Shown: positions 1 to 64,000 of the stretch, piece after piece | Numbering within the stretch: position 1 is the first letter of the stretch | Layout of the letters: each line of letters opens with the position of its first letter | From: Runella sp. SP2 | GTDB lineage: Bacteria > Bacteroidota > Bacteroidia > Cytophagales > Spirosomataceae | Direction: 5' to 3' | Length of the DNA: 64,000 nucleotides | Assembly (NCBI RefSeq): GCF_003711225.1 | Contig: NZ_CP031030.1 | Coordinates: 6,747,501 to 6,811,500 of the forward strand | The notes under the pieces: model-generated | Told to the model about the DNA's origin: nothing | What the model saw: the letters and a program-made list of their open reading frames with translations, nothing else | Databases searched by the model: none | Made by a program: the position numbers and the translations under genes

Positions 1-2
1 CA

Positions 3-1976
3 ATGAAACCATTACTCACGCTTGTATTTTTGATGGTAGTACCGTGTTTGGTATGGAGCCAACAAGAACTCATTGATAGCTATCGACAAGAGCTAAAAAA
101 AGAGAAGATTGATACCTCACGCATTCACATTATTGGAGATTTGTCGCGGATGCTCATCATGGACTCCGATACTGCTGAGGCACTTGCTTTGCTGAAAGAA
201 GGCTTGGCATTGTGTAAAAAACACAACTACGAATACGGCTATGGCCTTCTTTACAACTCTTACGGTGTTTATTATTTAGAAACGTCCCGTTACGATGAAG
301 CTGAGGCGTATTTTCAAAAAAGCTGCGAGCATTACCAAAGAAGTAAAAAAGATACGGCGCCGTTGGGTGTAGCTACTGCCTTGGGAAACTTGAGCCTCAT
401 TGCTGAGACCAAACGAGACATCGAAAAAGCTGTTCTACTACAGCTACAAGCGCTGGACGTGTGGCAGGCGTCTGCCTTTCCTGAGCGGTTTGTGGCGGTG
501 GGAAATATGTATCTCAATATTAGTAATTTATATACCAAAGTAGGCCAGCACGATAAAGCCATTATTTATACCAAAAAAGCAGTAAAAACGCGCCTTAATG
601 CGGATCTGAAGGATGCTGATTTGGCGACATCGTACATCTATTTGTTGAATAGCTTCATCAAAAACAATCAATTGGATAGTGCCCAAAAATACTTGCTTAC
701 CACTCAAACTTTGGTCAACGACCTTAAAAACCCCGTCGTTTATATGCGCTATTACGCCGTGCTGGGAGAAATTGGGATGGCTGAAAAGAACTATGAAAAT
801 GCCCTCGGGCAATACCAATTGGCGTTGCAGTATGCTCAACAAACCCAAAAAATGACTTTTCAGATAAGCAGCTCAATGGGCATTGCACGCTGTTATCAAG
901 AATTGAAACGGCCTGCCGAAGCGATTCCATTTTTGACGCAAGCGCTTCAATTAGCCGAAAAAGGGAACCGCCTAGAAGCCAAAACAAGGGCGTTGAAAGG
1001 CTTGGCGGAGGCATATCATCAACTCAACAACGACCAACAGGCTTTTGCTTATTTTACCCAGTACAATGCCCTGAAAGACAGCATTCAAGCCGAAGAAACC
1101 AAGCTAAAGCTCAACGAGATAGATACCAAATACCAGACAGTGCAGAAGGAGAATCAGATTCTTCAGTTAGAAAAAGACAAAAGCCGCCAAAATACGCTCA
1201 TTTATGGGTTGGTGGTGGGACTAATTCTCATAGCAAGCATTGGAATATTGATGTATCGTAACGCGGCTAACCAACGAAAAATAGCCCAACAGCAAACCCT
1301 TCTGAAAGAAAAAGAAATTCAACAATTACAGCAAGAACGACAACTCGTCGCCACCAATTCTATTTTAAAAGGCCAAGAAGAAGAGCGAACGCGCGTAGCC
1401 CGCGATTTGCACGACGGCTTGGGCGGAATTTTAACAAGCGTAAAACTAACCTTAGGGAAAGTGAGAGGAAACTTTATTTTGCCCGAAGCAAGTACGGTCG
1501 TATTTGCTCGGGCGTTGGAACAACTAGATCTCGCCATTAATGAAATGCGCCGCGTCGCTCACAGTATGATGCCCGAAGCGCTCGTACGCTATGGCCTGCC
1601 TGACTCGCTGAAAGATTTTTGCGAAGATCTCAACGAAACGGGGCAAATCAAGATCCATCTGCAAGTACTTGGGATGGAAAATCGACTTGATTCGTCGGTC
1701 GAAGTGGTGCTCTACCGCATCGTGCAAGAATTGCTGAACAATATCCTCAAACATGCCCAAGCCACTGATGCCTATGTGCAGTTGGTTCGGCGAGAAGAAA
1801 TAATTCATCTGACGGTAGAGGACAATGGTAAAGGTTTTGATGTAAAACAAGCTGAAAACCAGAAAGGCGCAGGAATGCGAAACATCGAAAATCGGGTGGC
1901 CTATTTAGGCGGTACGCTGGATATTCAAAGCACAGTAGGAGAGGGTACTTCGGTAGAAATTGAAATAAAATTGTAG
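3..1976 (+). CDS. TPR sensor histidine kinase (HisKA_3 / NarX-like)
   Basis: Membrane sensor kinase that autophosphorylates and passes phosphate to the response regulator encoded 18 bases downstream. Seen: an N-terminal signal peptide ending near WSQ (about residue 20), a long run of TPR-like helices (about 60-360), a coiled coil, one membrane helix (about 398-418), then a HisKA_3 domain with RDLHDGLGG (phospho-acceptor His about 470) and a C-terminal HATPase with DNGKGFD and GAGMRNIENR. TPR repeats presumably sense periplasmic or protein signals; the ligand is unknown. The ATG lies three bases inside the window and the signal peptide follows at once, so the gene looks complete although its promoter is outside. 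This TPR-kinase layout is common in Bacteroidota. Confidence 0.9.
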   Translation: MKPLLTLVFLMVVPCLVWSQQELIDSYRQELKKEKIDTSRIHIIGDLSRMLIMDSDTAEALALLKEGLALCKKHNYEYGYGLLYNSYGVYYLETSRYDEAEAYFQKSCEHYQRSKKDTAPLGVATALGNLSLIAETKRDIEKAVLLQLQALDVWQASAFPERFVAVGNMYLNISNLYTKVGQHDKAIIYTKKAVKTRLNADLKDADLATSYIYLLNSFIKNNQLDSAQKYLLTTQTLVNDLKNPVVYMRYYAVLGEIGMAEKNYENALGQYQLALQYAQQTQKMTFQISSSMGIARCYQELKRPAEAIPFLTQALQLAEKGNRLEAKTRALKGLAEAYHQLNNDQQAFAYFTQYNALKDSIQAEETKLKLNEIDTKYQTVQKENQILQLEKDKSRQNTLIYGLVVGLILIASIGILMYRNAANQRKIAQQQTLLKEKEIQQLQQERQLVATNSILKGQEEERTRVARDLHDGLGGILTSVKLTLGKVRGNFILPEASTVVFARALEQLDLAINEMRRVAHSMMPEALVRYGLPDSLKDFCEDLNETGQIKIHLQVLGMENRLDSSVEVVLYRIVQELLNNILKHAQATDAYVQLVRREEIIHLTVEDNGKGFDVKQAENQKGAGMRNIENRVAYLGGTLDIQSTVGEGTSVEIEIKL

Positions 1977-1994
1977 CCCAAAACACGATTCGAG

Positions 1995-2609
1995 ATGATA
2001 AACGTATTTATAGTAGATGACCACCCGCTAATTACCGAAGGCTTGAAATCGCTCCTCAACGACTGTGAGGATATTTGTGTGGTGGGCACAGCCTCCAACG
2101 CCATTGATGCGCTCGAAGCGTTGAAAAAACAGCCCGTTGATGTCGCTTTTTTAGATATTAACCTCCCCGAAATCAGCGGAGTAGAGTTGTGTAAAAAGAT
2201 TCGGGATAAGCTACCTCACATCAAATGCGTTGCGCTCACAACCTCCAACGAACGGAGTCACGTAAGTCGAATGATGCAAAATGGAGCCATGGGCTATTTG
2301 ATTAAAAGTTCACCCAAAGAAGAACTGGTCAAAGCCATTCGGCAAGTGCATTTGGGAGGGTATTACATGAATGTGAATGTGCAAGAGGTAACTCCTAAAT
2401 CGGTACAAGTGCCGTTTTTAACCCGTCGAGAAAAAGAAGTGTTGGGACTGATTTCGGAAGGAATGACCAACAACGAGATTGCAGAAAAGCTTTTTGTGAG
2501 TCCAGCTACTGTGAAGACCCATCGCGAAAACTTACTGTTGAAATTTGAGGCTGCCAACACGGCCGCACTCATTAAATTTGCGGCGCAGCAAGGGTTACTT
2601 TCAGGCTAA
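1995..2609 (+). CDS. NarL/FixJ-type response regulator
   Basis: Cytoplasmic transcription regulator and likely partner of the kinase just upstream. Seen: receiver domain with the acidic pair VDDH near residues 7-10, the phospho-acceptor Asp54 in FLDINLP, and a conserved Lys near residue 104 in YLIKSS; then a LuxR-type helix-turn-helix (about 135-195) with LTRREKEVLGLISEG and the recognition stretch SPATVKTHRENLL. Length (204 aa) is normal for the family. Same strand and short spacing to the kinase imply one operon. Target genes are not evident. Confidence 0.92.
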   Translation: MINVFIVDDHPLITEGLKSLLNDCEDICVVGTASNAIDALEALKKQPVDVAFLDINLPEISGVELCKKIRDKLPHIKCVALTTSNERSHVSRMMQNGAMGYLIKSSPKEELVKAIRQVHLGGYYMNVNVQEVTPKSVQVPFLTRREKEVLGLISEGMTNNEIAEKLFVSPATVKTHRENLLLKFEAANTAALIKFAAQQGLLSG

Positions 2610-2645
2610 TGCCTTCGGAGTCCTTGTTTTATTTGTCACTTCATT

Positions 2646-2694
2646 CGGGTTTTGAGAAACCCTTGGCATGAGGATTCGGGTTGTGAGCAACCCT
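2646..2694. repeat. Pair of mini-hairpins gggttt-tgag-aaaccc
   Basis: Two short hairpins with a TGAG loop, gggttt/aaaccc (in 2646-2663) and gggttg/caaccc (in 2677-2694). The two differ by a compensated base pair. The same hairpin occurs several times at 52637-52729. Probably an interspersed repeat family located between genes. Confidence 0.6.
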
Positions 2695-2734
2695 CAGCAC
2701 GAAACTGTTTTGGGTTTTCTGTTTAACCCCTTCG

Positions 2735-2776
2735 CTCCTTGCCCTTTGCTCTTCGCCCTTTGCTCCTTGCCCTTCA
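2735..2776. repeat. Three degenerate 14-bp tandem repeats
   Basis: Three consecutive copies of a 14-base unit similar to ctccttgccctttg, differing by a few bases. A simple intergenic tandem repeat next to the 3' end of the EcsC gene; no function can be assigned. Confidence 0.6.
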
Positions 2777-2785
2777 CCCTTTCCA

Positions 2786-3508
2786 TCATTTTCCCACACC
2801 TTTCCGCATTCGGTAGGCGTTCATGGCGGTTTTGCCCAGTTTGTCAATGAGTTGATAGTTCACAACCACCCCCACGGCAGCGCCGATGCCAGGAATGAGT
2901 TGCGCCATTTTTGCCAAATCAATGTAGTCGCGGTACTCTTGTTGAAACGTACGCCAGTCGAAAGCATGTATGTCTTGAGGTAAAAGCTTACTTTTTTCGT
3001 CCCAATCGACGATTTGCAGATATACCTCGCGCCGCCGTTCTTGGCTCGAAAACGCCAACTGAAAAATGTGTAGAAGAAAAATCCGCTCCCGATAATCGTT
3101 GATGGGGTAGCCATAACAAGCCGTAATGTCGAAAAGGAGCTTCATTTTTAGACTAAGCAGCAACGGAAAGTCGGCCAAAGCCAACCAGAAGCCGCCTGCA
3201 CCTGCAACACCCCCTTCGGCAGCACCTGCGGTTTTGTAAAAACTAATTCGCCGCCGCACCTCCTCTTCTTGTTCTTCGAGGCTAGTCACAGGGGCGGGGA
3301 GTGGCGTGATAAACTCCGCTCCAAAAAGTACGCCGCGCGTCATTTGCTTGATGGTAGTTGTGATGATTTCGTGGATTTTCTCAGGAATCAACCCATTAAT
3401 CCATTTTTGGGTGGCTTTGGCGAGGCGATTGGCCGCTGAGGGTTTTCGTTGCATTTGACGTTGCCAGAGGCGGAGTTCTTTTGCGATAGTTTCTTCGTAG
3501 GGGGTCAT
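2786..3508 (-). CDS. EcsC family protein
   Basis: Family membership is read from the overall pattern: an N-terminal helical segment with WINGLIPEKIHEII, the alanine/glycine-rich stretch GAAEGGVAGAGGFWLALADF (about 92-112), and the C-terminal LIPGIGAAVGVVVNYQLIDK near residues 205-225. EcsC proteins are poorly understood; the name comes from the Bacillus ecs locus, where EcsC is not the transporter itself. The glycine-rich stretches are hydrophobic and may sit against or in the membrane. Convergent with the response regulator gene; it stands alone. Length 240 aa is usual. Confidence 0.8.
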   Translation of the reverse strand: MTPYEETIAKELRLWQRQMQRKPSAANRLAKATQKWINGLIPEKIHEIITTTIKQMTRGVLFGAEFITPLPAPVTSLEEQEEEVRRRISFYKTAGAAEGGVAGAGGFWLALADFPLLLSLKMKLLFDITACYGYPINDYRERIFLLHIFQLAFSSQERRREVYLQIVDWDEKSKLLPQDIHAFDWRTFQQEYRDYIDLAKMAQLIPGIGAAVGVVVNYQLIDKLGKTAMNAYRMRKGVGK

Positions 3509-3597
3509 AATAGGATGGGTGACGCAGTCAAGTTACTGAAATTTTAAAAATATACGAAAAATAGAAAAACCCTTGGTTGAATTCCCATCCCCAAAAA

Positions 3598-3662
3598 CGC
3601 CTCGACGAGGCGCAACCTTTGTAGATGTTGAATGTCCATTCCTAAAACGCCTCGGAGAGGCG
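3598..3662. repeat. Two copies of palindrome cgcctcg..gaggcg
   Basis: Two near-perfect palindromes, cgcctcgacgaggcg (3598-3612) and cgcctcggagaggcg (3648-3662), 50 bases apart, each followed by an AAC-rich tail. They resemble the interspersed palindromic repeats seen between genes in Cytophagales. The rest of the gene-free stretch 3509-3843 is AT-rich and shows no other feature I can support. Confidence 0.6.
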
Positions 3663-3843
3663 TAACATTTTTGGATTGTGGTTGATAATCAAATTGTTAT
3701 GTGGTATTTTGTGTGAAAAAAAATAGAGGAATAAAAAAAATAAAAAAATAATGAGAAAAAATAGGATTAAAAAACGGCATTCTTGGCATTAGTAATTGAA
3801 GCTATCGAAAGATATTCGACTGTACTACTTAATCTGACGTTCT

Positions 3844-4428
3844 GTGACTCCACACCATTCACATACTGCACTTTGGGATGCTTTTCGCGAAGGCGAACGA
3901 TGGGCCTTCAAGCGAATTTATGAGCTGTATGCCCAAGAGTTGGTGCGTTATGGGCACAAAATTACCTCAGATGCGCGCCTGATAGAAGACAGTATCCACG
4001 ATTTGTTTATCGAATTGTGGCAAAGCCGAACTCGCCTCAGTGACACCGATTCCATCAAATTTTACCTGTTTAGGTCGTTGCGAAACAAAATTACGCGGGC
4101 GCAGCAGCGAGATGAGTTTTATGCCGCCACCAACGTTGATAATGTTGACAATGCCGACGAAGCAGGTACCATTGAGCACCAATGGATTTCGAACGAGCGT
4201 CAAGAGCAGCTATTACGACGCTTGCGGGAAGGCTACCAAACGCTTAGTCCACGCCAGCAACAGGCCATTGATTTACGATTTACCCATCAGTTTAGTAACG
4301 AAGAAGTCGCCCAATTGATGGGCGTGAATTATCAATCAGCTTGCCGATTTATTTACACCGCCCTGAAAACATTGCGCGAAACCGTCCGAATTTTTTCGAT
4401 GGCGCTCACGATGTTTTTTTTCTACTAG
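3844..4428 (+). CDS. ECF-type RNA polymerase sigma factor (FecI-like)
   Basis: Alternative sigma factor, expected to be held by the FecR-like protein encoded 53 bases downstream and to drive the SusC/SusD genes. Seen: region 2 with DSIHDLFIELWQSR and FYLFRSLRNKITR (about 48-85) and region 4 with LSPRQQQAIDLRF and the helix-turn-helix EEVAQLMGVNYQSACRFIYTA. The GTG at 3844 is chosen as start because it gives full region 2 and no upstream in-frame ATG is available. The C-terminus is short and hydrophobic. Length 194 aa is typical of Bacteroidota FecI paralogues. Confidence 0.88.
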   Translation: MTPHHSHTALWDAFREGERWAFKRIYELYAQELVRYGHKITSDARLIEDSIHDLFIELWQSRTRLSDTDSIKFYLFRSLRNKITRAQQRDEFYAATNVDNVDNADEAGTIEHQWISNERQEQLLRRLREGYQTLSPRQQQAIDLRFTHQFSNEEVAQLMGVNYQSACRFIYTALKTLRETVRIFSMALTMFFFY

Positions 4429-4481
4429 CAGAGAAACTCGTTATCCACACCCTATTTTTTAAAATCGAACATCTTTAACCT

Positions 4482-5561
4482 ATGGACTATTACCAATTTA
4501 CAGCCGAAGAACTTGCCGCCGATGAGTATTTTCGGGCTTGGGTTTGTGCGCCTACGCCCGAGAGTGATGCTTTTTGGCAACAATTTTTACGAGATTGTCC
4601 CGAACGTTATTATCAACTTGAAGAAGCACGCCGACTTATTTTGGGGCTTCAAGAATTACACGATTCAAACGCAGAAAGCGTAGCCGCCGCCGTGATTTGG
4701 GAGCGAATAGAACATACCATAGATACGTTAGAATCAACGCCGAATGTACGGACGGCGTCGTGGTTTTGGCGCGTAGGAGGCTGGGCAGCTGCGGCAGTGA
4801 TTGTGCTGACCCTGGGCTTTGCTTGGCAAAGAGGCGCAATTGTTCCTGCCGCAAAAACAGAAGTGGCCACCAAAGCACTACCAGAATGGATGGAGGCCGT
4901 TAATTCATCGGACAAAATGATGCTCATTCAACTCTCAGATGGCAGTCGGGTGGAATTAGAAACCAACAGCCGTTTGAAGTACCCGCGTCGTTTTCAGAAC
5001 GATACGCGTGAAGTGTATTTAGAAGGAGGTGCATTTTTTGACGTAGAAAAAAATCCAAAACGTCCTTTTTTAGTCTTTGCCAATGGCTTGGTGACTAGAG
5101 TGTTAGGGACAAGTTTTCATATTGCTGCTTACGAAAAAGACCCCGACGTGACCGTGGCAGTAAAGTCGGGAAGGGTGTCGGTATATGCCGACCGACGCGA
5201 CCCTCGCCAAGACCCCGAAAGTAAAGGCATTGTGCTCACGCCCAACCAGAAAGCGGTATTTGTCCGCAGTGAGGCAACCATCCGAAAGCTACTCGTTGAA
5301 ACGCCTACGCTGCTATTGCCACCCGCCGAAATGGCCCGTTTTGTTTTTGACGCCGCACCCGCGCCACTGGTGTTTGCGGCCCTAGAAAAAGCCTATGGCA
5401 TTGAGGTAGTTTATGACGAAGAGGTATTGAAAAACTGCTTGCTTACCATTAACCTTACCGACGAAAACCTTTTTGAGAAGCTGGAAGTGATTTGTAAAGT
5501 CTTAGATGCAGACTATAAATTGATTGATGGTCAGGTGATTATTTATGGCAAAGGGTGTTGA
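4482..5561 (+). CDS. FecR-family anti-sigma / signal transducer
   Basis: Inner-membrane protein that relays the state of the TonB-dependent receptor to the ECF sigma factor. Seen: a cytoplasmic N-terminal segment (about 1-95), one membrane helix around 97-116 (GGWAAAAVIVLTLGF), a FecR periplasmic domain beginning near LSDGSRVELETNSRLKYP, with the hallmark REVYLEGGAFFDV, and a C-terminal DUF4974-like region (about 275-355). 359 aa is typical. Gene order sigma-FecR-SusC-SusD is the standard arrangement for cell-surface signalling in this phylum. Confidence 0.9.
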   Translation: MDYYQFTAEELAADEYFRAWVCAPTPESDAFWQQFLRDCPERYYQLEEARRLILGLQELHDSNAESVAAAVIWERIEHTIDTLESTPNVRTASWFWRVGGWAAAAVIVLTLGFAWQRGAIVPAAKTEVATKALPEWMEAVNSSDKMMLIQLSDGSRVELETNSRLKYPRRFQNDTREVYLEGGAFFDVEKNPKRPFLVFANGLVTRVLGTSFHIAAYEKDPDVTVAVKSGRVSVYADRRDPRQDPESKGIVLTPNQKAVFVRSEATIRKLLVETPTLLLPPAEMARFVFDAAPAPLVFAALEKAYGIEVVYDEEVLKNCLLTINLTDENLFEKLEVICKVLDADYKLIDGQVIIYGKGC

Positions 5562-5629
5562 TGCCTCACTTGCTAAAGCGATATATTATTAAACCTTTCT
5601 ACTTAACCCCGTAACCCCAATTTTATACT

Positions 5630-5656
5630 ATGAAACAGTTCTGTTGTTCGTCCTGA
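5630..5656 (+). CDS. Possible leader peptide MKQFCCSS
   Basis: Eight-codon open frame starting at ATG and ending at TGA, with tandem Cys codons, placed just before a strong hairpin and ahead of the SusC gene. Its position suggests a leader peptide of an attenuator, but such a short frame can arise by chance and no translation signal proves it. Too short for ordinary gene calling. Confidence 0.3.
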   Translation: MKQFCCSS

Positions 5657-5666
5657 TGTAAAAAAA

Positions 5667-5765
5667 CACCAGCAGTGGTTGCAACACCGCTGGTGCTGTT
5701 AGCCTCCCCTTGTGATTTTGGTCGATCGGCAAGCGTCTCGTAAAAGACGTGAGGGAGGAGTTTTT
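5667..5765 (+). promoter_or_regulatory. Structured leader upstream of SusC
   Basis: Hairpin 1 (5667-5695) pairs caccagc with gctggtg and continues inside with one mismatch. Structure 2 has outer arms cctccc (5703-5708) and gggagg (5753-5758), an inner stem cgtct/agacg (5734-5749), and a short T-run at 5761-5765, so it looks like an intrinsic terminator or attenuator 31 bases before the SusC start. No similar structure precedes the second SusC gene. Function is inference. Confidence 0.45.
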
Positions 5766-5796
5766 GCCTAATTCTTAACAAAAACATTCAAATCTA

Positions 5797-8700
5797 ATGA
5801 AAACAAAGGTACGTTTCAAACCCCTCTTTTACCACCTTATGAAATTATCACTGATACAATGCCTGCTGGCGGTGATTTTTACGGGTGTGTCGTTGGCCAA
5901 TGAAGTCAATGCCCAAGAAATTCTCAAGCAAAAAGTGTCTGTACATGTTGAAAATCAGGGAGTAAGGCAAGCGTTGACGGTCATTGAAAAGCAGATTAAA
6001 ATCCGCTTTGCTTACCGTCCGACGGCCCTTCCTGCCGACCGTAAAATCACGCTAATTGCTTCCAATGAGCCTCTTTCGGAGGTATTGGGAAAACTCACCC
6101 GTTCGCTTAGGCTACGTTATGAAATTATCGGGCAGCAAATTATCCTGACGCCCGAAAAAGAAGCGGCTCCAGTTCCTGCGTCATCGGGAGCTTTACCCCG
6201 CGAGGCGGTAGTGCCGCTGGCCCGAAAAATTGGCGGGGTCGTCAATGATGAATCGGGTACGGGATTACCAGGCGTCAGTGTGGTCGTGAAAGGTACGACC
6301 CGTGGTACGACAACCAACGCCGATGGTCGTTTTGACTTGGAAGTCCCAAACGATAATGCCACGTTGGTATTTAGCTATTTGGGTTATGTTACTCAAGAAG
6401 TAATGGTAGGAAATCAGGTTCAACTAACCATCGCGCTCAAAGTCGATGCGAAGTCGTTGGAAGAAGTCATTGTCGTAGGTTACGGAGTACAGCGCAAATC
6501 AGACTTGACGGGTGCAGTAGGTACTGTCAAGGGGGAAGCCTTGCAAGAACGCCCCTCGGCGTCGTTGAACCAAGCCCTTTCGGGACGAATTACGGGCGTA
6601 AACGTATCGGTTAACTCGGGACGCCCAGGAGGTCGTGCCAACATCCGTATTCGTGGAAATACGTCGGTAAGTGTGGCTAATAACCCTCTGTACGTGATTG
6701 ACGGGGTGATTTTGAACGCCGCTGACCTTGCCAACGGGAGTACGCCCATGGACTACATCAACCCCAACGACATTGCGTCGATTGAAGTGTTGAAAGATGC
6801 CTCCGCTACGGCTATTTACGGAGCGCGCGGTGCCAACGGGGTTATTTTGGTATCGACCAAACGCGGAAGCAAAGACGGTGGGCGGGTCAGCTATGATACC
6901 GATTTCAGCGTGGGCGTATTGCCCCGCAAAATTCCGTTGCTGAACTCAGAAGAGTTTTTGCGAATAGAAGATGTTGCCTACGAAAATGCTAGAAAATACG
7001 ATCCCGTAGGTTGGGCAGGTGGCAAGTATGTTGACCCCAAAACCAAACGGACGAATCCGCTTTTGTTTGACTCCAGCGGTAAGCCGTTGTACAACACCGA
7101 TTGGCAAGATGAGTCGTTTCGGAAGGCATTGACCCAAAACCACCAATTATCGTTTACGGGTGGAAACTCAAAAGACAATTTTGGGGTGTACTTGGGTTAC
7201 CGCAACGAGGATGGATTGATGACGGGCTCGTGGTTGAAGCGCTTTTCGGGGCGTTTTGTGGTGGATAGCCAAATCAAAAAATGGTTGAAAGTTGGCGGTG
7301 CGTTGAGCTACAACGATCAAAACGAAAGCCAAGTTGACCCGCTTGGCGCGGGAGGTATCATTGCCATGCGTCAGGTGTTGGAGGCGTTACCAATCATCCC
7401 TGTACGCTATCCTGATGGCCGTTGGGGAGGAAACGAAGACTACCCAGGAATGGAAGGAGGAGGAAACCCCATCCACGTGGCAACGGAGCGTTTGTATTAC
7501 CTCAAAACCCAAACCATGTTAGGGAATATTTATACCAATATTACACTTGCTAAAGGGCTAGAACTACGCACAACGCTCGGAACGAATGTTATCAATCAAC
7601 GGAATGATTACTATGGTGGTCGGACGTTGAATTACATCTCGCGCAACCAAGGAGGAGATGCCTATATTACCAACGAACGCCATAATTCTTGGCAGTTTGA
7701 AAACTACTTGACCTACAATACCAAATTTAAGTCGATTCATTCCATCAATGCCTTGCTGGGTTTGGCGTGGCAGCACGTTGATCGTTTCTCGTCGCAAGCA
7801 AGAGCCCAACGTTTCCAAGATGATTATTTTCAGTTCAATAATTTAGGGGCAGGGGCGGTGGCCGTGGCGCCGACTTCAAGCACAAGTGCTTATGGCTTAA
7901 ACTCTTACTTTGGTCGTATCAACTACAGTTTGAAAGAAAAATACCTGTTGACCTTTACGGGGCGTATCGATGGTTCGTCTAAATTTGGTTCGGCCAACCG
8001 GTATGCGGTGTTTCCGTCGGCAGCGTTAGCGTGGCGGGTCATCGACGAAGATTTTATGAAAGGCATACCTGTTATTTCTAACCTGAAATTACGCACGAGC
8101 TACGGTTTGACGGGTAACTCCGAAATTACGGCCTACCAAGCCTTGGCGGGATTGGGCAACTACTCAGTAATTTTTAACAATACGCGTCAGATTGGTATTG
8201 GTGTCAACCGTTTGGCCAACCCTGATTTGCGTTGGGAAAAAACGGCTCAAGTGGATGCAGGTATCGAAGTTGGTTTGTTTAACAACCGCCTGAACCTCGA
8301 ATTTGATGTTTATCGCAAGCTGACTTCTGATATGCTTTTGAGCGCGCCTGTGCCATCAAGTAGTGGTTATACGACCGTGAGCCAGAACATCGGTAGCATG
8401 GAAAACCGTGGGATTGAATTGGGAATTAACTCCGTAAACGTAGCAACCCCTAATTTCAACTGGAGTACAGCCTTTAATATCTCTATCAACCGAAACAAAG
8501 TAATTGCCTTGACGGGCGGTGCCGACATTTTCAATGGCTCGACCATCATTCGCGAAGGACAGCCTGTGGGGTCGTTCTTTGGGTTTGTTCACCAAGGCAC
8601 GTGGAGCTTGGCCGAAGAATCAGAAGCTGCACGTTATTTGAAAAAACCTGGGGACATCAAGTACCAAGATGTAAACCAAGACGGCGTTATCAACGACAAT

Positions 8701-9225
8701 GATCGTGTCATTATTGGCAAAGGGATTCCTGATGGGTTTGGGACGTTGAGCAATACGTTTTCGCACAAAAACTTGGAGTTAATGATAGACTTGCAGTTTA
8801 TGTACGGCAACGACGTGTTGTTCCGAAGCAAGCACTCTGCCGAAGACCGCACGGGAATTGCCAACAGTTTCAAAACGGTATTGAACGCTTGGACGCCTGA
8901 AAGACAAAATACCAACATTGCCCAAACTCGCCCCGTTTCGGCAGGTTATAACACCAACAACGACACCGACCGCGTGCAAGATGGCTCGTTCATTCGTGGA
9001 CGCAACCTGTTGTTGTCGTACCGCTTCCCGACCAAAATGATTGAGAAAATTCATTTGAACCGTTTGCGCGCGTTTGCATCGGTGCAGAATTTCTTCCTCA
9101 GAACCAAGTTCGAAGGTTATGATCCCGAGGTTTCTACCTCAGGTTCGGCTTTCGATCAAGGCGTGGATTTGTACGCTTATCCAAAACCACGGGTGTTTAT
9201 GGTAGGGTTAAATATCGGTTTGTAA
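5797..9225 (+). CDS. SusC/RagA TonB-dependent receptor with STN domain
   Basis: Outer-membrane channel that imports an oligosaccharide or other nutrient with energy from TonB, working with the SusD lipoprotein encoded next. Seen: signal peptide ending near VNAQ (about 40), STN domain (about 50-120) for signalling to FecR, carboxypeptidase-regulatory-like beta domain (about 145-230) with GTTRGTTTNADGRFDL, SusC motif with VIVVGYGVQRKSDLTGAV, plug with IRIRGNTSV and KDASATAIYGARGANGVI, then a beta barrel ending in an aromatic-poor VGLNIGL. At 1142 aa it is full length. The substrate cannot be read from the sequence; no glycoside hydrolase lies in this locus. Confidence 0.95.
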   Translation: MKTKVRFKPLFYHLMKLSLIQCLLAVIFTGVSLANEVNAQEILKQKVSVHVENQGVRQALTVIEKQIKIRFAYRPTALPADRKITLIASNEPLSEVLGKLTRSLRLRYEIIGQQIILTPEKEAAPVPASSGALPREAVVPLARKIGGVVNDESGTGLPGVSVVVKGTTRGTTTNADGRFDLEVPNDNATLVFSYLGYVTQEVMVGNQVQLTIALKVDAKSLEEVIVVGYGVQRKSDLTGAVGTVKGEALQERPSASLNQALSGRITGVNVSVNSGRPGGRANIRIRGNTSVSVANNPLYVIDGVILNAADLANGSTPMDYINPNDIASIEVLKDASATAIYGARGANGVILVSTKRGSKDGGRVSYDTDFSVGVLPRKIPLLNSEEFLRIEDVAYENARKYDPVGWAGGKYVDPKTKRTNPLLFDSSGKPLYNTDWQDESFRKALTQNHQLSFTGGNSKDNFGVYLGYRNEDGLMTGSWLKRFSGRFVVDSQIKKWLKVGGALSYNDQNESQVDPLGAGGIIAMRQVLEALPIIPVRYPDGRWGGNEDYPGMEGGGNPIHVATERLYYLKTQTMLGNIYTNITLAKGLELRTTLGTNVINQRNDYYGGRTLNYISRNQGGDAYITNERHNSWQFENYLTYNTKFKSIHSINALLGLAWQHVDRFSSQARAQRFQDDYFQFNNLGAGAVAVAPTSSTSAYGLNSYFGRINYSLKEKYLLTFTGRIDGSSKFGSANRYAVFPSAALAWRVIDEDFMKGIPVISNLKLRTSYGLTGNSEITAYQALAGLGNYSVIFNNTRQIGIGVNRLANPDLRWEKTAQVDAGIEVGLFNNRLNLEFDVYRKLTSDMLLSAPVPSSSGYTTVSQNIGSMENRGIELGINSVNVATPNFNWSTAFNISINRNKVIALTGGADIFNGSTIIREGQPVGSFFGFVHQGTWSLAEESEAARYLKKPGDIKYQDVNQDGVINDNDRVIIGKGIPDGFGTLSNTFSHKNLELMIDLQFMYGNDVLFRSKHSAEDRTGIANSFKTVLNAWTPERQNTNIAQTRPVSAGYNTNNDTDRVQDGSFIRGRNLLLSYRFPTKMIEKIHLNRLRAFASVQNFFLRTKFEGYDPEVSTSGSAFDQGVDLYAYPKPRVFMVGLNIGL

Positions 9226-9259
9226 TTGTTGTATCACCTTTATTAAAAAGAAATCAAGC

Positions 9260-10765
9260 ATGAACGCGACAGTAAAATATATCAGCCGATGGGTAATTAG
9301 CGCAGCGCTATTGGTGTCGGCAGGAAGTTGCTCGGAGTTTTTGGAAGAACCCGACCGCTCAAACTTCACCCTCGAAAACTATTTCACCAAACCCGAACAC
9401 GCCGAAAGTGTGGTGAACTCCATCTACGAAAACCTCCGCAACGTATTGGGTGGAGGTTTTGGAGGCGCGCCTTGGATGATGCTAGAATTTGCGACGGGCT
9501 TGGCCAATACTGAATTGGGGCAAGCCCAAAACAGTATTTTTGTGCGCAACTTGGTCAATAACTCCGATAACGGCTACGGGGCTACGTACTGGACCAACCA
9601 TTACCGTGGCATTGCCAATGCCAACTTGGCCATTGCCAAAATTCCTGGCATTACGATGAACGAGGCTGCCAAAAAGCGGTATTTGGGCGAGGCACGTTTC
9701 TTGCGGGCGTTGTATTACTACGAATTGGTGCGCATTTTTGGAAGTATTCCGTTAATCAAAGACCCTGTTGACCTCAAGTCGCCCGATTTGTACGCACCAC
9801 AAGCTCCTGTCGAAGAAATTTATAAATTGATTGAAGCTGATTTGGTAGAAGCGGAGGCTTCGGGTTTGCCCAATGCCGATGTGACGGGGCGGGCGTCGCT
9901 CGGGGCAGTGAAGTCATTGCTATCTTCGGTATATCTGACGATGGCGGGCTATCCTTTGCAAAAAGGCGCGGAGTACTACAAAAAAGCGGCTGACAAAGCC
10001 CAAGAAGTAGTTCAGATGAAGAGCTTTAGTTTGTTCCCATCGTACGACGACTTGCACAATCCTGCCAAGAAAAATACGGGCGAAAACATCTTTATGGTGC
10101 AGTTTGCCGCTTTTGTATTGCCTTCCAACTGGCAGACGTCGATTATTCCATACAACCAAGGGATTTCGGCTTATACTGACGAAACGGGTGCGATTTTTGC
10201 CAACAAAGAGTTTGTGGAATCGTACGAACAAGGAGACAAGCGGGTCGCCGAAAAGCAATTTTACTATTCGTCGTTTTCGTTGCGCAGCGACCGTACCAAA
10301 ACGCGTAATTTGGGAGGCTACTATTTGTACAAACATTTTGACAACACCGCCCAACTTTCGACTACTAGCAGTGACTTGAACTGGACAGTATTGCGCTACG
10401 CAGAAGTATTGTTGACACTGGCGGAGGCATCAAACGAAGCCAATGGCCCAACTGCGGTGGCGTATGATGCGATCAATGCCGTTCGTAAGCGCGCTGAATT
10501 ACCTGAATTGAAGGGCTTGAGCAAAGAAGAACTGCGCGAAGCCATTTGGCGGGAACGTTGGTACGAGTTGAGCTTTGAAAACAAAACGTGGTACGACATG
10601 GTGCGTCTGCGTAAAGCCTTCAACGTCACAACCAAGAAGTTTGAAAACTACGTGGGTCACAAGTTTTCTTACGGCCCTACGCTCAAAGACCGTGAGTTGC
10701 TATTTCCTATACCAACGGCTGAAATCCGTAACAATAGCAAGTTGAAGCAAAATCCTGGTTACTAG
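9260..10765 (+). CDS. SusD/RagB-family nutrient-binding lipoprotein
   Basis: Surface lipoprotein that caps the SusC channel and binds substrate. Seen: signal peptide with lipidation Cys at about residue 24 (SAGSC), an N-terminal SusD-like region with NYFTKPEHAESVVNSIYENL, the TPR-like core with AEARFLRALYYYELVR-type sequence, and the family C-terminus LLFPIPTAEIRNN..LKQNPGY. 501 aa is normal. It lies 34 bases after SusC and surely shares its transcript. A hairpin at 10910-10946 follows. Confidence 0.94.
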   Translation: MNATVKYISRWVISAALLVSAGSCSEFLEEPDRSNFTLENYFTKPEHAESVVNSIYENLRNVLGGGFGGAPWMMLEFATGLANTELGQAQNSIFVRNLVNNSDNGYGATYWTNHYRGIANANLAIAKIPGITMNEAAKKRYLGEARFLRALYYYELVRIFGSIPLIKDPVDLKSPDLYAPQAPVEEIYKLIEADLVEAEASGLPNADVTGRASLGAVKSLLSSVYLTMAGYPLQKGAEYYKKAADKAQEVVQMKSFSLFPSYDDLHNPAKKNTGENIFMVQFAAFVLPSNWQTSIIPYNQGISAYTDETGAIFANKEFVESYEQGDKRVAEKQFYYSSFSLRSDRTKTRNLGGYYLYKHFDNTAQLSTTSSDLNWTVLRYAEVLLTLAEASNEANGPTAVAYDAINAVRKRAELPELKGLSKEELREAIWRERWYELSFENKTWYDMVRLRKAFNVTTKKFENYVGHKFSYGPTLKDRELLFPIPTAEIRNNSKLKQNPGY

Positions 10766-10791
10766 GTGCTTACGCACAGTTAAGTGCTAAT

Positions 10792-10857
10792 TGTTATCCG
10801 TTAGTCGTTGATTTTGAACAAAAAATCGTAGCGACGAGCCGCGGTTAACGAATAACA
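10792..10857. repeat. Imperfect inverted repeat of TTAAC/GTTA type
   Basis: tgttatccgtta (10792-10803) pairs with taacgaataaca (10846-10857) with one mismatch, and inner segments gatttt/aaaatc also pair. A related TTAACAGATAACG string occurs near 58295. Likely a degenerate intergenic repeat rather than a defined regulator. Confidence 0.4.
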
Positions 10858-10909
10858 GTTAACAAATAACGCATTAAAAGGGTGCATAAATAGATAGAAA
10901 GCTTGATTC

Positions 10910-10946
10910 ATACCGTAGGCATCTTTTAATCAGAAGCCTACGGTAT
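10910..10946 (+). terminator. Hairpin after SusD
   Basis: Perfect 11-base inverted repeat ataccgtaggc / gcctacggtat with a 15-base loop, between SusD and the ThuA-like gene. There is no long T-run after it, so it may be an RNA processing or stability hairpin that sets SusC/SusD apart from the downstream genes. Confidence 0.5.
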
Positions 10947-11021
10947 AAACTCCAATTTGACTACTTTTTATACAAACACATCGTTTCCTTTTTTTAACCA
11001 ATACAGAAGCTTAATCAGTAC

Positions 11022-11927
11022 ATGCCGATGAACCAACCGACCCACCGTCGCCCGAAAGTCCATACCCTTTGGAGTTTTGGCATTCTTTCTCTTCTATCTC
11101 TTCTTATTGCTTGGGTGCTTCCGTCGCAGGGCGTATTGGCACAAAAAAAACCGTTGGTGGTTTTTGTGTGCGGCGACCACGAATACAGTGGCGAACAAAC
11201 TTTACCATTGATTGCCGCCGAGTTGGAAAAAAACTACGGCGTTCGTACCAAAGTCCTTTCTTCTTATCCTGACCAAAACGCCGAAAAAAACATTCCAGGA
11301 CTAGAAGCCCTCCGCGAAGCTGATTTGGCCGTGTTCTTTTTGCGCTGGCGGCAGCTTCCCGCCGACCAACTGGCTTTTATTGATGAATACTTAAAGTCGG
11401 GAAAGCCTGTGATGGGTTTTCGTACTTCCACCCACGCCTTTAATTTCCCCAAAGGTGACCCTTCGGAAGTTTGGAATGCCTTTGGCGAACGCGCTTTTGG
11501 GACGCCTCCAGGTTGGGGCAGAGCGGGGCACACGCACTACGGCCATAAAAGTACTACCGACGTAACCATCATTCCCGAAGCGGCCAAACACCCGATTTTG
11601 AGGGGAGTGCCAGCCTCGTTTCATGTGCCTTCTTGGTTGTATCGTGTCAAACCCGATTATCCGCCACAAGGTTCTGTTTCGCTATTGTTGGGAAAATCAG
11701 TAAATCCTGACAAAGCGGCAATTGATAATCCCGTAGCATGGACGTGGAAAAATAAGGAAGGCGCAAAAGTCTTCTTTACTACGATGGGGCACCCCGAAGA
11801 TTTTCAAGAAGAAGGTGTTCAGCGCCTAACCGTCAATGCCATTTTGTGGTTATTAGATAAGCCTGTTCCTAAAAAATGGAAAGGAAAAATCGCGATTCAG
11901 GTACCTTATCGTGGTATTGTAAAATAG
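11022..11927 (+). CDS. ThuA-like domain protein (exported)
   Basis: Class I glutamine amidotransferase-like fold of the ThuA family, often linked to sugar use in Bacteroidota. Seen: a signal peptide ending near VLAQ (about 40), then PLVVFVCGDHEYSGEQTLP at the first strand, DLAVFFLRWRQLP, SGKPVMGFRTSTHAF at the position of the amidotransferase nucleophile elbow (here no Cys, as is usual for ThuA), and late FFTTMGHPEDF. The next gene starts 34 bases downstream, so the two are likely cotranscribed. The substrate is unknown and enzymatic activity is not proven for this family. Confidence 0.85.
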   Translation: MPMNQPTHRRPKVHTLWSFGILSLLSLLIAWVLPSQGVLAQKKPLVVFVCGDHEYSGEQTLPLIAAELEKNYGVRTKVLSSYPDQNAEKNIPGLEALREADLAVFFLRWRQLPADQLAFIDEYLKSGKPVMGFRTSTHAFNFPKGDPSEVWNAFGERAFGTPPGWGRAGHTHYGHKSTTDVTIIPEAAKHPILRGVPASFHVPSWLYRVKPDYPPQGSVSLLLGKSVNPDKAAIDNPVAWTWKNKEGAKVFFTTMGHPEDFQEEGVQRLTVNAILWLLDKPVPKKWKGKIAIQVPYRGIVK

Positions 11928-11961
11928 AAAAGTAAACCCTGTTACATAAATTCCTAAATCC

Positions 11962-14900
11962 ATGAGAAGAAGCGTCCAAGGATTGCTGATCGCTGCCAGT
12001 GCGGCGTTCATTGCCTTCAGTGCTTTTCAGCCAGAGTTAGCCACCCCACTGAAAATTGAAAAAGGAACGCATATTTCGTTAATCGGGGGAAACCTTGGTT
12101 CTCGAATGCTGAACTACGATTATTTCGAAACCGAAATGCACCTGCGCTATCCTGATAGTCAACTGTACATTCGTAACATGTGCGACGGCGGCGATACTCC
12201 AGGTTTCCGACCTCATGCGAGCCGAAATGACCCTTGGGCGTTTCCTGGTGCTGAAAAATTTCAAACCGAATATGCCAATAAATCAGCCAGTGAAGGCTTT
12301 TTTGACGCGCCTGACCAGTGGTTGACGCGCCTCAAAACCGACGTGGTCGTGGGAATGTTTGGCTACAGCGAGTCGTTTCAAGGAGCGGCAGGTGTTGCCA
12401 ACTTCAAAGCCGAGCTGGATGCGTTTATCAAACATACCCTCAGTCAAACCTACAACGGAAGTGCGGCGCCTCAGTTGGTGTTGGTCTCGCCGATTGCGTT
12501 TGAGGACTTGTCAAGTTTGCACGATTTGCCCAATGGCGTGAAAGAAAATGCCAATTTGTTGCTCTATACCAATGCCATCAAAGAGGTAGCAACGCGCAAC
12601 AACCTTTTGTTTATTGATGCTTTCACTCCTTCTAAACAATGGTATGCCGAGTCGAAAGAACCATTGACCATCGACGGTTCGCAATTGACGGAAGAAGGAT
12701 ATAAAAAATTTGGAGTATTTTTGGCCGATAAATTAGCGGGGAAAACGCCTGCCAAGGCCGAAAGCAACCGTACGCTCGTTCATGCGGCCGTAGCAGAGAA
12801 AAACTGGATGTGGCACAACGACTTCAAGATTCCCAACGGCGTACACGTCTATGGCCGCCGCTACAATCCGTTTGGCCCCGATAATTATCCTGCTGAAATC
12901 GAGAAAATTCGCCAAATGACGGCCATTCGTGATACGGCGGTGTGGTTGGCAGCTTCCAAAGGAGCAAAGATGGATATTGCTGCTGCCGATGCCAAAACTC
13001 GGACGTTACCTCCCGTTAAAACCAACTTTAACCCCGACAAAAATGGTAGCCTAACCTACCTATACGGAGAAGAGGCAGTGAGTAAACTGAAAGTGCCTGC
13101 GGGATATAAAATTGAGTTGTTTGCTTCCGAAAAAGAATTTACGGATTTAGCCAACCCTGTACAGATGTCGTTCGATAACAAAGGGCGTTTGTGGGTAGCC
13201 ACCATGCCAAGCTATCCGCACTATAAACCAGGGGATGCCAAGCCGAACGATAAAATCATCATCTTTGAAGATACCAACAACGACGGTAAGGCCGATAAAC
13301 AAACGATATTTGTCGAAGGGTTGCACTTGCCATTAGGTTTTGAAATTGCTAATGAAGGGGTGTATGTTTCGCAAGGAACGAACCTAAAGCTATTTACGGA
13401 TACCAATGGCGATGACCGCGCCGATAAAGTAGAAATTTTGATGAGTGGCTTCGACGACCACGATACGCACCACAACAGCAGCGCGTTTTGTGCCGATCCG
13501 TCGGGCGCTATTTATACGGGAGAAGGGGTGTTTTTGCACACCAGTGTCGAAACATCGTACGGAACGGTGCGCGCGACCAACGGTGGTTTTTATCGTTATT
13601 CACCCCAACTTAAAAAATTGGAACGCACCGCTCAGTTGTCGATTCCTAACCCTTGGGGTATTGCCTTCGACGATTGGGGGCAGCCTTTCTTTGCCGAAAC
13701 GTCCAGCCCAGATGTGCGTTGGATGTTGCCAGGCTCGGTATTGTCACGCTACGGCCAAGCTACGCATAAGTCGTTTCAGTTGATTGAAAAAGACCATATG
13801 GTTCGCCCAACGTCAGGCTTGGAGTTCCTTTGGAGCCGCCACTTCCCCGACGAAGTTCAAGGGGATATGTTGATTAACAATACCATTGGTTTTTTAGGAA
13901 CAAAACAACACCAAGTGTGGGACGACGGTACAGGTTTTAAAACAAAACACCGCCAAGACCTGATTGTGAGCTCCGACCGTAACTTCCGCCCTGTGGATAT
14001 GGAAGTAGCGCCCGATGGCTCGTTGTACGTCATTGACTGGCACAATATCCTCATCGGTCACATGCAGCACAACGCCCGCGATCCCCTCCGTGACCACGTT
14101 CACGGCCGTATCTATCGCGTGACGTACCCATCGCGTCCGTTGGTTACTCCTGCCAAAATTGACGGTGCTTCGGTAGAAACGTTGTTAGACAACCTAAAAC
14201 TGCCCGAATACCGTACGCGCTACCGCACTCGCCGCGAACTTCGGGGCCGTAATGCCGCCGAAGTGTTGCCGAAGATGACGAAATGGGCGGCGAGCCTCGA
14301 CAAAAACGACCCGCGCTACGAGCATCATTTGTTGGAGGCACTTTGGGTAAGTTGGGGATTGGATAAAGTTGATCAAAAACTATTGCGCCAGTTGCTTAAA
14401 GCCAAAGATTATCGCGTGCGCTCGGCGGCGGTGCAAGTAGTTCGCTACACAGGCCACCAAGTGCCAGACCAAGCGGCTTTGCTCATGCAAGCGGCCAAAG
14501 ACGAAAATACGCGCGTTCGCTTGATGGCGATTGTAGCGGCCTCGTGGATTGGTAAAGAAAAAGGTTTGCCAATCTTGGCCGAAGCCGCCAAAAAACCATT
14601 GGACGATTGGATGGTGTACGCCCACGAAACAGCGGTGGCTCACTTGAAGGGTCAGAATGTGGTGAAGAAAAAAGAAGCAGAAGTAGTATCGACCTTGAAA
14701 GGAGCAGAATTGGAATTGTTCAAGTTGGGTAAAACCATTTATAGCAAAGAAGGCTATTGCGTCACCTGCCACCAAGCCGACGGGAACGGGCTGACAGCTT
14801 CGGGCTTTCCACCGTTGGCGGGGACGAAGTGGGTGCAGGGCAACGAAGAACGCCTTATTAAAATCGCCCTCAAAGGACTCATGGGGCCGATTGAAGTAAA

Positions 14901-15120
14901 TGGTAAACAATACCCTGGCCAAGTGCCGATGACGCCGTTTGCGGGCTTGCTCAACGACAAAGAAGTGGCGGCGGTGCTTACCTACGTCCGAAACTCGTTT
15001 GGCAACAAAGCCTCGGCCATCACGCCCGAAAAAGTAAAAGAAGTACGGGCAGCCACGGCCAGCAAAAGCGATATTTATACTTCAACAAAGCTCCTGAGCG
15101 AGCATCCGTTGGAGAAGTAA
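11962..15120 (+). CDS. PVC-type heme-binding CxxCH protein
   Basis: Large exported multidomain protein. Domains in order: signal peptide (about 1-25), an SGNH/GDSL-like region (about 35-270), a membrane-bound-dehydrogenase beta-propeller region (about 375-720) with LANPVQMSFDNKGRLWVATM, HEAT-like repeats (about 745-890), and a C-terminal cytochrome c domain with CVTCH (Cys933, Cys936, His937) and a likely Met ligand in VPMTPF near 990. Families with this order occur in Planctomycetes and Bacteroidota and are thought to oxidise sugars or polyols at the cell surface; the actual substrate is inference. It closes locus 1 and is followed by two terminator hairpins. Confidence 0.88.
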   Translation: MRRSVQGLLIAASAAFIAFSAFQPELATPLKIEKGTHISLIGGNLGSRMLNYDYFETEMHLRYPDSQLYIRNMCDGGDTPGFRPHASRNDPWAFPGAEKFQTEYANKSASEGFFDAPDQWLTRLKTDVVVGMFGYSESFQGAAGVANFKAELDAFIKHTLSQTYNGSAAPQLVLVSPIAFEDLSSLHDLPNGVKENANLLLYTNAIKEVATRNNLLFIDAFTPSKQWYAESKEPLTIDGSQLTEEGYKKFGVFLADKLAGKTPAKAESNRTLVHAAVAEKNWMWHNDFKIPNGVHVYGRRYNPFGPDNYPAEIEKIRQMTAIRDTAVWLAASKGAKMDIAAADAKTRTLPPVKTNFNPDKNGSLTYLYGEEAVSKLKVPAGYKIELFASEKEFTDLANPVQMSFDNKGRLWVATMPSYPHYKPGDAKPNDKIIIFEDTNNDGKADKQTIFVEGLHLPLGFEIANEGVYVSQGTNLKLFTDTNGDDRADKVEILMSGFDDHDTHHNSSAFCADPSGAIYTGEGVFLHTSVETSYGTVRATNGGFYRYSPQLKKLERTAQLSIPNPWGIAFDDWGQPFFAETSSPDVRWMLPGSVLSRYGQATHKSFQLIEKDHMVRPTSGLEFLWSRHFPDEVQGDMLINNTIGFLGTKQHQVWDDGTGFKTKHRQDLIVSSDRNFRPVDMEVAPDGSLYVIDWHNILIGHMQHNARDPLRDHVHGRIYRVTYPSRPLVTPAKIDGASVETLLDNLKLPEYRTRYRTRRELRGRNAAEVLPKMTKWAASLDKNDPRYEHHLLEALWVSWGLDKVDQKLLRQLLKAKDYRVRSAAVQVVRYTGHQVPDQAALLMQAAKDENTRVRLMAIVAASWIGKEKGLPILAEAAKKPLDDWMVYAHETAVAHLKGQNVVKKKEAEVVSTLKGAELELFKLGKTIYSKEGYCVTCHQADGNGLTASGFPPLAGTKWVQGNEERLIKIALKGLMGPIEVNGKQYPGQVPMTPFAGLLNDKEVAAVLTYVRNSFGNKASAITPEKVKEVRAATASKSDIYTSTKLLSEHPLEK

Positions 15121-15124
15121 TAAA

Positions 15125-15171
15125 AACGCTGTCAGGGTTCGTCAACTACGATAATAAACCCTGACAGCGTT
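15125..15171 (+). terminator. Terminator of locus 1
   Basis: Perfect 15-base inverted repeat aacgctgtcagggtt / aaccctgacagcgtt beginning four bases after the stop codon of the PVC-type gene. The arms are GC-balanced and the loop has 17 bases. Confidence 0.8.
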
Positions 15172-15186
15172 GAAATTCTATGAAGC

Positions 15187-15213
15187 AGAGGTGCATTGTG
15201 TACCTCTACTTTT
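15187..15213 (+). terminator. Second terminator hairpin with T-run
   Basis: agaggt / acctct stem (15187-15192 and 15202-15207) followed by acttttttat. A short hairpin with a T-run, backing up the larger hairpin upstream. Confidence 0.5.
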
Positions 15214-15242
15214 TTATTTGGAGGCGTTAGCCCGTGCTTTTT
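15213..15242. repeat. Direct repeat copy A (28/30 identical to 16238-16267)
   Basis: Thirty bases beginning tttatttggag, with only two substitutions against the copy at 16238-16267 in the same orientation. The two copies enclose the alpha/beta hydrolase gene. Each copy is the 3' end of a tiny minus-strand gene. Confidence 0.75.
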
Positions 15243-15261
15243 CGATGGTTTGTCTCGGTTT
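15214..15261 (-). pseudogene. Decayed 3' end of a 47-aa gene paralogue
   Basis: Read on the minus strand this encodes KPRQTIEKARANASK then stop, clearly related to the C-terminus QETIKKARANVSK of the intact 47-aa gene at 16239-16382. Upstream of the matching part the frame runs into the palindromic element at 15262-15299, and no start codon with matching N-terminus is visible. It is therefore a truncated relic. Confidence 0.6.
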
Positions 15262-15299
15262 GACTATCGTCTGACCGACTCCAAGGTCAGACGATAGTC
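15262..15299. repeat. Solitary palindrome of the 75-bp array family
   Basis: Perfect inverted repeat gactatcgtctgacc / ggtcagacgatagtc with an 8-base loop. The same sequence forms the core of the tandem array at 27878-28397. It abuts the decayed tiny gene, as if the element had inserted there or marked a recombination point. Confidence 0.8.
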
Positions 15300-15321
15300 A
15301 GACCGACTATAAGGTAACCCA

Positions 15322-16179
15322 CTACAACACTCCCTTCAAAAACCCCGCCATCTTATTCATCAATTCTTTCTTGGCATACTCAGGGCTGGAGTGTCCTGCG
15401 TTGGGGATGTATTCAATCTGAACGGGTAGGTTCTTGCTCTTATAAACACTCATCAATTCAATGGATTGGTTGATAGGTACCTGGATGTCTTGCTCTCCGT
15501 GCACAATAAAAAGGGGCGGGGCATTGGCGGTTACCTGATAAACGGGGCTGGCAAGCTTGGCTAAGTCAGGCACTTGCTCAACGGGCTTGCCCAATAAAAT
15601 GGCCAAGGCAGGCAAGCGCACGTTCAGTCCGTGGGGTGTCGATTGGTTGAGAATGGTCAAGAAATTGGTTGGGCCAAAAAAATCAATGCACGCTTGTACC
15701 GATGAAGAAGTGGAGGTGTATTTTCCAAGCGCTCCTTCGAGCGTTGGGTGGTTGTTGGTCGTAGCAACCAACGCCGCCAAATGTCCCCCCGAAGAAGCTC
15801 CCCAAATGATGATTTTATCGGCTCGGTAGCCGTAGGTAGCGGCGTTGGCCCTCAAAAAACGAATCGCGGCTTTGATGTCATGCACGGGTGCAGGGAAAGC
15901 CTTTTCGGTACTCGCCCGAAAATCAACACTTGCCAGCGCATAACCGTGTTCCAACATTCCCAAGGGCGGGTTTTCTTTACTTCCCGAATGCCAAGCTCCG
16001 CCGTGAATCCAAACAATTAAGTAGGGAGAAGGATGCTGCTTGAGTTTATAAATGTCCAGTTGGAGCTTTTTGCCGTCGGCTTCGGCATATACAATGTTTT
16101 TGAGAACAAGCGTATCTTTCTGAGCCTGTGCCCAAAACGTAAGAAGGCAAATCCAAAGGGTTAAAAAAGCATTTTTCAT
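15322..16179 (-). CDS. Exported alpha/beta hydrolase (esterase-like)
   Basis: Secreted or periplasmic carboxylesterase-type hydrolase. Seen: signal peptide ending at AQAQ (about 20), oxyanion-hole motif HGGAW (59-63), nucleophile elbow G127-A-S129-S-G131 within IIIWGASSGGHLAAL, and late acid/His candidates in HGEQDIQVP and NAGHSSPEY. 285 aa fits the BD-FAE/esterase subgroup of the fold. The substrate is unknown; acetyl or feruloyl ester cleavage is possible given nearby nutrient-uptake loci, but this is inference. The gene is enclosed by two direct repeats, which suggests it arrived or moved as a unit. Confidence 0.85.
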   Translation of the reverse strand: MKNAFLTLWICLLTFWAQAQKDTLVLKNIVYAEADGKKLQLDIYKLKQHPSPYLIVWIHGGAWHSGSKENPPLGMLEHGYALASVDFRASTEKAFPAPVHDIKAAIRFLRANAATYGYRADKIIIWGASSGGHLAALVATTNNHPTLEGALGKYTSTSSSVQACIDFFGPTNFLTILNQSTPHGLNVRLPALAILLGKPVEQVPDLAKLASPVYQVTANAPPLFIVHGEQDIQVPINQSIELMSVYKSKNLPVQIEYIPNAGHSSPEYAKKELMNKMAGFLKGVL

Positions 16180-16237
16180 AAATTTGAGACACTTGAACAG
16201 CTATTTAAACATAAAAGGCTCGCTTGTCCTTTACTGC

Positions 16238-16267
16238 TTTATTTGGAGACGTTAGCTCGTGCTTTTT
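16238..16267. repeat. Direct repeat copy B
   Basis: Partner of 15213-15242, 28 of 30 bases identical. It overlaps the last codons of the intact 47-aa gene. Confidence 0.75.
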
Positions 16268-16382
16268 TAATTGTCTCTTGAAGCTGGTTCATATCTACTT
16301 TTTTCAGCAACTCATTAGCTATTCGGACTTTATTTTCTACAACATTGTAGCCTTGTTTTGGCGATTCTTCTTTTGTTTTCAT
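16239..16382 (-). CDS. Small 47-aa protein coupled to the DUF6934 gene
   Basis: Starts one base after the stop codon of the DUF6934 gene, so translation is probably coupled. The product is basic and helical, with a C-terminal DMNQLQETIKKARANVSK. No signal peptide and no family recognised. A related 3' end survives as a relic at 15214-15261, which supports this being a real gene that has been duplicated. A pair of small cytoplasmic proteins could be toxin-antitoxin-like, but nothing in the sequence shows such activity. Confidence 0.6.
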   Translation of the reverse strand: MKTKEESPKQGYNVVENKVRIANELLKKVDMNQLQETIKKARANVSK

Positions 16383-16383
16383 C

Positions 16384-16830
16384 TTAAAGAGCGTTTAAAA
16401 TCAAAAAATAATCATATTGTTGATTAGCCTGAAAAGGCTCAGGTTGTATGTCGTTAAATCCACCCAAAACTACAAATTTCTTTTGAATTTCAGCCAGTTC
16501 CCGACTTATTATCAAACGATATAAGCGCTGCCTGCGTTCATCGCTTCCACGAAAATGTACAATAGCGGCAGGGTATTGATTTAAGAAGCTATCTATAATC
16601 CTTATCACAGTTGCTAAAACAGTTCTCATGTCTTTGTTTCGTGTTTCGGTTATATCTGACATATTCCCATTTTCCAAAATATCAACCAAAGCCAAATTGT
16701 AAATATTGGGTGTATCCAAAGCACTAAAAATTACCTGTTTTCTTACTTGTTTTTCATTGCTCACACTCCAGAAATCATATTTTATTTCGGTTGTGGGGCG
16801 TTCATAAGGGTAATAGGGCTTGTCCATCAA
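16384..16830 (-). CDS. DUF6934-like protein
   Basis: A 148-aa cytoplasmic protein. The sequence pattern (TPNIYNLALVDIL, then TRNKDMRTVLATVIRIIDSF, then HFRGSDERRQRLYRLIISREL) matches what I recall of the DUF6934 family, found mainly in Bacteroidota and of unknown function. It ends one base before the tiny 47-aa gene. A TAnnTTTG -7 element lies on the minus strand at 16858-16865, close upstream of the start. Start chosen at the first of two adjacent ATG codons. Confidence 0.7.
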   Translation of the reverse strand: MMDKPYYPYERPTTEIKYDFWSVSNEKQVRKQVIFSALDTPNIYNLALVDILENGNMSDITETRNKDMRTVLATVIRIIDSFLNQYPAAIVHFRGSDERRQRLYRLIISRELAEIQKKFVVLGGFNDIQPEPFQANQQYDYFLILNAL

Positions 16831-16857
16831 CTATATAGGTTTTGTTATACTACTTGT

Positions 16858-16865
16858 CAAAAGTA
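16858..16865 (-). promoter_or_regulatory. -7 element TACTTTTG
   Basis: Matches the Bacteroidota -7 consensus TAnnTTTG on the minus strand, about 28 bases upstream of the DUF6934 start codon. No good -33 TTG is found at the usual spacing, so confidence is limited. Confidence 0.35.
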
Positions 16866-16965
16866 TAAAGTTTTTGGTGCACTTTCTGAATTTTTCCTTA
16901 CGCTAATAGTTGGCAAAGGAGTAACACTACGATTAGCACATTAATTTCAAAATTTCTGATAGGGA

Positions 16966-16994
16966 ACTAAGGGGAGTTTTTAGAAAACTTGTCT
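16966..16994 (+). promoter_or_regulatory. Promoter-like motif actaaggggagtt-N10-ttgtct, copy 1
   Basis: Thirteen-base string followed after exactly ten bases by TTGTCT, upstream of the second ECF sigma gene. The identical 13-mer with the same spacing to TTATCT is found at 17693-17721 ahead of the FecR gene. This two-block layout looks like an ECF promoter (about -35 and -10), possibly autoregulated; that role is inference. Confidence 0.5.
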
Positions 16995-17039
16995 CTATTA
17001 TATAAAGCGTCTAAGAAATTTTTATCCAAAACCCATAAA

Positions 17040-17693
17040 ATGCAATCGACCTTACTGGATAGTGCGGGTGATGAAGCACCGAAACCGAATGTGCATTCAG
17101 TGCTGAACGAAGGAGCTACCAACGAGGAATTGGCCAGCGAAAAACGGGAATGGAATGACAACGAACTGTTTATCCGACAAGCTTTTGTCGAAAACCCTTC
17201 TCAGGGTTGTGCGTTGTTGTTTCGCCGTTATCACAAAATCCTGTGCAGCCATGCCGTGCGATTTGTGTATTCCAAAGACATTGCCGAAGACCTAGTAAGT
17301 GATGTGTTTTGTCGGTTTTGGAAAACCAAAGCCTACGAAACCGTCACGAGTTCGTATCGTCTTTATTTGTTTAGAAGTGTGCGAAATGAGGCACTTAACT
17401 ACTTACGTTGGGAGTTCAAAGAAACCGAAACCATCGAGTTGGCAGAATACCGCGAGTCGCCCCGTGGCCAGCAACCCGACCACGCCACGCAATACGAAGA
17501 AGTCGTCAAAAAAGTGGAAGAACTCGTCAATACCCTACCTCCGCAATGCCAAAAGGTATTTTTAATGAGTCGTTTTGAGGGAAAAAAATACCAAGAAATA
17601 GCCGATGAAATGACCCTCTCCCTCAAAACAGTCGAGGCTCATTTAGGGAAGGCGTTGAGTATCATGCGAAATGGACTCAAAAACCACCTGTGA
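17040..17693 (+). CDS. ECF-type RNA polymerase sigma factor (FecI-like)
   Basis: Second FecI-like sigma factor, paired with the FecR gene downstream. Seen: region 2 with DIAEDLVSDVFCRFWK and LYLFRSVRNEALNYLR; region 4 with LPPQCQKVFLMSRFEGKKYQEIADEM and SLKTVEAHLGKAL. The ATG at 17040 is chosen; a TTG at 16989 in the same frame would add 17 residues but would lie inside the promoter-like motif. The N-terminal tail of about 35 residues before region 2 is acidic and unlike the first sigma factor. Promoter-like motifs flank the gene on both sides. Confidence 0.85.
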   Translation: MQSTLLDSAGDEAPKPNVHSVLNEGATNEELASEKREWNDNELFIRQAFVENPSQGCALLFRRYHKILCSHAVRFVYSKDIAEDLVSDVFCRFWKTKAYETVTSSYRLYLFRSVRNEALNYLRWEFKETETIELAEYRESPRGQQPDHATQYEEVVKKVEELVNTLPPQCQKVFLMSRFEGKKYQEIADEMTLSLKTVEAHLGKALSIMRNGLKNHL

Positions 17694-17721
17694 CTAAGGG
17701 GAGTTGGCCTATTTCTTATCT
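17693..17721 (+). promoter_or_regulatory. Promoter-like motif actaaggggagtt-N10-ttatct, copy 2
   Basis: Begins at the last base of the sigma gene stop codon and precedes the FecR gene by about 27 bases. The 13-mer is identical to the copy at 16966 and the spacing to the second block is the same. It may give the FecR-SusC-SusD genes their own sigma-dependent promoter. Confidence 0.5.
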
Positions 17722-17747
17722 AAATAGTAACACACTATCTGAAACAA

Positions 17748-18755
17748 ATGAAACAAGACATAAGTAAAGATTTGATATTCAGTCATTTCGCTCACAAATC
17801 TTCGCCTTTACAACGAAAGATGATTGACGAATGGTTGCAAACCGAAGCCAACGAAGAGCTGTATTTCGCGTGGCTCGAAGAGTGGGAGCAGACCCACCCG
17901 CAGTACTTACCTCAGAGCGAATTGGCCTTAGAAAATTACGAGGCGTTTTTGGAAGCCAATCCCCAGACCCACCTCCAACCCGAACTAACGGCTTCGGAAC
18001 CCGCCGTTTCGTCAAACCGTCGCTATTGGTTTCGTTGGTTAGCGGCGGCGTCTGTTGTGTTGGTGCTGGGCGGCGTGGGATGGCTGTTCCGTGGCAGTTT
18101 ATTATACCAAACCTACCAAACTGCCTTTGGCGAAACCAAGTCGGTAGTGTTGCCAGATGGGAGTAAAGTGACCCTCAATGCCAATTCGTTGCTGCGACTC
18201 CCGCGTTTTGGTTTTGGTACAAAAAATCGGGAAGTGTTCTTGAAAGGGGAAGCGAGCTTTTCGGTTACCCATACGCCTGACCACCAAAAGTTTGTGGTAA
18301 AAACCAATAAGCAATTTGACGTGGTGGTTTTGGGGACGGAGTTTTCGGTATATGCCCGTCAGCGGATTTCTAAGGTAGTATTGAGCAAAGGAAAAGTGCA
18401 GGTGCGCTACCAACAAGGCCGTACCCAAAAACAAATTGTGCTCACACCTGGCGATTTGGTCACGCTCGACCGCGAGAATAACATGGATAAAAAGGCCGTG
18501 TCGCATCCTCAAAACTATGCCGCATGGGAGCAAAAACGATTTGTGTTTGAAGAAACGAGCTTGCAGGACGTCGCCTATCTGCTGCAAGAAAACTACGGAC
18601 TGGAGGTCGAAATCAAAGACAAAGATTTGTCCGAACGGGTCATTATGGGGTCGTTTCGGGCAGAGAACGTTGACCAACTTTTACAATCTATTTCGGAGCT
18701 TTTGGATATTAGCGTAGTGAGGCAAGGGAATAGAGTGCAACTGTCTGATAAATAA
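17748..18755 (+). CDS. FecR-family anti-sigma / signal transducer
   Basis: Membrane partner of the second ECF sigma factor. Seen: cytoplasmic N-terminus with helices (about 1-95), a membrane helix about 98-115 (WLAAASVVLVLGGVGWLF), the FecR core with VLPDGSKVTLNANSLLRLP and REVFLKGEASFSV, and a C-terminal DUF4974-like region (about 255-330). 335 aa is normal. It lies 54 bases after the sigma gene and 30 bases before SusC. Confidence 0.9.
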   Translation: MKQDISKDLIFSHFAHKSSPLQRKMIDEWLQTEANEELYFAWLEEWEQTHPQYLPQSELALENYEAFLEANPQTHLQPELTASEPAVSSNRRYWFRWLAAASVVLVLGGVGWLFRGSLLYQTYQTAFGETKSVVLPDGSKVTLNANSLLRLPRFGFGTKNREVFLKGEASFSVTHTPDHQKFVVKTNKQFDVVVLGTEFSVYARQRISKVVLSKGKVQVRYQQGRTQKQIVLTPGDLVTLDRENNMDKKAVSHPQNYAAWEQKRFVFEETSLQDVAYLLQENYGLEVEIKDKDLSERVIMGSFRAENVDQLLQSISELLDISVVRQGNRVQLSDK

Positions 18756-18785
18756 TTAAATAGAAGAATTTAACTTGTGGAAAAT

Positions 18786-21700
18786 ATGAAAAAACGATTA
18801 TCTAACCCTTCTAAGTTTGGGCTTCTTCTCACGGTGATTCTGTTAGGAAATCAGTTGGGACGGACGCAAACGTTTGCCAAAGCCCAAACGGTTATCAAAA
18901 AAAACAACGATAGCGCTCGCATGACTGCGCCGCGCCCGCTCAAAGAGGTGCTTAGTGAGCTGATGAAAACGTACCAAGTAGAGATTATGTTTGAGCGCGA
19001 TGCGGTCGAAGGATTGATTGTTCAAGCAGCGCCCGTCAATCAACAACTGAAGCTTGAAAAAAGCCTAGACAACCTGCTGCGACCGTTGGGGTTGAAGTAC
19101 AAAAAAGTAAACAGTAATTCTTACTTGATTATTGGTGATCGTAAAAAATCTCCCAAATCGTCCAGTGGCGTTTCGGAACGGTTTCCTGATGCTATTTTGC
19201 CTGGACAAGAACTAGAACGAACTGCCACCACGACGGAAGTTCTGACGCCGTTCGAGACAAGGGCGGCGGTTGAGCAAGTGCTCAAAGGGAAAGTCACCGA
19301 TGCCGAAAAAGGCGATGCACTGCCAGGAGTAAGTGTTTTGATAAAAGGGACAACAAAAGGGACAACCACCAACGTCAATGGCGAGTATTCGCTCCCAATT
19401 CCTGACAATGGTGCTGTTTTGGTGTTTAGTTTTGTCGGATACGAGCCCCAAGAAATGGCCATCGGCAACCAAACCCAGTTGAACATAGCCCTGAAAGCCG
19501 ACATCAAAGCGCTCAGTGAAGTTGTTGTGGTAGGTTATGGTCAAGTCAAAAAAAGTGATTTGACGGGTTCGGTAGCGACGGTGGCCGTTGAGGAAATCAA
19601 AAAAGTGGCGGTTACGTCGCTCGACCAAGCCTTGCAAGGACGCGCGGCGGGGGTACAAATCACCCAAAACTCAGGCGCGCCAGGGGGCTCTACCACCATC
19701 CGAATTCGCGGAGGAAACTCCATTCAGGGCGATAATGAACCCTTGTACGTTATTGATGGGATTCCGTTCAAAAACGATGGTGCGGGCAGTGGGGCGAGTT
19801 TCAACGTGTTGAGTACGCTCAATCCCAGCGACATCGAGTCCATGTCGGTCTTGAAAGATGCTTCTTCTACGGCCATTTATGGTTCGCGCGGGGCCAATGG
19901 TGTCGTGATTATCACCACCAAACGAGGCAAAGCAGGCAAATCGACGATTAATCTCGAAAGCTATTATGGCGTGCAGCAAGTACGTAAAAAATATGATGTT
20001 TTAAACGGTCGTGAATACGCCCAGTTTGTCAACGACGCCAATACCAACGAAGGACGCGCACCAGTTTATACCCAAGCGCAAGTGGATGCTTTTGGTGAAG
20101 GTACCGACTGGCAAAATGAGATTTTTCGCTCGGCCCCCATTTCCAACTACCAGCTTTCGATGAGTGGTGGCGATGAACGAACGCAATACGCGCTTTCGGG
20201 GGGGTATTTTAAACAAAAGGGGATTGTGACAAACTCCGATTTTGACCGTTATTCGCTCCGACTCAACTTAGACAGAAAACTCACCAATCGCCTCAAAGTA
20301 GGAAATAGTCTCACCGTTAACCGTACCGTGACCAACCAATCGCGTACCGATGGGGATTTGGGAAGCGCAGGATTGGTAACAATTGCGGCTTTGCAGTTCC
20401 CGCCCATCCTGCCCGTTTATAACCCTGATGGTACTTACCTTATCACCAGCCCAGCTTTATCTTTTACGGCCGATAACCCCGCTGCTTTGGCCAGAGAGAG
20501 CCAAAATACTACGACAGCGCTGCGTGTTTTTGGGAATGTGTTTGGAGAATATCAAATCATGGAAGGCTTGAGTTTCAAAGTGTTATTGGGAGCAGATGCC
20601 ATCATCCAAAAGCGAGATTCGTACCTGCCGCGTAGCGTAGCGAGTGGTTTGGCACAAGGTGGTGCGGCGTCTATTTTCAATGGACAATCTATGACGTGGT
20701 TGAATGAAAATTTGTTGAGCTACACCAAATCTTTTGGCGTCCATAACATCAGCGCCCTTATAGGCTATACCCAACAGGCCAACCGTACCGAAAACAATAC
20801 GGCGGCTTCGCGCAACTTTGTAAATGATAACTTAAACTCGGGTAATTTGGGGGCAGGTTCGGTACCCTTGGTACCTTCGTCGGGCATTGGTACATGGGGC
20901 TTGCAGTCGTACTTGGCCAGAATCAATTATGGTTATAAAGACAAATACCTCTTTACGGCGTCTTTTCGGGCCGACGGTTCTTCGCGCTTTGGAGCCAATA
21001 ATCGCTACGGATATTTCCCTTCGGCGGCTTTGGCGTGGCGTGTGTCGGAAGAGGATTTCTTGAAAAATGCCCGAGTAATTAGTGACTTGAAATTGCGGGC
21101 TACCTACGGTTCTACAGGAAACCAAGATGGCATTGGCAATTATCCAGCGTATTCGCTTTTGGGTACGCAAAATTATATTTTTAGCAATGCGGTTTCGACG
21201 GGAATTGGGCCTTCCCAAATTGCCAACCCCGATTTGTCGTGGGAAACGACGACTCAAGCGGATTTGGGTATTGATGTTGGTTTCTTCAACAACCGAATCA
21301 CATTGGTGGCCGATTTGTACCTCAAACGTACCAAAGATTTATTGCTTAACGTAACCGTTCCGAGTACGTCGGGGTATTCGAGTGCCATTCAAAATTTGGG
21401 AAAAGTAGAGAACAAAGGGATAGAATTTAGCCTCTCGTCGCGCAATATTGATAAAGCGTTTAAATGGAATACCGACTTCAATTTTGCCACCAATCGCAAC
21501 ACTGTTTTGGACATTGGCGGTGCTCCCCAAATTTTTGCGGGTCAAGTAGCCAACATTGCCCAAAACGTCAACTCTGGTGTCATTCGGGTGGGCGAACCGT
21601 TGGGGTCGTTTTATGGCTACGTGACCAATGGCTTGTATCAAACTACGGATGAGTTGGCGGCACTGAGCGACCCGCAGGCGCGGAAACCAGGCGATCGCAA

Positions 21701-22262
21701 ATATGCTGATTTGAACGGCGATAAGAAGATTGATGACAACGACCGTACCATCATCGGTCGCGCCCAGCCCAAGTTTTTGGGAGGTATTAGCAACTCTTTT
21801 TCGTACAAAGGATTTGAGTTAACCCTATTTTTACAAGGGGTTTATGGTAATAACATCTTGAATGCCAATCGGTTTGAATTGGAGTATTTGAACGGAACCA
21901 ATAACCAAAATCAAGATATGTTGAACCGTTGGACGCCAACAAATACAAACACAGATATTCCAAGGGCTTCAACCACGCGGCCTGCCAACCGTATATCGTC
22001 GCGCCAAATCGAAGATGGTTCGTACTTACGGTTGAAAAACGCCCAATTGGCCTATAACCTGCCCGCGTCGGTGATAAAAGCCCTTAATATTCAGTCGTTT
22101 CGGGTGTATGTGACTGCACAAAACTACCTGACTTGGACGAAATACTCAGGCTATGACCCAGAAGTAAACCGCTTCGGGCAAGATAGTCGTAGTCAAGGGT
22201 TTGATTACAGTAGCTACCCTGCCGCAAAAACCTTGTTATTGGGCATTAATGTCGGTTTTTAA
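18786..22262 (+). CDS. SusC/RagA TonB-dependent receptor with STN domain
   Basis: Outer-membrane importer of locus 2. Seen: signal-like N-terminus, STN domain (about 45-120) with LKEVLSELMKTYQVEIMF, carboxypeptidase-regulatory-like domain (about 165-245) with GTTKGTTTNVNGEYSLPI, VVVVGYGQVKKSDLTGSV, plug with TIRIRGGNSI and KDASSTAIYGSRGANGVV, then the beta barrel ending at LLLGINVGF, a typical terminal beta strand with final Phe. ATG at 18786 is preferred to the in-frame GTG at 18777. The next gene follows after 12 bases. Given GH88 and other enzymes downstream, a uronate-containing glycan is a plausible substrate (inference). Confidence 0.94.
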   Translation: MKKRLSNPSKFGLLLTVILLGNQLGRTQTFAKAQTVIKKNNDSARMTAPRPLKEVLSELMKTYQVEIMFERDAVEGLIVQAAPVNQQLKLEKSLDNLLRPLGLKYKKVNSNSYLIIGDRKKSPKSSSGVSERFPDAILPGQELERTATTTEVLTPFETRAAVEQVLKGKVTDAEKGDALPGVSVLIKGTTKGTTTNVNGEYSLPIPDNGAVLVFSFVGYEPQEMAIGNQTQLNIALKADIKALSEVVVVGYGQVKKSDLTGSVATVAVEEIKKVAVTSLDQALQGRAAGVQITQNSGAPGGSTTIRIRGGNSIQGDNEPLYVIDGIPFKNDGAGSGASFNVLSTLNPSDIESMSVLKDASSTAIYGSRGANGVVIITTKRGKAGKSTINLESYYGVQQVRKKYDVLNGREYAQFVNDANTNEGRAPVYTQAQVDAFGEGTDWQNEIFRSAPISNYQLSMSGGDERTQYALSGGYFKQKGIVTNSDFDRYSLRLNLDRKLTNRLKVGNSLTVNRTVTNQSRTDGDLGSAGLVTIAALQFPPILPVYNPDGTYLITSPALSFTADNPAALARESQNTTTALRVFGNVFGEYQIMEGLSFKVLLGADAIIQKRDSYLPRSVASGLAQGGAASIFNGQSMTWLNENLLSYTKSFGVHNISALIGYTQQANRTENNTAASRNFVNDNLNSGNLGAGSVPLVPSSGIGTWGLQSYLARINYGYKDKYLFTASFRADGSSRFGANNRYGYFPSAALAWRVSEEDFLKNARVISDLKLRATYGSTGNQDGIGNYPAYSLLGTQNYIFSNAVSTGIGPSQIANPDLSWETTTQADLGIDVGFFNNRITLVADLYLKRTKDLLLNVTVPSTSGYSSAIQNLGKVENKGIEFSLSSRNIDKAFKWNTDFNFATNRNTVLDIGGAPQIFAGQVANIAQNVNSGVIRVGEPLGSFYGYVTNGLYQTTDELAALSDPQARKPGDRKYADLNGDKKIDDNDRTIIGRAQPKFLGGISNSFSYKGFELTLFLQGVYGNNILNANRFELEYLNGTNNQNQDMLNRWTPTNTNTDIPRASTTRPANRISSRQIEDGSYLRLKNAQLAYNLPASVIKALNIQSFRVYVTAQNYLTWTKYSGYDPEVNRFGQDSRSQGFDYSSYPAAKTLLLGINVGF

Positions 22263-22274
22263 TTCATTAAACTC

Positions 22275-23720
22275 ATGAATACAATGAACGCAAAATATAT
22301 ACTTACAGGTCTTTGTCTGACACTTTGTGTTGCGTCTTGCAACGTCTTAGAGCAAACGCCTGAGTCGAATTTTACCCCTGAAAATTTTTACCGAAATGCC
22401 GATGACGCCAAAGCCGCAGTAAGTTCGGTTTATGACCTGATGAACACGGCCGAGATGTACAATCAAATCGTGTGGATTTTGCAGGACCAAGCCACCGACG
22501 ACTCTGAATGGGGCGGAGGACGCTCAACGGCTAACCAAGCCAAAAACGATTTGGATAAATACACCTTTACGCCTGCCACGAGCACTTTTCAATCGCTTTG
22601 GGCAGCCACTTACCGTGCTATCAATCGGGCCAATACCGTCATCAGTCGCGTACCTAATGTGACGATGGACAGTGACTTGAAAAACCGATTAATTGCCGAA
22701 GCTAAGTTTATGCGTGGTTTTTATTATTTCAACTTGGTGCGCCTGTTTGGGGGCGTTCCGTTGGTGACCAAAGAAACCACTTCGCTCAACGATTTGGCCG
22801 TAGCAAGGGCGTCGGTCGATGAGGTGTATCAGCAAGTTATTCAGGATTTTACAGAAGCAGAGGCAGTTTTGCCAGCCACTTACGGAGCGGGCGACCGTGG
22901 CCGTGCCACGAAGGGAGCTGCAAAGGCGTTTTTGGCCAAAGTCTATTTGACCCGTCAAGAATGGCCCAAGGCATCGGCAAAGGCCAAAGAAGTAATGGAC
23001 ATGGGCGTGTATGACCTTTGGGCCAACTACGCCGACGTGTTTACCATTGCAAATAAAAACGGAAAAGAGGCCATTTTTGAGGTACAAGCCCTCGGAGGTG
23101 GGGTCGGCGAAGGGAGCTTTATGCAGGGCTATATGCGGCCTAATTTTGACCGAGTTAATGGTGTTTCTGGTTTTGGAGATGACCCCGTAACCGAAAACCT
23201 TTACCGTGCTTACCGCGCTGACGATAAGCGCCGAAACATCAATTTGCGACTTTACACACCAACGGGTACTCCTGCTGCCCCTGCGAGTGTAGCGTTTCCG
23301 TGTTATGTGTATAAATATTTAGACCCCACCGCTACTGCTAATGGAGAAGGGAGCAATAACTTTCCAGTACTGCGGTACGCCGATGTTGTGTTGATGTATG
23401 CCGAAGCCCTCAACGAACAAGCCGCTGCTTCTACCGAAGCCTACGCTAACGTCAATCGGATTCGTAGTCGTGCGGGGATTCCAAACTTGACGCCTAACCT
23501 TACTCAGGCACAATTTAGAGATAGTTTGCTGCTGGAAAGACGCTTAGAATTGGCCTTTGAGGGACATCGGTGGTTTGATTTGTCCAGACGGAAAAAACTG
23601 ATAGAAGCCCTGAAAATCCAGAACCCGAGCATCAAGGTCGAAGAGTACCACTATTTGTACCCCATTCCGCAAACGGAGAGAGATTCTAACCCCAAACTAA
23701 GTCAAAATCCTGGTTATTAG
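22275..23720 (+). CDS. SusD/RagB-family nutrient-binding lipoprotein
   Basis: Partner of the SusC just upstream. Seen: signal peptide with lipidation Cys in LCVASC (about residue 22), NFYRNADDAKAAVSSVYDLM near the N-terminus, the helical core with AEAKFMRGFYYFNLVRLFGG, and the conserved C-terminus YLYPIPQTERDSNPKLSQNPGY (quoted only in part by position 460-481). 481 aa is typical. A hairpin with a long loop follows at 23775-23824, before the FAD oxidoreductase gene. Confidence 0.94.
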   Translation: MNTMNAKYILTGLCLTLCVASCNVLEQTPESNFTPENFYRNADDAKAAVSSVYDLMNTAEMYNQIVWILQDQATDDSEWGGGRSTANQAKNDLDKYTFTPATSTFQSLWAATYRAINRANTVISRVPNVTMDSDLKNRLIAEAKFMRGFYYFNLVRLFGGVPLVTKETTSLNDLAVARASVDEVYQQVIQDFTEAEAVLPATYGAGDRGRATKGAAKAFLAKVYLTRQEWPKASAKAKEVMDMGVYDLWANYADVFTIANKNGKEAIFEVQALGGGVGEGSFMQGYMRPNFDRVNGVSGFGDDPVTENLYRAYRADDKRRNINLRLYTPTGTPAAPASVAFPCYVYKYLDPTATANGEGSNNFPVLRYADVVLMYAEALNEQAAASTEAYANVNRIRSRAGIPNLTPNLTQAQFRDSLLLERRLELAFEGHRWFDLSRRKKLIEALKIQNPSIKVEEYHYLYPIPQTERDSNPKLSQNPGY

Positions 23721-23774
23721 AGGAGTATTCGTCGTTGAGCAGGGTACAAAAACTTCTATTTTTTTGTGCCTATT

Positions 23775-23824
23775 CTATTGTGTTCTATGTGTTTTAACTG
23801 ATATAACACAATAGCCAGAGTAAA
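23775..23824 (+). terminator. Weak hairpin between SusD and FAD oxidoreductase
   Basis: Perfect 10-base inverted repeat ctattgtgtt / aacacaatag with a 30-base loop. No T-run follows. It may act as a partial terminator or RNA-stability element. Confidence 0.3.
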
Positions 23825-23934
23825 TCCAAATGCAGTTTTGGTTTATTACCATAGCACGTTGGTTAATGACCCAACTGATGGCGCGAATTGTCCCGCGTAC
23901 CTGAAAAAACTTTTAAATTCCTAAACCATTCCCA

Positions 23935-25620
23935 ATGAAAAAAACATCCCTTTTAATTTGGCTTTTGGGGGCTATTCTTTTCTTGCCTAGTTTCAAAACC
24001 AACCGAACGCCTGCTTCTCACGCTTTGGTTCGTAAAGCCGACGTGATTATCTACGGTGGTACGTCATCGGCGGTGACGGCGGCGGTACAGGTGGTAAAGA
24101 TGGGTAAAACCGCCATTATCGTTTCGCCCGACAAACACCTTGGCGGGTTGTCGTCGGGTGGGCTTGGGTTTACCGATACGGGCAACAAACAAGTCATTGG
24201 CGGGCTTTCGCGGGAGTTTTATCACCGCCTGTACCAGCATTACCAAAAAAACGAGTCGTGGCAATGGCAAAAAAAGGAGGAATATGGCAACAAAGGCCAA
24301 GGAACGCCCGCCCTCGACGGTGCCAACCGTACGATGTGGATTTTTGAGCCCCACGCGGCAGAACAGGTTTTTGAAGATTTTGTCAAAGAAAATAAATTGG
24401 TCGTGTATCGCAACGAATGGCTCGACCGTTCGGCCAAAGGTGTTGTCAAAAAATCGGGGAAAATTACCTCGTTCCGTACCCTAAGTGGCAATGTTTATGA
24501 AGGAAAAATGTTTATTGACGCTACTTACGAGGGTGATTTGATGGCCGCCGCAGGCGTGAGTTACCACGTGGGGCGCGAAGCCAACAGCGTCTATGGCGAA
24601 AAGTGGAATGGCGTACAAGTAGGGGTGTTTCAGCATGGGCATTATTTCAAAAAACCAGTGAGTCCGTACAAAATTGCCAACGACCCTAAAAGCGGACTTT
24701 TACCCGAAATTTCGTCCGAATCACCAGGTGAAAATGGGTCGGGGGACAACAAGCTCCAAGCGTATTGCTTCAGAATGTGTTTGAGCAACCACCCCGACAA
24801 CCGCGTGTTTTTTACCAAACCTGAAGGGTATAACCCCGATCGATACGAGTTGGTAGCGCGGGTATTTGCGACGGGTTGGCGCGAGACGTTCGATAAGTAC
24901 GACCCCATCCCGAACCGTAAAACGGATACCAATAACCACGGGCCTTTTAGTACCGACTACATTGGCAAAAACTACGACTACCCCGAAGCAAGCTACGAAC
25001 GCCGCAAGGCCATCATCAAAGACCACGAATTGTATCAAAAAGGCTTGATGTATTTCTTGCAAAACGACCCTCGCGTTCCTGCCGACGTGCAAGACAAAAT
25101 GAAACAGTGGGGCTTACCCAAAGATGAATTTAAGGACAACGGCGGCTGGCCGCATCAGCTATACATCCGCGAAGCACGACGAATGAAAGGCGTTTTTGTA
25201 ATGACCGAAGCCGATGCTTTGGGCAAAACCAACGTTCCCCAGCCCGTGGGAATGGGCTCATACTCGCTCGATTCACACAATGCCCAGCGTTTTGTGACCT
25301 CAGAGGGCTACGTTCAAAACGAAGGCGACATTGGCGTTCATCCTGATAAGCCTTACTCGATTGCTTACGGGGCAATTTTACCCAAAGAAACGGAATGCGC
25401 TAACTTGCTTGTGCCCGTCTGTGTATCAAGTTCGCACATTGCTTACGGTTCTATCCGTATGGAGCCTGTGTTTATGATATTGGGACAGTCGGCGGCAGCA
25501 GCGGCGGTGTTGTCCATTGAAAACAAGGTTTCCCCTCAAAAATTGCCGTACGAGAAGCTTCGTCAGGTACTTGAGAAGGAGAACCAGCGTTTAGATTGGG
25601 AAACAAGCCAAGGGAAATAA
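23935..25620 (+). CDS. Exported FAD-dependent oxidoreductase (PF12831-type)
   Basis: Flavoprotein of the FAD_oxidored type common in glycan loci of Bacteroidota. Seen: signal peptide (about 1-20), FAD-binding start DVIIYGGTSSAVTAA (about 36-50), then GGLSSGGLGFTDTG, the central EGDLMAAAGVSYHVGREA, and near the C-terminus CVSSSHIAYGSIRMEPVFM with GQSAAAAA. 561 aa is usual. Members are often annotated as xanthan lyase without good reason; the substrate is unknown. It follows SusD on the same strand and ends at a strong bidirectional terminator. Confidence 0.87.
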   Translation: MKKTSLLIWLLGAILFLPSFKTNRTPASHALVRKADVIIYGGTSSAVTAAVQVVKMGKTAIIVSPDKHLGGLSSGGLGFTDTGNKQVIGGLSREFYHRLYQHYQKNESWQWQKKEEYGNKGQGTPALDGANRTMWIFEPHAAEQVFEDFVKENKLVVYRNEWLDRSAKGVVKKSGKITSFRTLSGNVYEGKMFIDATYEGDLMAAAGVSYHVGREANSVYGEKWNGVQVGVFQHGHYFKKPVSPYKIANDPKSGLLPEISSESPGENGSGDNKLQAYCFRMCLSNHPDNRVFFTKPEGYNPDRYELVARVFATGWRETFDKYDPIPNRKTDTNNHGPFSTDYIGKNYDYPEASYERRKAIIKDHELYQKGLMYFLQNDPRVPADVQDKMKQWGLPKDEFKDNGGWPHQLYIREARRMKGVFVMTEADALGKTNVPQPVGMGSYSLDSHNAQRFVTSEGYVQNEGDIGVHPDKPYSIAYGAILPKETECANLLVPVCVSSSHIAYGSIRMEPVFMILGQSAAAAAVLSIENKVSPQKLPYEKLRQVLEKENQRLDWETSQGK

Positions 25621-25641
25621 GACCAAGGCTTACACAAAATA

Positions 25642-25678
25642 AACCACATAGCGCACAATTATTGTGAGCTATGTGGTT
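25642..25678. terminator. Bidirectional terminator
   Basis: aaccacatagc / gctatgtggtt outer stem continuing into cacaat / attgtg with a one-base loop. It sits between convergent genes and can serve both. Confidence 0.75.
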
Positions 25679-25702
25679 ATCTGCCAAGGTTTGTACAACA
25701 GG

Positions 25703-26233
25703 TTACTGATTTACACTAAAAGCTACTTCTACATTTTCCCACAATAGAGAAACCTTGCCTTTGGGAGAAATGGTATAGAGCAGTTTTTCGTTGAATTGCG
25801 ACGATTTTTTAGGCTGCACACTCACGCGCAAGGCATCTTGTTTTTCGTCGTACTTGAAAGCTCCCCACTGCACCGCTACTTTGTTGAAAATGAGCGTCCA
25901 TTTCTCCTCGCTAGGAATGACAAAGAAACCGTATTTGCCCGCAGGCAAGGTAGTGCCTTCAATGGTTGCATCTTTGTCGATTTCAAAAGTGGTAGCCTCG
26001 TTGGCCCCCGCCCGCCACACTTGTCCATAAGGCACCAATTCCCCCCACACTTTACGGCCTTTGACCGAAGGCTGACCGTAGCTGAGACTAATCGTAATGC
26101 CACCTACTTCTCGAGATACTTGAGCGGGTGGGCTAGGGCGTGTGCTTTTGTCTTGGGCAATGGTGTTGAAACCAAGAAAATAAACCAACGTAAAAGCAAA
26201 GAATGTCAGGCTGTTTTTTAGGTACAATTGCAT
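25703..26233 (-). CDS. DUF2911 domain protein (exported)
   Basis: Exported protein with a DUF2911 domain covering about residues 40-170. Seen: signal peptide ending near TIAQ (about 27), then SPPAQVSREVGGITISLSYG, RKVWGELVPYGQVWRAGANE, TTLPAGKYGFFVIP and the late EKWTLIFNK. These blocks are diagnostic of DUF2911, a family of unknown function common in Bacteroidota. It is a single gene on the minus strand, convergent to the FAD oxidoreductase and divergent from the GH88 gene. Confidence 0.85.
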   Translation of the reverse strand: MQLYLKNSLTFFAFTLVYFLGFNTIAQDKSTRPSPPAQVSREVGGITISLSYGQPSVKGRKVWGELVPYGQVWRAGANEATTFEIDKDATIEGTTLPAGKYGFFVIPSEEKWTLIFNKVAVQWGAFKYDEKQDALRVSVQPKKSSQFNEKLLYTISPKGKVSLLWENVEVAFSVNQ

Positions 26234-26476
26234 AGCTTACAATAATTTGAGTGGTTAATAAAAATGACTGCGACAAAATTGTGGAACCCTTCAAAAACAA
26301 CCCGTTCAAACGTGGTTCAAATTGGTGCAAGTTGATTCAAGGAAAACTGGGGAGAACTTTGTGGGAAACTCAAGTAGATTTTAGTCAAAAAACGGTTTAT
26401 ACTACTGACCAAAAAGAAACATTTCTGCTCAGAAAGCAGAACGTTTTCCTCGATTATTAACCGTTGACTATACCGA

Positions 26477-27877
26477 ATGATTCAGATTAACTCCACCCTT
26501 ACACCTTCTGATTTATCAGCCAAGCTAAACGATTTCTGGGCGCTTTCGGCGCAAAAAATCCGCGCTATTGCCGACCACTACGACGTCGCGAAAGGCTCAC
26601 CTGTGTTCACCGTACAAGGCCAATACACTACGCGCGGCTGGACCGAATGGACACAAGGCTTCCAGTTTGGCGCGGCTATTTTACAATTTGATGCCACGGG
26701 CGACGAAGAATTTTTGGACTACGGTCGCAAAAATACGCTTTCGGTCATGGCCCCTCACGTGAGCCACATTGGCGTGCACGACCACGGCTTCAACAACGTC
26801 AGTACCAACGGCAATTTGCTGCGATTGATGCACGAAGGGAAAATTCCTTTTAATGAATGGGAGAAAAATTTCTACGAATTGGCCCTGAAAATTTCGGGTG
26901 CGGTGCAAGCAAGCCGCTGGACGACCATCAAAGGCCGCGACGGTGAAGCGAGCGGGGGCTTTATTCATTCCTTTAATGGGCCTCATTCGTTGTTTGTCGA
27001 TACCATACGCTCTTGCCGCGCTTTGGTGGTAAGCCATCAATTGGGACACGTTTTTCAGGGAGAAAATGATGTTAAAATCAACTTACTCGAACGCGCACTC
27101 CAACACATCAAAGCCACGGCCGATTACGCCGTCTATTACGGAGAAGGGCGCGATTCGTACGATATTTGGGGACGTACCGCCCACGAAAGCGTTTTTAATA
27201 CGAAAGATGGAAACTATCGTTGCCCCAATTCGCAACAAGGTTATACAGGATTCAGTACGTGGACACGCGGCCTGGCCTGGGCAATGTGTGGTTTCCCTGA
27301 GCAGCTGGAAGCCCTCAGTCATATTTCGGACGAGGCGTTAGAACCGCTCGGAGGACGCGCGTCTATCGAAGCTATGATGCTCAAAGCCGCCCGCGCTACT
27401 TGCGACTTTTTTATTGCGCATACACCTACCGACGGTGTGCCTTATTGGGACACAGGTGCTCCAAATTTACACAAATTAGGCAATTACCTCGACCGTCCCG
27501 CCGAGCCTATCAACGACCACGAGCCTGTCGATAGTTCTGCGGCTGCCATTGGCGCACAGGGGTTGTTGCGTTTGGGTAAGTATTTGACAGACAAAGGCGA
27601 AGCTGCCGACGGACAACGTTATTGGCAATCAGGACTCACGGTGATGGATACGTTATTGCAAGCGCCTTACGTCAGCACCGACCCTGAGCACCAAGGACTA
27701 TTGCTACATTCGATTTATCACCGCCCCAACGGTTGGGATTATGTACCAGAAGGTAGTAAAATTCCGTATGGAGAGTCGAGTATGTGGGGTGATTATCACA
27801 TTCGAGAAGCAGCCTTGTACTTGCAGCGTATTATCAATAACGAGCCGTACTACGCTTTTTTAAACTGTGTAAAATGA
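26477..27877 (+). CDS. Glycoside hydrolase family 88-like (unsaturated glucuronyl hydrolase)
   Basis: GH88 enzymes remove unsaturated uronic acid from the end of oligosaccharides made by polysaccharide lyases. Seen: an alpha/alpha-barrel helical sequence with TEWTQGFQFGAAILQF (about 55-70), HDHGFNNVSTNGNLLRL (about 98-114, the first catalytic Asp region), HSLFVDTIRSCRALVVS (about 172-188, second Asp), GYTGFSTWTRGLAWAMCGF and the late SSAAAIGAQGLLRLG and SMWGDYHIREAALYL. No signal peptide, so it acts in the cytoplasm or is exported by another route. 466 aa is longer than typical GH88 (about 380). The tandem array begins at the base after its stop codon. Confidence 0.82.
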   Translation: MIQINSTLTPSDLSAKLNDFWALSAQKIRAIADHYDVAKGSPVFTVQGQYTTRGWTEWTQGFQFGAAILQFDATGDEEFLDYGRKNTLSVMAPHVSHIGVHDHGFNNVSTNGNLLRLMHEGKIPFNEWEKNFYELALKISGAVQASRWTTIKGRDGEASGGFIHSFNGPHSLFVDTIRSCRALVVSHQLGHVFQGENDVKINLLERALQHIKATADYAVYYGEGRDSYDIWGRTAHESVFNTKDGNYRCPNSQQGYTGFSTWTRGLAWAMCGFPEQLEALSHISDEALEPLGGRASIEAMMLKAARATCDFFIAHTPTDGVPYWDTGAPNLHKLGNYLDRPAEPINDHEPVDSSAAAIGAQGLLRLGKYLTDKGEAADGQRYWQSGLTVMDTLLQAPYVSTDPEHQGLLLHSIYHRPNGWDYVPEGSKIPYGESSMWGDYHIREAALYLQRIINNEPYYAFLNCVK

Positions 27878-28397
27878 GGTCAGACGGCAGTCAGACCTCA
27901 AACGAGCATAGGTAATAAAAACTCCGTCTGACTATCGTCTGACGGGGGAAAAGGTCAGACGGCAGTCAGACCTCAAACGAGCATAGATAATAAAAGCCCC
28001 GTCTGACTATCGTCTGACGGGGGTAAAGGTCAGACGATAGTCAGACCTCAAACGAGCATAGGTAATAAAAGCCCCGTCTGACTATCGTCTGACGGGGGTA
28101 AAGGTCAGACGATAGTCAGACCTCAAACGAGCATAGGTAATAAAAGCCCCGTCTGACTATTGTCTGACGGGGGAAAAGGTCAGACGGCAGTCAGACCTCA
28201 AACGAGCATAGGTAATAAAAGCCCCGTCTGACTATCGTCTGACGGGGGAAAAGGTCAGACGGCAGTCAGACCTCAAACGAGCATAGATAATAAAAGCCCC
28301 GTCTGACTATCGTCTGACGGGGGAAAAGGTCAGACGGCAGTCAGACCTCAAACGAGCATATAGGTAATAAAAGCCCCGTCTGACTATCGTCTGACGG
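27878..28397. repeat. Seven-unit 75-bp palindromic tandem array
   Basis: Units start with ggtcagac at 27878, 27953, 28028, 28103, 28178, 28253 and 28328; the period is exactly 75 bases except for a two-base insertion in the last unit. Each unit holds gtctgactatcgtctgac and its inverse ggtcagac(gatag or ggcag)tcagacc, so adjacent units can fold into long hairpins. Units are near identical with a few variant positions. The core palindrome recurs once at 15262-15299. The array fills the whole gap between GH88 and the OYE gene. No spacers, so not CRISPR. Confidence 0.92.
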
Positions 28398-28430
28398 AGT
28401 AATCCAGCAATCACGAACAACAGAACTCCC

Positions 28431-29879
28431 ATGAGCAGCGGAAAATACAAACCCAAATATACCCGAGTGGCCCAGCTAAAAACGACGGCCGATTTGAAGA
28501 AACATTTAGAAAATAGCCAGGTTAATTTGGCGTTTGACGAAACCCTATTACCTCCTGCCGAAAGCCCATTTGGTAAAAAGATAATCCTCAAGTCGGGCAA
28601 GACGATTGGCAACAGCCTGTGTATTTTACCGATGGAAGGCTGGGATGGCACACTCGATGGAAAACCATCGGAGTTTACCAAAAACCGTTGGGTGAAATTT
28701 GCCGTGAGTGGGGCTAAGCTACTGTTTGGTTGTGAGGCGGTAGCGGTATGCCACGAGGGCAAGGCCAATCCCAATCAGTTGGTCATGAACGAAGAAAATT
28801 TTGAAGAGTTTGTTCAATTACGGCAATTGATTTTGGACAAACATTATGAGAAATTCGGCACTACCGACGACTTAGTTATTGGCCTGCAACTCACCCACTC
28901 GGGGCGTTTTTGCAAACCCAATAGCCACAAAAAATTTGAGTCGAAGATTTTGTACTCGCACCCGTTTTTAAATAAAAAATTTGGCATGGAAGCCGATCAC
29001 CCCGTCCTGACCGACGAAGAGGTGGACGAAATCATCGACATGTACGTAAAAGCAGCAGTGTTGGCGCAGAAGGCAGGCTACGATTTTGTGGATATAAAGC
29101 ACTGTCACGGCTACTTGGGGCATGAGTTTTTGAGTGCCATCGACCGCGACGGCAAATATGGTGGAAGCTTTGAAAACCGCACTCGCTACCTCCGCAACAT
29201 CGTCGCGGGTATCAAACAAGCTGCTCCAGGATTAGAAATGGGGATTCGCCTGAGCGCTTTCGATTTTATACCGTTCAAAAAAGGCACCAACGACCAAGGT
29301 GAACCCGAGCAAATGGAGACCTATCCGTATGCGTTTGGGGGACAAAAAGATGGTCTTTCGATTAATTTGACCGAACCCAAAGCCTTTTTGAGTTTGGCAC
29401 AAGAGTTGGGAATTCAGTTGATATGCGTGACGGGTGGAAGCCCTTATTACACGCCTCACCTGACACGCCCCGCGTTGTTCCCGCCGTCGGACGGTTACTT
29501 GCCGCCTGAGGAGCCTTTTGCGGGTGTGAAGCGCCAAATTGATGTGACAGCAGGCTTAAAGGCTGAATTTCCTGAATTGGTGATTATTGGTTCGGGCTAT
29601 TCCTATCTGCAAGAATGGTTGCCCAACGTGGCGCAATACGTGCTTCGCAATGGCATGGCCGACAGTGTAGGTTTTGGCCGCATGGTGCTTTCGTATCCAT
29701 CCATGCCCGATGACATGATTCAAGGAAAAACACTCACTCGCAATCTAATTTGCCGTACGTTTTCCGATTGTACCACCGCGCCGCGCCACGGCCTAATCTC
29801 GGGTTGCTTCCCGCTAGACCCCTATTACAAAAAACGTCCCGAAGCCGAGGAGTTAAAAGCGATAAAGGAAGGGTTGTAG
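28431..29879 (+). CDS. NADH:flavin oxidoreductase, Old Yellow Enzyme family
   Basis: TIM-barrel FMN enzyme that reduces activated double bonds. Seen: an N-terminal LPMEGWDGT region, GLQLTHSGRFCKPN (about 145-158), DIKHCHGYLGHEFLSAIDR (about 220-238), NRTRYLRNIVAGI, and a C-terminal phosphate-binding SVGFGRMVLSYP, then a Cys-containing tail (LICRTFSDCTTAPRHG). No second 4Fe-4S plus FAD/NAD half, unlike 2,4-dienoyl-CoA reductase. 482 aa is long for a single-domain OYE. In this setting it may act on unsaturated sugar-derived intermediates with the SDR gene 0.75 kb downstream; that is inference. Confidence 0.87.
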   Translation: MSSGKYKPKYTRVAQLKTTADLKKHLENSQVNLAFDETLLPPAESPFGKKIILKSGKTIGNSLCILPMEGWDGTLDGKPSEFTKNRWVKFAVSGAKLLFGCEAVAVCHEGKANPNQLVMNEENFEEFVQLRQLILDKHYEKFGTTDDLVIGLQLTHSGRFCKPNSHKKFESKILYSHPFLNKKFGMEADHPVLTDEEVDEIIDMYVKAAVLAQKAGYDFVDIKHCHGYLGHEFLSAIDRDGKYGGSFENRTRYLRNIVAGIKQAAPGLEMGIRLSAFDFIPFKKGTNDQGEPEQMETYPYAFGGQKDGLSINLTEPKAFLSLAQELGIQLICVTGGSPYYTPHLTRPALFPPSDGYLPPEEPFAGVKRQIDVTAGLKAEFPELVIIGSGYSYLQEWLPNVAQYVLRNGMADSVGFGRMVLSYPSMPDDMIQGKTLTRNLICRTFSDCTTAPRHGLISGCFPLDPYYKKRPEAEELKAIKEGL

Positions 29880-29915
29880 TGAATGGCATCAAAATAGTAA
29901 AAATAAATTAGTAGC

Positions 29916-29950
29916 AAACAAAAAGTTCGCATTTTGCGAACTTTTTGTTT
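29916..29950. promoter_or_regulatory. 16-bp perfect inverted repeat upstream of higBA
   Basis: aaacaaaaagttcgca / tgcgaactttttgttt separated by ttt. It lies between the OYE stop codon and the toxin gene. It can be a terminator for the OYE gene (T-run in the right arm) and, because it touches the -7 element at 29951, a likely operator for HigA autorepression. Confidence 0.6.
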
Positions 29951-29958
29951 TAACTTTG
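29951..29958 (+). promoter_or_regulatory. -7 element TAACTTTG for higBA
   Basis: Exact TAnnTTTG match starting right after the inverted repeat. The higB ATG lies only six bases further on, implying a very short leader or leaderless mRNA. Confidence 0.5.
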
Positions 29959-29964
29959 CAGAGT

Positions 29965-30279
29965 ATGAGAATACATGCCTTGAAAACATTAAAACAGTTT
30001 TGGGAGAAATATCCTGACTCGGAACCAAACCTAAGGCACTGGTATGGTAAGATTGAGGGCAATCACTACAAAACGCCTCAGCAAGTGGTTGCTGATTTTA
30101 AAAATGCAGACTTTGTGGGTAATGAAAGAATAGTATTTAACATAGCACGTAATAAATACAGATTAATAGCAGCATTCAACTATGAATTTCAGCTTTGTTT
30201 TGTGAAATTTATTGGCACTCATGCAGAGTATGATAAAATAGATGCTAAAACAATAGATTTTGACTCATGGAAGCAATAA
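29965..30279 (+). CDS. higB: HigB-type toxin of a type II toxin-antitoxin pair
   Basis: Expected ribosome-dependent mRNA interferase. Seen: MRIHALKTLKQFWEKYPDSE, the KTPQQVVADFKNADFV block, RIVFNIARNKYRLIA and the late FVKFIGTHAEYDKID, all typical of the HigB_toxin family (about 95-105 aa). The ATG at 29965 is chosen over an in-frame TTG at 29956 that lies inside the -7 element. It overlaps the antitoxin gene by 13 bases. The pair sits between two metabolic genes of the same orientation and its base use is more AT-rich. Confidence 0.88.
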   Translation: MRIHALKTLKQFWEKYPDSEPNLRHWYGKIEGNHYKTPQQVVADFKNADFVGNERIVFNIARNKYRLIAAFNYEFQLCFVKFIGTHAEYDKIDAKTIDFDSWKQ

Positions 30280-30626
30280 AACTTATTAAAACAGAGGAGG
30301 ATTATGACAAAGCATTGAAACAATTAGAAATAATTTTTCATGCAAAACCTGATACTCCAGAAGGAGATTTGTTGGAAGTAATCTCATTATTAATCCACGA
30401 ATATGAGCAAAAACATCATAAAATCGTGCCTCTTACTCCATTAGAAGCATTGAAGTACGAAATGGAAGAACAGGGGTTGTCTCAGTCGGGATTGGCTAAA
30501 AGAATGGGGTTGAGTAAAAGCACCATTTCCGAAATTCTGGGCGGTAAAAAACAAATGAGTATCAATTTTTTGAAGTTCATTCACAATGAATTAGGAATTC
30601 CAGCACATATTTTATTGGCCTATTAA
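30267..30626 (+). CDS. higA: HigA-type antitoxin with Xre helix-turn-helix
   Basis: Cognate antitoxin and autorepressor. Seen: N-terminal helical region (about 1-60), then LTPLEALKYEMEEQGLSQSG and the helix-turn-helix SGLAKRMGLSKSTISEILGG (about 72-91), with a C-terminal LGIPAHILLAY. 119 aa is typical. The next gene (SDR) begins with ATG immediately after its TAA stop, so the SDR may be cotranscribed and translationally coupled with the toxin-antitoxin pair. Confidence 0.88.
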   Translation: MEAIKLIKTEEDYDKALKQLEIIFHAKPDTPEGDLLEVISLLIHEYEQKHHKIVPLTPLEALKYEMEEQGLSQSGLAKRMGLSKSTISEILGGKKQMSINFLKFIHNELGIPAHILLAY

Positions 30627-31397
30627 ATGAAAAAAGTAGCATTCGTCACGGGAGGGAGCCGTGGAATAGGATTGGGAATTGCGGAGCATTTGGCTCAAAA
30701 AGGATTTGACTTAGCCATCAATGGTGTACGAGAGGAAGAGGCTGTGAAAGAAGTACTTGACCACCTACGTTCGTTGGGGGCAGAGGTAATTTACTGCCAA
30801 GGTGACATTGCTTCGGGAGAGGCACGGGTGGCGATGCTGGAAAAAATTAATACCCATTTTGGACGGCTAAATGTATTGGTCAATAACGCGGGGGTTGCGC
30901 CTAAAGTGCGGGCCGATCTTTTGGAAGCCACCGAAGAAAGCTTTGATTATGTGCTCAATACTAACCTCAAAGGAACGTATTTTTTGACGCAAGCTGTCGC
31001 TAATTGGATGGTCAAACAAAAAGAAACATCACCAGATTTTGAAGGAAGTATCATTACCATTTCGTCGATTTCGGCCACGGTAGCTTCCGTCAATCGTGGG
31101 GAATATTGCGTGGCAAAAGCTGGATTAGGCATGATGACGCAGCTTTTTGCTGCTCGATTGGGCGAGCTGGGCATACCCGTCTATGAAGTACGCCCAGGAG
31201 TCATCAAAACCGACATGACGTCGGGGGTAGCGGCTAAGTACGACAAACTCATCGCCGAAGGGCTGACCGTGCAACCTCGCTGGGGCTATCCCGACGACAT
31301 CGGCAAGGCCGTGGCTGTCATTGCCGCAGGAGCGTTTCCGTACTCCACAGGTCAAGTATTCGTCATTGACGGAGGTTTGACGCTGGCGCGGTTATAG
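30627..31397 (+). CDS. Short-chain dehydrogenase/reductase (3-ketoacyl-ACP reductase-like)
   Basis: NAD(P)-dependent oxidoreductase with a Rossmann fold. Seen: cofactor motif TGGSRGIG (8-15), NNAG (86-89), active-site Ser in TISSIS and the Y160-C-V-A-K164 catalytic pair, plus the C-terminal SGQ-like TGQVFVIDGGLTL. 256 aa is normal. Substrate unknown. With GH88 and OYE upstream it may process uronate-derived carbonyl compounds rather than fatty-acid intermediates (inference). It starts directly at the antitoxin stop codon and ends 9 bases from the convergent lipoprotein gene. Confidence 0.88.
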   Translation: MKKVAFVTGGSRGIGLGIAEHLAQKGFDLAINGVREEEAVKEVLDHLRSLGAEVIYCQGDIASGEARVAMLEKINTHFGRLNVLVNNAGVAPKVRADLLEATEESFDYVLNTNLKGTYFLTQAVANWMVKQKETSPDFEGSIITISSISATVASVNRGEYCVAKAGLGMMTQLFAARLGELGIPVYEVRPGVIKTDMTSGVAAKYDKLIAEGLTVQPRWGYPDDIGKAVAVIAAGAFPYSTGQVFVIDGGLTLARL

Positions 31398-31406
31398 GAA
31401 GCATTT

Positions 31407-32240
31407 CTAGTATTGATATTCATAAAATACCTTCGTCCCATCGCTCCGCTGAATGGTCATTCGGGATATGCGCCCGTTGCTATCGAAGGTGTAAGTAAAT
31501 TCAAGGACGCTATTATTGCCACTTGAAATACCCGAGGTGGTGTTTACAGTCATTTTTTTGAGCAAACGGCTGCTATATTTACACAAAAAATCGCCGCGCA
31601 TCGAAAAATGAGGAGTAATCCAGCTAGTAATTTCTTGACGAATGGTATTGGGAATGTCGGTGTATTCGTAAGAAGCATTTGTTGCTAGTCCTTGGTGATT
31701 AACACCACTCCACGAGAGCAAATTCCCTTGGCCATTGTACTCAAACTTAGTGAGCTTCGTCTCATTGGCCATGCTTACCAAAAAACCGTTTTTGTAAAAA
31801 TAACGGGTATTGACTTCACGCTTAGGGGTACTGGCGGTATTCCCTTTTGAACTTTGGGCCAGTCCTTCAGCATTCAACTGAAATGTCGTTATTTCACCAC
31901 TTACTTTACTAGAAGCCGTTTTAGTCGCACGGTCAGTTCTTTCTTGAAAAATCGTGTCGTTGCCCGTAACGATGTGAAGAAGTTCGTTGTTTGAACCGTA
32001 TTTGAAAGAATAAGTGCCCACAAATAGCTGATCAATAGCCACTTTGACCGAAGAAGGCTGTACATTGTTCACGGCAGGAGGCGCAATGTCAGGATGTGTT
32101 TTTGCGTAATTTTCTGCTTGTTCTGCTAGGGTAGGCTCATTGGGTTTCAGCGGTTCTGGTTCGGTTTCCAATCCCGCCTGACGACAGGAGAAACTCCCCA
32201 ATGCCACCAACAACGCGATAAGTAAAAATGAAGCTTTCAT
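31407..32240 (-). CDS. Lipoprotein with YD-like repeats
   Basis: Exported lipoprotein of unknown function; the last gene of the 11-kb minus-strand cluster. Seen: signal peptide with lipidation Cys in GSFSC (about residue 19), a Pro/Glu-rich linker (about 24-60), then beta-rich segments such as YSFKYGSNNELLHIV, KFEYNGQGNLLSWSG and FTYTFDSNGRISRMTI, which resemble single YD/RHS-like repeats. The similar gene at 34567-35466 shares this style. Its ATG lies in an inverted repeat (32232-32300) that could hide the start in the mRNA. Confidence 0.75.
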   Translation of the reverse strand: MKASFLLIALLVALGSFSCRQAGLETEPEPLKPNEPTLAEQAENYAKTHPDIAPPAVNNVQPSSVKVAIDQLFVGTYSFKYGSNNELLHIVTGNDTIFQERTDRATKTASSKVSGEITTFQLNAEGLAQSSKGNTASTPKREVNTRYFYKNGFLVSMANETKLTKFEYNGQGNLLSWSGVNHQGLATNASYEYTDIPNTIRQEITSWITPHFSMRGDFLCKYSSRLLKKMTVNTTSGISSGNNSVLEFTYTFDSNGRISRMTIQRSDGTKVFYEYQY

Positions 32241-32300
32241 AGAAGTAAAGATAGAAACGTTGTAGATGTTTGTTTCTAACTAAAACGCTCTATGAAAGCT
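32232..32300 (-). promoter_or_regulatory. Inverted repeat enclosing a start codon
   Basis: agctttcatag (32232-32242) and ctatgaaagct (32290-32300) form a perfect 11-base inverted repeat with a 47-base loop. The ATG of the lipoprotein gene ending at 32240 is inside one arm, so pairing in the mRNA would mask it. Confidence 0.4.
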
Positions 32301-32348
32301 AGTTAGTGTGTGAAGGTTATTTTTTTGTTCCCCTTTATTTGCTATTTT

Positions 32349-32879
32349 TTAAAACGCAGGTACATAAAACTGTAAACGCTTGTCGGAATAACCCCAGCTG
32401 CGTAATTGGGCATCACTGTACTCACCCGATACGGTGGTGAGCGTAAAATCACGGCAGGGGTCGCCTTGTGGTTTGGCGTTGATCCACCTAAAAACAGCTT
32501 TGTATCGTTGCCCATCGTTGGGGCGAGTTTTGTAGGCATAAAACTGAAATAGCTTGCCGCGATAGCCCCAGCTTTGTAGTTGTGCGTCGGTGAGTTCGTG
32601 TTCGGCTATGAGGATAGACTCTCTGCAGTTGGGCATAATCCACCGATACACTGCCGTTACGTTATCGCCGCTTGGCTCTTCCGAATACGCCTCAAACTGA
32701 AACGTTTTTTGGGTATAACCCCAGCTAATAAGTTGCTGGTCAGTATAAATACTTTCGGGCAACGACATGAAATCTTTGGTAACGGGCGATATCCAACGAT
32801 TGACCACTGTAGTTTGTTGGGCGATACTGTGCCCAGCTATGCCTGCCCACAGGCAAAGCGAGAGGAGGAAGGGTTTCAT
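32349..32879 (-). CDS. Secreted protein with three WGY repeats
   Basis: Function unknown. Seen: signal peptide ending near SIAQ (about 21), then three copies of a roughly 40-residue unit, about 27-65, 78-116 and 129-173, each with RWI at the start, (Y/L)(T/S)DxQLxSWGY in the middle and LFQFYAY-like sequence at the end. The pattern faintly recalls DUF5648-type repeats, which end in a Gly-Tyr and aromatic cluster, but I cannot confirm this. Two Cys (about 85 and 142) could pair. Lies 35 bases from the next lipoprotein gene. Confidence 0.7.
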   Translation of the reverse strand: MKPFLLSLCLWAGIAGHSIAQQTTVVNRWISPVTKDFMSLPESIYTDQQLISWGYTQKTFQFEAYSEEPSGDNVTAVYRWIMPNCRESILIAEHELTDAQLQSWGYRGKLFQFYAYKTRPNDGQRYKAVFRWINAKPQGDPCRDFTLTTVSGEYSDAQLRSWGYSDKRLQFYVPAF

Positions 32880-32914
32880 AAATGTATTGTTTTGGGAAGG
32901 GTGAAAAGAGTATC

Positions 32915-33451
32915 TTACTTAGTTGCATTGATAATAAATGCACCATAAGAGGCATCGGTGGCTGAGGTAATGCGTGGAAAATTGGTTATGCCAAAGCCAA
33001 AAGTAGCAGCCCAACCTAATGCTTCTTGGGCTCTTTCACGGGCGGTAGTACCCATGATTACATTGTCAGATGTGAGCGTTAAGGAGTTGTTACTTAGATT
33101 GTAAGTGAAACTTACGACATCTTCGTTGGTAGATTGGTCTATGAAGACAACCTTTTTGATTCCATTTACTTTTTCTTGACGATAGTTGTACGTTGTATTG
33201 CCTATGGTGACGGCACCCGTACTAAAATCCAGAAAATCATTAGGAATACGAGTCGTTGTGCCTCTCTGATTATAAAATGTGTTGTTGGCAGTGTATTTCA
33301 ACTCCAATTGAACATTGTTCATTTTGTAAGTGCCCAGCAGTGGCCAGGCGGCTTCTACCGCTTTCTGGAAAAGACCGCAGCTTGTAAGCGTAGCAGTGAG
33401 GAAAATGGCTACAAACGAGGCAGTATGAATAGGTCGAATGAAGGTCTTCAT
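32915..33451 (-). CDS. Lipoprotein of unknown function
   Basis: Exported lipoprotein with no recognised domain. Seen: signal peptide with LTSC lipobox (Cys about 25), then a beta-rich region with LLGTYKMNNVQLELKYT and SFTYNLSNNSLTLTSD, resembling the lipocalin-like small lipoproteins of Bacteroidota. The C-terminus contains a hydrophobic GWAATFGFGI stretch. Spacing to neighbours is 35 and 26 bases, within the same long cluster. Confidence 0.72.
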   Translation of the reverse strand: MKTFIRPIHTASFVAIFLTATLTSCGLFQKAVEAAWPLLGTYKMNNVQLELKYTANNTFYNQRGTTTRIPNDFLDFSTGAVTIGNTTYNYRQEKVNGIKKVVFIDQSTNEDVVSFTYNLSNNSLTLTSDNVIMGTTARERAQEALGWAATFGFGITNFPRITSATDASYGAFIINATK

Positions 33452-33477
33452 TGGGTTTATTATCTTGAAGAAATGAC

Positions 33478-33972
33478 TTAGTGTAATTTTTGTAAAGTGG
33501 CCTCAAAAAAAGCAAACATGTTTTCAGGATGCTCGGTGTGTACATTGAGGCAAAGCTGCCACAAGCCCCCTTCGGCAGGGAGTTTGCCCAAGACTACCGT
33601 AAAAATTTGGTACTCATCCTCGGTTGTTTCTTCGTGTGCAACAACTCCCATTTGGTGAATATGAAACCATACCCGTGCGCTCGTACCTACTACTTCTTTG
33701 TAGCGTTGGGTCTTGAAAATAGCTTGGTAGCAGCCATCTTCTGTGATGTCGAACAGAAAACAAGCTAGCCCGCCACTTAAACAATGGTCGAAACAATTGG
33801 GCGGATAGGGACCCCAGTGCGCCCGATTGAAAGCGGTGTAATACTCGCTGACGTTGCGTAACAACAAGTGAGATTGAGCCGAAACAGGATATTGTACACT
33901 CGACGTGGTTATGGGTGTAGCTTGCTCCCCACACCCCTGCAAATCGGGCGCGAATTTCTGTAGTGTTTGCAT
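33478..33972 (-). CDS. Hypothetical 164-aa protein
   Basis: No signal peptide, no membrane helix and no family recognised. Visible features are a Cys-containing SGGLACFLFDITEDGCYQ block, an aromatic RVWFHIHQMGVV segment and a C-terminal helix with ENMFAFFEATLQKL. It lies between an exported lipoprotein gene and another cytoplasmic-looking gene of the same cluster with 26- and 27-base gaps. It may be a cytoplasmic partner of the exported products, but this is only position-based. Confidence 0.6.
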   Translation of the reverse strand: MQTLQKFAPDLQGCGEQATPITTSSVQYPVSAQSHLLLRNVSEYYTAFNRAHWGPYPPNCFDHCLSGGLACFLFDITEDGCYQAIFKTQRYKEVVGTSARVWFHIHQMGVVAHEETTEDEYQIFTVVLGKLPAEGGLWQLCLNVHTEHPENMFAFFEATLQKLH

Positions 33973-33999
33973 GAGAGTACGTGTTTAAAGAAGATTTTA

Positions 34000-34521
34000 T
34001 TAAAAAATAGTAGTTATTTGTACAGGTGATACCCCCTCAGCTATCAGTTGCACATTAACAAATAGTTCATCTTGATGCGGTCTGGGGATTCGTTGAGTGA
34101 CGGGAGGGGGGGCAATGGTGATAAATTCTACCATTGGGTCTTCATTCAGTCGAGATTCTAATACCAATTTCTCTTCTACAAAATCCATCTCAGTGGTTGT
34201 GGGAGTTAGGGCTTTCTGATATACAACTGAACCCACAATAGAAAGTGCCGATGTAGATAACGTACCGTTTCCACCGCTAAAATCAAAATCACCTATGGGA
34301 GTATCCCAGCGTAGCCATGGAGGAAATTGGCGTGCGTCATCAACGTCTATGCCAGGCCTATCTGTGCCCCAAAGCGTTATTCTTACTTGAAATGGACTTC
34401 CGACCTCTTCTAGTGCAAACTTAAATTTGGCCGATACTTTTACCTTTCTGCACCATTCTTGATTGCTGTTTTGTACCCGATCACCACCGATGACCATAGA
34501 TACATTTTCTACTTTTGCCAT
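34000..34521 (-). CDS. Hypothetical 173-aa beta-rich protein
   Basis: No signal peptide or membrane helix. The sequence is rich in beta-forming residues, with VSMVIGGDRVQNSNQEWCRK near the start, QVRITLWGTDRPGIDVDD in the middle, and Pro-rich TIAPPPVTQRIPRP near the C-terminus. No family recognised. It shares the same cluster with 27- and 45-base gaps. Its base composition is lower in GC than the distal metabolic genes. Confidence 0.6.
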   Translation of the reverse strand: MAKVENVSMVIGGDRVQNSNQEWCRKVKVSAKFKFALEEVGSPFQVRITLWGTDRPGIDVDDARQFPPWLRWDTPIGDFDFSGGNGTLSTSALSIVGSVVYQKALTPTTTEMDFVEEKLVLESRLNEDPMVEFITIAPPPVTQRIPRPHQDELFVNVQLIAEGVSPVQITTIF

Positions 34522-34566
34522 GTTTGTATATGTGTTAGAAGTGAAAAATTGATGTAAGCCGAACGA

Positions 34567-35466
34567 TTACTCCTCGCAGTTGAAATAAGAATAAGTCGTT
34601 TTGTAGGTGCTGTTAGTAACCCATGTACCAGTACTGTTTCTGTATGAGTATGTTGAAGACACTACCGTAGGATACCCTTTTCGATTCAAAACATATCCGT
34701 AATTATCTTCGGATTGTTTGATAAAAGTATTATTGGATTGCCTTTGGTAATACGTAGATTGTTTAATCAACCCATTGGGTGAAATATTCTTTATTTCATC
34801 TGGAAAACCCTTGAAAAAATTGTTAGGCATTGCATTGAATGGTTGTAAACCATCTTGATAGGTGTATTCAAGATATTCAGTTATTTTGCCTGTATTATCA
34901 TATTTTGTGTATAGAGTGTTCCTTCCCCTACTATCGTAGTCATAGGTTTGATAGCCTCTATCTCCTTGTGTAATTCTGATGACACGGCCATTGTCATACT
35001 GAAACGGTTGTGTTATAGTGCCATTTTCATTTCTAAAATAAGAAATCTGCTTGCCATTGCTATAGTTTTGTATGATGGTATAGCGCGTAGCTTTATGTGT
35101 ATATTTAGAAAGTTTTTGTTGGGCATCGTATTCATAGATGGTTTCTATATCCAAACTGCCCTCTGGATAGGTGATTTTTGATAGCAACCCATTCTTATAT
35201 TCATACTTGATAGCTTTGCCGTCAGAGCGTATTTCTTCAGTCAGAAATCCCTTTTTATCATAGTTATAGGTTGTCGAACCACCATTGCCCGATAGTCGAA
35301 TTAAATTGTATCGACTATCATATTCATAAGTAGTTTGGTAAGCGCCATGTGTCAATAACTTACAAACTTTTTCAGGGGCAGGCTCTTCGTCGCTGCAACT
35401 GTTGCAGACTACGGCTATGGTACAGAATACAAACCATGCAATGAGTTGGTATAAATATGTTTTCAT
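34567..35466 (-). CDS. Lipoprotein with YD/RHS-like repeats
   Basis: Seen: signal peptide with lipidation Cys (CNSC, about residue 24), then repeated beta hairpins of the YD kind: TTYEYDSRYNLIRLSG, TTYNYDKKGFLTEEI, IKYEYKNGLLSKITY, TIYEYDAQQKLSKYT and QTYDYDSRGRNTLYT, spaced about 20-40 residues. Such repeats usually bind carbohydrate or form shells in RHS proteins; here the chain is short (299 aa) and has no toxin tip. Function unknown. Base composition is AT-rich. Confidence 0.78.
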   Translation of the reverse strand: MKTYLYQLIAWFVFCTIAVVCNSCSDEEPAPEKVCKLLTHGAYQTTYEYDSRYNLIRLSGNGGSTTYNYDKKGFLTEEIRSDGKAIKYEYKNGLLSKITYPEGSLDIETIYEYDAQQKLSKYTHKATRYTIIQNYSNGKQISYFRNENGTITQPFQYDNGRVIRITQGDRGYQTYDYDSRGRNTLYTKYDNTGKITEYLEYTYQDGLQPFNAMPNNFFKGFPDEIKNISPNGLIKQSTYYQRQSNNTFIKQSEDNYGYVLNRKGYPTVVSSTYSYRNSTGTWVTNSTYKTTYSYFNCEE

Positions 35467-35529
35467 TGTGGGTAATAAGGTTACTTGATTAATTTTTAGA
35501 TTTTTACGATGTTCAAAAGTTGGAAAAAC

Positions 35530-36117
35530 TTAATCAGGCAAGTTGAATGCTTTTTGAACGGCTTTGTAATCTTGCAAAAACTCGTCTGAGTAGCGAGCGT
35601 TGCGTAGAATGGATGCAGGGACTACAACAATTCTAGCTGGAAATCTTGGAATATCTGGGATAGTTTGTCCTGTACCATCCATTGTTCGTCTTTGGATATA
35701 AACAGTTGAGCCATGCCCTGCATAAAAACTATACAAACCTGGTTTATTTCCAGTATAGTTGGATGGCAAAATACTAGGCAAAGCCTGCCACCAGTTGCTA
35801 CCACTGATATCCGATCCTGGCGGTACGACATATACCATAATTAAAGAATTGGAAGTTGTCACTCCACTTGGCAAATTTGTCAATACGTACCCCCATTCAT
35901 AGTTATTGGTGGTGATAGAAGGGCCCGTAAACTTATATTGAATTACATTCGCAGTACCCGTTTCTCCTTTTGGGCCAGTAGCACCAGTAGTACCTGTTTC
36001 ACCCTTTTCTCCTTGTGGGCCAGGTTCTCCCTGCGGGCCTTTACATTGGGTAAATAATAGGCTATTGGCCAATAGCGTAGCAGCCACCGCTGTGCGGAAG
36101 ATTGATTGTGTTTTCAT
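35530..36117 (-). CDS. Lipoprotein with collagen-like stalk
   Basis: Signal peptide with a lax lipobox FTQC (Cys25), followed at once by ten Gly-X-Y triplets (about 27-56: GPQGEPGPQGEKGETG and so on), then a 135-residue beta-rich head domain. Collagen-like triplets in bacteria form trimeric rods, so this looks like a surface stalk holding a trimeric head; trimerisation is inference. The head (residues 57-195) is not recognised. It is 13 bases downstream of the Cys-rich 132-aa gene. Confidence 0.82.
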   Translation of the reverse strand: MKTQSIFRTAVAATLLANSLLFTQCKGPQGEPGPQGEKGETGTTGATGPKGETGTANVIQYKFTGPSITTNNYEWGYVLTNLPSGVTTSNSLIMVYVVPPGSDISGSNWWQALPSILPSNYTGNKPGLYSFYAGHGSTVYIQRRTMDGTGQTIPDIPRFPARIVVVPASILRNARYSDEFLQDYKAVQKAFNLPD

Positions 36118-36130
36118 TGTGATAAAACTT

Positions 36131-36529
36131 TTAAACTGTTTCTACTTCGGCAAAGCCTGTATTGATTTTTGGGCAAATACGACAGGCATCGGCACCCTCT
36201 TGCATAAACCAACGGCAGGTGGTTCTGATACTGCACGCAGGTAATAACTCATCGACATGCGGCTCAATATGCGCCAATTGGCGGGCGATGTCGAGTACCA
36301 TACAATGATGACCCGACCAATTGGCACACCCTTTGGCCGCGCACGGACTGGCAAACCGAAAACGCTGGCCAAGGTCGCGGCCTTGCGAGGCGGTTTCGAT
36401 AAAGTGTTCGTCTATCTCTATACGTTGAGAGAGTAAGTTCACTTCTCCATTCTGCTTTACTACGCCTAGTAGTACCGCGCCCGCCTTTGGCTCAGCACTG
36501 GGGCAAGTGGCTTTTTGGTCGGGTTTCAT
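36131..36529 (-). CDS. Cys-rich small protein, probable metal or Fe-S binding
   Basis: 132-aa cytoplasmic-looking protein with eight Cys: Cys9, then C63-x4-C68-x7-C76, then C99-x5-C105-x10-C116-x2-C119 in a TTCRWFMQEGADACRICP context. The spacing suggests one or two metal sites. No family recognised with certainty. The ATG at 36529 follows the stop of the upstream 114-aa gene after one base, so it is preferred over an upstream in-frame ATG at 36574 that would overlap. It precedes the collagen-like lipoprotein gene by 13 bases. Confidence 0.65.
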   Translation of the reverse strand: MKPDQKATCPSAEPKAGAVLLGVVKQNGEVNLLSQRIEIDEHFIETASQGRDLGQRFRFASPCAAKGCANWSGHHCMVLDIARQLAHIEPHVDELLPACSIRTTCRWFMQEGADACRICPKINTGFAEVETV

Positions 36530-36530
36530 G

Positions 36531-36875
36531 TTAGCGAAGTAGTTGAGGTTTTTCAAAAGCGCCTCGAACGGCAAAGTCTGGGAAACTTGCCTTCAACCGA
36601 TCTAACTGTACTATTTGGCCAGGTTTAGGTTGTTTCCACAGAATGTACCCAAACCACCATTTGGGCCGTTTAGGAAGGACAAAAGGGGGAAATCCAGTGT
36701 CTTCTGGATTTTCAGGGTTGGGCTTGTACGCTAAAAGCCCGTCGCTGAATCCATTGTCCAGCTTCGCCAAAAACTGTAAAGTGGTTTGTTGAATGGCTTT
36801 TTCCAGTTCTTGGGCTTGTTTTTCGTTGAGGTCTATTCCTCCTAAATTGACCTCAAATTTTGGTGACTGAATCAT
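36531..36875 (-). CDS. Hypothetical 114-aa protein
   Basis: No signal peptide. The N-terminal part (about 8-42) holds a short strand and an amphipathic helix, NLGGIDLNEKQAQELEKAI then LQFLAKLDN, a pattern that I have the impression recurs in small Bacteroidota proteins beside CHAT genes but cannot verify. The rest is Pro- and Trp-rich (FVLPKRPKWWFGYILWKQ). It is translationally coupled (one-base gap) to the Cys-rich 132-aa gene, so the two probably act together. Confidence 0.6.
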   Translation of the reverse strand: MIQSPKFEVNLGGIDLNEKQAQELEKAIQQTTLQFLAKLDNGFSDGLLAYKPNPENPEDTGFPPFVLPKRPKWWFGYILWKQPKPGQIVQLDRLKASFPDFAVRGAFEKPQLLR

Positions 36876-36931
36876 TGGTTGTTCTTTTATGGTAGTGAAA
36901 TGCTTAAAAAGTGAATTAAAAAATAACCCTT

Positions 36932-37345
36932 CTACTGTTTCGTCCCTGTAAAACTAAAATTGATGAAAGGGCTTGAAGTGGTGAGGCGGTAGCTACCTGT
37001 AATGTTAAGCGTTTGACCATTGACTGTAACGCGCCCACTATAACTTATACCGTTGCGGTTTCCAGTGACCGCTCCATCATCATAAAACCCTGTTCCTGTC
37101 AAGACCAACTGATATGTAGGTGAGGTAATGCCTACCGACGATACATATAAGCGACTGTCAAAGTTTGCTGTCGTTACATTAGCACGGGCATTTTGAATAA
37201 TGGTCGTGTTGTCTTGTATTGTGCCCACATACGTACCTGCCGCATTGGCCAGTGGGCTGGGGTTGGGGTCTTTTTTCTTGAAAATATTACACGAACTAAG
37301 CCCTATACAGGCGATATAAAATAGGATCAGTGAAGTCGTTTTCAT
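36932..37345 (-). CDS. Lipoprotein of unknown function
   Basis: Start chosen at the ATG at 37345, which gives a clear lipoprotein signal (MKTTSLILFYIACIGLSSC, Cys19); an upstream in-frame ATG at 37420 would add an uncharged-poor, non-signal-like tail. The mature part is beta-rich: GTYVGTIQDNTTIIQNARAN, GITSPTYQLVLTGTG, ISYSGRVTVNGQTLNITGS. It resembles small lipocalin-like lipoproteins. No family name can be given. Confidence 0.7.
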   Translation of the reverse strand: MKTTSLILFYIACIGLSSCNIFKKKDPNPSPLANAAGTYVGTIQDNTTIIQNARANVTTANFDSRLYVSSVGITSPTYQLVLTGTGFYDDGAVTGNRNGISYSGRVTVNGQTLNITGSYRLTTSSPFINFSFTGTKQ

Positions 37346-37436
37346 GTGTTCTGTAGTAAGCATATTGTGCGATTTTGCTTTCAATCTCTTAGTCGTAGGC
37401 CGACAGGACGAGGGAAACAATTCTTTTCATTTTTTT

Positions 37437-37898
37437 TTAAAAAGAAGAAACCGACGATGGCCGCAGCGATAATCGGTGCAAGACAAATTCGGCAAAACCT
37501 CGTTCGTAACGGATTCGGCTGTGCTTACGTTGGGAGGCAAACGCTAGGATTTTTACTTCGGCAAATGCCAGCCTTCCTTCGCCCATTCGGCGAAAAATTT
37601 CTAGGGTGTCTCGGTGGCTGTGGGCATCCACTTGAAGTTGTACGCCAAAGGAGTCGCCCGAAGGCAGTGTTTGTGGCAAGGTGTAGAAAGTACTGTCGTT
37701 TGGCAAACGCACTTTTACCCAGACAGAATAGCGAGACTTTTTTGGAAAATAATCTTGCAGCGCAATTTTGTAGCTTTCTTGTATCGCCAAGTTGGACAGA
37801 CGTAATTGGTACGCGTTTATGTCGTCCGATTGGTACGTCGATTGGGCATAGTTGGTAAGCCAGCCACAGCAGAGGGCAGTAATCAGTAGCGGTTTCAT
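37437..37898 (-). CDS. Secreted hypothetical protein
   Basis: Signal peptide ending near YAQS (about 18), then an unknown beta/alpha domain (about 20-153) with RYSVWVKVRLPNDSTFYTLP, SFGVQLQVDAHSHRDTLEIF and a C-terminal helix RYERGFAEFVLHRL. It lies 57 bases downstream of the CHAT gene. A different reading frame over its 3' end encodes a hydrophobic, lysine-ending segment next to an A-run; I treat this as chance (see rejected items). Confidence 0.62.
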   Translation of the reverse strand: MKPLLITALCCGWLTNYAQSTYQSDDINAYQLRLSNLAIQESYKIALQDYFPKKSRYSVWVKVRLPNDSTFYTLPQTLPSGDSFGVQLQVDAHSHRDTLEIFRRMGEGRLAFAEVKILAFASQRKHSRIRYERGFAEFVLHRLSLRPSSVSSF

Positions 37899-37955
37899 GA
37901 TTGAAAAATGGTTTCAATCAGTTAGTCGCAATAATGGAACAAAAGGGAAACAAAC

Positions 37956-40784
37956 TTATTTTTTTCGCCGCCACCACCAAACTCCCCCCAAAATTCCCAG
38001 CCCCAATAACCCTAAACCTAAAACAATAAACTGTAAACCGTCCATAGCCAAAGGGGCAGTGTCGCCGACCAATATCATTCCTGCCCATTGCGAGGGAAGG
38101 GCGTCGGCGGCATCACCTTGGTTCAGCCAGTCGAGTTTGGCGCGTTGGAGAGCTTCGTCCTTGGGAAGTCCTTGGTCTAAGTAGTGGTAAAATAGCTTGG
38201 TTAACTCGTAGGTTGGTTGGTCTTCTACGCTCCAAAGCGTGGTGATGGTGCTCGGGATTCCTAACGCCGCAAAGCCCCGTGCCAAGCTAAACACACCCTC
38301 TCCGCGCTGATTTTGCCCTACGCCAGTTTTGCAGGCGGAAAGTACCAGCAACTGCGCTGCAAAGCGGTCGGCTTGGGTAAGTTCAGACAGACGCAATGCC
38401 GCATCGTGAAAATAAATGAGCGGTTCGACGGCCTCGGTACTGTCGGCGTCGGCGTGGGTAAAGAGCTGAATCACCCGCGAATGAGGGGCATAACGCATAA
38501 ACTGTGCCTTGGTGGCTTCGTTGTTTTTTAGCGTTTTTCCCCACCAAAACTTTTCTTCTACGGCCTCCAAAGCCGCGACCGAGCCTTTGAGCGATGCTTG
38601 GCGGAGCGATGGCTGAAAAGTCTCAGGTGCAAACCCAACGAAGCTACGGTGGAATAGTTTGTTACCCTGACGTAAGGAAGGGGCTAAATCTGTCTGGTTT
38701 TTTGCCAAAAAATTAGCCGAATAAGTGTAGCTAATGGCGTGGTATTTGAGCAAAAAATCGTTCTGGTTTGGCTGAACGAGCAAGGTCTCAAAGGGCAAAA
38801 ACACGCCATCTTGGGAGATAATCACGCGTGAGGCGGTCATTCCAAGCGGCTTCCATAGAAGTTGGTAAAGCCGATGGGCCAGCGCACGATACTGCGGATA
38901 GTGAGCATTGAGGCGGGAGCGGTCGGCGCAAAGAGAAAGAAACTCGCTGGCCAAAGATTGGTAGTCAGATGGACGAAGGGAAAGGCGAACAAGTCGCGCT
39001 TTTTGGTCTAAACAAAAGGCATAAATAGCACTGTCGCCGACAAAGTAAGACACGAACCCCGCCGTGTGTCCCCCCGACCCATTAGTCGAGATGGATTTTT
39101 GAAACTCAGCGATAGTTGGGGTACTGTTGTCGTATTTGTAACGGTAATAGGCGGGGTTTGTTGATTCGAGTTGCTTGCGAAAAGCCTCAAAATCGTCGTT
39201 AAACTGTTCCAAACGGCGCTGGATACCGCTTCTTTTGGCGTCGTTGGCAGGCAGGCTGGCGAGTTGGTTTTGGAGATTAGCGATGCTGTCGCGTAGGGTA
39301 CGTTGACGTTTGGCGCTATTTTCCGTCAGTTGTTGATTCGCCCCTAGTTCATTCAACTTGTCGGAGAGCAGAACGGCTTTTGATTTTTCAAAGAAACGAA
39401 ACGCGGCCTCGGCATCGCCCGCCAAATAACTGGCTTCGATGGCACGTTCGTACATGCCACGCGTTTTTTGCCGCCAAAACAGCTTAGAGCCTTCCCCCAC
39501 GTGTTCGTAACGCATAAAATCAATCATGCTATCGGCGAGGGCGTAGGTTTTGAGAGCGTTGGTCAGATGGCTTTTGGTGTTGGTCGTTTTGTAGTAATCA
39601 AGCCAAGTGTCGGCTTTGTCTTGGATGAGGGTGAGGAGGTATTCTTTGAAGGCTGCCTTTTGAATACTCTTAGCCGTTAGTTGAGACGTTCTAAGGTGCG
39701 CTCGAATGGTATTAATTCCCCACTCATAAGAAGATAAAGAATTAGGGAAAAGTTTTCTTGACTTATAACTTTTTCCTATCTGCGTTAAAATACGCATTTT
39801 TAAATAAGGTTCTTTAGCTGTATTAAGTGCAATTTTATAAAAATGGTCACCTCTGGGGTAGTTTTTTATAAAATCACTATATAGCAGTCCAATACTTGCA
39901 TTAGATTCTGCAACTCCTTGTTCATCTTTGTGTAATTGGTAAATAATTAGGGCGTTTTTGTAATTTATTAGAGATTTGTTAAGTTGATTTAGTTTTTTCT
40001 GAATGTCAGCTAAGCGTTGGTAGTATGATGCTAAATCATAAAAGTCATTGCCTAATGTTTGCGCAATTTTGATAGCCTCTATGAGCATATTTTCAGCACT
40101 ATTTAAATTTCCTAAATCGCTGTAATTTAATGCTTGGTGTGCTATGGATTGAGCTAGTGTTAATGTATCATTTTCTAATCTAGCAATAGATTCTGTTTTC
40201 TTATCATTATCTATAGAATGCCAATAATCGCCATATCGATGGTAAATACGAGACTGTAAATCATAGGCATACTTCCATTTTCCTTCAAATGATTTTGATT
40301 GTTCACCAAAATAAACAGATTTTTTTAGTGAATTCAATGATGCGTTATAATCAAACTTCCAAGTATATTCTAGTAAACCTAAATAATAATATAAGTCTGC
40401 AAAATCTTTTTGTGAAAATCTACTAGATTTAGTGCTGTTCAAAACAATAGCTTTGTTTATAAGTTTGTAGGCACTATCAGGTTTGTCAACAAAAATATAA
40501 GATGAGATAAGGGCTTTTAGTAATTTTATATAAGAAGAGTCGTTTGTGTAGTTGCATTTAACAAACTGGTAGTTATAATTTTGTAAATTATTTAGTTGAC
40601 TTCCCCGTTTATTACTAATAATAGATTCTTCTAGTGATTTTATCAATACTCCTTTGGACGTACAAGGTTGACTATGGCCAAAGTAAGGAATTAAAAAAAG
40701 GATACCTCCAAATACTTTTATAAAGCATTTGGAGGTGTAGTGATAAAGTTTTGAGATGAATGTAGTTACATGTTGGGATTGCAA
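37956..40784 (-). CDS. Exported TPR-CHAT protease-like protein
   Basis: CHAT domains are caspase-like proteases. Seen: a signal-like helix near the N-terminus ending FGHSQ, TPR-like helices (about 45-580), a CHAT domain (about 620-910) with FTHADADS (candidate catalytic His777) and LVLSACKTGVG (candidate Cys818), then a C-terminal membrane helix with basic tail (GLGLLGLGILGGVWWWRRKK). So the chain is held in the membrane with its bulk exported; the side is inferred. TTG at 40784 is chosen because earlier ATGs (40829, 40892) would overlap the gene upstream. The N-terminal part is much more AT-rich than the CHAT part. Confidence 0.8.
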   Translation of the reverse strand: MQSQHVTTFISKLYHYTSKCFIKVFGGILFLIPYFGHSQPCTSKGVLIKSLEESIISNKRGSQLNNLQNYNYQFVKCNYTNDSSYIKLLKALISSYIFVDKPDSAYKLINKAIVLNSTKSSRFSQKDFADLYYYLGLLEYTWKFDYNASLNSLKKSVYFGEQSKSFEGKWKYAYDLQSRIYHRYGDYWHSIDNDKKTESIARLENDTLTLAQSIAHQALNYSDLGNLNSAENMLIEAIKIAQTLGNDFYDLASYYQRLADIQKKLNQLNKSLINYKNALIIYQLHKDEQGVAESNASIGLLYSDFIKNYPRGDHFYKIALNTAKEPYLKMRILTQIGKSYKSRKLFPNSLSSYEWGINTIRAHLRTSQLTAKSIQKAAFKEYLLTLIQDKADTWLDYYKTTNTKSHLTNALKTYALADSMIDFMRYEHVGEGSKLFWRQKTRGMYERAIEASYLAGDAEAAFRFFEKSKAVLLSDKLNELGANQQLTENSAKRQRTLRDSIANLQNQLASLPANDAKRSGIQRRLEQFNDDFEAFRKQLESTNPAYYRYKYDNSTPTIAEFQKSISTNGSGGHTAGFVSYFVGDSAIYAFCLDQKARLVRLSLRPSDYQSLASEFLSLCADRSRLNAHYPQYRALAHRLYQLLWKPLGMTASRVIISQDGVFLPFETLLVQPNQNDFLLKYHAISYTYSANFLAKNQTDLAPSLRQGNKLFHRSFVGFAPETFQPSLRQASLKGSVAALEAVEEKFWWGKTLKNNEATKAQFMRYAPHSRVIQLFTHADADSTEAVEPLIYFHDAALRLSELTQADRFAAQLLVLSACKTGVGQNQRGEGVFSLARGFAALGIPSTITTLWSVEDQPTYELTKLFYHYLDQGLPKDEALQRAKLDWLNQGDAADALPSQWAGMILVGDTAPLAMDGLQFIVLGLGLLGLGILGGVWWWRRKK

Positions 40785-40785
40785 A

Positions 40786-41370
40786 TTATTTATTAACCAT
40801 AACACGTACAATTTTCGTATTTTGAGCATTCGGTTGTGAAGCAATATTCTGTAAAAAATTCTTGATATTGGCCTTGTTCTTATTATTGACATTGACTCCT
40901 AGAATAATTCTTGATACATTTTGGCTAATCCCTTGTTGAATTTTTGTGTATAGCCCATATAGGGTAACGGGATTGGGGTCAGATAGTTGAAGTTCTCTAT
41001 TTGAAAATCCTAAACAGCATCTAGGGCCGCAGTGGACACATGGTTCTCCCAACATTGTTATCGCTTCATTAGGAATAGTTATCATACAGCAAGGGCCTAT
41101 CTCAGGATTAGAACATTCAACACATGGTGTAATGGTTTCGCTATATTGGGAAGAGATACTTATTAAAAATACACTTTGTTTATCGTATTTTTTTCCTGAC
41201 GACATTACTTTTGCGTTTGTTCTTATGAGGTATTTTTCTAACAACGCTTGTTTGGTTTTTGCAGGGGTTTTTGGATGGAAATAAACAATGTATTCAGTTT
41301 TGGCTCCTTTTTGACCGTGTCCTGATATACATATCTGGAGAAGAAAAAATAATACAAAAAGCTTTTTCAT
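40786..41370 (-). CDS. Cys-rich exported protein next to CHAT protease
   Basis: Exported 194-aa protein. Signal peptide ending near SGHGQ (about 20), then a segment AKTEYIVYFHPKTPAKTKQA (about 23-42) that loosely resembles subtilisin propeptide-type (I9) strands, then a central Cys cluster with CVECSNPEIGPCC and CVHCGPRCC (about 83-120). Two C-x2-C...CC blocks suggest disulphides or metal. No known family. The CHAT start codon follows its stop within two bases, so the pair is probably coupled. Candidate substrate or regulator of the protease (inference). Confidence 0.72.
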   Translation of the reverse strand: MKKLFVLFFLLQICISGHGQKGAKTEYIVYFHPKTPAKTKQALLEKYLIRTNAKVMSSGKKYDKQSVFLISISSQYSETITPCVECSNPEIGPCCMITIPNEAITMLGEPCVHCGPRCCLGFSNRELQLSDPNPVTLYGLYTKIQQGISQNVSRIILGVNVNNKNKANIKNFLQNIASQPNAQNTKIVRVMVNK

Positions 41371-41405
41371 GAAAAAAATGATTTATGTGTTTTTTTTAGT
41401 TTCTC

Positions 41406-42119
41406 TCACTCCACATCCTTCCACCCCTCTAATTTATTCCTCTTTACTTCCTTGAGCAAATTTTGCGCGGACTTTTGAGTTAACGGTTCATTTTTCATCA
41501 AAAGCGCGATGGCTTCGTAAAATTTGCCAGGATTTGAGACCAAATCAGTGCGGGTGCCAAGGCGGTGAAAGTGTTCAATGGCTTGGTCGTATTCCTTGAG
41601 GCGAAGGGAAACAAGACCCGCATTTTTTTCTGCTTCGGCATTGGTGCTGTCGCGCTGGAGGAGTGCTTCAAAAATAGCCTTGGCCTTTTGCAAGTCGCCT
41701 TCGTTGTAACTTTGGATGCCCCATTGCAGGCTATCCGTTTCGGCATTTCCGAGTTTAAGCCCGTCGAGGGTCGAGAGGTTTTTTTCGATGTACGTACTTG
41801 CCCATGCTTGGTTGTAATCGCTTTCAACAACCGATTTTCGGAGCCATACGTACCAGCCAATGCCCAAGCACAAAACCACCGAAGCTGCCGCACTCAAGGC
41901 ATAATAAAAACTGCGGCGACCTTTTTGTTGGAGTTGTTGCCCTAGCTGCGTCAACTCTTCTTTGCGGTGAGCGCGCGCCTCCGCTTGGGCGGCGGCACGG
42001 GCTTGCAGCCAAAAAGCGACTTCTTGAGCCAACGCTGGATTGGCCTTGAGTTCTTGCTCAAACTCAGCCCGTTCTGCTTCCGAAAGGGTATGATTAAAAT
42101 AGTTTTCTATTCGTTCCAT
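41406..42119 (-). CDS. Membrane TPR protein, anti-sigma-like
   Basis: Seen: N-terminal cytoplasmic helices (about 1-65, MERIENYFNHTLSEAERAEF onward, the style of a zinc-finger-less anti-sigma), a membrane helix around 70-88 (SFYYALSAAASVVLCLGIGW), and TPR-like repeats outside (about 130-220). Position directly after the sigma gene, overlapping in translation range, suggests it holds the sigma factor. ATG at 42119 is chosen; an in-frame ATG at 42140 would overlap the sigma gene by 11 bases. The TPR part could sense the exported CHAT or lipoproteins (inference). Confidence 0.75.
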   Translation of the reverse strand: MERIENYFNHTLSEAERAEFEQELKANPALAQEVAFWLQARAAAQAEARAHRKEELTQLGQQLQQKGRRSFYYALSAAASVVLCLGIGWYVWLRKSVVESDYNQAWASTYIEKNLSTLDGLKLGNAETDSLQWGIQSYNEGDLQKAKAIFEALLQRDSTNAEAEKNAGLVSLRLKEYDQAIEHFHRLGTRTDLVSNPGKFYEAIALLMKNEPLTQKSAQNLLKEVKRNKLEGWKDVE

Positions 42120-42129
42120 AAATAGCTCC

Positions 42130-42729
42130 CTAGTCCCCAAAGGGAGATTTGTATTTTTCTTTCAATTTTTCTAAACACCGTAATCGACTTGTTTTGGCTA
42201 CGGCGGCGGTGTTGTAGCCCATCGTTTGGGCAATTTCTTCGTCGGAGTACCCTTCTCCCCACGCCAAAATCATCTCACGGCACTTGTCTCCCAAGGCCCG
42301 TAAGTGTTGCTGCAACGTTTCTATTTCACTTTCCACAATCAGTTTTCGTACGGCCGACTGCGTTTCGTCGGGTAGCCAAGCGAGCGCATCTTCCAAGCCA
42401 ATGCTGTTGGTATGAACCTCCGCTTTGTTAGTCGTATTTTTTCGGATATTATCAACACATTTGTTCGTAAATATCTGAGTTAGATAGGTTTTTAACTCAG
42501 AACGCCCCTCAAAACGACGACTGACGACGTGCTCGATGACGGTCAAAATCGCGTCAGAATAAGCGCTTTCGGCATCGTCTTGGCTGATTTTGTGCTTGAA
42601 ACAGGCTTCCCGAACGAGGTAGTGGTATTTTTCGTACAGTTTATTTTCATAGAGCCGCCTTTGGGTCGTTCCTGCTTGAAGACCTTGCAGGAGGGCGTCA
42701 TCTTTTAAGACCTTATTAAAAATAAACAT
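42130..42729 (-). CDS. ECF-type sigma factor leading the CHAT cluster
   Basis: Seen: region 2 with ENKLYEKYHYLVREACFKH and DDAESAYSDAILTVIEHVVS, region 4 with LRALGDKCREMILAWGEGYSDEEIAQTMGYN and AAVAKTSRLRCLEKLK. 199 aa. It is the first gene of a fifteen-gene minus-strand run and is probably its transcriptional controller together with the next gene. No TAnnTTTG element is visible upstream (42730-42878), so its own promoter may be sigma-specific. Confidence 0.85.
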   Translation of the reverse strand: MFIFNKVLKDDALLQGLQAGTTQRRLYENKLYEKYHYLVREACFKHKISQDDAESAYSDAILTVIEHVVSRRFEGRSELKTYLTQIFTNKCVDNIRKNTTNKAEVHTNSIGLEDALAWLPDETQSAVRKLIVESEIETLQQHLRALGDKCREMILAWGEGYSDEEIAQTMGYNTAAVAKTSRLRCLEKLKEKYKSPFGD

Positions 42730-42878
42730 TCAGGTAGGGATAAGTGGATTTGCTGTCACTAAAGTGGTAAACGATTTCCAGAAAAACAAGTATTTCTTTT
42801 CCCAAATAGCCTTACTGTGCGTAGCTGCTGTACTTCTTTTAAACGATGATACAGTTCATTTCAAACCCTTGACTTCCA

Positions 42879-44180
42879 ATGAAACACACACCTTTTTCCC
42901 GCCGTTCGTTTATCAAGACGGCGGCAGTGGGCACGGCTTCGTTGTCGTTGCCAACAATTATCCCTGCCAGTGCTTTTGGGGCCAATGACCGCGTACGCGT
43001 TGCCGTCATCGGTATCAATGGCCGTGGAAAAGACCACATTTCTGGCTTTTCAAAATTAGCCAATGTAGAAGTAGCTGCCTTGTGCGACGTAGATAACGTC
43101 GTGTTACAAGAAAGAGCGGCTGATTTTGAGAAAAAAAACAACAAAAAAGTCAAGACGTTCCAAGATTTGCGGAAGGTCTATGAAGAGAAAGAAATTGATG
43201 CCGTCAGTATCGCTACCCCTAACCACTGGCACGCGTTGGCGGCGATTTGGGCCTGCCAAGCGGGAAAAGATGTTTATGTGGAAAAACCAGGCTGTCATAA
43301 TATTTACGAAGGTCGAAAACTCGTAGAAGCTGCGACTAAATACAATCGGATTGTGCAGCACGGGGTACAGTTGCGGAGTTCGGTGGCCATGCAAGAAGCC
43401 ATCAAACACCTCCGCGAAGGACTGATTGGGAATGTCTATATGGCGCGGGCGTTGATTTATAAATGGCGTCCCGACATTGGCAATCAGCCCACGTCGCCCG
43501 TGCCTGCGGGGTTGGATTGGGACTTGTGGCAGGGTCCCGCCCAAGCCCGTGCTTTTAGTAAAAATTACGTACACTACAATTGGCACTGGTTTTGGGACTA
43601 TGGCAATGGCGACATTGGCAACCAAGGCATTCACGAAACCGACCTCGCGTTGTGGGGCTTGGACGTAGGACTGCCCGAAGAAATCACGTCGGCAGGTGGG
43701 AAGTTTTTGTGGAATGACTGCAAAGAAACGCCCGAGACGCTGACGTCAACCTACATTTATCCCAAACAAAAAAAGGTGATTGAGGTAGAAGTACGCCCGT
43801 GGATGACGAATAAAGAAGATGGCGTGGAAGTTGGAAACTTATTTTACGGCGATAAAGGCTACATGGTTATCAACGGTTACAACGACTATAAAACGTATTT
43901 GGGGAAAGAGCGTACGCCAGGCCCTGCCCGCAAAGAAGGCGGCGACCACTACCAAAACTTTATTGATGCTGTGCGTGCCCACGACAAAAAACTCTTGAAT
44001 GGCCCCGTGGAAACGGCGCATTTGTCGGCTTCGTTGGCGCACTTGGGCAATATCGCCTACCGCCTCGACCGCAAACTCAAGTTTGACCCAACTACCGAAA
44101 AATTTGTGGGAGATAAAGAGGCCAACGCGATGCTTTCTCGCAAATACCGCGCTCCTTTTATTGTACCAGATAAAGTATAG
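42879..44180 (+). CDS. Gfo/Idh/MocA family oxidoreductase (Tat-exported)
   Basis: NAD(P)-dependent dehydrogenase acting on sugars or cyclitols. Seen: a twin-arginine signal (RRSFIKTAAVGTASLSLP), Rossmann motif VAVIGINGRGKDH (about 41-53), SIATPNHWHALAA, VEKPGCHNIYEG (catalytic Lys in EKP), and the family C-terminal domain with GNGDIGNQGIHETDLALWGL. 433 aa is standard for Tat-exported members common in Bacteroidota. Substrate unknown. Divergent from the sigma gene across 149 bases; a bidirectional terminator follows. Confidence 0.9.
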   Translation: MKHTPFSRRSFIKTAAVGTASLSLPTIIPASAFGANDRVRVAVIGINGRGKDHISGFSKLANVEVAALCDVDNVVLQERAADFEKKNNKKVKTFQDLRKVYEEKEIDAVSIATPNHWHALAAIWACQAGKDVYVEKPGCHNIYEGRKLVEAATKYNRIVQHGVQLRSSVAMQEAIKHLREGLIGNVYMARALIYKWRPDIGNQPTSPVPAGLDWDLWQGPAQARAFSKNYVHYNWHWFWDYGNGDIGNQGIHETDLALWGLDVGLPEEITSAGGKFLWNDCKETPETLTSTYIYPKQKKVIEVEVRPWMTNKEDGVEVGNLFYGDKGYMVINGYNDYKTYLGKERTPGPARKEGGDHYQNFIDAVRAHDKKLLNGPVETAHLSASLAHLGNIAYRLDRKLKFDPTTEKFVGDKEANAMLSRKYRAPFIVPDKV

Positions 44181-44201
44181 AATTCTTGATTCAGAATATC
44201 T

Positions 44202-44235
44202 AAAGCCACCCAAGGTTTCGGCCTGCGGTGGCTTT
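44202..44235. terminator. Bidirectional terminator
   Basis: aaagccacc / ggtggcttt stem with a 16-base loop followed by aattttttag. It ends both the oxidoreductase gene and the convergent AraC gene, whose stop overlaps its right arm. Confidence 0.8.
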
Positions 44236-45052
44236 AATTTTTTAGATAATTGGCCAGCTCAGCGTTATTTTTTACGTAAAGTGAAGGGGCTTTGCCGATA
44301 AATTCGGTGAAGTCTTTGATAAAATGCGATTGGTCGTAGTAGCCATAATGGTAAATAAGGTCTTGCCAATCGTCTATTTTCCAGCGTTTTTGGGCTAGTT
44401 CGTTGCACAAATGCCCTACCCGACGAATGCGGGTGTAGTATTTGGGACTGACGCCTACTTTTTGCAAAAACTTCCGTTCAAACTGTCGGCGGCATACGTA
44501 AAGTTCGCTGATGACATCGTTGATGTTGATAAGTCCGCGTTTATCCACAATGAGGTTCGCGGCAAAGTCAGTACGGTCGGCAACGGGGTTTTTACGAAGA
44601 AACTGCACGTTGACAAATTGCTCCAACAGCGCCAAACGCTCACTGTGCGACGACGCCTCTTCTATTTTATCGCTGTATTCATCCACGCATTTTCCCAACA
44701 CATCACGCAGGTTGGTTCGCTCGTCCGAAAACTCATACATCGGCATCCCAAACAACGTATGCAAGCCCGCAGGCCGAAAAACGATGCCCACCATGCCAAT
44801 TTGTCCCGAAAGCTGTAACTGATAACTTTTGGTGGCTTGTCCCGTCAGGAAGTTTTTGGGGACGAGTCCGCCGTTTAGCTTTTGAGAAGTAACGCGGTAG
44901 GGAGTGCCATAATTGAAGATAATCGACGCAAAACCCGAAGGTGGCGACTCAACGGTGAGGGGCTTGGCCAGTGTTTTACTGTATTCCCAAATGTAGAAAC
45001 ATTCGACAAAGTGCTGTAGGTGCGTAGGTGGAGGAAACTTTCGGTAAAACAT
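44234..45052 (-). CDS. AraC family regulator with DUF6597-like N-terminus
   Basis: Seen: N-terminal sensing domain (about 1-160) with HLQHFVECFYIWEYS and GFASIIFNYG, and a C-terminal AraC helix-turn-helix (about 170-265) with INDVISELYVCRRQFERKFLQKVGVSPKYY and YHYGYYDQSHFIKDF. Start at the ATG 45052 gives the usual length; a GTG lies four codons upstream. The regulated genes are not obvious; the SnoaL-like gene upstream is a candidate neighbour. Confidence 0.85.
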   Translation of the reverse strand: MFYRKFPPPTHLQHFVECFYIWEYSKTLAKPLTVESPPSGFASIIFNYGTPYRVTSQKLNGGLVPKNFLTGQATKSYQLQLSGQIGMVGIVFRPAGLHTLFGMPMYEFSDERTNLRDVLGKCVDEYSDKIEEASSHSERLALLEQFVNVQFLRKNPVADRTDFAANLIVDKRGLININDVISELYVCRRQFERKFLQKVGVSPKYYTRIRRVGHLCNELAQKRWKIDDWQDLIYHYGYYDQSHFIKDFTEFIGKAPSLYVKNNAELANYLKN

Positions 45053-45130
45053 GGGGTTAGTCACGGTTTACCGAAAGGTAAGAATTAGTGGAAAAAACCT
45101 CAAAAACAACAACTATTATTTATCGAACGG

Positions 45131-45577
45131 TTACGCACCTGTCAATTGAGCCACAAAATTTTCGTGATTCCAGTTGATGGTTAAGTCCGTGATTTTGTCA
45201 TTTTCATCAAAACGAAAAACGAAAATATGGTCGCTATTGAATTTCAACCCCTTGCTAGGCAGCCCCATAAATTCCTTTTCTTGCGTTCCAAAAATCGCCA
45301 CTTTACACGTAACGGTGTCGTCTTCGGAATACATACTATCAACGGTGTTGTCAATGTCGGGAAAGCAGTCCATTAGTAAGCCCCAAACCGCTTTGCCAAA
45401 TTCGCGGAATAGCCCTTTCCCGCCTTCACCCAGAGGCTGAAACCACACGGTTGCTTCGGGCGTGGCAAGGTTAATCATGCGTTCGGTATCAAGGTCTTGG
45501 TAAGCAGAGAAAAATTCGATGCAAGTGCCTTTGCGGGTCAGTTCCGCGATTGACTCGGTCGTCTTTGTTGTTTCCAT
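45131..45577 (-). CDS. SnoaL/NTF2-like domain protein
   Basis: 148-aa protein of the NTF2-like fold, often annotated nuclear transport factor 2 family or ester cyclase. Seen: FFSAYQDLDTERMINLATPE near the start, a buried acid/Trp core (TVWFQPLGEGG), and the strand pattern HIFVFRFDENDKITDLTI then WNHENF. No signal peptide. Function cannot be deduced. It is followed at 45605 by two DinB genes on the same strand. Confidence 0.75.
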   Translation of the reverse strand: METTKTTESIAELTRKGTCIEFFSAYQDLDTERMINLATPEATVWFQPLGEGGKGLFREFGKAVWGLLMDCFPDIDNTVDSMYSEDDTVTCKVAIFGTQEKEFMGLPSKGLKFNSDHIFVFRFDENDKITDLTINWNHENFVAQLTGA

Positions 45578-45604
45578 CTTTTTTATTGTGAGGGTTGGAA
45601 TGCG

Positions 45605-46219
45605 TTATTTCGGGTAATTAGGATGCGTTTTTACTTTACGGATTTGGCGTAAATGGCGGTCCACGTGTCCCCATTGAAAAATCAACACTTGGTGCATATT
45701 TCGGGGGTTGGGAGTACCAGTAAATTCAAAATGCGCCCGCAAATCAGCTTGAGTAGTCTCAACAAATGCAAGATTGATGGCATGATTTCGCAGAAAGAAA
45801 GCCAAATTATTTTTGCCTTCGACAAAGCCCGTTGGTTTGGTGTAGTCGGAGGCGTTATGTTTGGCGTCTTCCATGATAAACTCATTGTAATAGCTGTCGG
45901 GGCGGCTGCTGGCGTTGAGTTCGGGAGTTGGTTTGTTCCGAACCCCAATGCTGATTTCACGGTTCCAAATAATCTCCCACAAGGCCAAATGCTCCACAAT
46001 TTCACCAATAGACCAGCGGTCGGCCGACTCATGAAACGCCCATTGGGCAGGGGTAAGGTTTTGGGTTTCTTTGACCAACTCATCCCGAGTTCGTTTCATA
46101 TTATCAATCGTGTACTGACGGTCAGCGGCCGTCCACAATTTGGCTGCCGTATTTTCTTGTGCCTGTACAAATGCGACAGTCGTTGTCAATAAAAATAGGC
46201 AGAAAAATAGTTTTTTCAT
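45605..46219 (-). CDS. Exported DinB-like protein
   Basis: DinB/YfiT four-helix fold with a likely metal site. Seen: signal peptide (about 1-20, ending AQAQ), then YTIDNMKRTRDELVKETQNL, WSIGEIVEHLALWEIIWNRE (metal-binding His candidate), and NMHQVLIFQWGHVDRHLRQIR (second and third His candidates). Such exported DinB proteins are common in Bacteroidota; the reaction is unknown. A second DinB gene lies upstream with a 35-base gap. Confidence 0.82.
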   Translation of the reverse strand: MKKLFFCLFLLTTTVAFVQAQENTAAKLWTAADRQYTIDNMKRTRDELVKETQNLTPAQWAFHESADRWSIGEIVEHLALWEIIWNREISIGVRNKPTPELNASSRPDSYYNEFIMEDAKHNASDYTKPTGFVEGKNNLAFFLRNHAINLAFVETTQADLRAHFEFTGTPNPRNMHQVLIFQWGHVDRHLRQIRKVKTHPNYPK

Positions 46220-46254
46220 AAATGCTGGGGCTATGATTGTAAAAAAACGACTTG

Positions 46255-46773
46255 CTAAAACAACCCTTCGGCAGGAGGTTTAATGCCTTTGAGACGGAGA
46301 TAAATGGTCGTTTGGCCGCGGTGGTGGCACACGTGTTCAAACGATTTTGCAAAAACACTTTCAACCGTTAGTTCTTGTCCAAAGACTTTCACTTTTTTCT
46401 CAAAATCAGCATCGGGTACGCCTTTCAACGCCTCAATGGTAAAATCAATGCTTTGCATGACGGTTTTGGTGACGGTTGCTTTGGAGTGATCGGCTGATTT
46501 TTCGGCTGAACCTTGATACGGACTGGCTTTGCCACTCGCGGCGGAAGCAAAGGCAAAGTTGGCGTCGGCGATGTGCATCATTTGCTGGGCATACGTACGA
46601 ATTTCTGGCGTAGGCTGAAAGCCGTAGCCATCGTCGGGCATGGCGGCGAGGTATTCGGTCATAAATTTTTTACCCCGTTCCCAATCTGCCAGCAGACGAG
46701 ACTTGGCGCTTTGGGCATAACTGAGTTGGCCCAATAGAGCGAACATCGACAGGAGTAGTAGTGATTTTTTCAT
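46255..46773 (-). CDS. Exported DinB-like protein
   Basis: Seen: signal peptide ending at SYAQ (about 20), RLLADWERGKKFMTEYLAAM, AQQMMHIADANFAFAS (first His candidate) and the C-terminal EHVCHHRGQTTIYLRLKG with a His cluster typical of the DinB metal site. 172 aa. A -7-like TACTTTTG on the minus strand at 46803-46810 may drive the two-gene DinB operon. The reaction is unknown. Confidence 0.84.
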   Translation of the reverse strand: MKKSLLLLSMFALLGQLSYAQSAKSRLLADWERGKKFMTEYLAAMPDDGYGFQPTPEIRTYAQQMMHIADANFAFASAASGKASPYQGSAEKSADHSKATVTKTVMQSIDFTIEALKGVPDADFEKKVKVFGQELTVESVFAKSFEHVCHHRGQTTIYLRLKGIKPPAEGLF

Positions 46774-46883
46774 AGAATTGGTACGTTTTAAATGTGATGG
46801 TTCAAAAGTAGTGGCTTGTTTTTAGTCGTCATTGTAAAAATGCGACATCTTGTTTAAAAGGAGTCGAGAGGGGCATTTAAACC

Positions 46884-46917
46884 AACAGAGCCGACTTTCT
46901 TAAAAGTCGGCTCTGTT
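46884..46917. terminator. Strong hairpin between DUF2853 and DinB genes
   Basis: aacagagccgacttt / aaagtcggctctgtt, a perfect 15-base stem with a four-base loop. It lies downstream of the DUF2853 gene. Confidence 0.75.
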
Positions 46918-46942
46918 GTCGTCAGATTTAAACAAAAGTGTT

Positions 46943-47278
46943 TTAAGAATAGATAGCTTCTTTTCCGAATTTTTTCACCAAAAGGTAGTAAACCACCACG
47001 CGGAGCTTGCGGTTAACACCTTTGAGCGTTGCCATGGTTTCGGCAATGGCAGCGTCGAGTTCGGGGCCATCGGTCAAGCCCAATTTCCCAATCAAGAAAT
47101 TTGTTTTTACGCGCTCAAGTTCTTCGGGGTCAGAGGCGGCCACTAACGAAGAATCTTGGTTGTAAATCGAGGGGCCTAAGCCTTTTGCTACGGCAGAGAC
47201 AAGCGCTTCGTCAGCGGCAACTCCCACACCCGTAAGTTGTTCGATAGATTTCTCTACTACTTCGGCAAATGCACTCAT
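46943..47278 (-). CDS. DUF2853 family protein
   Basis: 111-aa cytoplasmic helical protein. The pattern VEKSIEQLTGVGVAADEALV, KVNFL-like RVKTNFLIGKLGLTDGPELD and AIAETMATLKGVNRKLRVVV matches DUF2853 as I recall it; the family is widespread in proteobacteria and Bacteroidota with no known function. A hairpin terminator follows at 46884-46917. Confidence 0.75.
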   Translation of the reverse strand: MSAFAEVVEKSIEQLTGVGVAADEALVSAVAKGLGPSIYNQDSSLVAASDPEELERVKTNFLIGKLGLTDGPELDAAIAETMATLKGVNRKLRVVVYYLLVKKFGKEAIYS

Positions 47279-47364
47279 GGTAATAAAGTCTTTTTGTGGT
47301 TAAATTGAAATAGGATATACAAATGAATCGAATAATCGGAAAAAGCTTTGAAAAGTACAACTAT

Positions 47365-48078
47365 TTAGTGCCTTTTTTTGATTCTTTTGTAAACATTCCA
47401 GCATTGGAGTACTTCGTAGGTAAGGTCGTAGTCGGTCGATAAGAGCAAAAACTCCTCGGAGAAGTCGCAGAAATACCGAAAACGCTCCAAATTTTCGCCA
47501 CTCAGGTCGGTAGCCTGCCCCGCAATCATCCCAAAACGATAATTAGCCAAGTCGCGGCGGCGTTTTTCTTGCATGAGCATGGCCACTTTTCGGTCTTCTT
47601 TGGCCGATTTACTGAACAACTCATACAACAGCGTAATTGGCGACTGTGCCATGGATACGGCCTCCCCAAACGATAAATTCTTTTTGGCTTCGGGTTCGGC
47701 GAGGACTTGTTTGATTTCTTTTTCGAGTTGTTGCTCGCGTTTGGAGGCTACCCTTACTTCGGGGAGTTCGATGGCTTTGTCCAGTTTTTTGAGACGAAAA
47801 ACGATTTCGTCCGCATTGCCATTCCAACGGAAAGCACCCCGTTCGTGGGTGAGACTCGCGATTTCAATCGAATCACCCACCGAAGCATCCAAAAAGAAAA
47901 CGCCTTCTTTGTTGGTGCGCGTCATGTCGCGGTTTTTTAGGTTGGTAATGGTCGCTAGATTGACCCCTTTGCCCGTTGCGGCGTCCAACACTTTACCCAA
48001 AACATATCCTTTTTGGGCAAAAGTTTGTCCAGTTAATATACAAAAGAAGAAGAAGCAACAATATTTAAAGTAATTCAC
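47365..48078 (-). CDS. Carboxypeptidase-regulatory-like domain protein
   Basis: Exported protein. Seen: signal peptide ending near TFAQ (about 21), then a CarboxypepD_reg-like beta domain (about 25-100) with GKVLDAATGKGVNLATI and TRTNKEGVFFLD, followed by a charged helical region (about 105-237) of unknown role. This is the common Bacteroidota small protein with an N-terminal TonB-receptor-like beta domain. Function unknown. Lies 40 bases from the neighbouring cyclotransferase gene. Confidence 0.78.
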   Translation of the reverse strand: MNYFKYCCFFFFCILTGQTFAQKGYVLGKVLDAATGKGVNLATITNLKNRDMTRTNKEGVFFLDASVGDSIEIASLTHERGAFRWNGNADEIVFRLKKLDKAIELPEVRVASKREQQLEKEIKQVLAEPEAKKNLSFGEAVSMAQSPITLLYELFSKSAKEDRKVAMLMQEKRRRDLANYRFGMIAGQATDLSGENLERFRYFCDFSEEFLLLSTDYDLTYEVLQCWNVYKRIKKRH

Positions 48079-48117
48079 AGGTATAAAAGGTACGGAAATA
48101 GACTTAACGCCTGAAAG

Positions 48118-48543
48118 TTACAAATGTTGTTTGTTGTCTAAAAGCCATTGACGATAATCGCCGTGTTTAATTTGGACAAAAGCGTCGGTGGGTTGGCAAT
48201 ACAGATAGGCCCAAGCTAGTTGTTTCTGCCCAGTTTCGAGTAAAACGGGAATAGGCTCGCGTACGTATTCGGGCTGAGAATCATGAATGCCTTCATAGTA
48301 GTCGAGGCTGGGAATAACGGCGTTAAAGTCTGAAATTTCCCAAACTTCCCCGTGAACGAGTGAAGACGTATTTGAATTGAAAATGGCGCCAGGGTAACTA
48401 CCCAAATCGAATAGCTGTCCAGTAAAGGTGGCTTTCCCTTGCCAAACGGCGTTTTTACGTAATTTTTTCGCAAACGGATTAGAAAACCCTTGCATCAATG
48501 TTCCGTACACAAATAAGAGTGAAATGGAGTTTCTTACGTTCAT
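48118..48543 (-). CDS. Gamma-glutamylcyclotransferase (AIG2-like) family protein
   Basis: GGCT fold proteins release 5-oxoproline or act on similar gamma-glutamyl amides. Seen: the binding loop FVYGTLMQGFSN (about 11-22), GQLFDLGSYPGAIFN, HGEVWEIS, the Glu-containing LDYYEGIHDSQPEYVREPI and a late QKQLAWAYLY. 141 aa is typical. No signal peptide recognised with confidence. Substrate not known. It follows the DUF481 gene after 15 bases. Confidence 0.82.
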   Translation of the reverse strand: MNVRNSISLLFVYGTLMQGFSNPFAKKLRKNAVWQGKATFTGQLFDLGSYPGAIFNSNTSSLVHGEVWEISDFNAVIPSLDYYEGIHDSQPEYVREPIPVLLETGQKQLAWAYLYCQPTDAFVQIKHGDYRQWLLDNKQHL

Positions 48544-48558
48544 TCGGTTTGTAAAGGG

Positions 48559-49392
48559 TTAATTTTCAATGGAAAGTCCGAACGTCCAGCGAAAATCGTT
48601 TGATTGGCGTCCTGGTACAACGTAACTTTCGTAGGCATTTTCAAATTTTGTGCGCAGGCTAATGTTTTTATTCAAACGATAAGCCATAACAAGGGTGCTA
48701 CTCCAGCGAAAATTGTTCCGCATCGAAATGGCAGGTTGTAAAAATAATACGCTGTTGATGGTAAAACGCCCCGATGACCCAGGCGAAAATTCTCCAAAAA
48801 AACGGGTCGAATTTCGCCATACATCAATGTCGGTACGTTCGATAAAATCGGTGGTTTCGTGTAGAATTAAATTGGTTATCGAAAGGTAAGCGCGTTTTTT
48901 CTGAATGATTTTTACCCCGACACCCGCGCCTTGCGACCAGCGGTTGTTGATTTGTCGCAGATTGCTGCGTTCCCAAGCGACAAAACCAAGTCCATAAACA
49001 ATTTTTTGGTGCCAAAGCGAAGCGCGCAAATCGGCGTTAAACTCTCGCTCGGTGAGTTGGCCGCCTTGTTTCCCATAGACAAACGACGGGCTACTCGATA
49101 ACTTAAATTTGGAGTTAGGCTTCCAATCCAACGCACTTGAAAATTGCAAGAGCAAGCGTTGAACATTGCCCGTCGAAGCGGTTCCATCGACAGTAAACTT
49201 TTGGTAAAAATGACTGCTGCTGTCTTGGTCGGCTTCAGCAACGGCATAGTTGGGGTCTTCTTCATCTTCATCGTCCGACGAAGTAGCGGGCTGAGTAGCT
49301 GGTGCTGTTTGTAAAGTATCTGGGACTTGGGCAAAAGAAGGCTGCGAGTACAGTCCTAAAATGAGTAGGGAAAAATAAACGATACGATTCAT
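48559..49392 (-). CDS. DUF481 domain outer-membrane protein
   Basis: Predicted outer-membrane beta-barrel of the DUF481 family. Start at the ATG 49392 gives a signal peptide ending at SFAQ (about 22); an upstream in-frame ATG at 49425 lacks one. The mature part shows alternating strands: GNVQRLLLQFSSALDWKP, KFKLSSSPSFVYGK, NADLRASLWHQKIVYGLGF, RFTINSVLFLQPAISMRNN, ending in FRWTFGLSIEN. A -7-like TACTTTTG on the minus strand lies at 49412-49419. Likely cotranscribed with the cyclotransferase. Confidence 0.82.
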   Translation of the reverse strand: MNRIVYFSLLILGLYSQPSFAQVPDTLQTAPATQPATSSDDEDEEDPNYAVAEADQDSSSHFYQKFTVDGTASTGNVQRLLLQFSSALDWKPNSKFKLSSSPSFVYGKQGGQLTEREFNADLRASLWHQKIVYGLGFVAWERSNLRQINNRWSQGAGVGVKIIQKKRAYLSITNLILHETTDFIERTDIDVWRNSTRFFGEFSPGSSGRFTINSVLFLQPAISMRNNFRWSSTLVMAYRLNKNISLRTKFENAYESYVVPGRQSNDFRWTFGLSIEN

Positions 49393-49432
49393 GTAGCTCA
49401 AGGATTGACTACAAAAGTAACTCAAAACTTGG

Positions 49433-50518
49433 TTACGGCATTAGGAAAAGTTTGGCATTGGTGAAAGTAGTGTTTGTGTTGCCAATAAGCCAATAATACC
49501 CCTGTGGAGCGTGGGTTTGAAGTACATACTCGTCTAGCCCACTTGAAACCCACTGAAACGAAATCTCTTGCCCCAACATTGACACAAGTCGTACATCAGA
49601 AGGTAAAAGCTTGTGCAGCCGAACCCGAATAGATTGGGCTGAAGTAGGGTTTTCAAAAACCCAGATTTGAGGCTGTTCGGGTTCAATTTTTACGGCAATG
49701 ATTTTAGAAAACTCCGTGCTTCCGTCCAAATCGGTTTGGCGAAGGCGGTAATAGTTGATTCCCACCAAAGGTGTTAGGTCAGCAAATTGATACGTAGTTT
49801 GGGTCAAATGGTCGCCTCGGGACGGCGTTCGGCCAATGGTGACAAACTCTTTCAAATCCGCACTCCGTTGAATATCAAAATGGGAAGAATTGCGCTCCCA
49901 TGCCGTCCCCCAGTTGAGTTCAATTTGATTGGAAAAAGGTTTTCCTTGAAAATGAGTTAGTTCTACTGGCAGTGGATTGAGAATGACCGTGCCGTTGATG
50001 CGTAGATTATCGAGCCGAAGCGCGCCTTGGCTGCTGGTGGCGGCATAGCCATAAATGCGAAAGGTAATAGTACCTTGAGCGTCGTTAACAAAAAGAGGAA
50101 CGTTTAATCCCGCAAAACCCGAACCGACAGCAGAAGTACCGAGATTATTGGAAAAATTATCTTGACTAGAACGCACCGCGATTTGATTGGGACCGTCGGT
50201 GGTGCGGTTGAAACTAAAGGAAATCGAAGAAAGCGAAAAACGGTAGTTGGGAGAAGTCACCGAAACTTCAGCATAATCAGTGGAACTCAGTTCGCCCGTA
50301 GGCCAAAATTGAAGACTGACCGCATCACCCGTTTGTCCTGCGGGATAGCCCAAAAGTCGAACGCCAGTGATGTTTAAAGAAGAAACGCTAATGTTGGGGT
50401 TGTTACTGTTTCCGTTGGAATTGTTTTCAAAATCCCAAGATGCCGTAAAAGCAAGCTGCCCTTGCGAAACATACGACAACAAACAACCGAGAATGAGTAA
50501 GTAGCTTTTGATACGCAT
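49433..50518 (-). CDS. Secreted protein with type IX-style C-terminal region
   Basis: Seen: signal peptide ending at SQGQ (about 20), an N-terminal beta-rich domain (about 22-180), then the segment LPVELTHFQGKPFSNQIELN and HFDIQRSADLKEF (about 185-215) that is typical of Bacteroidota proteins exported by the type IX system, and a C-terminal beta region (about 280-361). The C-terminal sorting domain is less canonical (LTLNG-like motif not seen), so the export route is inference. Function unknown. Confidence 0.75.
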   Translation of the reverse strand: MRIKSYLLILGCLLSYVSQGQLAFTASWDFENNSNGNSNNPNISVSSLNITGVRLLGYPAGQTGDAVSLQFWPTGELSSTDYAEVSVTSPNYRFSLSSISFSFNRTTDGPNQIAVRSSQDNFSNNLGTSAVGSGFAGLNVPLFVNDAQGTITFRIYGYAATSSQGALRLDNLRINGTVILNPLPVELTHFQGKPFSNQIELNWGTAWERNSSHFDIQRSADLKEFVTIGRTPSRGDHLTQTTYQFADLTPLVGINYYRLRQTDLDGSTEFSKIIAVKIEPEQPQIWVFENPTSAQSIRVRLHKLLPSDVRLVSMLGQEISFQWVSSGLDEYVLQTHAPQGYYWLIGNTNTTFTNAKLFLMP

Positions 50519-50607
50519 AAACCAAGTCGTTTAAACAAGAAGAATCTCTACCTGTTTAAAAGACTTGATTAGGGAAGAAAAGTAACGAAGTGCCTGAAAA
50601 ACAACGC

Positions 50608-51429
50608 TTACAATTTTTTGGCTTGGTTCCAATACTCATCCATTTCGGCGAGGGTCATTTCGTGGAGTTGTTTGCCATCGGCCCGCGACTGACTTTCGAG
50701 GTAATTGAAGCGTTTGATGAATTTTTTGTTGGTACGTTCGAGAGCCGTTTCGGGGTTAAGGTCAATAAAACGGGCGTAATTGACGAGAGAAAATAGCAAG
50801 TCGCCAAATTCTCCTTCGGCTTTTTCGGGGTCAATCACTGAGTCGTCTTCGGCATTGAAATGCTCCTTAAACTCCGCCATTTCTTCTTCTACTTTCTCCC
50901 ACACTTGCTGTTTTTCTTCCCAGTCAAATCCCGCCCCGCGTGCTTTTTCTTGAATCCGCATGGCTTTCACCAGCGCAGGAAGCGACTGAGGGACACCACC
51001 CAAGACCGATTTTTTGCCGTCGCCTTCTTTGAGTTTGATTTGCTCCCAGTTTTGTTTCACTTTTTCCTCGGTATCGGCTTGCACGTCGCCATAAATGTGG
51101 GGGTGCCTCACGATGAGTTTTTCACAAATCCCGTGCAGCACGCTCGAAATGTCAAAGTCACCTGTTTCGGAGCCGATTTTGGCATAAAACACCATGTGGA
51201 GTAACAAATCGCCCAATTCTTTTTTGACTTCGGGCAAATCATTCTCCAAAATGGCATCTGAAAGCTCGTACGTTTCCTCAATCGTCAGGTGGCGCAGGCT
51301 TTGAAGCGTTTGCTTTTTGTCCCACGGGCACTTGGCGCGCAGGTCGTCCATGATGTTTAGCAATCGGTCGAAAGCGAGAAGTTGCTCTAAGCGTTCGGGG
51401 GAAATATCAGACAGCGTACGAGTTTGCAT
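50608..51429 (-). CDS. mazG: MazG nucleoside triphosphate pyrophosphohydrolase
   Basis: Cleaves nucleoside triphosphates to monophosphate and pyrophosphate, cleaning the nucleotide pool. Seen: two MazG domains, the first with LRAKCPWDKKQTLQSLRHL and EETYELSDAI..KKELGDLLLHMVF (about 30-115), the second with EMAEFKEHF...AEGEFGDLLFSLVNYARF (about 185-240); both have the EExxE..ExxD metal-binding pattern. 273 aa is the usual double-domain length. It lies 11 bases downstream of the M20 gene and may be in the same operon. Confidence 0.92.
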   Translation of the reverse strand: MQTRTLSDISPERLEQLLAFDRLLNIMDDLRAKCPWDKKQTLQSLRHLTIEETYELSDAILENDLPEVKKELGDLLLHMVFYAKIGSETGDFDISSVLHGICEKLIVRHPHIYGDVQADTEEKVKQNWEQIKLKEGDGKKSVLGGVPQSLPALVKAMRIQEKARGAGFDWEEKQQVWEKVEEEMAEFKEHFNAEDDSVIDPEKAEGEFGDLLFSLVNYARFIDLNPETALERTNKKFIKRFNYLESQSRADGKQLHEMTLAEMDEYWNQAKKL

Positions 51430-51440
51430 AAGTGTTAAAT

Positions 51441-52526
51441 CTATAAAATCACGTCTTCCAACATCTTGATGTACTGAGCGACTCCTTCTTCGATTTCGTG
51501 GAGGTAAATAAATTCATCCGCCGTATGCGAACGCCCCGAATGCCCTGGCCCCATTTTGAGCGAAGGGCAGTCGATGAGGGCTTGGTCGGAGGTGGTGGGA
51601 GAACCGTAGGTGTTTCTTCCCAAACGAACACCTGCTTGTACGATAGGATGCTCCATCGGAATGCTCGACGGGCGCAAACGTATCGAACGGGCGGCAATTT
51701 CTGATTTGATGTTTTTATTGATGATGTCAATGATTTCTTCCAAAGTATATTGGTCAGTCACGCGGACATCAATGGTAAATTTGCAGGAATCAGGAACTAC
51801 GTTGTGCTGCGTACCTGCGTTGACAATCGTCACCGACATTTTGATGGGGCCGAGCGTAGGAGAGACTTTTGGATACTGGTACGAACGAATCCACTGAATG
51901 TCGTCAATGGCTTTGTAGATAGCGTTTTCACCTTCTTCCCGTGCCGCGTGGCCCGATTTTCCGTGCGCAATGCAATCCAAGACCAATAGCCCTTTTTCGG
52001 CCACGGCTAAGTGCATTTCGGTAGGTTCGCCTACGATCGCAAATTCGATGGGAGGAAGGTCAGGTACAATCAGTTCAAGGCCCTCACGTCCCGAAATTTC
52101 TTCTTCGGCGGTGGCAGCCATCACAACATTGTAGGTCAAATGAGGGTTATCATAAAAATGACAAAACGTCACGATGAGCGAACACAGCGACCCACCCGCG
52201 TCGTTGCTACCTAGCCCGAAGAGCTTCCCGTCTTTTTCGAGAGGTTCGTACGGGTTGAGCGTCCAAGACGGATTCGGTTTGACGGTATCGTGGTGAGAGT
52301 TGAGTAAAACCGTGGGCTTGCTGGCGTCGAAGTAGCGATTGTAAGCCCAAATGTTGTTTTTTTTGCGGTGGAATGGAATCCCTTTGCGTTGGAAAAATGC
52401 TTCAATCAAAGCGGCAGTTCCTTCTTCTTCTCGACTAAACGACTGAGTAGAAATCAGTTGTTTAAGTAATGCGATGGCCTCTTGCGCAAGCGCGTTAGGC
52501 GATAGTGTCATGTTTGTTTCAGACAT
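51441..52526 (-). CDS. M20 family metallo-hydrolase (acetylornithine deacetylase-like)
   Basis: Zinc-dependent deacylase or peptidase. Seen: the metal-binding strand VLLNSHHDTVKPNPSW (His and Asp of the first site), LFGLGSNDAGGSLCSL (bridging Asp), ATAEEEISGREG (catalytic Glu and metal Glu), and a late SDQALIDCPSLKMGPGHSGR with a His. In Bacteroidota the closest well-known relatives act in arginine biosynthesis (N-acetyl-ornithine or N-acetyl-citrulline deacetylase), but one cannot separate these by eye. ATG 52526 is chosen; an upstream ATG at 52550 is in frame but less likely. Confidence 0.88.
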   Translation of the reverse strand: MSETNMTLSPNALAQEAIALLKQLISTQSFSREEEGTAALIEAFFQRKGIPFHRKKNNIWAYNRYFDASKPTVLLNSHHDTVKPNPSWTLNPYEPLEKDGKLFGLGSNDAGGSLCSLIVTFCHFYDNPHLTYNVVMAATAEEEISGREGLELIVPDLPPIEFAIVGEPTEMHLAVAEKGLLVLDCIAHGKSGHAAREEGENAIYKAIDDIQWIRSYQYPKVSPTLGPIKMSVTIVNAGTQHNVVPDSCKFTIDVRVTDQYTLEEIIDIINKNIKSEIAARSIRLRPSSIPMEHPIVQAGVRLGRNTYGSPTTSDQALIDCPSLKMGPGHSGRSHTADEFIYLHEIEEGVAQYIKMLEDVIL

Positions 52527-52636
52527 AAAAAGCTGTTTTGTCTGCCGCAAAGTTACGCAAAGGGAATGTATAGTTGACAGCTTGTAGGTTAAAATCCAAT
52601 GAATACCGTGGGTCGGGTTTTGAATTCGTCAGTGGG

Positions 52637-52729
52637 GTCGGGTTTTGAGAAACCCTCCACACGGTGCAGAGGGTTTCTCAAAACCCGACTTTTTAATCAA
52701 ATGTAGTGCAAAGGGTTTCTCAAAACCCC
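52637..52729. repeat. Mini-hairpin array of the gggttt-tgag family
   Basis: A 21-base perfect inverted repeat with arms gtcgggttttgagaaaccc.. (52637-52657) and the inverse (52669-52689), each arm itself a small hairpin, then a third inverse copy at 52711-52729. The same hairpin is at 2646-2663. Mobile or decayed interspersed repeat. Confidence 0.75.
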
Positions 52730-52745
52730 ATTATTTAATCAATCA

Positions 52746-53078
52746 ATGAACCTAGTGATTTCCTCCGCCGAACAGTTTCAGAATGATACCCTTCGGCCCA
52801 TTCTTAAAGCCCAAAATGAGTTGTTAGTAGCGCTATTTCGCCATTACTTACACAAGCGCAAAATCGCATTTGAGCGGTTTTCGCCCGAAGACCAACTGGC
52901 TCATATCGAGCAAATTATTCGTAAAGATTTACAATTCAGAAGTTTGTTGTTGGGAACAATTGTAGGTCATTTAAGCCCCGCGCAGTACCTGATTTTCCTT
53001 CAAGACGAAGAAGAACTCAACCGCCGAACCATCAACATGCTGATTCGCAGGCTGCAAAGTCAATTAGTGGCGGCTTAG
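52746..53078 (+). CDS. Conserved small Bacteroidota protein (unknown)
   Basis: 110-aa helical protein without signal peptide. The pattern AEQFQNDTLRPILKAQNELL, KRKIAFERFSPEDQLAHIE and IIGHLS-like TIVGHLSPAQYLIFLQ is familiar from a widely conserved Bacteroidota protein that databases sometimes label glyoxalase without any visible glyoxalase motif. Function unknown. It overlaps the 3' end of the convergent helix-turn-helix gene by four bases. Confidence 0.75.
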   Translation: MNLVISSAEQFQNDTLRPILKAQNELLVALFRHYLHKRKIAFERFSPEDQLAHIEQIIRKDLQFRSLLLGTIVGHLSPAQYLIFLQDEEELNRRTINMLIRRLQSQLVAA

Positions 53079-53281
53079 TCAGGGACGTATTCCAGAATGT
53101 CTCCAGGTTGGCATTGCAAAGCTTCGCACAGGGCTTCCAAGGTCGAAAACCGAATGGCTTTGGCTTTTCCAGTTTTTAGAATGGAAAGATTGGCGAGTGT
53201 TAAGTCCACTTTTTCGGCAAGTTCGGTAAGCGACATTTTACGCTTTGCCATCATTACATCTACGTTTACGACAATTGGCAT
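53075..53281 (-). CDS. Small Xre/YozG-type helix-turn-helix regulator
   Basis: 68-aa DNA-binding protein. Seen: MMAKRKMSLTELAEKVDLTL and ILKTGKAKAIRFSTLEALCEA, with the C-terminal CQPGDILEYVPD typical of the YozG-type subfamily. Such genes usually follow a DUF2975 membrane-protein gene, as here (gap of two bases), and are thought to regulate it. The promoter at 54259-54287 serves both. Confidence 0.9.
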   Translation of the reverse strand: MPIVVNVDVMMAKRKMSLTELAEKVDLTLANLSILKTGKAKAIRFSTLEALCEALQCQPGDILEYVPD

Positions 53282-53283
53282 GG

Positions 53284-54234
53284 TCAGATTGTGAGTTCTT
53301 GTTCTTGTTGAAGTTCGTGGCCTTTGCGGAAAATTTCGGCTAAGATAATGATAGCCAAGCCCATAAGAAAAGTGGTGTTTACTACAAGGAATGGATTAAA
53401 GGTAATTCTAAAGGTGTTGTCTATGTTGATTTTGAAAGGTGTAGGCATAGCGAGTGAGTTATGAAATACCTCAAATTTAGTAGCCATCGTGCCAATTTCC
53501 TTTTCCAATAAATAAGTACAAAACACATCAAGTGAGTCAAGTAGTGAAAATACCAATAAACTAATGCCGATCCATCGCAGGCGTTGAAAATTGGCAGCAG
53601 TGAAAATCTGGTACTTTCTAATGTCTTGTAAAAATAGGTTGATGCAAAAAAGCATAAATAGTAAAAATGCTGATTGAACGATTACTTGTAGCCAAGAGCA
53701 AGCTAAGATAAGCCAACTATAGTGCATGTTACTTGCTTTGAGCTGTAGAAAGCCCTTTGCCTCTTTGGGAGGGGTTATACCAAAGTAACTTTTAGCGTTA
53801 ATAGGGGCCTGGTCTGAGGTTAGCGAAAATGAAGAAATAATGGTGTCAGAGGGTGTGATAAAGCCCATCTGGTAGCGTTTCAAAAGTTCATTATTTCGTT
53901 TTTTTAGATGTTCTACATGATGACTTTCATCGGCATTTGCTTTTGTTTTTACTTGGTATGTTTCGGGGAAAAGGGAAGGGGTCGCTTTTGAACGAAAAAG
54001 AATAGTCGTATCCATAAACGATTCTCCTAAATCAATGGTGACAGGAACTTTGAAAATTGGGTTGGATAAACTCCCTTGAGATAGTACCACATTTTCTCCA
54101 ATGCTTAGCGTTCCTTTGCTATCTGATAATTGTTTGTAAAGAATGAATAAAGGAATGGCAATAGTAAAAGCAATGCACAGGTTACAAATCCAATAGAAGA
54201 CAGAAACGATTTGGGTAAATAACGAGCGTGTCAT
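53284..54234 (-). CDS. DUF2975 membrane protein
   Basis: Seen: four apparent membrane helices (about 10-30 near the N-terminus, 165-190, 208-228, 278-298), with an external beta-rich segment between the first two (about 35-165). This organisation and the coupling to a YozG-type regulator fit the DUF2975 family, though with a longer external segment than the usual 150-200 aa members. Function unknown. A good Bacteroidota promoter lies 25 bases upstream. Confidence 0.75.
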   Translation of the reverse strand: MTRSLFTQIVSVFYWICNLCIAFTIAIPLFILYKQLSDSKGTLSIGENVVLSQGSLSNPIFKVPVTIDLGESFMDTTILFRSKATPSLFPETYQVKTKANADESHHVEHLKKRNNELLKRYQMGFITPSDTIISSFSLTSDQAPINAKSYFGITPPKEAKGFLQLKASNMHYSWLILACSWLQVIVQSAFLLFMLFCINLFLQDIRKYQIFTAANFQRLRWIGISLLVFSLLDSLDVFCTYLLEKEIGTMATKFEVFHNSLAMPTPFKINIDNTFRITFNPFLVVNTTFLMGLAIIILAEIFRKGHELQQEQELTI

Positions 54235-54258
54235 GTTCGTATGGTTTAAGATTTATTT

Positions 54259-54287
54259 CAAAAGTAGAAAAATTTATTGAAAAACAA
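54259..54287 (-). promoter_or_regulatory. Bacteroidota promoter (-33 TTG, -7 TACTTTTG)
   Basis: On the minus strand, TTG (54285-54287) and TACTTTTG (54259-54266) are separated by 18 bases, matching the known TTTG..TAnnTTTG consensus of Bacteroidota. It lies about 25 bases before the DUF2975 start codon. Confidence 0.65.
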
Positions 54288-54311
54288 TAAATAAATATTT
54301 TTTATCAATAA

Positions 54312-55118
54312 TTATTTTCTCTTTGTTAATAAATCGTTTAGTCGTTTTTGATAGAGCTTAGACGTATCCAAATCGCGATGGGTGCCGTTGGGAATCGTAG
54401 TAAGGGTGACCTTGGCAGAGGTAGGTTCTTGAAGAAGAAGTTGGCTATTGGTGTAGGGGACGACGCGGTCGTGGGTGCCGTGAAAAAGTTGAATGGGGCA
54501 GTGAATGTGCTGAAAACAGCTATCGGTACGAAATTTATAACGGCTCAGCCATTCGTAGGGATAAATGGGCAATTGGGTGCGAAACAAAGTAGGAATATTG
54601 GCATAAGGGGCTTCCAAAATCAACAACCGAGGTCGGTGGTTGGCCGCCACGCGCGAGGCCATACCTGTACCTAATGAATACCCATAGACTACGATGGAGT
54701 CTTCAACACATTGCTTTCGTACAGCGTTATAGACATAGCCTGCGTCTTGGTGTAAAGCGGCTTCGGAGCGAGAACCCGTGCTTTTACCGTAAGTGCGGTA
54801 GTCGTACATGAGGACATCGTAGCCCCGTTGGGTAAAGCGGGAAGCGTACTCGCGCCCCCATCGGGTGAGGTTGTCGCGGTTGCCGTGAAAAAACAAAACA
54901 ACGCCTTGTCGTGGTTGGGAGGCCGTCCGAAACCAAAGGGCGTTGAGGTGTACGTCAGGGGCAGGTTTAAAGGTGACTTCCTGAAAAGGTTGGGGAAACT
55001 GATACCGAAAATCAGCAGAAAGAAGGGTAGGTTGAAACAAGATAAATGGATGCCACGCCCAGAACAGCAGCCCCACTAGCAAGTAAAAAGCGAACAAATA
55101 GACCAAAAAACGCAGCAT
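54312..55118 (-). CDS. Membrane-anchored alpha/beta hydrolase (ABHD12/13-like)
   Basis: Seen: an N-terminal membrane helix (about 3-25), VVLFFHGNRDNLTRWG (HG oxyanion region), VLMYDYRTYGKS, nucleophile elbow GYSLGTG (Ser about 150), acid in HGTHDRVVP and His in PNGTHRDL. 268 aa from the ATG at 55118; a TTG at 55175 in the same frame is less likely because it precedes a non-signal-like stretch. The fold is that of lysophospholipase/ABHD13-type hydrolases; substrate unknown. Confidence 0.86.
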   Translation of the reverse strand: MLRFLVYLFAFYLLVGLLFWAWHPFILFQPTLLSADFRYQFPQPFQEVTFKPAPDVHLNALWFRTASQPRQGVVLFFHGNRDNLTRWGREYASRFTQRGYDVLMYDYRTYGKSTGSRSEAALHQDAGYVYNAVRKQCVEDSIVVYGYSLGTGMASRVAANHRPRLLILEAPYANIPTLFRTQLPIYPYEWLSRYKFRTDSCFQHIHCPIQLFHGTHDRVVPYTNSQLLLQEPTSAKVTLTTIPNGTHRDLDTSKLYQKRLNDLLTKRK

Positions 55119-55310
55119 AAGAAAACGAGGCAGGAAAGACCAATCCGAATTTTTGGGGACTTTTCGAATGGACAAATTACAAAAAATCAGCGGAATGTCT
55201 TAATTTCGTCTTTTCCCAAGAAACTTTCTGAGAATCAACACCGTTTACTTTTATCCGCTGCAACAACAGCGAAAACCATCATCCCGACGATTCGGGAACA
55301 ACTATTGTAA

Positions 55311-56546
55311 ATGAATTCAACTGCAAAAAAACAAGAAACAGCGGTTTTGGTCGCTGTCACTACCCAACGACAGTCGCCCGAACAGACCCAAGAGTATTTA
55401 GAAGAATTGGCGTTTTTGGCTACCACTTTGGGTGTCCAAACCGTAAAGACATTTACCCAAAAATTAGAACATCCCGATAACCGCACGTTTGTAGGAAAAG
55501 GCCGTTTGGAAGACATCAAAATCTTCGTGACGGACAATCCTGTTGATATGATTATCTTCGACGACGAGCTTATTCCGTCGCAAGTACGTAACCTTGAGGC
55601 CGAGTTTAAAGACATCAAGGTGCTCGACCGTAGCTTGTTGATTCTTGATATTTTTGCCATGCGTGCCCAAACGGCTCAGGCGAAAATTCAAGTCGAATTG
55701 GCTCAGTATCAGTACATGTACCCACGACTTACCCGCATGTGGACGCACTTGAGCCGTCAAAAAGGAGGGGTAGGGATGCGTGGACCTGGGGAAAAAGAGC
55801 TTGAAACCGACCGCCGTATTGTCCAAGACCGTATTGCGTTTTTGAAGGATAAATTGGCCAAAATCGACAAGCAAAGCATGACGCGCCGTAAGGAACGGAG
55901 CCGATTGGTGCGCGTGGCTTTGGTAGGATATACCAACGTAGGAAAGTCAACGCTGATGCGCCGTTTGGCCAAGGCAGAGGTATTTGCCGAAAACAAACTT
56001 TTCGCTACGGTTGACTCTACCGTGAGAAAGATGGTGCTTGATAATATTCCGTTTTTGTTGACAGATACGGTTGGCTTTATCCGTAAGCTCCCCACTACGC
56101 TGATTGAGTCGTTTAAATCCACGCTCGACGAGGTGCGGGAGGCGGATATATTGCTGCACGTGGTTGATATTTCACATTCGTCGTTTGAAGAGCAAATTGA
56201 GATTGTCAATCAGACCTTGGCCGAAATCAAAGCTGGCGATAAACCGACGATTTTGGTGTTTAATAAAATTGATGCCTACCAGCCTAAATTAGAGGCGTTT
56301 GACGAAGTGGTTGAAACGGAAGAGGGCGAAGTAGTGGTAGAGCAGACCAAGGAGAGCGTGTTGGAGAAGTTAAAGCAAAGCTATTTGACGGGAAAATCAG
56401 ACCACGTTGTGTTTATTTCGGCCCAAAACAAGGAGAATTTGGATGAGCTTCGTGCCAAAATGTTTGATTTGGTGAAAGACAAGCACTTTATGATTTATCC
56501 CAATTGGCTTGAGATGCCTTTCACGAACTTTGATTTTGCGGAATAG
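55311..56546 (+). CDS. hflX: GTPase HflX
   Basis: Ribosome-associated GTPase that splits stalled or hibernating ribosomes. Seen: N-terminal HflX domain with TFVGKGRLEDIKIF, the Gly-rich linker GGVGMRGPGEKELETDRR (about 148-165), then the G domain with G1 GYTNVGKST, G3 DTVGFI, G4 NKID and G5 SAQN. 411 aa is normal. A tRNA-Arg gene follows 27 bases after the stop codon. Confidence 0.95.
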   Translation: MNSTAKKQETAVLVAVTTQRQSPEQTQEYLEELAFLATTLGVQTVKTFTQKLEHPDNRTFVGKGRLEDIKIFVTDNPVDMIIFDDELIPSQVRNLEAEFKDIKVLDRSLLILDIFAMRAQTAQAKIQVELAQYQYMYPRLTRMWTHLSRQKGGVGMRGPGEKELETDRRIVQDRIAFLKDKLAKIDKQSMTRRKERSRLVRVALVGYTNVGKSTLMRRLAKAEVFAENKLFATVDSTVRKMVLDNIPFLLTDTVGFIRKLPTTLIESFKSTLDEVREADILLHVVDISHSSFEEQIEIVNQTLAEIKAGDKPTILVFNKIDAYQPKLEAFDEVVETEEGEVVVEQTKESVLEKLKQSYLTGKSDHVVFISAQNKENLDELRAKMFDLVKDKHFMIYPNWLEMPFTNFDFAE

Positions 56547-56573
56547 TTTTCGAAATTCGCGCAAAATTCAGCT

Positions 56574-56645
56574 GACCCCGTAGTTCAACGGATAGAATAA
56601 GCGTTTCCTAAACGCTTGATATGGGTTCGATTCCCGTCGGGGTCA
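56574..56645 (+). tRNA. tRNA-Arg (anticodon CCT)
   Basis: 72-base tRNA: acceptor stem gaccccg/cggggtc, anticodon stem agcgt/acgct with loop ttcctaa giving anticodon CCT (56607-56609), T loop ttcgatt, discriminator A. CCA is not encoded. It reads AGG codons. The gene lies between hflX and the nucleotidyltransferase cassette. Confidence 0.95.
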
Positions 56646-56659
56646 CAACTTTGACAAGT

Positions 56660-56690
56660 AACTCACTGACTGTATGATGGTTGGTGAGTT
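56660..56690 (+). terminator. tRNA terminator
   Basis: aactcac / gtgagtt stem (7 bp) followed by ttgttttttc. Position right after the tRNA supports a transcription terminator. Confidence 0.65.
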
Positions 56691-56721
56691 TTGTTTTTTC
56701 TGGGACGCGTGAAGGGACGTT

Positions 56722-56793
56722 TTTTTGTTCTGCCTCCTTGGTGAGCCGTGCCACTCGTTCGCTCCATTTGTCAGAAATAATATCAGGTCTCAT
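56722..56793 (-). pseudogene. Truncated paralogue of the 76-aa cassette gene
   Basis: Translated on the minus strand it starts MRPDIISDKWSERVARLT, near identical to MQPNIISDEWSERVARLT of the gene at 57323-57553. After about 20 codons the similarity stops and the frame runs towards the tRNA. It is thus a cut-off copy, leaving only the N-terminus, close to the tRNA 3' end. Confidence 0.7.
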
Positions 56794-56821
56794 AATTTTC
56801 AACTGTTCAATTTCGACATCT

Positions 56822-57085
56822 TTACGCGGCGTTCTGGGCTGATATGGTAGGCGTGTTGTCTCGTTTTCTTAAATACTGGTTAAACTGCTCAATTGCGGCA
56901 TCGACGGGTGCCAGCGTCGCCAAAAACTCGTCAATACGGTTTCCAATCAGTGCCTTCACCTGTTGGCGTTGTTCTTCATTGAGCGTTTGAAGTTTGGCGG
57001 CAAACTCGGCCTTTATTTGGGCGCGTTCTACTTCACTGGTAGTATTGCCTATTTGGGTATAATACTCGTTTATGAAAGATTCCAT
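56822..57085 (-). CDS. Small helical protein (87 aa)
   Basis: Last gene of the four-gene cassette downstream of the nucleotidyltransferase. A single long helical pattern: INEYYTQIGNTTSEVERAQI, AAKLQTLNEEQRQQVKALIG, FNQYLRKRDN. No family recognised, no signal peptide. Six bases separate it from the 75-aa gene. Possibly a partner or substrate of the nucleotidyltransferase (inference). Confidence 0.6.
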   Translation of the reverse strand: MESFINEYYTQIGNTTSEVERAQIKAEFAAKLQTLNEEQRQQVKALIGNRIDEFLATLAPVDAAIEQFNQYLRKRDNTPTISAQNAA

Positions 57086-57091
57086 GAGTAA

Positions 57092-57319
57092 CTATGCTGC
57101 GTTGCCTACATTCCGTAATTGGATAGTCATATTTGAGTCTCGTAATAATTCATCAAGTTCGACCAGATGTTCGTCCAGAAGGTGTTGGTACTGCTCCACA
57201 ATAAAGTCGGGGCTGTTGGCTGCCTTGTGCCGTTCTATGGCTTCCAACGAGCGTTTAATGAAGTCTAAGAGTCTGGACACTCGTAATGTCCAATCTTCGT
57301 TTTCTAGTACTGGTTCCAT
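57092..57319 (-). CDS. Small helical protein (75 aa), paralogue of the next gene
   Basis: Shares a recognisable plan with the product of 57323-57553: both have Trp-x-x-Arg-Val-x-Arg-Leu near residue 10, Arg-x-x-Glu-Ala-Ile about 22-28, Pro-Asp then Gln-Tyr about 36-44, and Glu-Leu near 55. That pattern suggests gene duplication within the cassette. No known family. Gap to neighbours three and six bases. Confidence 0.65.
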   Translation of the reverse strand: MEPVLENEDWTLRVSRLLDFIKRSLEAIERHKAANSPDFIVEQYQHLLDEHLVELDELLRDSNMTIQLRNVGNAA

Positions 57320-57322
57320 TAG

Positions 57323-57553
57323 TTACGCTGCTTTTGCCCCCTGCTCAAATCGAACAATAACCCCATACTGTTTCATTAATTGAGCCAATTCGTCAAAATA
57401 GCGCGCGCGTAACTCCATATACTGTTCGATTGCCAAACGGTCGGGTTCGGGCTGTTCAGAGTGTATTTTTATGGCCTCTGATTTACGGGCTATCAATTCG
57501 GTGAGCCGTGCCACTCGTTCACTCCATTCGTCAGAAATGATATTTGGTTGCAT
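57323..57553 (-). CDS. Small helical protein (76 aa)
   Basis: Second gene of the cassette. Sequence pattern WSERVARLTELIARKSEAI, then PDRLAIEQYMEL, then helix with ELAQLMKQYG and a short strand VIVRFEQG. The paralogue at 57092 and the truncated copy at 56722 show the family has been duplicated here. No signal peptide. Function unknown. Confidence 0.65.
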   Translation of the reverse strand: MQPNIISDEWSERVARLTELIARKSEAIKIHSEQPEPDRLAIEQYMELRARYFDELAQLMKQYGVIVRFEQGAKAA

Positions 57554-57557
57554 GGTT

Positions 57558-58022
57558 TTAAAAGTTAATTTGAATGATTCCTTTCTCTCTTTTATTTACG
57601 AAAGACCGCCCAAAGTCAAATTTCCACTGTAAACGGTCAAACTCGAACAGTTGCCTCTGATGATGAGTTTCTGGATAACACTTGACAAAGTACCCGTCAA
57701 TTTTATTTCCTCTCCTAACTCTTATTTTACGCACTTCTTCTAGTTGTTTCTCGTACCGTTGATATGTACCGAAATCAACAAACGTTACAAGGTCAATGTC
57801 ATTTGGGTTACGTTTAAGAGTGGTGAAACTCCCATCAATCCACTGATAAAACCCTTCTCCTATAATTTGCTTGAGGTCGGAGAGGTAGTTTAGGTATGCT
57901 TCAAAAATGCCTGAACGAGTAGAAGAATGAGTAAAATCAGTAACAAATATTCGCTCAAACGCTGCTAAGTCAGTATCAATAATGTCATAGGGGACTAAAT
58001 GCCCGTAGTTGTCAAAATCCAT
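57558..58022 (-). CDS. DUF6932-like minimal nucleotidyltransferase
   Basis: First gene of a tightly packed four-gene operon. Seen: W-I-D-G64-S65-F..., followed by N-P-N-D75-I-D77-L-V (the GS-x9-DxD pattern of the nucleotidyltransferase superfamily), in a 154-aa protein with no other domain; the third acidic residue may be D83 or lie around 108. Such minimal enzymes often modify RNA, proteins or small molecules in toxin-antitoxin or defence settings; the target here is unknown. A -7 element is at 58127-58134. Confidence 0.72.
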   Translation of the reverse strand: MDFDNYGHLVPYDIIDTDLAAFERIFVTDFTHSSTRSGIFEAYLNYLSDLKQIIGEGFYQWIDGSFTTLKRNPNDIDLVTFVDFGTYQRYEKQLEEVRKIRVRRGNKIDGYFVKCYPETHHQRQLFEFDRLQWKFDFGRSFVNKREKGIIQINF

Positions 58023-58126
58023 TAGTTCATAATTTTAAATACTCCCTGTTTTTCCTGCGTAAAGAAGGGATGTGTCGTCATTCGGTGAGCTGCCTCCTTG
58101 CGACTTCGTCTAAATAACATTATAGA

Positions 58127-58134
58127 CAAAGATA
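58127..58134 (-). promoter_or_regulatory. -7 element TATCTTTG
   Basis: TAnnTTTG match on the minus strand about 105 bases upstream of the nucleotidyltransferase start. No good -33 partner was seen, so this is tentative. Apart from this and the terminator at 58158-58190 I see only AT-rich sequence in 58023-58326, plus a TTAAC-type repeat near 58295. Confidence 0.3.
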
Positions 58135-58157
58135 ATAAAAAACACTACTCTTAAAAA

Positions 58158-58190
58158 ACCAGAAAAGCCTCTTTCGGAGGCTTTTCTGGT
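58158..58190 (-). terminator. Terminator of the serine hydrolase gene
   Basis: accagaaaagcctc / gaggcttttctggt, a perfect 14-base stem with a five-base loop, 137 bases beyond the stop of the gene at 58327-59625. It also lies upstream of the cassette promoter. Confidence 0.75.
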
Positions 58191-58326
58191 AAAATGAAAG
58201 GGCTTTTTGTTAAGTAGCTAGGCAAAGTTAGTTTCTATTATTTGTTATTCTAAAAATAGGCTTAGTTGACTGATAATCTGAATTTTACAATTAACAGATA
58301 ACGATTAGCTATTAACGGGCTGTTAC

Positions 58327-59625
58327 TTAGTCATCAATGGATTGATAAATCACTTGACGGAACAAATTGTTGAGGTTATCACTGCTGCTTTGCGTCTGTT
58401 TCATGATTACCCCAATGATTTTTTCTTTGGGGTCGGCAAAATAGTTGGTGTTGAAATAACCACCCCATTCAAACGTCCCCGCACTTCCTTTCGCTCCCTT
58501 ATCTTCGCCCGCTTTATTGAGGAGTCCGAAGGCTAAACCGTGCGATGAATTGGCCTTTTCGCCACCCAATAAATCGCCTACTTGGTTGCTCAGAATGGTT
58601 TGTACTGTTGTGCGACTTAAAAAACGTTTTCCGCCCAATTCGCCGCCGTTGAGGTACATCATCAAAAACGTAGCGTAATCTTTGGCGGTACTTGATAATC
58701 CTGCTCCTCCCGAGAAAAATGTTTTTGCCCCTTTAATGGGGTACTCGGTATCGTAAAAAGTGTTGGGGTAGCGCACCCATTGCCCGTTTTGTGGCTTTTG
58801 AATCGCCACCAATCGCGAAGCTTTGGCGTCGGGCAAATAGAAGTAGGTATCGCTCATGCCTAACGGTTCAAACAACCGTTTCCGTAAAAACTCATCAAAA
58901 GGCATTCCTGACATGAGCTCAATAAAATAGCCCAATACGTCCAAGCCTTCCGAATACACGTACTTTTCGCCTGGGTGATGGTGGAGAGGGAGTTTGGCGA
59001 GCTTCTTGATATTATCGCCAATTTTGACAGGTTCGGTTGTAAACAAATCAACAATGCCCGCTTTGTGGTACATGGCCTTGAAACGCTCGTCGGCATCAAT
59101 GACTCCGTAGCCTAGCCCCGATGTGTGCGTTAGCAAATGACGGATGGTGATTTCTGATTTGACGGGTTCGGTGGTGTAGGTGGAGTCCTGAAATTTGAAG
59201 TTTTTGAGAACCGTCTGGTTTTTAAATTCAGGAATGTACTTTGAAATCGGGTCGTCGAGTTGAAATTTTCCTTCTTCCCACAGCATCATCACGGCCGTGG
59301 AGGTAATGGCTTTACTCATCGACGCAATCCGAAAAATATCGTCTCGCTTCAAAGAGCGGTTTGCTGCATTGTCGGCCATCCCAAAGGCTTTGTAATAGAC
59401 AATTTTACCGTTTCGTACGATAAGTGCAGATACGCCTGGAACGCTGCTTTGTACAATCGCATTTTGGAGGACTCCATCGAGGCGGTTGAGTCGCTCCGAC
59501 GACATGCCGACGGTCTCAGGGGCGGCTTCCGTAAGTGGAGGGGAATTTTTGAGCGATTTGGTTTGGGCTTGAACCAGCCCCGTCGTGAGGCCAAAAAGGC
59601 TTAAAAGGAGGAAAACTTGCTTCAT
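58327..59625 (-). CDS. Serine hydrolase of the beta-lactamase / class C family
   Basis: Exported penicillin-binding-protein-like esterase or peptidase. Seen: signal peptide ending at VQAQ (about 21), the catalytic IASMSKAIT (Ser-x-x-Lys), a second motif YVYSEGLDVLGYFIEL (Tyr-Ser in the position of YxN, with Glu instead of Asn), and a C-terminal GGYFNTNYF in place of the KTG box. These variations are common in this broad family, which acts on diverse esters, amides or D-amino acids. 432 aa is typical. Substrate unknown. Confidence 0.86.
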   Translation of the reverse strand: MKQVFLLLSLFGLTTGLVQAQTKSLKNSPPLTEAAPETVGMSSERLNRLDGVLQNAIVQSSVPGVSALIVRNGKIVYYKAFGMADNAANRSLKRDDIFRIASMSKAITSTAVMMLWEEGKFQLDDPISKYIPEFKNQTVLKNFKFQDSTYTTEPVKSEITIRHLLTHTSGLGYGVIDADERFKAMYHKAGIVDLFTTEPVKIGDNIKKLAKLPLHHHPGEKYVYSEGLDVLGYFIELMSGMPFDEFLRKRLFEPLGMSDTYFYLPDAKASRLVAIQKPQNGQWVRYPNTFYDTEYPIKGAKTFFSGGAGLSSTAKDYATFLMMYLNGGELGGKRFLSRTTVQTILSNQVGDLLGGEKANSSHGLAFGLLNKAGEDKGAKGSAGTFEWGGYFNTNYFADPKEKIIGVIMKQTQSSSDNLNNLFRQVIYQSIDD

Positions 59626-59699
59626 AAGGTTCTTGTAAGTTTATGTCCTTAGGAAGCAAGTTTTCGCTGAATTTTACTGATGTGCTAACCGTCTAATGG

Positions 59700-61253
59700 C
59701 TAGTACTTGGCAGGTTGATTCGATTTGGGCGTTGACTTCTTGATAAAGTCGCGAATGTCGTCATTTGATTTTTGAAGGTCTTCCTTGCGCAAATACATCA
59801 TGTGACCGCTGCGGTAGCCTTTCCAGCTCATGCGGCTCTTGAGTTTTCCAGCAGGATCCATTTGCCACATGTTGTATTGGGCATTGAAATAATCGCAAGC
59901 ACCGTCGTAATAACCCGACTGCACCAATAAGTGCAAATAAGGATTCTGCGCCATGGCTTGACGCAGGTTTTCGCCCGTTTGGTCATTAGAGCGATCCCAA
60001 GGGTTTACGGGGCCAAACATGTAGTATTTGAGGTCGGTTTTGTAATTGAGTTCGTTACGAAGGTACATGTTGATGGCAGGCGTAAACGAGTGCAACCACG
60101 ACGTCAACTCTGCGTTAAAATCGGGGCGGTCGCCAGCGTCTTTGCGGTCGATGCCTTTGTAGCGAGAATCCAAACGCCCTACTGTGTAGCCTTCGTCACG
60201 CAAAAGCTCTTTCCAAAAGTATTGAAGCGGCATGTTGAGGTTGTTTTGAAGAACTTCTTTCTCCGAAACTCCCGTATAACGAGCGAGCTTGGCCGCGATG
60301 GCTTTGCGTTTGGCATCATCCAAAAAGCCGCCCATGCTCACGGCAGGGAGAAGCTCATTGATGGTGAAATTCTCAACTTCGGGTAAGAAATCGGTCAAGT
60401 CTTTTTTCTGTAAATCTGCAGGAAGTTTTTTGTGGTACCAAGCGGTAGCAGCACAGTAAGGTACTTTCAATGCTGCCTCAGAAGCTTCACCACGCTCGAT
60501 ACCAAGCGTAGTCGGCGATACCAAGATTACGCCGTTGATGTACATCCATTGGTTGCTTTGCAGCTCAAGTGCCAAGCCCGAAACGCGCGTCGTGCCGTAA
60601 CTTTCCCCGATGAGGTATTTCGGCGAATCCCAACGATTGTTGCGAGTCACAAACGTACGAATCCATTCGGCCAAATATTTGATGTCGGCATTTACCCCAA
60701 AAAACTTCGATGTAGGAACATCTTTGCTAACGGGGCGCGAATAACCTGTATTAACGGGGTCAATGAACACAATATCGGCTACGTCCAAAATTGAATAAGG
60801 GTTTTTCTTATAGCCATACGGTTGTAGCGGATAGCCCTCGTCGTCGATGTTGAGCAGGACAGGGCCAGTGTAGGCCATGTGCATCCATACCGATGCTGTT
60901 CCAGGTCCTCCGTTGAACGAAATAATCAACGGGCGTGTGCCGCGGTCTTTTACATCGCTGCGTTCGTAGTACATGTAAAACAAGCCAGCGATGGCTTTGC
61001 CTCCTTCGTCGAAAACGGGCATGGTGCCAGTGGTGGCTTTGTAAGGCACGCGTTGCCCTTTTACGGTTACTTCGCTTTCGGTAACAACAAAGGAATCAGG
61101 GTTAAACGGAATGCTCTCACCCGATTTGTCGTCTTTAGAGGGAGCCGTAGAGGTAGAGGCTTGGCGCTCGCCACCGCCAGCGGGGCGCTGTTGGGCATGG
61201 GTAAGGTAGCTTCCTACGAGCAAGGCTGCTGCCAAGAGTAATGGTTTTTTCAT
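59700..61253 (-). CDS. S10 family serine carboxypeptidase-like protein
   Basis: Exported carboxypeptidase-type hydrolase. Seen: signal peptide ending at HAQQ (about 21), FNGGPGTASVWMHMAYTGPV (oxyanion region), SEEPP-free LIGESYGTTRVSGLALELQ with nucleophile Ser, catalytic Asp region QSGYYDGACDYFN, and the late His in YRSGHMMYLR. 517 aa is usual for the S10-like exported members of Bacteroidota and Proteobacteria. A -7-like TACATTTG on the minus strand is at 61332-61339. Substrates are presumably peptides. Confidence 0.9.
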   Translation of the reverse strand: MKKPLLLAAALLVGSYLTHAQQRPAGGGERQASTSTAPSKDDKSGESIPFNPDSFVVTESEVTVKGQRVPYKATTGTMPVFDEGGKAIAGLFYMYYERSDVKDRGTRPLIISFNGGPGTASVWMHMAYTGPVLLNIDDEGYPLQPYGYKKNPYSILDVADIVFIDPVNTGYSRPVSKDVPTSKFFGVNADIKYLAEWIRTFVTRNNRWDSPKYLIGESYGTTRVSGLALELQSNQWMYINGVILVSPTTLGIERGEASEAALKVPYCAATAWYHKKLPADLQKKDLTDFLPEVENFTINELLPAVSMGGFLDDAKRKAIAAKLARYTGVSEKEVLQNNLNMPLQYFWKELLRDEGYTVGRLDSRYKGIDRKDAGDRPDFNAELTSWLHSFTPAINMYLRNELNYKTDLKYYMFGPVNPWDRSNDQTGENLRQAMAQNPYLHLLVQSGYYDGACDYFNAQYNMWQMDPAGKLKSRMSWKGYRSGHMMYLRKEDLQKSNDDIRDFIKKSTPKSNQPAKY

Positions 61254-61449
61254 TTAGGTTTAGTTTGATTGAAAGTTATAATTGACCAGACACGCAATGT
61301 GAACGCTTATGCAAGAAAGCACTCTAGGCTACAAATGTAAAATTGTATAGCTTTAAAAGCCTAAAATGTCGCTATATTACCTTAATGATGAGACTACTTT
61401 TGGGATGAAAGCCGTAATTTTGGGCTTCATTGAGTAAACATAATCCACC

Positions 61450-62457
61450 ATGCAATTGTACGACGTATTGATAGTAGGCGCGGGGCCTTGTGGGCTGGCG
61501 GCTGGGATAGAGGCTGCGAAGGCAGGATTGAGTCATTTGATTCTTGAAAAGGGGAGCATTACGGAGTCGATTCGGCGCTATCCCAAACGAATGCGTTTTT
61601 TCTCCACCGCCGAAAATATTGAGATTGGAGGCATCCCGTTTCCCATTTCGGACGTCAAAGCCAACCGCAGTGAGGCGTTGCAGTATTACCGAAAAGTAGC
61701 GGGGTATTATCACCTCAACTTTAAATTGTTTACGGAAGTAGCTCAGGTTGTAAAACAAGACGACGAAGTCTTTGAAATTCAGACGGTAGGAGGAGAAAAT
61801 TACTACGCCAAAAAGGTCATAATCTCGACGGGTTATTTTGACTTTCCTCGCTTTTTGGGGATAAATGGGGAAAAACTTCCGCACGTTTCCCATTACTATG
61901 ATGAACCTTTTCAGTATTCGTTTTCCAAAGTTGTGATAGTAGGAGGAGCAAACTCTGCCGTGGAGGCCGCGCTGGAAATGTACCGCCACGACGTGGACGT
62001 CACTGTCGTTCACCGAGGGGAGGATTTCCGTCCAACTGTGAAGTATTGGCTTATTCCTGACGTCAAAAATCGGGTCAAAGAAGGGAAAATAAAAACCCGT
62101 TTCAATAGCCTTACCAAAGCTATTGAGCCGAAGCGTGTATTGATAGAAAATACCCAAACGGGAGAGGAAGAATGGCTTGAGGCAGACTTTGTATTAATGC
62201 TCATTGGGTATATACCAGACGGAGCATTGCTTCAGCGGTGTGGTGTGGAGTTGCGCCAACCAAGCATGGTGCCAGTATATGACCCAGAAACCTTTGAAAC
62301 CAACGTCTCTGGTTTATACTTGTGTGGCACCGTGGTGGCAGGTATTCATACTGAAAAAGTCTTCATCGAAAACGGACGCGACCATGCAGCCGCTATCATT
62401 GACCATATTGCGGGTCGTAAGGTACGTAAGGTAAAAGAATTGATTGATCGGATTTAG
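61450..62457 (+). CDS. ypdA: YpdA-like putative bacillithiol disulphide reductase
   Basis: FAD/NAD(P)-binding oxidoreductase. Seen: GAGPCGLAAG (10-19) at the FAD site, an NAD(P)-binding GGANSAVEAALEM (about 165-178), and the family blocks YPKRMRFFSTAE and TVVAGIHTEKVFIENGR at the C-terminus. 335 aa matches YpdA of Bacillus and Staphylococcus, thought to recycle bacillithiol disulphide. Unlike thioredoxin reductase there is no CxxC motif. If correct, the host makes bacillithiol; biosynthesis genes are not in this window. Confidence 0.88.
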   Translation: MQLYDVLIVGAGPCGLAAGIEAAKAGLSHLILEKGSITESIRRYPKRMRFFSTAENIEIGGIPFPISDVKANRSEALQYYRKVAGYYHLNFKLFTEVAQVVKQDDEVFEIQTVGGENYYAKKVIISTGYFDFPRFLGINGEKLPHVSHYYDEPFQYSFSKVVIVGGANSAVEAALEMYRHDVDVTVVHRGEDFRPTVKYWLIPDVKNRVKEGKIKTRFNSLTKAIEPKRVLIENTQTGEEEWLEADFVLMLIGYIPDGALLQRCGVELRQPSMVPVYDPETFETNVSGLYLCGTVVAGIHTEKVFIENGRDHAAAIIDHIAGRKVRKVKELIDRI

Positions 62458-62461
62458 CGGC

Positions 62462-63040
62462 CTACCGTCGGTTTATTTTACCATAAAACTGAAGTTGGTA
62501 CTTTTTGGGAGTAACGTGAAAATGCTTCTGAAACATTTTGTTGAACTTAATCGCCGAAGAGGCACTGTAGCCAATCATCACTGCTACTTCGTTAGCCTTA
62601 TAACCTTTTTTCAAAAGCGAAGCAGCTTGTTCTAAGCGCTTTGTTGTGTAAAGTTGATAAAATGGCTGTCCATATACTTTTTTAAACAAAGTTTTAAACA
62701 AAGCAGGTTTAATGCCATGAATCTTAGTGATTTCTTTTTCTGAAGGGGGAACATTACTGAAATCACCTTGAAGGTATTCATCATGGATTTTTTTTACAAT
62801 TACAAGGTAATTGTCGTTAGAAACCGAAGCTAAGTCTCTATTAGTGACCGTTTTTGGAGAAGAATATCCATTGTATTTCACTTCAAAAGCAATCTGCTGG
62901 CGAACTAATTCCAAACAACATTCTTGAAAGTCTTTTACATTTAAGACAATCATGATTTTTGTGCTTTCAGTTTGAGGTAGCACCGATTTTTCGAGCATAC
63001 TTCCTTCTTTGGAAGTGCTTGGTTGTAGGGCGATGTTCAT
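62462..63040 (-). CDS. AraC family transcriptional regulator
   Basis: 192-aa regulator. Seen: N-terminal region (about 25-80, related to no named sensor) and a C-terminal AraC DNA-binding domain (about 90-190) with EKEITKIHGIKPALFKTLFK and AVMIGYSASSAIKFNKMFQK. ATG at 63040 is preferred to a TTG at 63103 that would add 21 residues. Convergent with ypdA (four bases apart). Target genes unknown. Confidence 0.82.
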   Translation of the reverse strand: MNIALQPSTSKEGSMLEKSVLPQTESTKIMIVLNVKDFQECCLELVRQQIAFEVKYNGYSSPKTVTNRDLASVSNDNYLVIVKKIHDEYLQGDFSNVPPSEKEITKIHGIKPALFKTLFKKVYGQPFYQLYTTKRLEQAASLLKKGYKANEVAVMIGYSASSAIKFNKMFQKHFHVTPKKYQLQFYGKINRR

Positions 63041-63292
63041 AATGATACTTTGGGTAAAATGAGTAACCAAATAATATGCGAAAACAGTCAAAAATTGCCC
63101 CAATGTTCAGTAAAATCAATCTTTTTATGGCCAACTGGCCACTAAATGCAATCAACTATTCAAAAATTGCTATATCGTGGTAAAAGTAGTGTCTTTTATT
63201 ACCATGGAATTAATAGTTTAATTGCCTAGGCAAAATGTAAAATTTTGATTTACTGACAGTTATTAGTAAAATTATTTAAAATACGCTTAGCA

Positions 63293-64000
63293 TTAATATG
63301 CTTTGAATTGTAGGATAGCTTGCGCCGTAGCCGTGGGGTTGTCGTCGGTAAGGTGGAGGTGATGAGAAATCGCGCGTTGAGAAAGCTCGTAGAGGTAGGC
63401 TTTATCGTAGTAGTTGAGCGAAATATCGGCTACCGTAGCGTAGTCGTGGCGTTGGAGGGCCTCAATGGCGGCTTTGTAGTGCTGGCCGCCAAGGCGTTTT
63501 TTGATGCGCTCGGTGGCAGCTTGTAGTAAGGTGTGGTCGTAGCAAGCGTATTCGCGGACGAGGCGTTGAATACGGAGGGCTTTGGGGAGATCAACAAAAA
63601 CAAACTCCGTCGGTTGCTGCATTTGTTGCCAAAAAGCCAGCGGAATAAAACAACCTCCAATGTGCCGACTTTCGCTTTCGAGCCAAACCCGTTGTTGTGG
63701 GTTAAGCAAACGCCATTGTTGATGCAACAGGTTTTCAAATTGCTCAGATGAAGGCTGCGGCGCTTGGCCAATCGCACCGTAGGCTGAGCCTTTATGGTGG
63801 GCGATGGCCTCCAAATCAATGACTTGTTCGCCCATTTCGGCCAGTGCACGTAGAATATCGGTTTTGCCGCTCCCTGTTGGGCCACCCAAAATGGCCATGT
63901 TTTGCGGGTGCTGAAACGACTCCAAAACGTGATTACGGTAGGCTTTGTAGCCCCCTTCGAGGGTTGATACGCGGAAGCCCGCAGTTCGCAATAACCACGC
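63293..64000 (-). CDS. mnmH: tRNA 2-selenouridine synthase, C-terminal part (runs off window)
   Basis: Enzyme that swaps sulphur for selenium at the wobble uridine of certain tRNAs. Seen: WLLRTAGFRVSTLEGGYKAYR at the window edge, then a P-loop GGPTGSGKT and the C-terminal kinase-like domain of about 200 residues (LRIQRLVREYACYDHTLL). The N-terminal rhodanese-like domain is beyond the right edge, so the gene is incomplete here. An in-frame TTG at 63991 is an artefact of truncation, not a start. Confidence 0.88.
   Translation of the reverse strand, partial: AWLLRTAGFRVSTLEGGYKAYRNHVLESFQHPQNMAILGGPTGSGKTDILRALAEMGEQVIDLEAIAHHKGSAYGAIGQAPQPSSEQFENLLHQQWRLLNPQQRVWLESESRHIGGCFIPLAFWQQMQQPTEFVFVDLPKALRIQRLVREYACYDHTLLQAATERIKKRLGGQHYKAAIEALQRHDYATVADISLNYYDKAYLYELSQRAISHHLHLTDDNPTATAQAILQFKAY

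Follow-up and report, generated by a model that had tools for sequence, protein, structure and literature searches.

Gene content of the locus

The window, a stretch of 64,000 nucleotides from Runella sp. SP2, carries 15 open reading frames that lie on the minus strand from 42729 down to 31407 with intergenic gaps of at most 108 nt, in agreement with the first-pass annotation, which had described a 15-gene minus-strand run with gaps of about 110 nt or less. The 15 genes are real, yet they do not form a single conserved system: when gene order was compared across 12 other genomes of the genus, the 15-gene unit was not conserved. The conserved core consists of four genes, encoding an ECF sigma factor, a membrane anti-sigma-like TPR protein, a variable slot protein and an exported TPR-CHAT protein (Table 1).

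Table 1. Features of the locus in the window
Feature	Position	Strand	Basis or remark
ECF sigma factor, 199 aa, conserved block	42130..42729	minus	Pfam, NCBIfam
Anti-sigma-like protein, 237 aa, conserved block	41406..42119	minus	NF052375 (NCBIfam, below cut-off)
Slot gene, 194 aa, signal peptide, Cys-rich, orphan, swapped block	40786..41370	minus	Place of the subtilase in relatives
TPR-CHAT protease, 942 aa from TTG 40784 (frame open from 40892)	37956..40784	minus	CHAT, 140.6 bits
Hairpin (14-15 pairs) with a T run after it, in the 5' part of the CHAT gene	40704..40736	minus	
Exchanged cassette (slot plus N-terminal TPR half of CHAT)	39667..41389	minus	blastn, GC profile
Eleven cargo genes	31407..37898	minus	Separable from the sigma-CHAT module; outside the system described

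The proposed ECF sigma factor matched Sigma70_r2 (34.2 bits) and Sigma70_ECF (24.1 bits) in Pfam, both above cut-off, as well as the NCBIfam sigma70-ECF model (63.2 bits, cut-off 42.9), and is 99% identical to its counterpart in G001, a genome of the same genus. The second protein was read from the sequence as an N-terminal part, one transmembrane helix and C-terminal TPRs. Its TPR matches are under the Pfam cut-off and its match to NF052375 (E=6.4e-8) scored 32.8 bits, short of the 100-bit cut-off, so that the name anti-sigma-like is used tentatively. The CHAT protease claimed from the sequence was recovered by Pfam. Its protein comprises, in order, a signal peptide, a TPR array, a linker, the CHAT domain, a C-terminal transmembrane segment and a basic tail. 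Profile matches to PDB chains identified the N-terminal half as TPR, and the C-terminal half profile had no match among solved structures. His778 and Cys819 (943-aa numbering) were invariant in all 37 aligned CHAT sequences, and the window protein thus has a CHAT domain with a His-Cys dyad after a TPR array, as expected of a TPR-CHAT protease. Hydrophobic segments were present at both termini in 77 of 82 full-length CHAT proteins. Stems of at least 11 pairs occurred close to the start of CHAT at 21 of the 82 loci; the end of CHAT had 5, and five control positions had 0-3 each. Related loci are counted more than once in this comparison. A role for these hairpins as terminators was rejected, since most lack a T run; the window's has one.

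The slot protein of the window had no match in Pfam or NCBIfam, its best hit in 199 other genomes of the family had an E-value of only 0.003, and NCBIfam and PADLOC held no specific family for either the slot protein or the CHAT protein. Elsewhere the slot encodes a subtilase in 74 of 87 strong loci and another protein in 11. The slot of L131, chosen as the locus with the best match to the N-terminal half of the window CHAT (CHAT-N; E=3e-33), was not accepted as a homologue, as 623 of 2000 shuffles scored equally high. The window slot was also compared with all 85 other slots, using 100 shuffles each. L097 (z 4.3) and L117 (z 4.2) scored best, were reached by 0/100 shuffles and were not counted as homology, in the case of L097 because L098, which is 93% identical to it, scored z 2.5. 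A search for a second subtilase copy elsewhere in the window's own genome gave just two distant partial matches.

A sigma gene was located within four genes of CHAT in 59 of 79 Bacteroidota loci, the best of a longer list (35 on the same strand, 24 on the opposite strand), and was missing within that distance in the other 20. An exported CHAT protein accompanied by a sigma factor and an anti-sigma-like TPR protein is therefore a real and widespread combination, which supports that part of the earlier annotation that had taken it to suggest cell-surface sensing.

The cargo genes are a different matter. In G010, from the same genus, seven of the eleven (x7, cys8, coll9, YD10, x11, x12 and lip13) are clustered about 567 kb away from the sigma-CHAT module, adjoining the same SDR and NADH-oxidase genes. 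In G001 and G004 the cargo lies directly behind CHAT with some genes lost or replaced. G006 and G009 yielded just coll9- and lip13-like genes, separated from CHAT by about 10 kb and by other genes, and neither lip13 nor cys8, the two cargo genes searched, was found in the CHAT-bearing genomes G012 and G007. The first-pass annotation had assigned the lipoproteins, the collagen-like protein and the unknowns to one 15-gene surface-sensing or interbacterial system, and had itself named lipoprotein genes without the sigma-CHAT block as the finding that would speak against it. That reading draws on the shared orientation and close spacing of the 15 genes here and on the order largely retained in G001 and G004. 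With the cargo separable and partly missing within the genus, and largely refuted already by G010, it is now hardly tenable. Individual cargo calls stood in part: one YD-repeat lipoprotein matched RHS_repeat above cut-off (40.3 bits) and the second fell below it (19.8 bits), the collagen-like stalk scored 22.6 against a cut-off of 27.2, and 36531, 36131, 34000 and 33478 lack a signal peptide by visual reading of their N-termini, so that "mostly exported" is valid for about seven of the eleven.

The slot gene and the N-terminal half of CHAT are swapped jointly

Comparison of the window with G001 by blastn showed similarity ending at 41390 and returning at 39666; with G004 it ended at 41406 and returned at 39631. 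Identity to G001 was 97% for the anti-sigma-like protein and 96% for the C-terminal half of CHAT (CHAT-C), compared with 24% for CHAT-N and 20% for the slot. The body of this cassette has a GC content of 29-36%, and the flanking core genes ~44-54%. All 12 pairs examined, from Runella, Spirosoma, Dyadobacter and Fibrisoma, had one border at the stop codon of the anti-sigma gene and the other at CHAT codons 361-421; they were drawn from 17 swapped pairs with sigma factors at least 85% identical and are not all independent. In L042/L045 similarity returned at codon 399 for 213 nt and next from codon 729, and L083/L115 had an additional 175-nt piece within the gap. The 63 loci hold 32 cassette families. 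The first-pass annotation had missed the sharp DNA replacement at ~41389-39667, spanning the third gene together with the initial 40% of CHAT; that the slot is usually a subtilase and that the cassette is co-swapped are beyond the reach of a single-sequence reading.

Among 86 close pairs, defined by sigma factors of 80% identity or more and a subtilase in each slot, slot and CHAT-N were both below 40% identity in 54 and both at or above it in 32, with no discordant pair at this threshold, which was our own choice. The partial Mantel correlation of slot and CHAT-N given sigma, anti-sigma and CHAT-C was 0.69, a value reached by none of 2000 permutations (maximum 0.09). FastTree trees were built for 63 of 65 subtilase loci, those in which CHAT-N exceeds 300 aa; the window was left out because its slot is not a subtilase, and L134, whose slot had been miscalled, was dropped. 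Sigma, anti-sigma and CHAT-C mutually shared 37-42 of 60 splits and slot and CHAT-N shared 45, compared with 15-19 across the two blocks. The presence or absence of a slot leader required 4 changes when mapped onto the slot or CHAT-N phylogeny, compared with 10-11 for the phylogenies of sigma, anti-sigma and CHAT-C; 200 shuffles gave a mean of 18 and a minimum of 12-14. The genus label changed 21-22 times in the first group of trees and 15-16 times in the second. Collectively, the block structure, the co-swap and the borders show that slot and CHAT-N are exchanged together and that CHAT-C and the sigma pair stay. A co-swap in the subfamily with divergent or convergent layout was not accepted: close pairs are few and those seen break the rule (L202/L205, slot 77%, CHAT-N 40%; L213/L215, slot 83%, CHAT-N 22%; L064/L073, slot 6%, CHAT-N 52%, slot perhaps miscalled).

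Such co-inheritance could reflect linkage alone, with old, diverged alleles swapped through recombination in the flanks and slot and TPR half inherited together as neighbours that do not pair physically. Alleles of ~25% identity presumably cannot recombine internally, so joint borders could arise from divergence alone, and the few pairs in the convergent-layout subfamily, in which divergence of CHAT-N does not follow that of the slot, also fit. This account is nevertheless unlikely, since it leaves unexplained both a single gene that in several genera has two histories, divided close to where the TPR array ends, and a slot leader type that follows CHAT-N lineages.

A candidate signalling module with a polymorphic input

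The reading that we favour, at about an even chance, is a surface-signalling module of four genes whose input is polymorphic, with a cognate partner encoded in the slot and CHAT signalling to the anti-sigma protein. The slot protein, a subtilase in most relatives and a Cys-rich orphan here, would pair with the periplasmic TPR half of CHAT. Engagement of the partner would activate the CHAT half, which would cleave the membrane anti-sigma protein within its periplasmic TPRs and thereby free the ECF sigma factor, and the freed sigma may drive its own operon in some genera. Recombination in the conserved flanks would exchange partner and sensor jointly, altering recognition and leaving the output the same. 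Gene order and the conserved catalytic residues are observed, as are the blocks, the co-swap and its borders; we infer partner binding, anti-sigma cleavage and self-induction. The history that CHAT-C shares with sigma and anti-sigma is compatible with proteolysis of the anti-sigma protein by CHAT, for which Csx29 of type III-E CASP (below) is a precedent.

Self-induction would be consistent with a putative promoter motif, TTAGTCG-N16-18-GGWAACA, found upstream of sigma in several genera. Three Larkinella genomes (G205, G208 and G210) have exactly two copies each, one preceding sigma and the other a second antiS-S8-CHAT stretch. TTAGTCG was present in 24 of 70 sigma upstream regions, more often with a divergent upstream neighbour (20/40 versus 4/30, Fisher p=0.002), and was missing in 46, including those of the window and its clade. 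It occurs in 10 genera, but three AT-rich 7-mers are equally widespread and the commonest 7-mer of a shuffled set is found in 8; TTAGTCG gains its weight from a low background. Sixteen genomes, a biased sample picked from motif-bearing ones or their neighbours, gave 44 matches compared with 13 for the reversed control. Ten of 31 motif instances lie before sigma, three before anti-sigma and eighteen before other ORFs or none.

Several observations count against the favoured model. By hydropathy, 41 of 63 subtilase slots lack a signal peptide, and the CHAT leader is present in 40 of these 41 loci, so direct contact would require unexplained export or release. Sigma-less loci and the missing TTAGTCG in the window also count against it, as do the capacity of linkage to yield co-inheritance once alleles are too diverged for recombination inside the cassette and the fact that a single cassette family of the 32 crosses a genus boundary.

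A possible but doubtful alternative is a protease cascade, in which CHAT processes its neighbour (a subtilase zymogen or the Cys-rich protein) as the effector and sigma and anti-sigma control expression only. The catalytic D, H, N and S are kept in all 19 aligned slot subtilases, each of which matches Peptidase_S8, and fungal TPR-CHAT and S8 proteases activate adjacent gasdermins (PMC12881547). No sigma gene was present in the stretch examined, some stretches being short, in 15 of 87 strong loci, among them five g36 subtilase-CHAT pairs (L117, L121, L122, L124 and L126). A cascade does not explain why the catalytic CHAT-C follows sigma and anti-sigma rather than the slot, or why 11 strong loci have a non-subtilase slot. 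We also tentatively consider, with a similarly limited likelihood, a self/non-self or kin-recognition locus, in which the cassette would encode an identity protein with its dedicated periplasmic TPR reader, joined at a fixed point to a constant caspase-clan protease that acts on a constant sigma switch; leaderless identity proteins might escape when clonemates lyse and serve as an alarm specific to kin.

Caspase-like proteases and subtilases are found in defence, and two of three slot subtilases scanned had weak PADLOC matches to IetS. An anti-phage or anti-predator module with a diversifying sensor is nonetheless very improbable: the sigma, anti-sigma, slot and CHAT proteins of the window had no strong PADLOC match, and periplasmic placement is, to our knowledge, unusual among phage sensors.

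Comparison with known systems

No description of a swappable slot/CHAT-N module was found in the literature searched. FecIR systems have a FecR-domain anti-sigma factor, and no FecR match was obtained here up to E 0.1. The gene context of ECF54, as described in PMC8999054, includes carboxypeptidase, subtilase and CHAT proteins. By that description the relatives are similar, with a subtilase adjoining CHAT in 74 of the 87 strong loci; the window itself has none there. The same paper reports ECF54 without an anti-sigma factor, unlike the present loci, in which an anti-sigma-like membrane protein adjoins sigma. Fungal CHAT and S8 proteases, often repeat-fused, are genetically linked to a gasdermin partner, some in allorecognition (PMC12881547). 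In contrast, the output here is linked to a sigma factor, and a Pfam scan of 20 window genes gave no gasdermin match.

Type III-E CASP (Craspase) likewise places a TPR-CHAT protease next to an ECF sigma factor and its inhibitor: Csx29 cleaves Csx30, which inhibits the sigma factor (PMC10028731). That system is RNA-guided via Cas7-11, and no adjacent Cas7-11 was found among 20 Pfam-scanned genes in and around the locus, which has a sensor-half swap instead. Rather than a soluble Csx30-type inhibitor and a cytoplasmic protease, the window is predicted to encode an inhibitor-like protein with a transmembrane segment and TPRs, and an anchored CHAT. The cassette may point to a candidate input for CHAT proteases beyond CRISPR.

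The pattern resembles, by analogy, bacterial recognition systems with ever-changing specificity. In ComQXP and Agr, the N-terminal receptor half is polymorphic together with its partner, and the output half and regulator are conserved. The same arrangement, a partner and N-terminal sensor half that are co-polymorphic and a conserved output half, was found here. ComQXP loci are described as polymorphic in PMC4408185. No histidine kinase was found among the 20 window genes scanned and no peptide pheromone was seen; in their place the locus has a TPR-CHAT protease as receptor, an entire protein as partner and, as output, an ECF sigma factor with an anti-sigma-like protein. A single gene with a separate history for each of its halves, as seen across several genera, is a strong natural sign of a specificity module, and, should the pairing prove functional, the cassette families would provide material for swap tests of specificity. 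If the pairing is functional, this locus would be a Bacteroidota protein-ligand and protease-receptor counterpart of pheromone typing, wired to an ECF sigma factor.

Architecture of the window locus and position of the cargo genes

The fifteen-gene minus-strand run described in the first-pass annotation was borne out as 15 ORFs with intergenic gaps of at most 108 nt. Its first four genes form the core module, in which the variable third gene is termed the slot, and eleven cargo genes follow. The window slot protein was assigned to no family by Pfam or NCBIfam match. All 37 aligned relatives retain the His and Cys of the CHAT domain. The adjoining toxin-antitoxin pair is present in G001, a genome of the same genus, and was not found in the stretch from another, G004.

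Features of the locus, with coordinates counted within the window
Feature	Position	Strand	Description
Fifteen-gene run	42729-31407	-	Core module and cargo
Gene 1		-	ECF sigma factor
Gene 2		-	237 aa; N-terminal anti-sigma-like part, one TM helix, TPR; weak NF052375 match
Gene 3 (slot)		-	194 aa; Cys-rich; signal peptide
Gene 4		-	TPR-CHAT protease, 942 aa; signal peptide, CHAT domain, C-terminal TM and basic tail
Piece not alignable with G001	41390-39666
Hairpin near CHAT start	40704-40736	-
Cargo	37898-31407	-	Eleven genes behind CHAT
Leaderless cargo pair	36131-36875	-	114-aa protein and 132-aa Cys-rich protein
HigBA-type pair	29956-30626	+	Toxin-antitoxin pair adjoining the locus

The cargo had also been proposed to belong to the sigma-CHAT system, and this did not hold up. 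In the same-genus genome G010, the cargo genes x7, cys8, coll9, YD10, x11, x12 and lip13 are grouped at C1:3203-3207 kb, behind unrelated exported genes and adjoining the same SDR and NADH-oxidase genes, apart from the sigma-CHAT module at C1:3774 kb. A genus-wide search using two of the eleven cargo genes detected lip13 in 6/13 genomes and cys8 in 4/13; the C-terminal protease half of CHAT (CHAT-C) is present in 8/13. G012 and G007 carry CHAT-C, and neither lip13 nor cys8, the two cargo genes searched, was found there. The cargo is therefore a neighbour of the module and not a conserved component. The leaderless cargo pair gave no family match; its members also lie side by side in G001, G004 and G010.

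The module in related genomes

CHAT-C was searched against 222 family genomes, of which 89 reached E<=1e-70, and 100 stretches around CHAT genes were fetched (one, L068, has no CHAT-C match). A strong clade of 87 loci, window included, scored at least 560 bits for CHAT-C; 13 loci were weaker. In the strong clade, the slot adjoining CHAT is a subtilase in 74 loci, another protein in 11 (including the window) and cut in 2. All 19 aligned subtilases match Peptidase_S8 and retain the active-site residues Asp, His, Asn and Ser. A sigma gene was found in 72/87 strong-clade stretches. The best 79 loci of a named-genome scan came from Runella, Dyadobacter, Larkinella, Spirosoma, Siphonobacter, Chitinophaga, Pedobacter, flavobacteria and others; in 59 of these 79, a sigma gene sits no more than four genes from CHAT, sharing its strand in 35 cases and opposing it in 24. 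The sigma-CHAT link thus outlasts changes in gene order. It is not universal, with no sigma in reach in 20/79 of the best named loci and 15/87 of the strong loci.

Several loci depart from the common arrangement. Four Larkinella loci (L081, L088, L092, L106) have two anti-sigma genes separated by an opposite-strand ORF, the second directly 5' of the subtilase and CHAT. In Chitinophagaceae-type loci, the slot may be a tiny protein of 66-86 aa, rich in Ser, Thr and Gly and bearing a hydrophobic segment (L166, L169, L172, L178), or CHAT may be doubled (L168, L170). The CHAT gene of L053 (G007) is broken up by stop codons and is a decaying copy. L067 (G000:C1:5460500-5480000) is a second full-length CHAT in its genome; its neighbour is a 329-aa exported protein whose sequence resembles, and may be, a degenerate matrixin.

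Co-inheritance of the slot and the N-terminal half of CHAT

Protein identity between the window and G001 is 99% for sigma, 97% for anti-sigma and 96% for CHAT-C, and falls to 20% for the slot and 24% for the N-terminal TPR half of CHAT (CHAT-N). The DNA is 96-97% identical up to where the anti-sigma gene ends, and 96% identical again from mid-CHAT, with nothing alignable between; an equivalent gap was observed for window versus G004 and G001 versus G004. In the window, GC content is 29-36% across the body of the replaced piece, compared to about 44-54% in the adjoining core genes. There were 17 swapped pairs with sigma at or above 85% identity. In 12/12 of those compared at the DNA level, not all independent, similarity is lost between -40 and +25 nt relative to the anti-sigma stop codon and returns at codons 361-421 of CHAT as called, a numbering affected by the window CHAT ORF being called 36 codons too long. 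Two control pairs with a common cassette (slot plus CHAT-N) were alignable end to end.

We compared 65 four-gene loci with subtilase slots at a threshold of 40% identity. Among the 86 pairs with sigma at or above 80%, slot and CHAT-N were both below the threshold in 54, both at or above it in 32 and discordant in none; across all 2080 pairs, 26 were discordant, 52 were high in both parts and 2002 were low in both. Controlling for the other three parts, slot and CHAT-N gave a partial Mantel correlation of 0.69 (permutation maximum 0.09, n=2000). L090 and L086 are 96% identical in both sigma and anti-sigma but only 25% in slot and 24% in CHAT-N, while L090 and L085 have a cassette in common (slot 91%, CHAT-N 96%) with sigma at 78%. 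Two pairs with non-subtilase slots also matched in both parts (slot and CHAT-N 55% and 62% for L118/L128, 83% and 77% for L137/L138), and L118 compared to its nearest subtilase loci showed 27% identity in CHAT-N versus 56% in CHAT-C. For the subfamily whose sigma gene runs opposite to CHAT, few pairs were available and those seen break the rule.

FastTree phylogenies of 63 loci showed the same division. Of 60 splits, the sigma, anti-sigma and CHAT-C trees have 37-42 in common and the slot and CHAT-N trees 45, compared to 15-19 between the two groups. Genus labels require 15-16 changes on the former trees and 21-22 on the latter; slot leader state requires 10-11 and 4, respectively (minimum of 200 shuffles, 12-14). 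The 63 loci contain 32 cassette families, one of which reaches beyond a single genus, and of the 10 backbone clusters with several members, 5 contain more than one family. CHAT-N halves from different cassettes still exceed the baseline obtained by shuffling (mean 5.8%, maximum 20.5%), which makes them ancient alleles within a single TPR family rather than unrelated proteins.

Proposed signalling, regulatory elements and known systems

Since CHAT-C keeps company with anti-sigma and sigma, and the TPR half with the slot, the simplest reading is that the slot protein probably acts on the TPR half of CHAT, whose protease half would act on the anti-sigma, leaving sigma to drive transcription. Once divergence prevents alleles from recombining, linkage by itself can hold adjacent genes together, so the functional matching of slot and CHAT-N is something we infer from sequence. 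By hydropathy, the leader is absent in 41/63 subtilase slots, and CHAT has a leader in 40 of those 41 loci; both terminal hydrophobic segments are present in 77/82 full-length CHATs. Either leaderless slot proteins exit by another route or are released after lysis, or the pairing is indirect.

The motif TTAGTCG-N16-18-GGWAACA lies 5' of sigma in some genera (including L081, L085, L086, L109 and L130) and may serve as this sigma group's promoter; TTAGTCG occurs in 24/70 regions upstream of sigma, with a background of 0.02 per 280 nt. It is absent upstream of sigma in the window clade. Three Larkinella genomes (G205, G208, G210) each carry the motif twice, once ahead of sigma and once ahead of a second antiS-S8-CHAT stretch, a placement suggestive of self-induction. 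Searches of three more Larkinella genomes gave one, two and four sites, and in at least two of these genomes one site precedes sigma. In two Larkinella genomes (L246, L258) the motif lies 105 nt upstream of an ORF of 391 aa, of one kind in both, which is a candidate further target. Hairpins with stems of at least 11 were detected near the CHAT start in 21/82 loci (the window, L034, L036, L117, L122, L124, L125, L133 and others), compared to 1 at the slot start, 0/69 where the anti-sigma gene begins, 1-3 for each of three sites within CHAT and 5 where CHAT ends. The majority lack a T run, so translational control is possible.

In ComQXP, the N-terminal half of the receptor varies together with the partner gene. 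ComQXP pherotypes provide a precedent for the evolutionary pattern (PMC4408185), and Csx29, a TPR-CHAT protease cleaving the sigma inhibitor Csx30, one for the last steps of the proposed pathway (PMC10028731). Among the matches listed in the open-licence literature, no description of the cassette swap was found. By description, the locus may belong to ECF54 or lie close to it: a review reports subtilase and CHAT neighbours for these sigma factors (PMC8999054). In contrast to ECF54, which is without an anti-sigma in that review's description, the module described here includes an anti-sigma-like protein.
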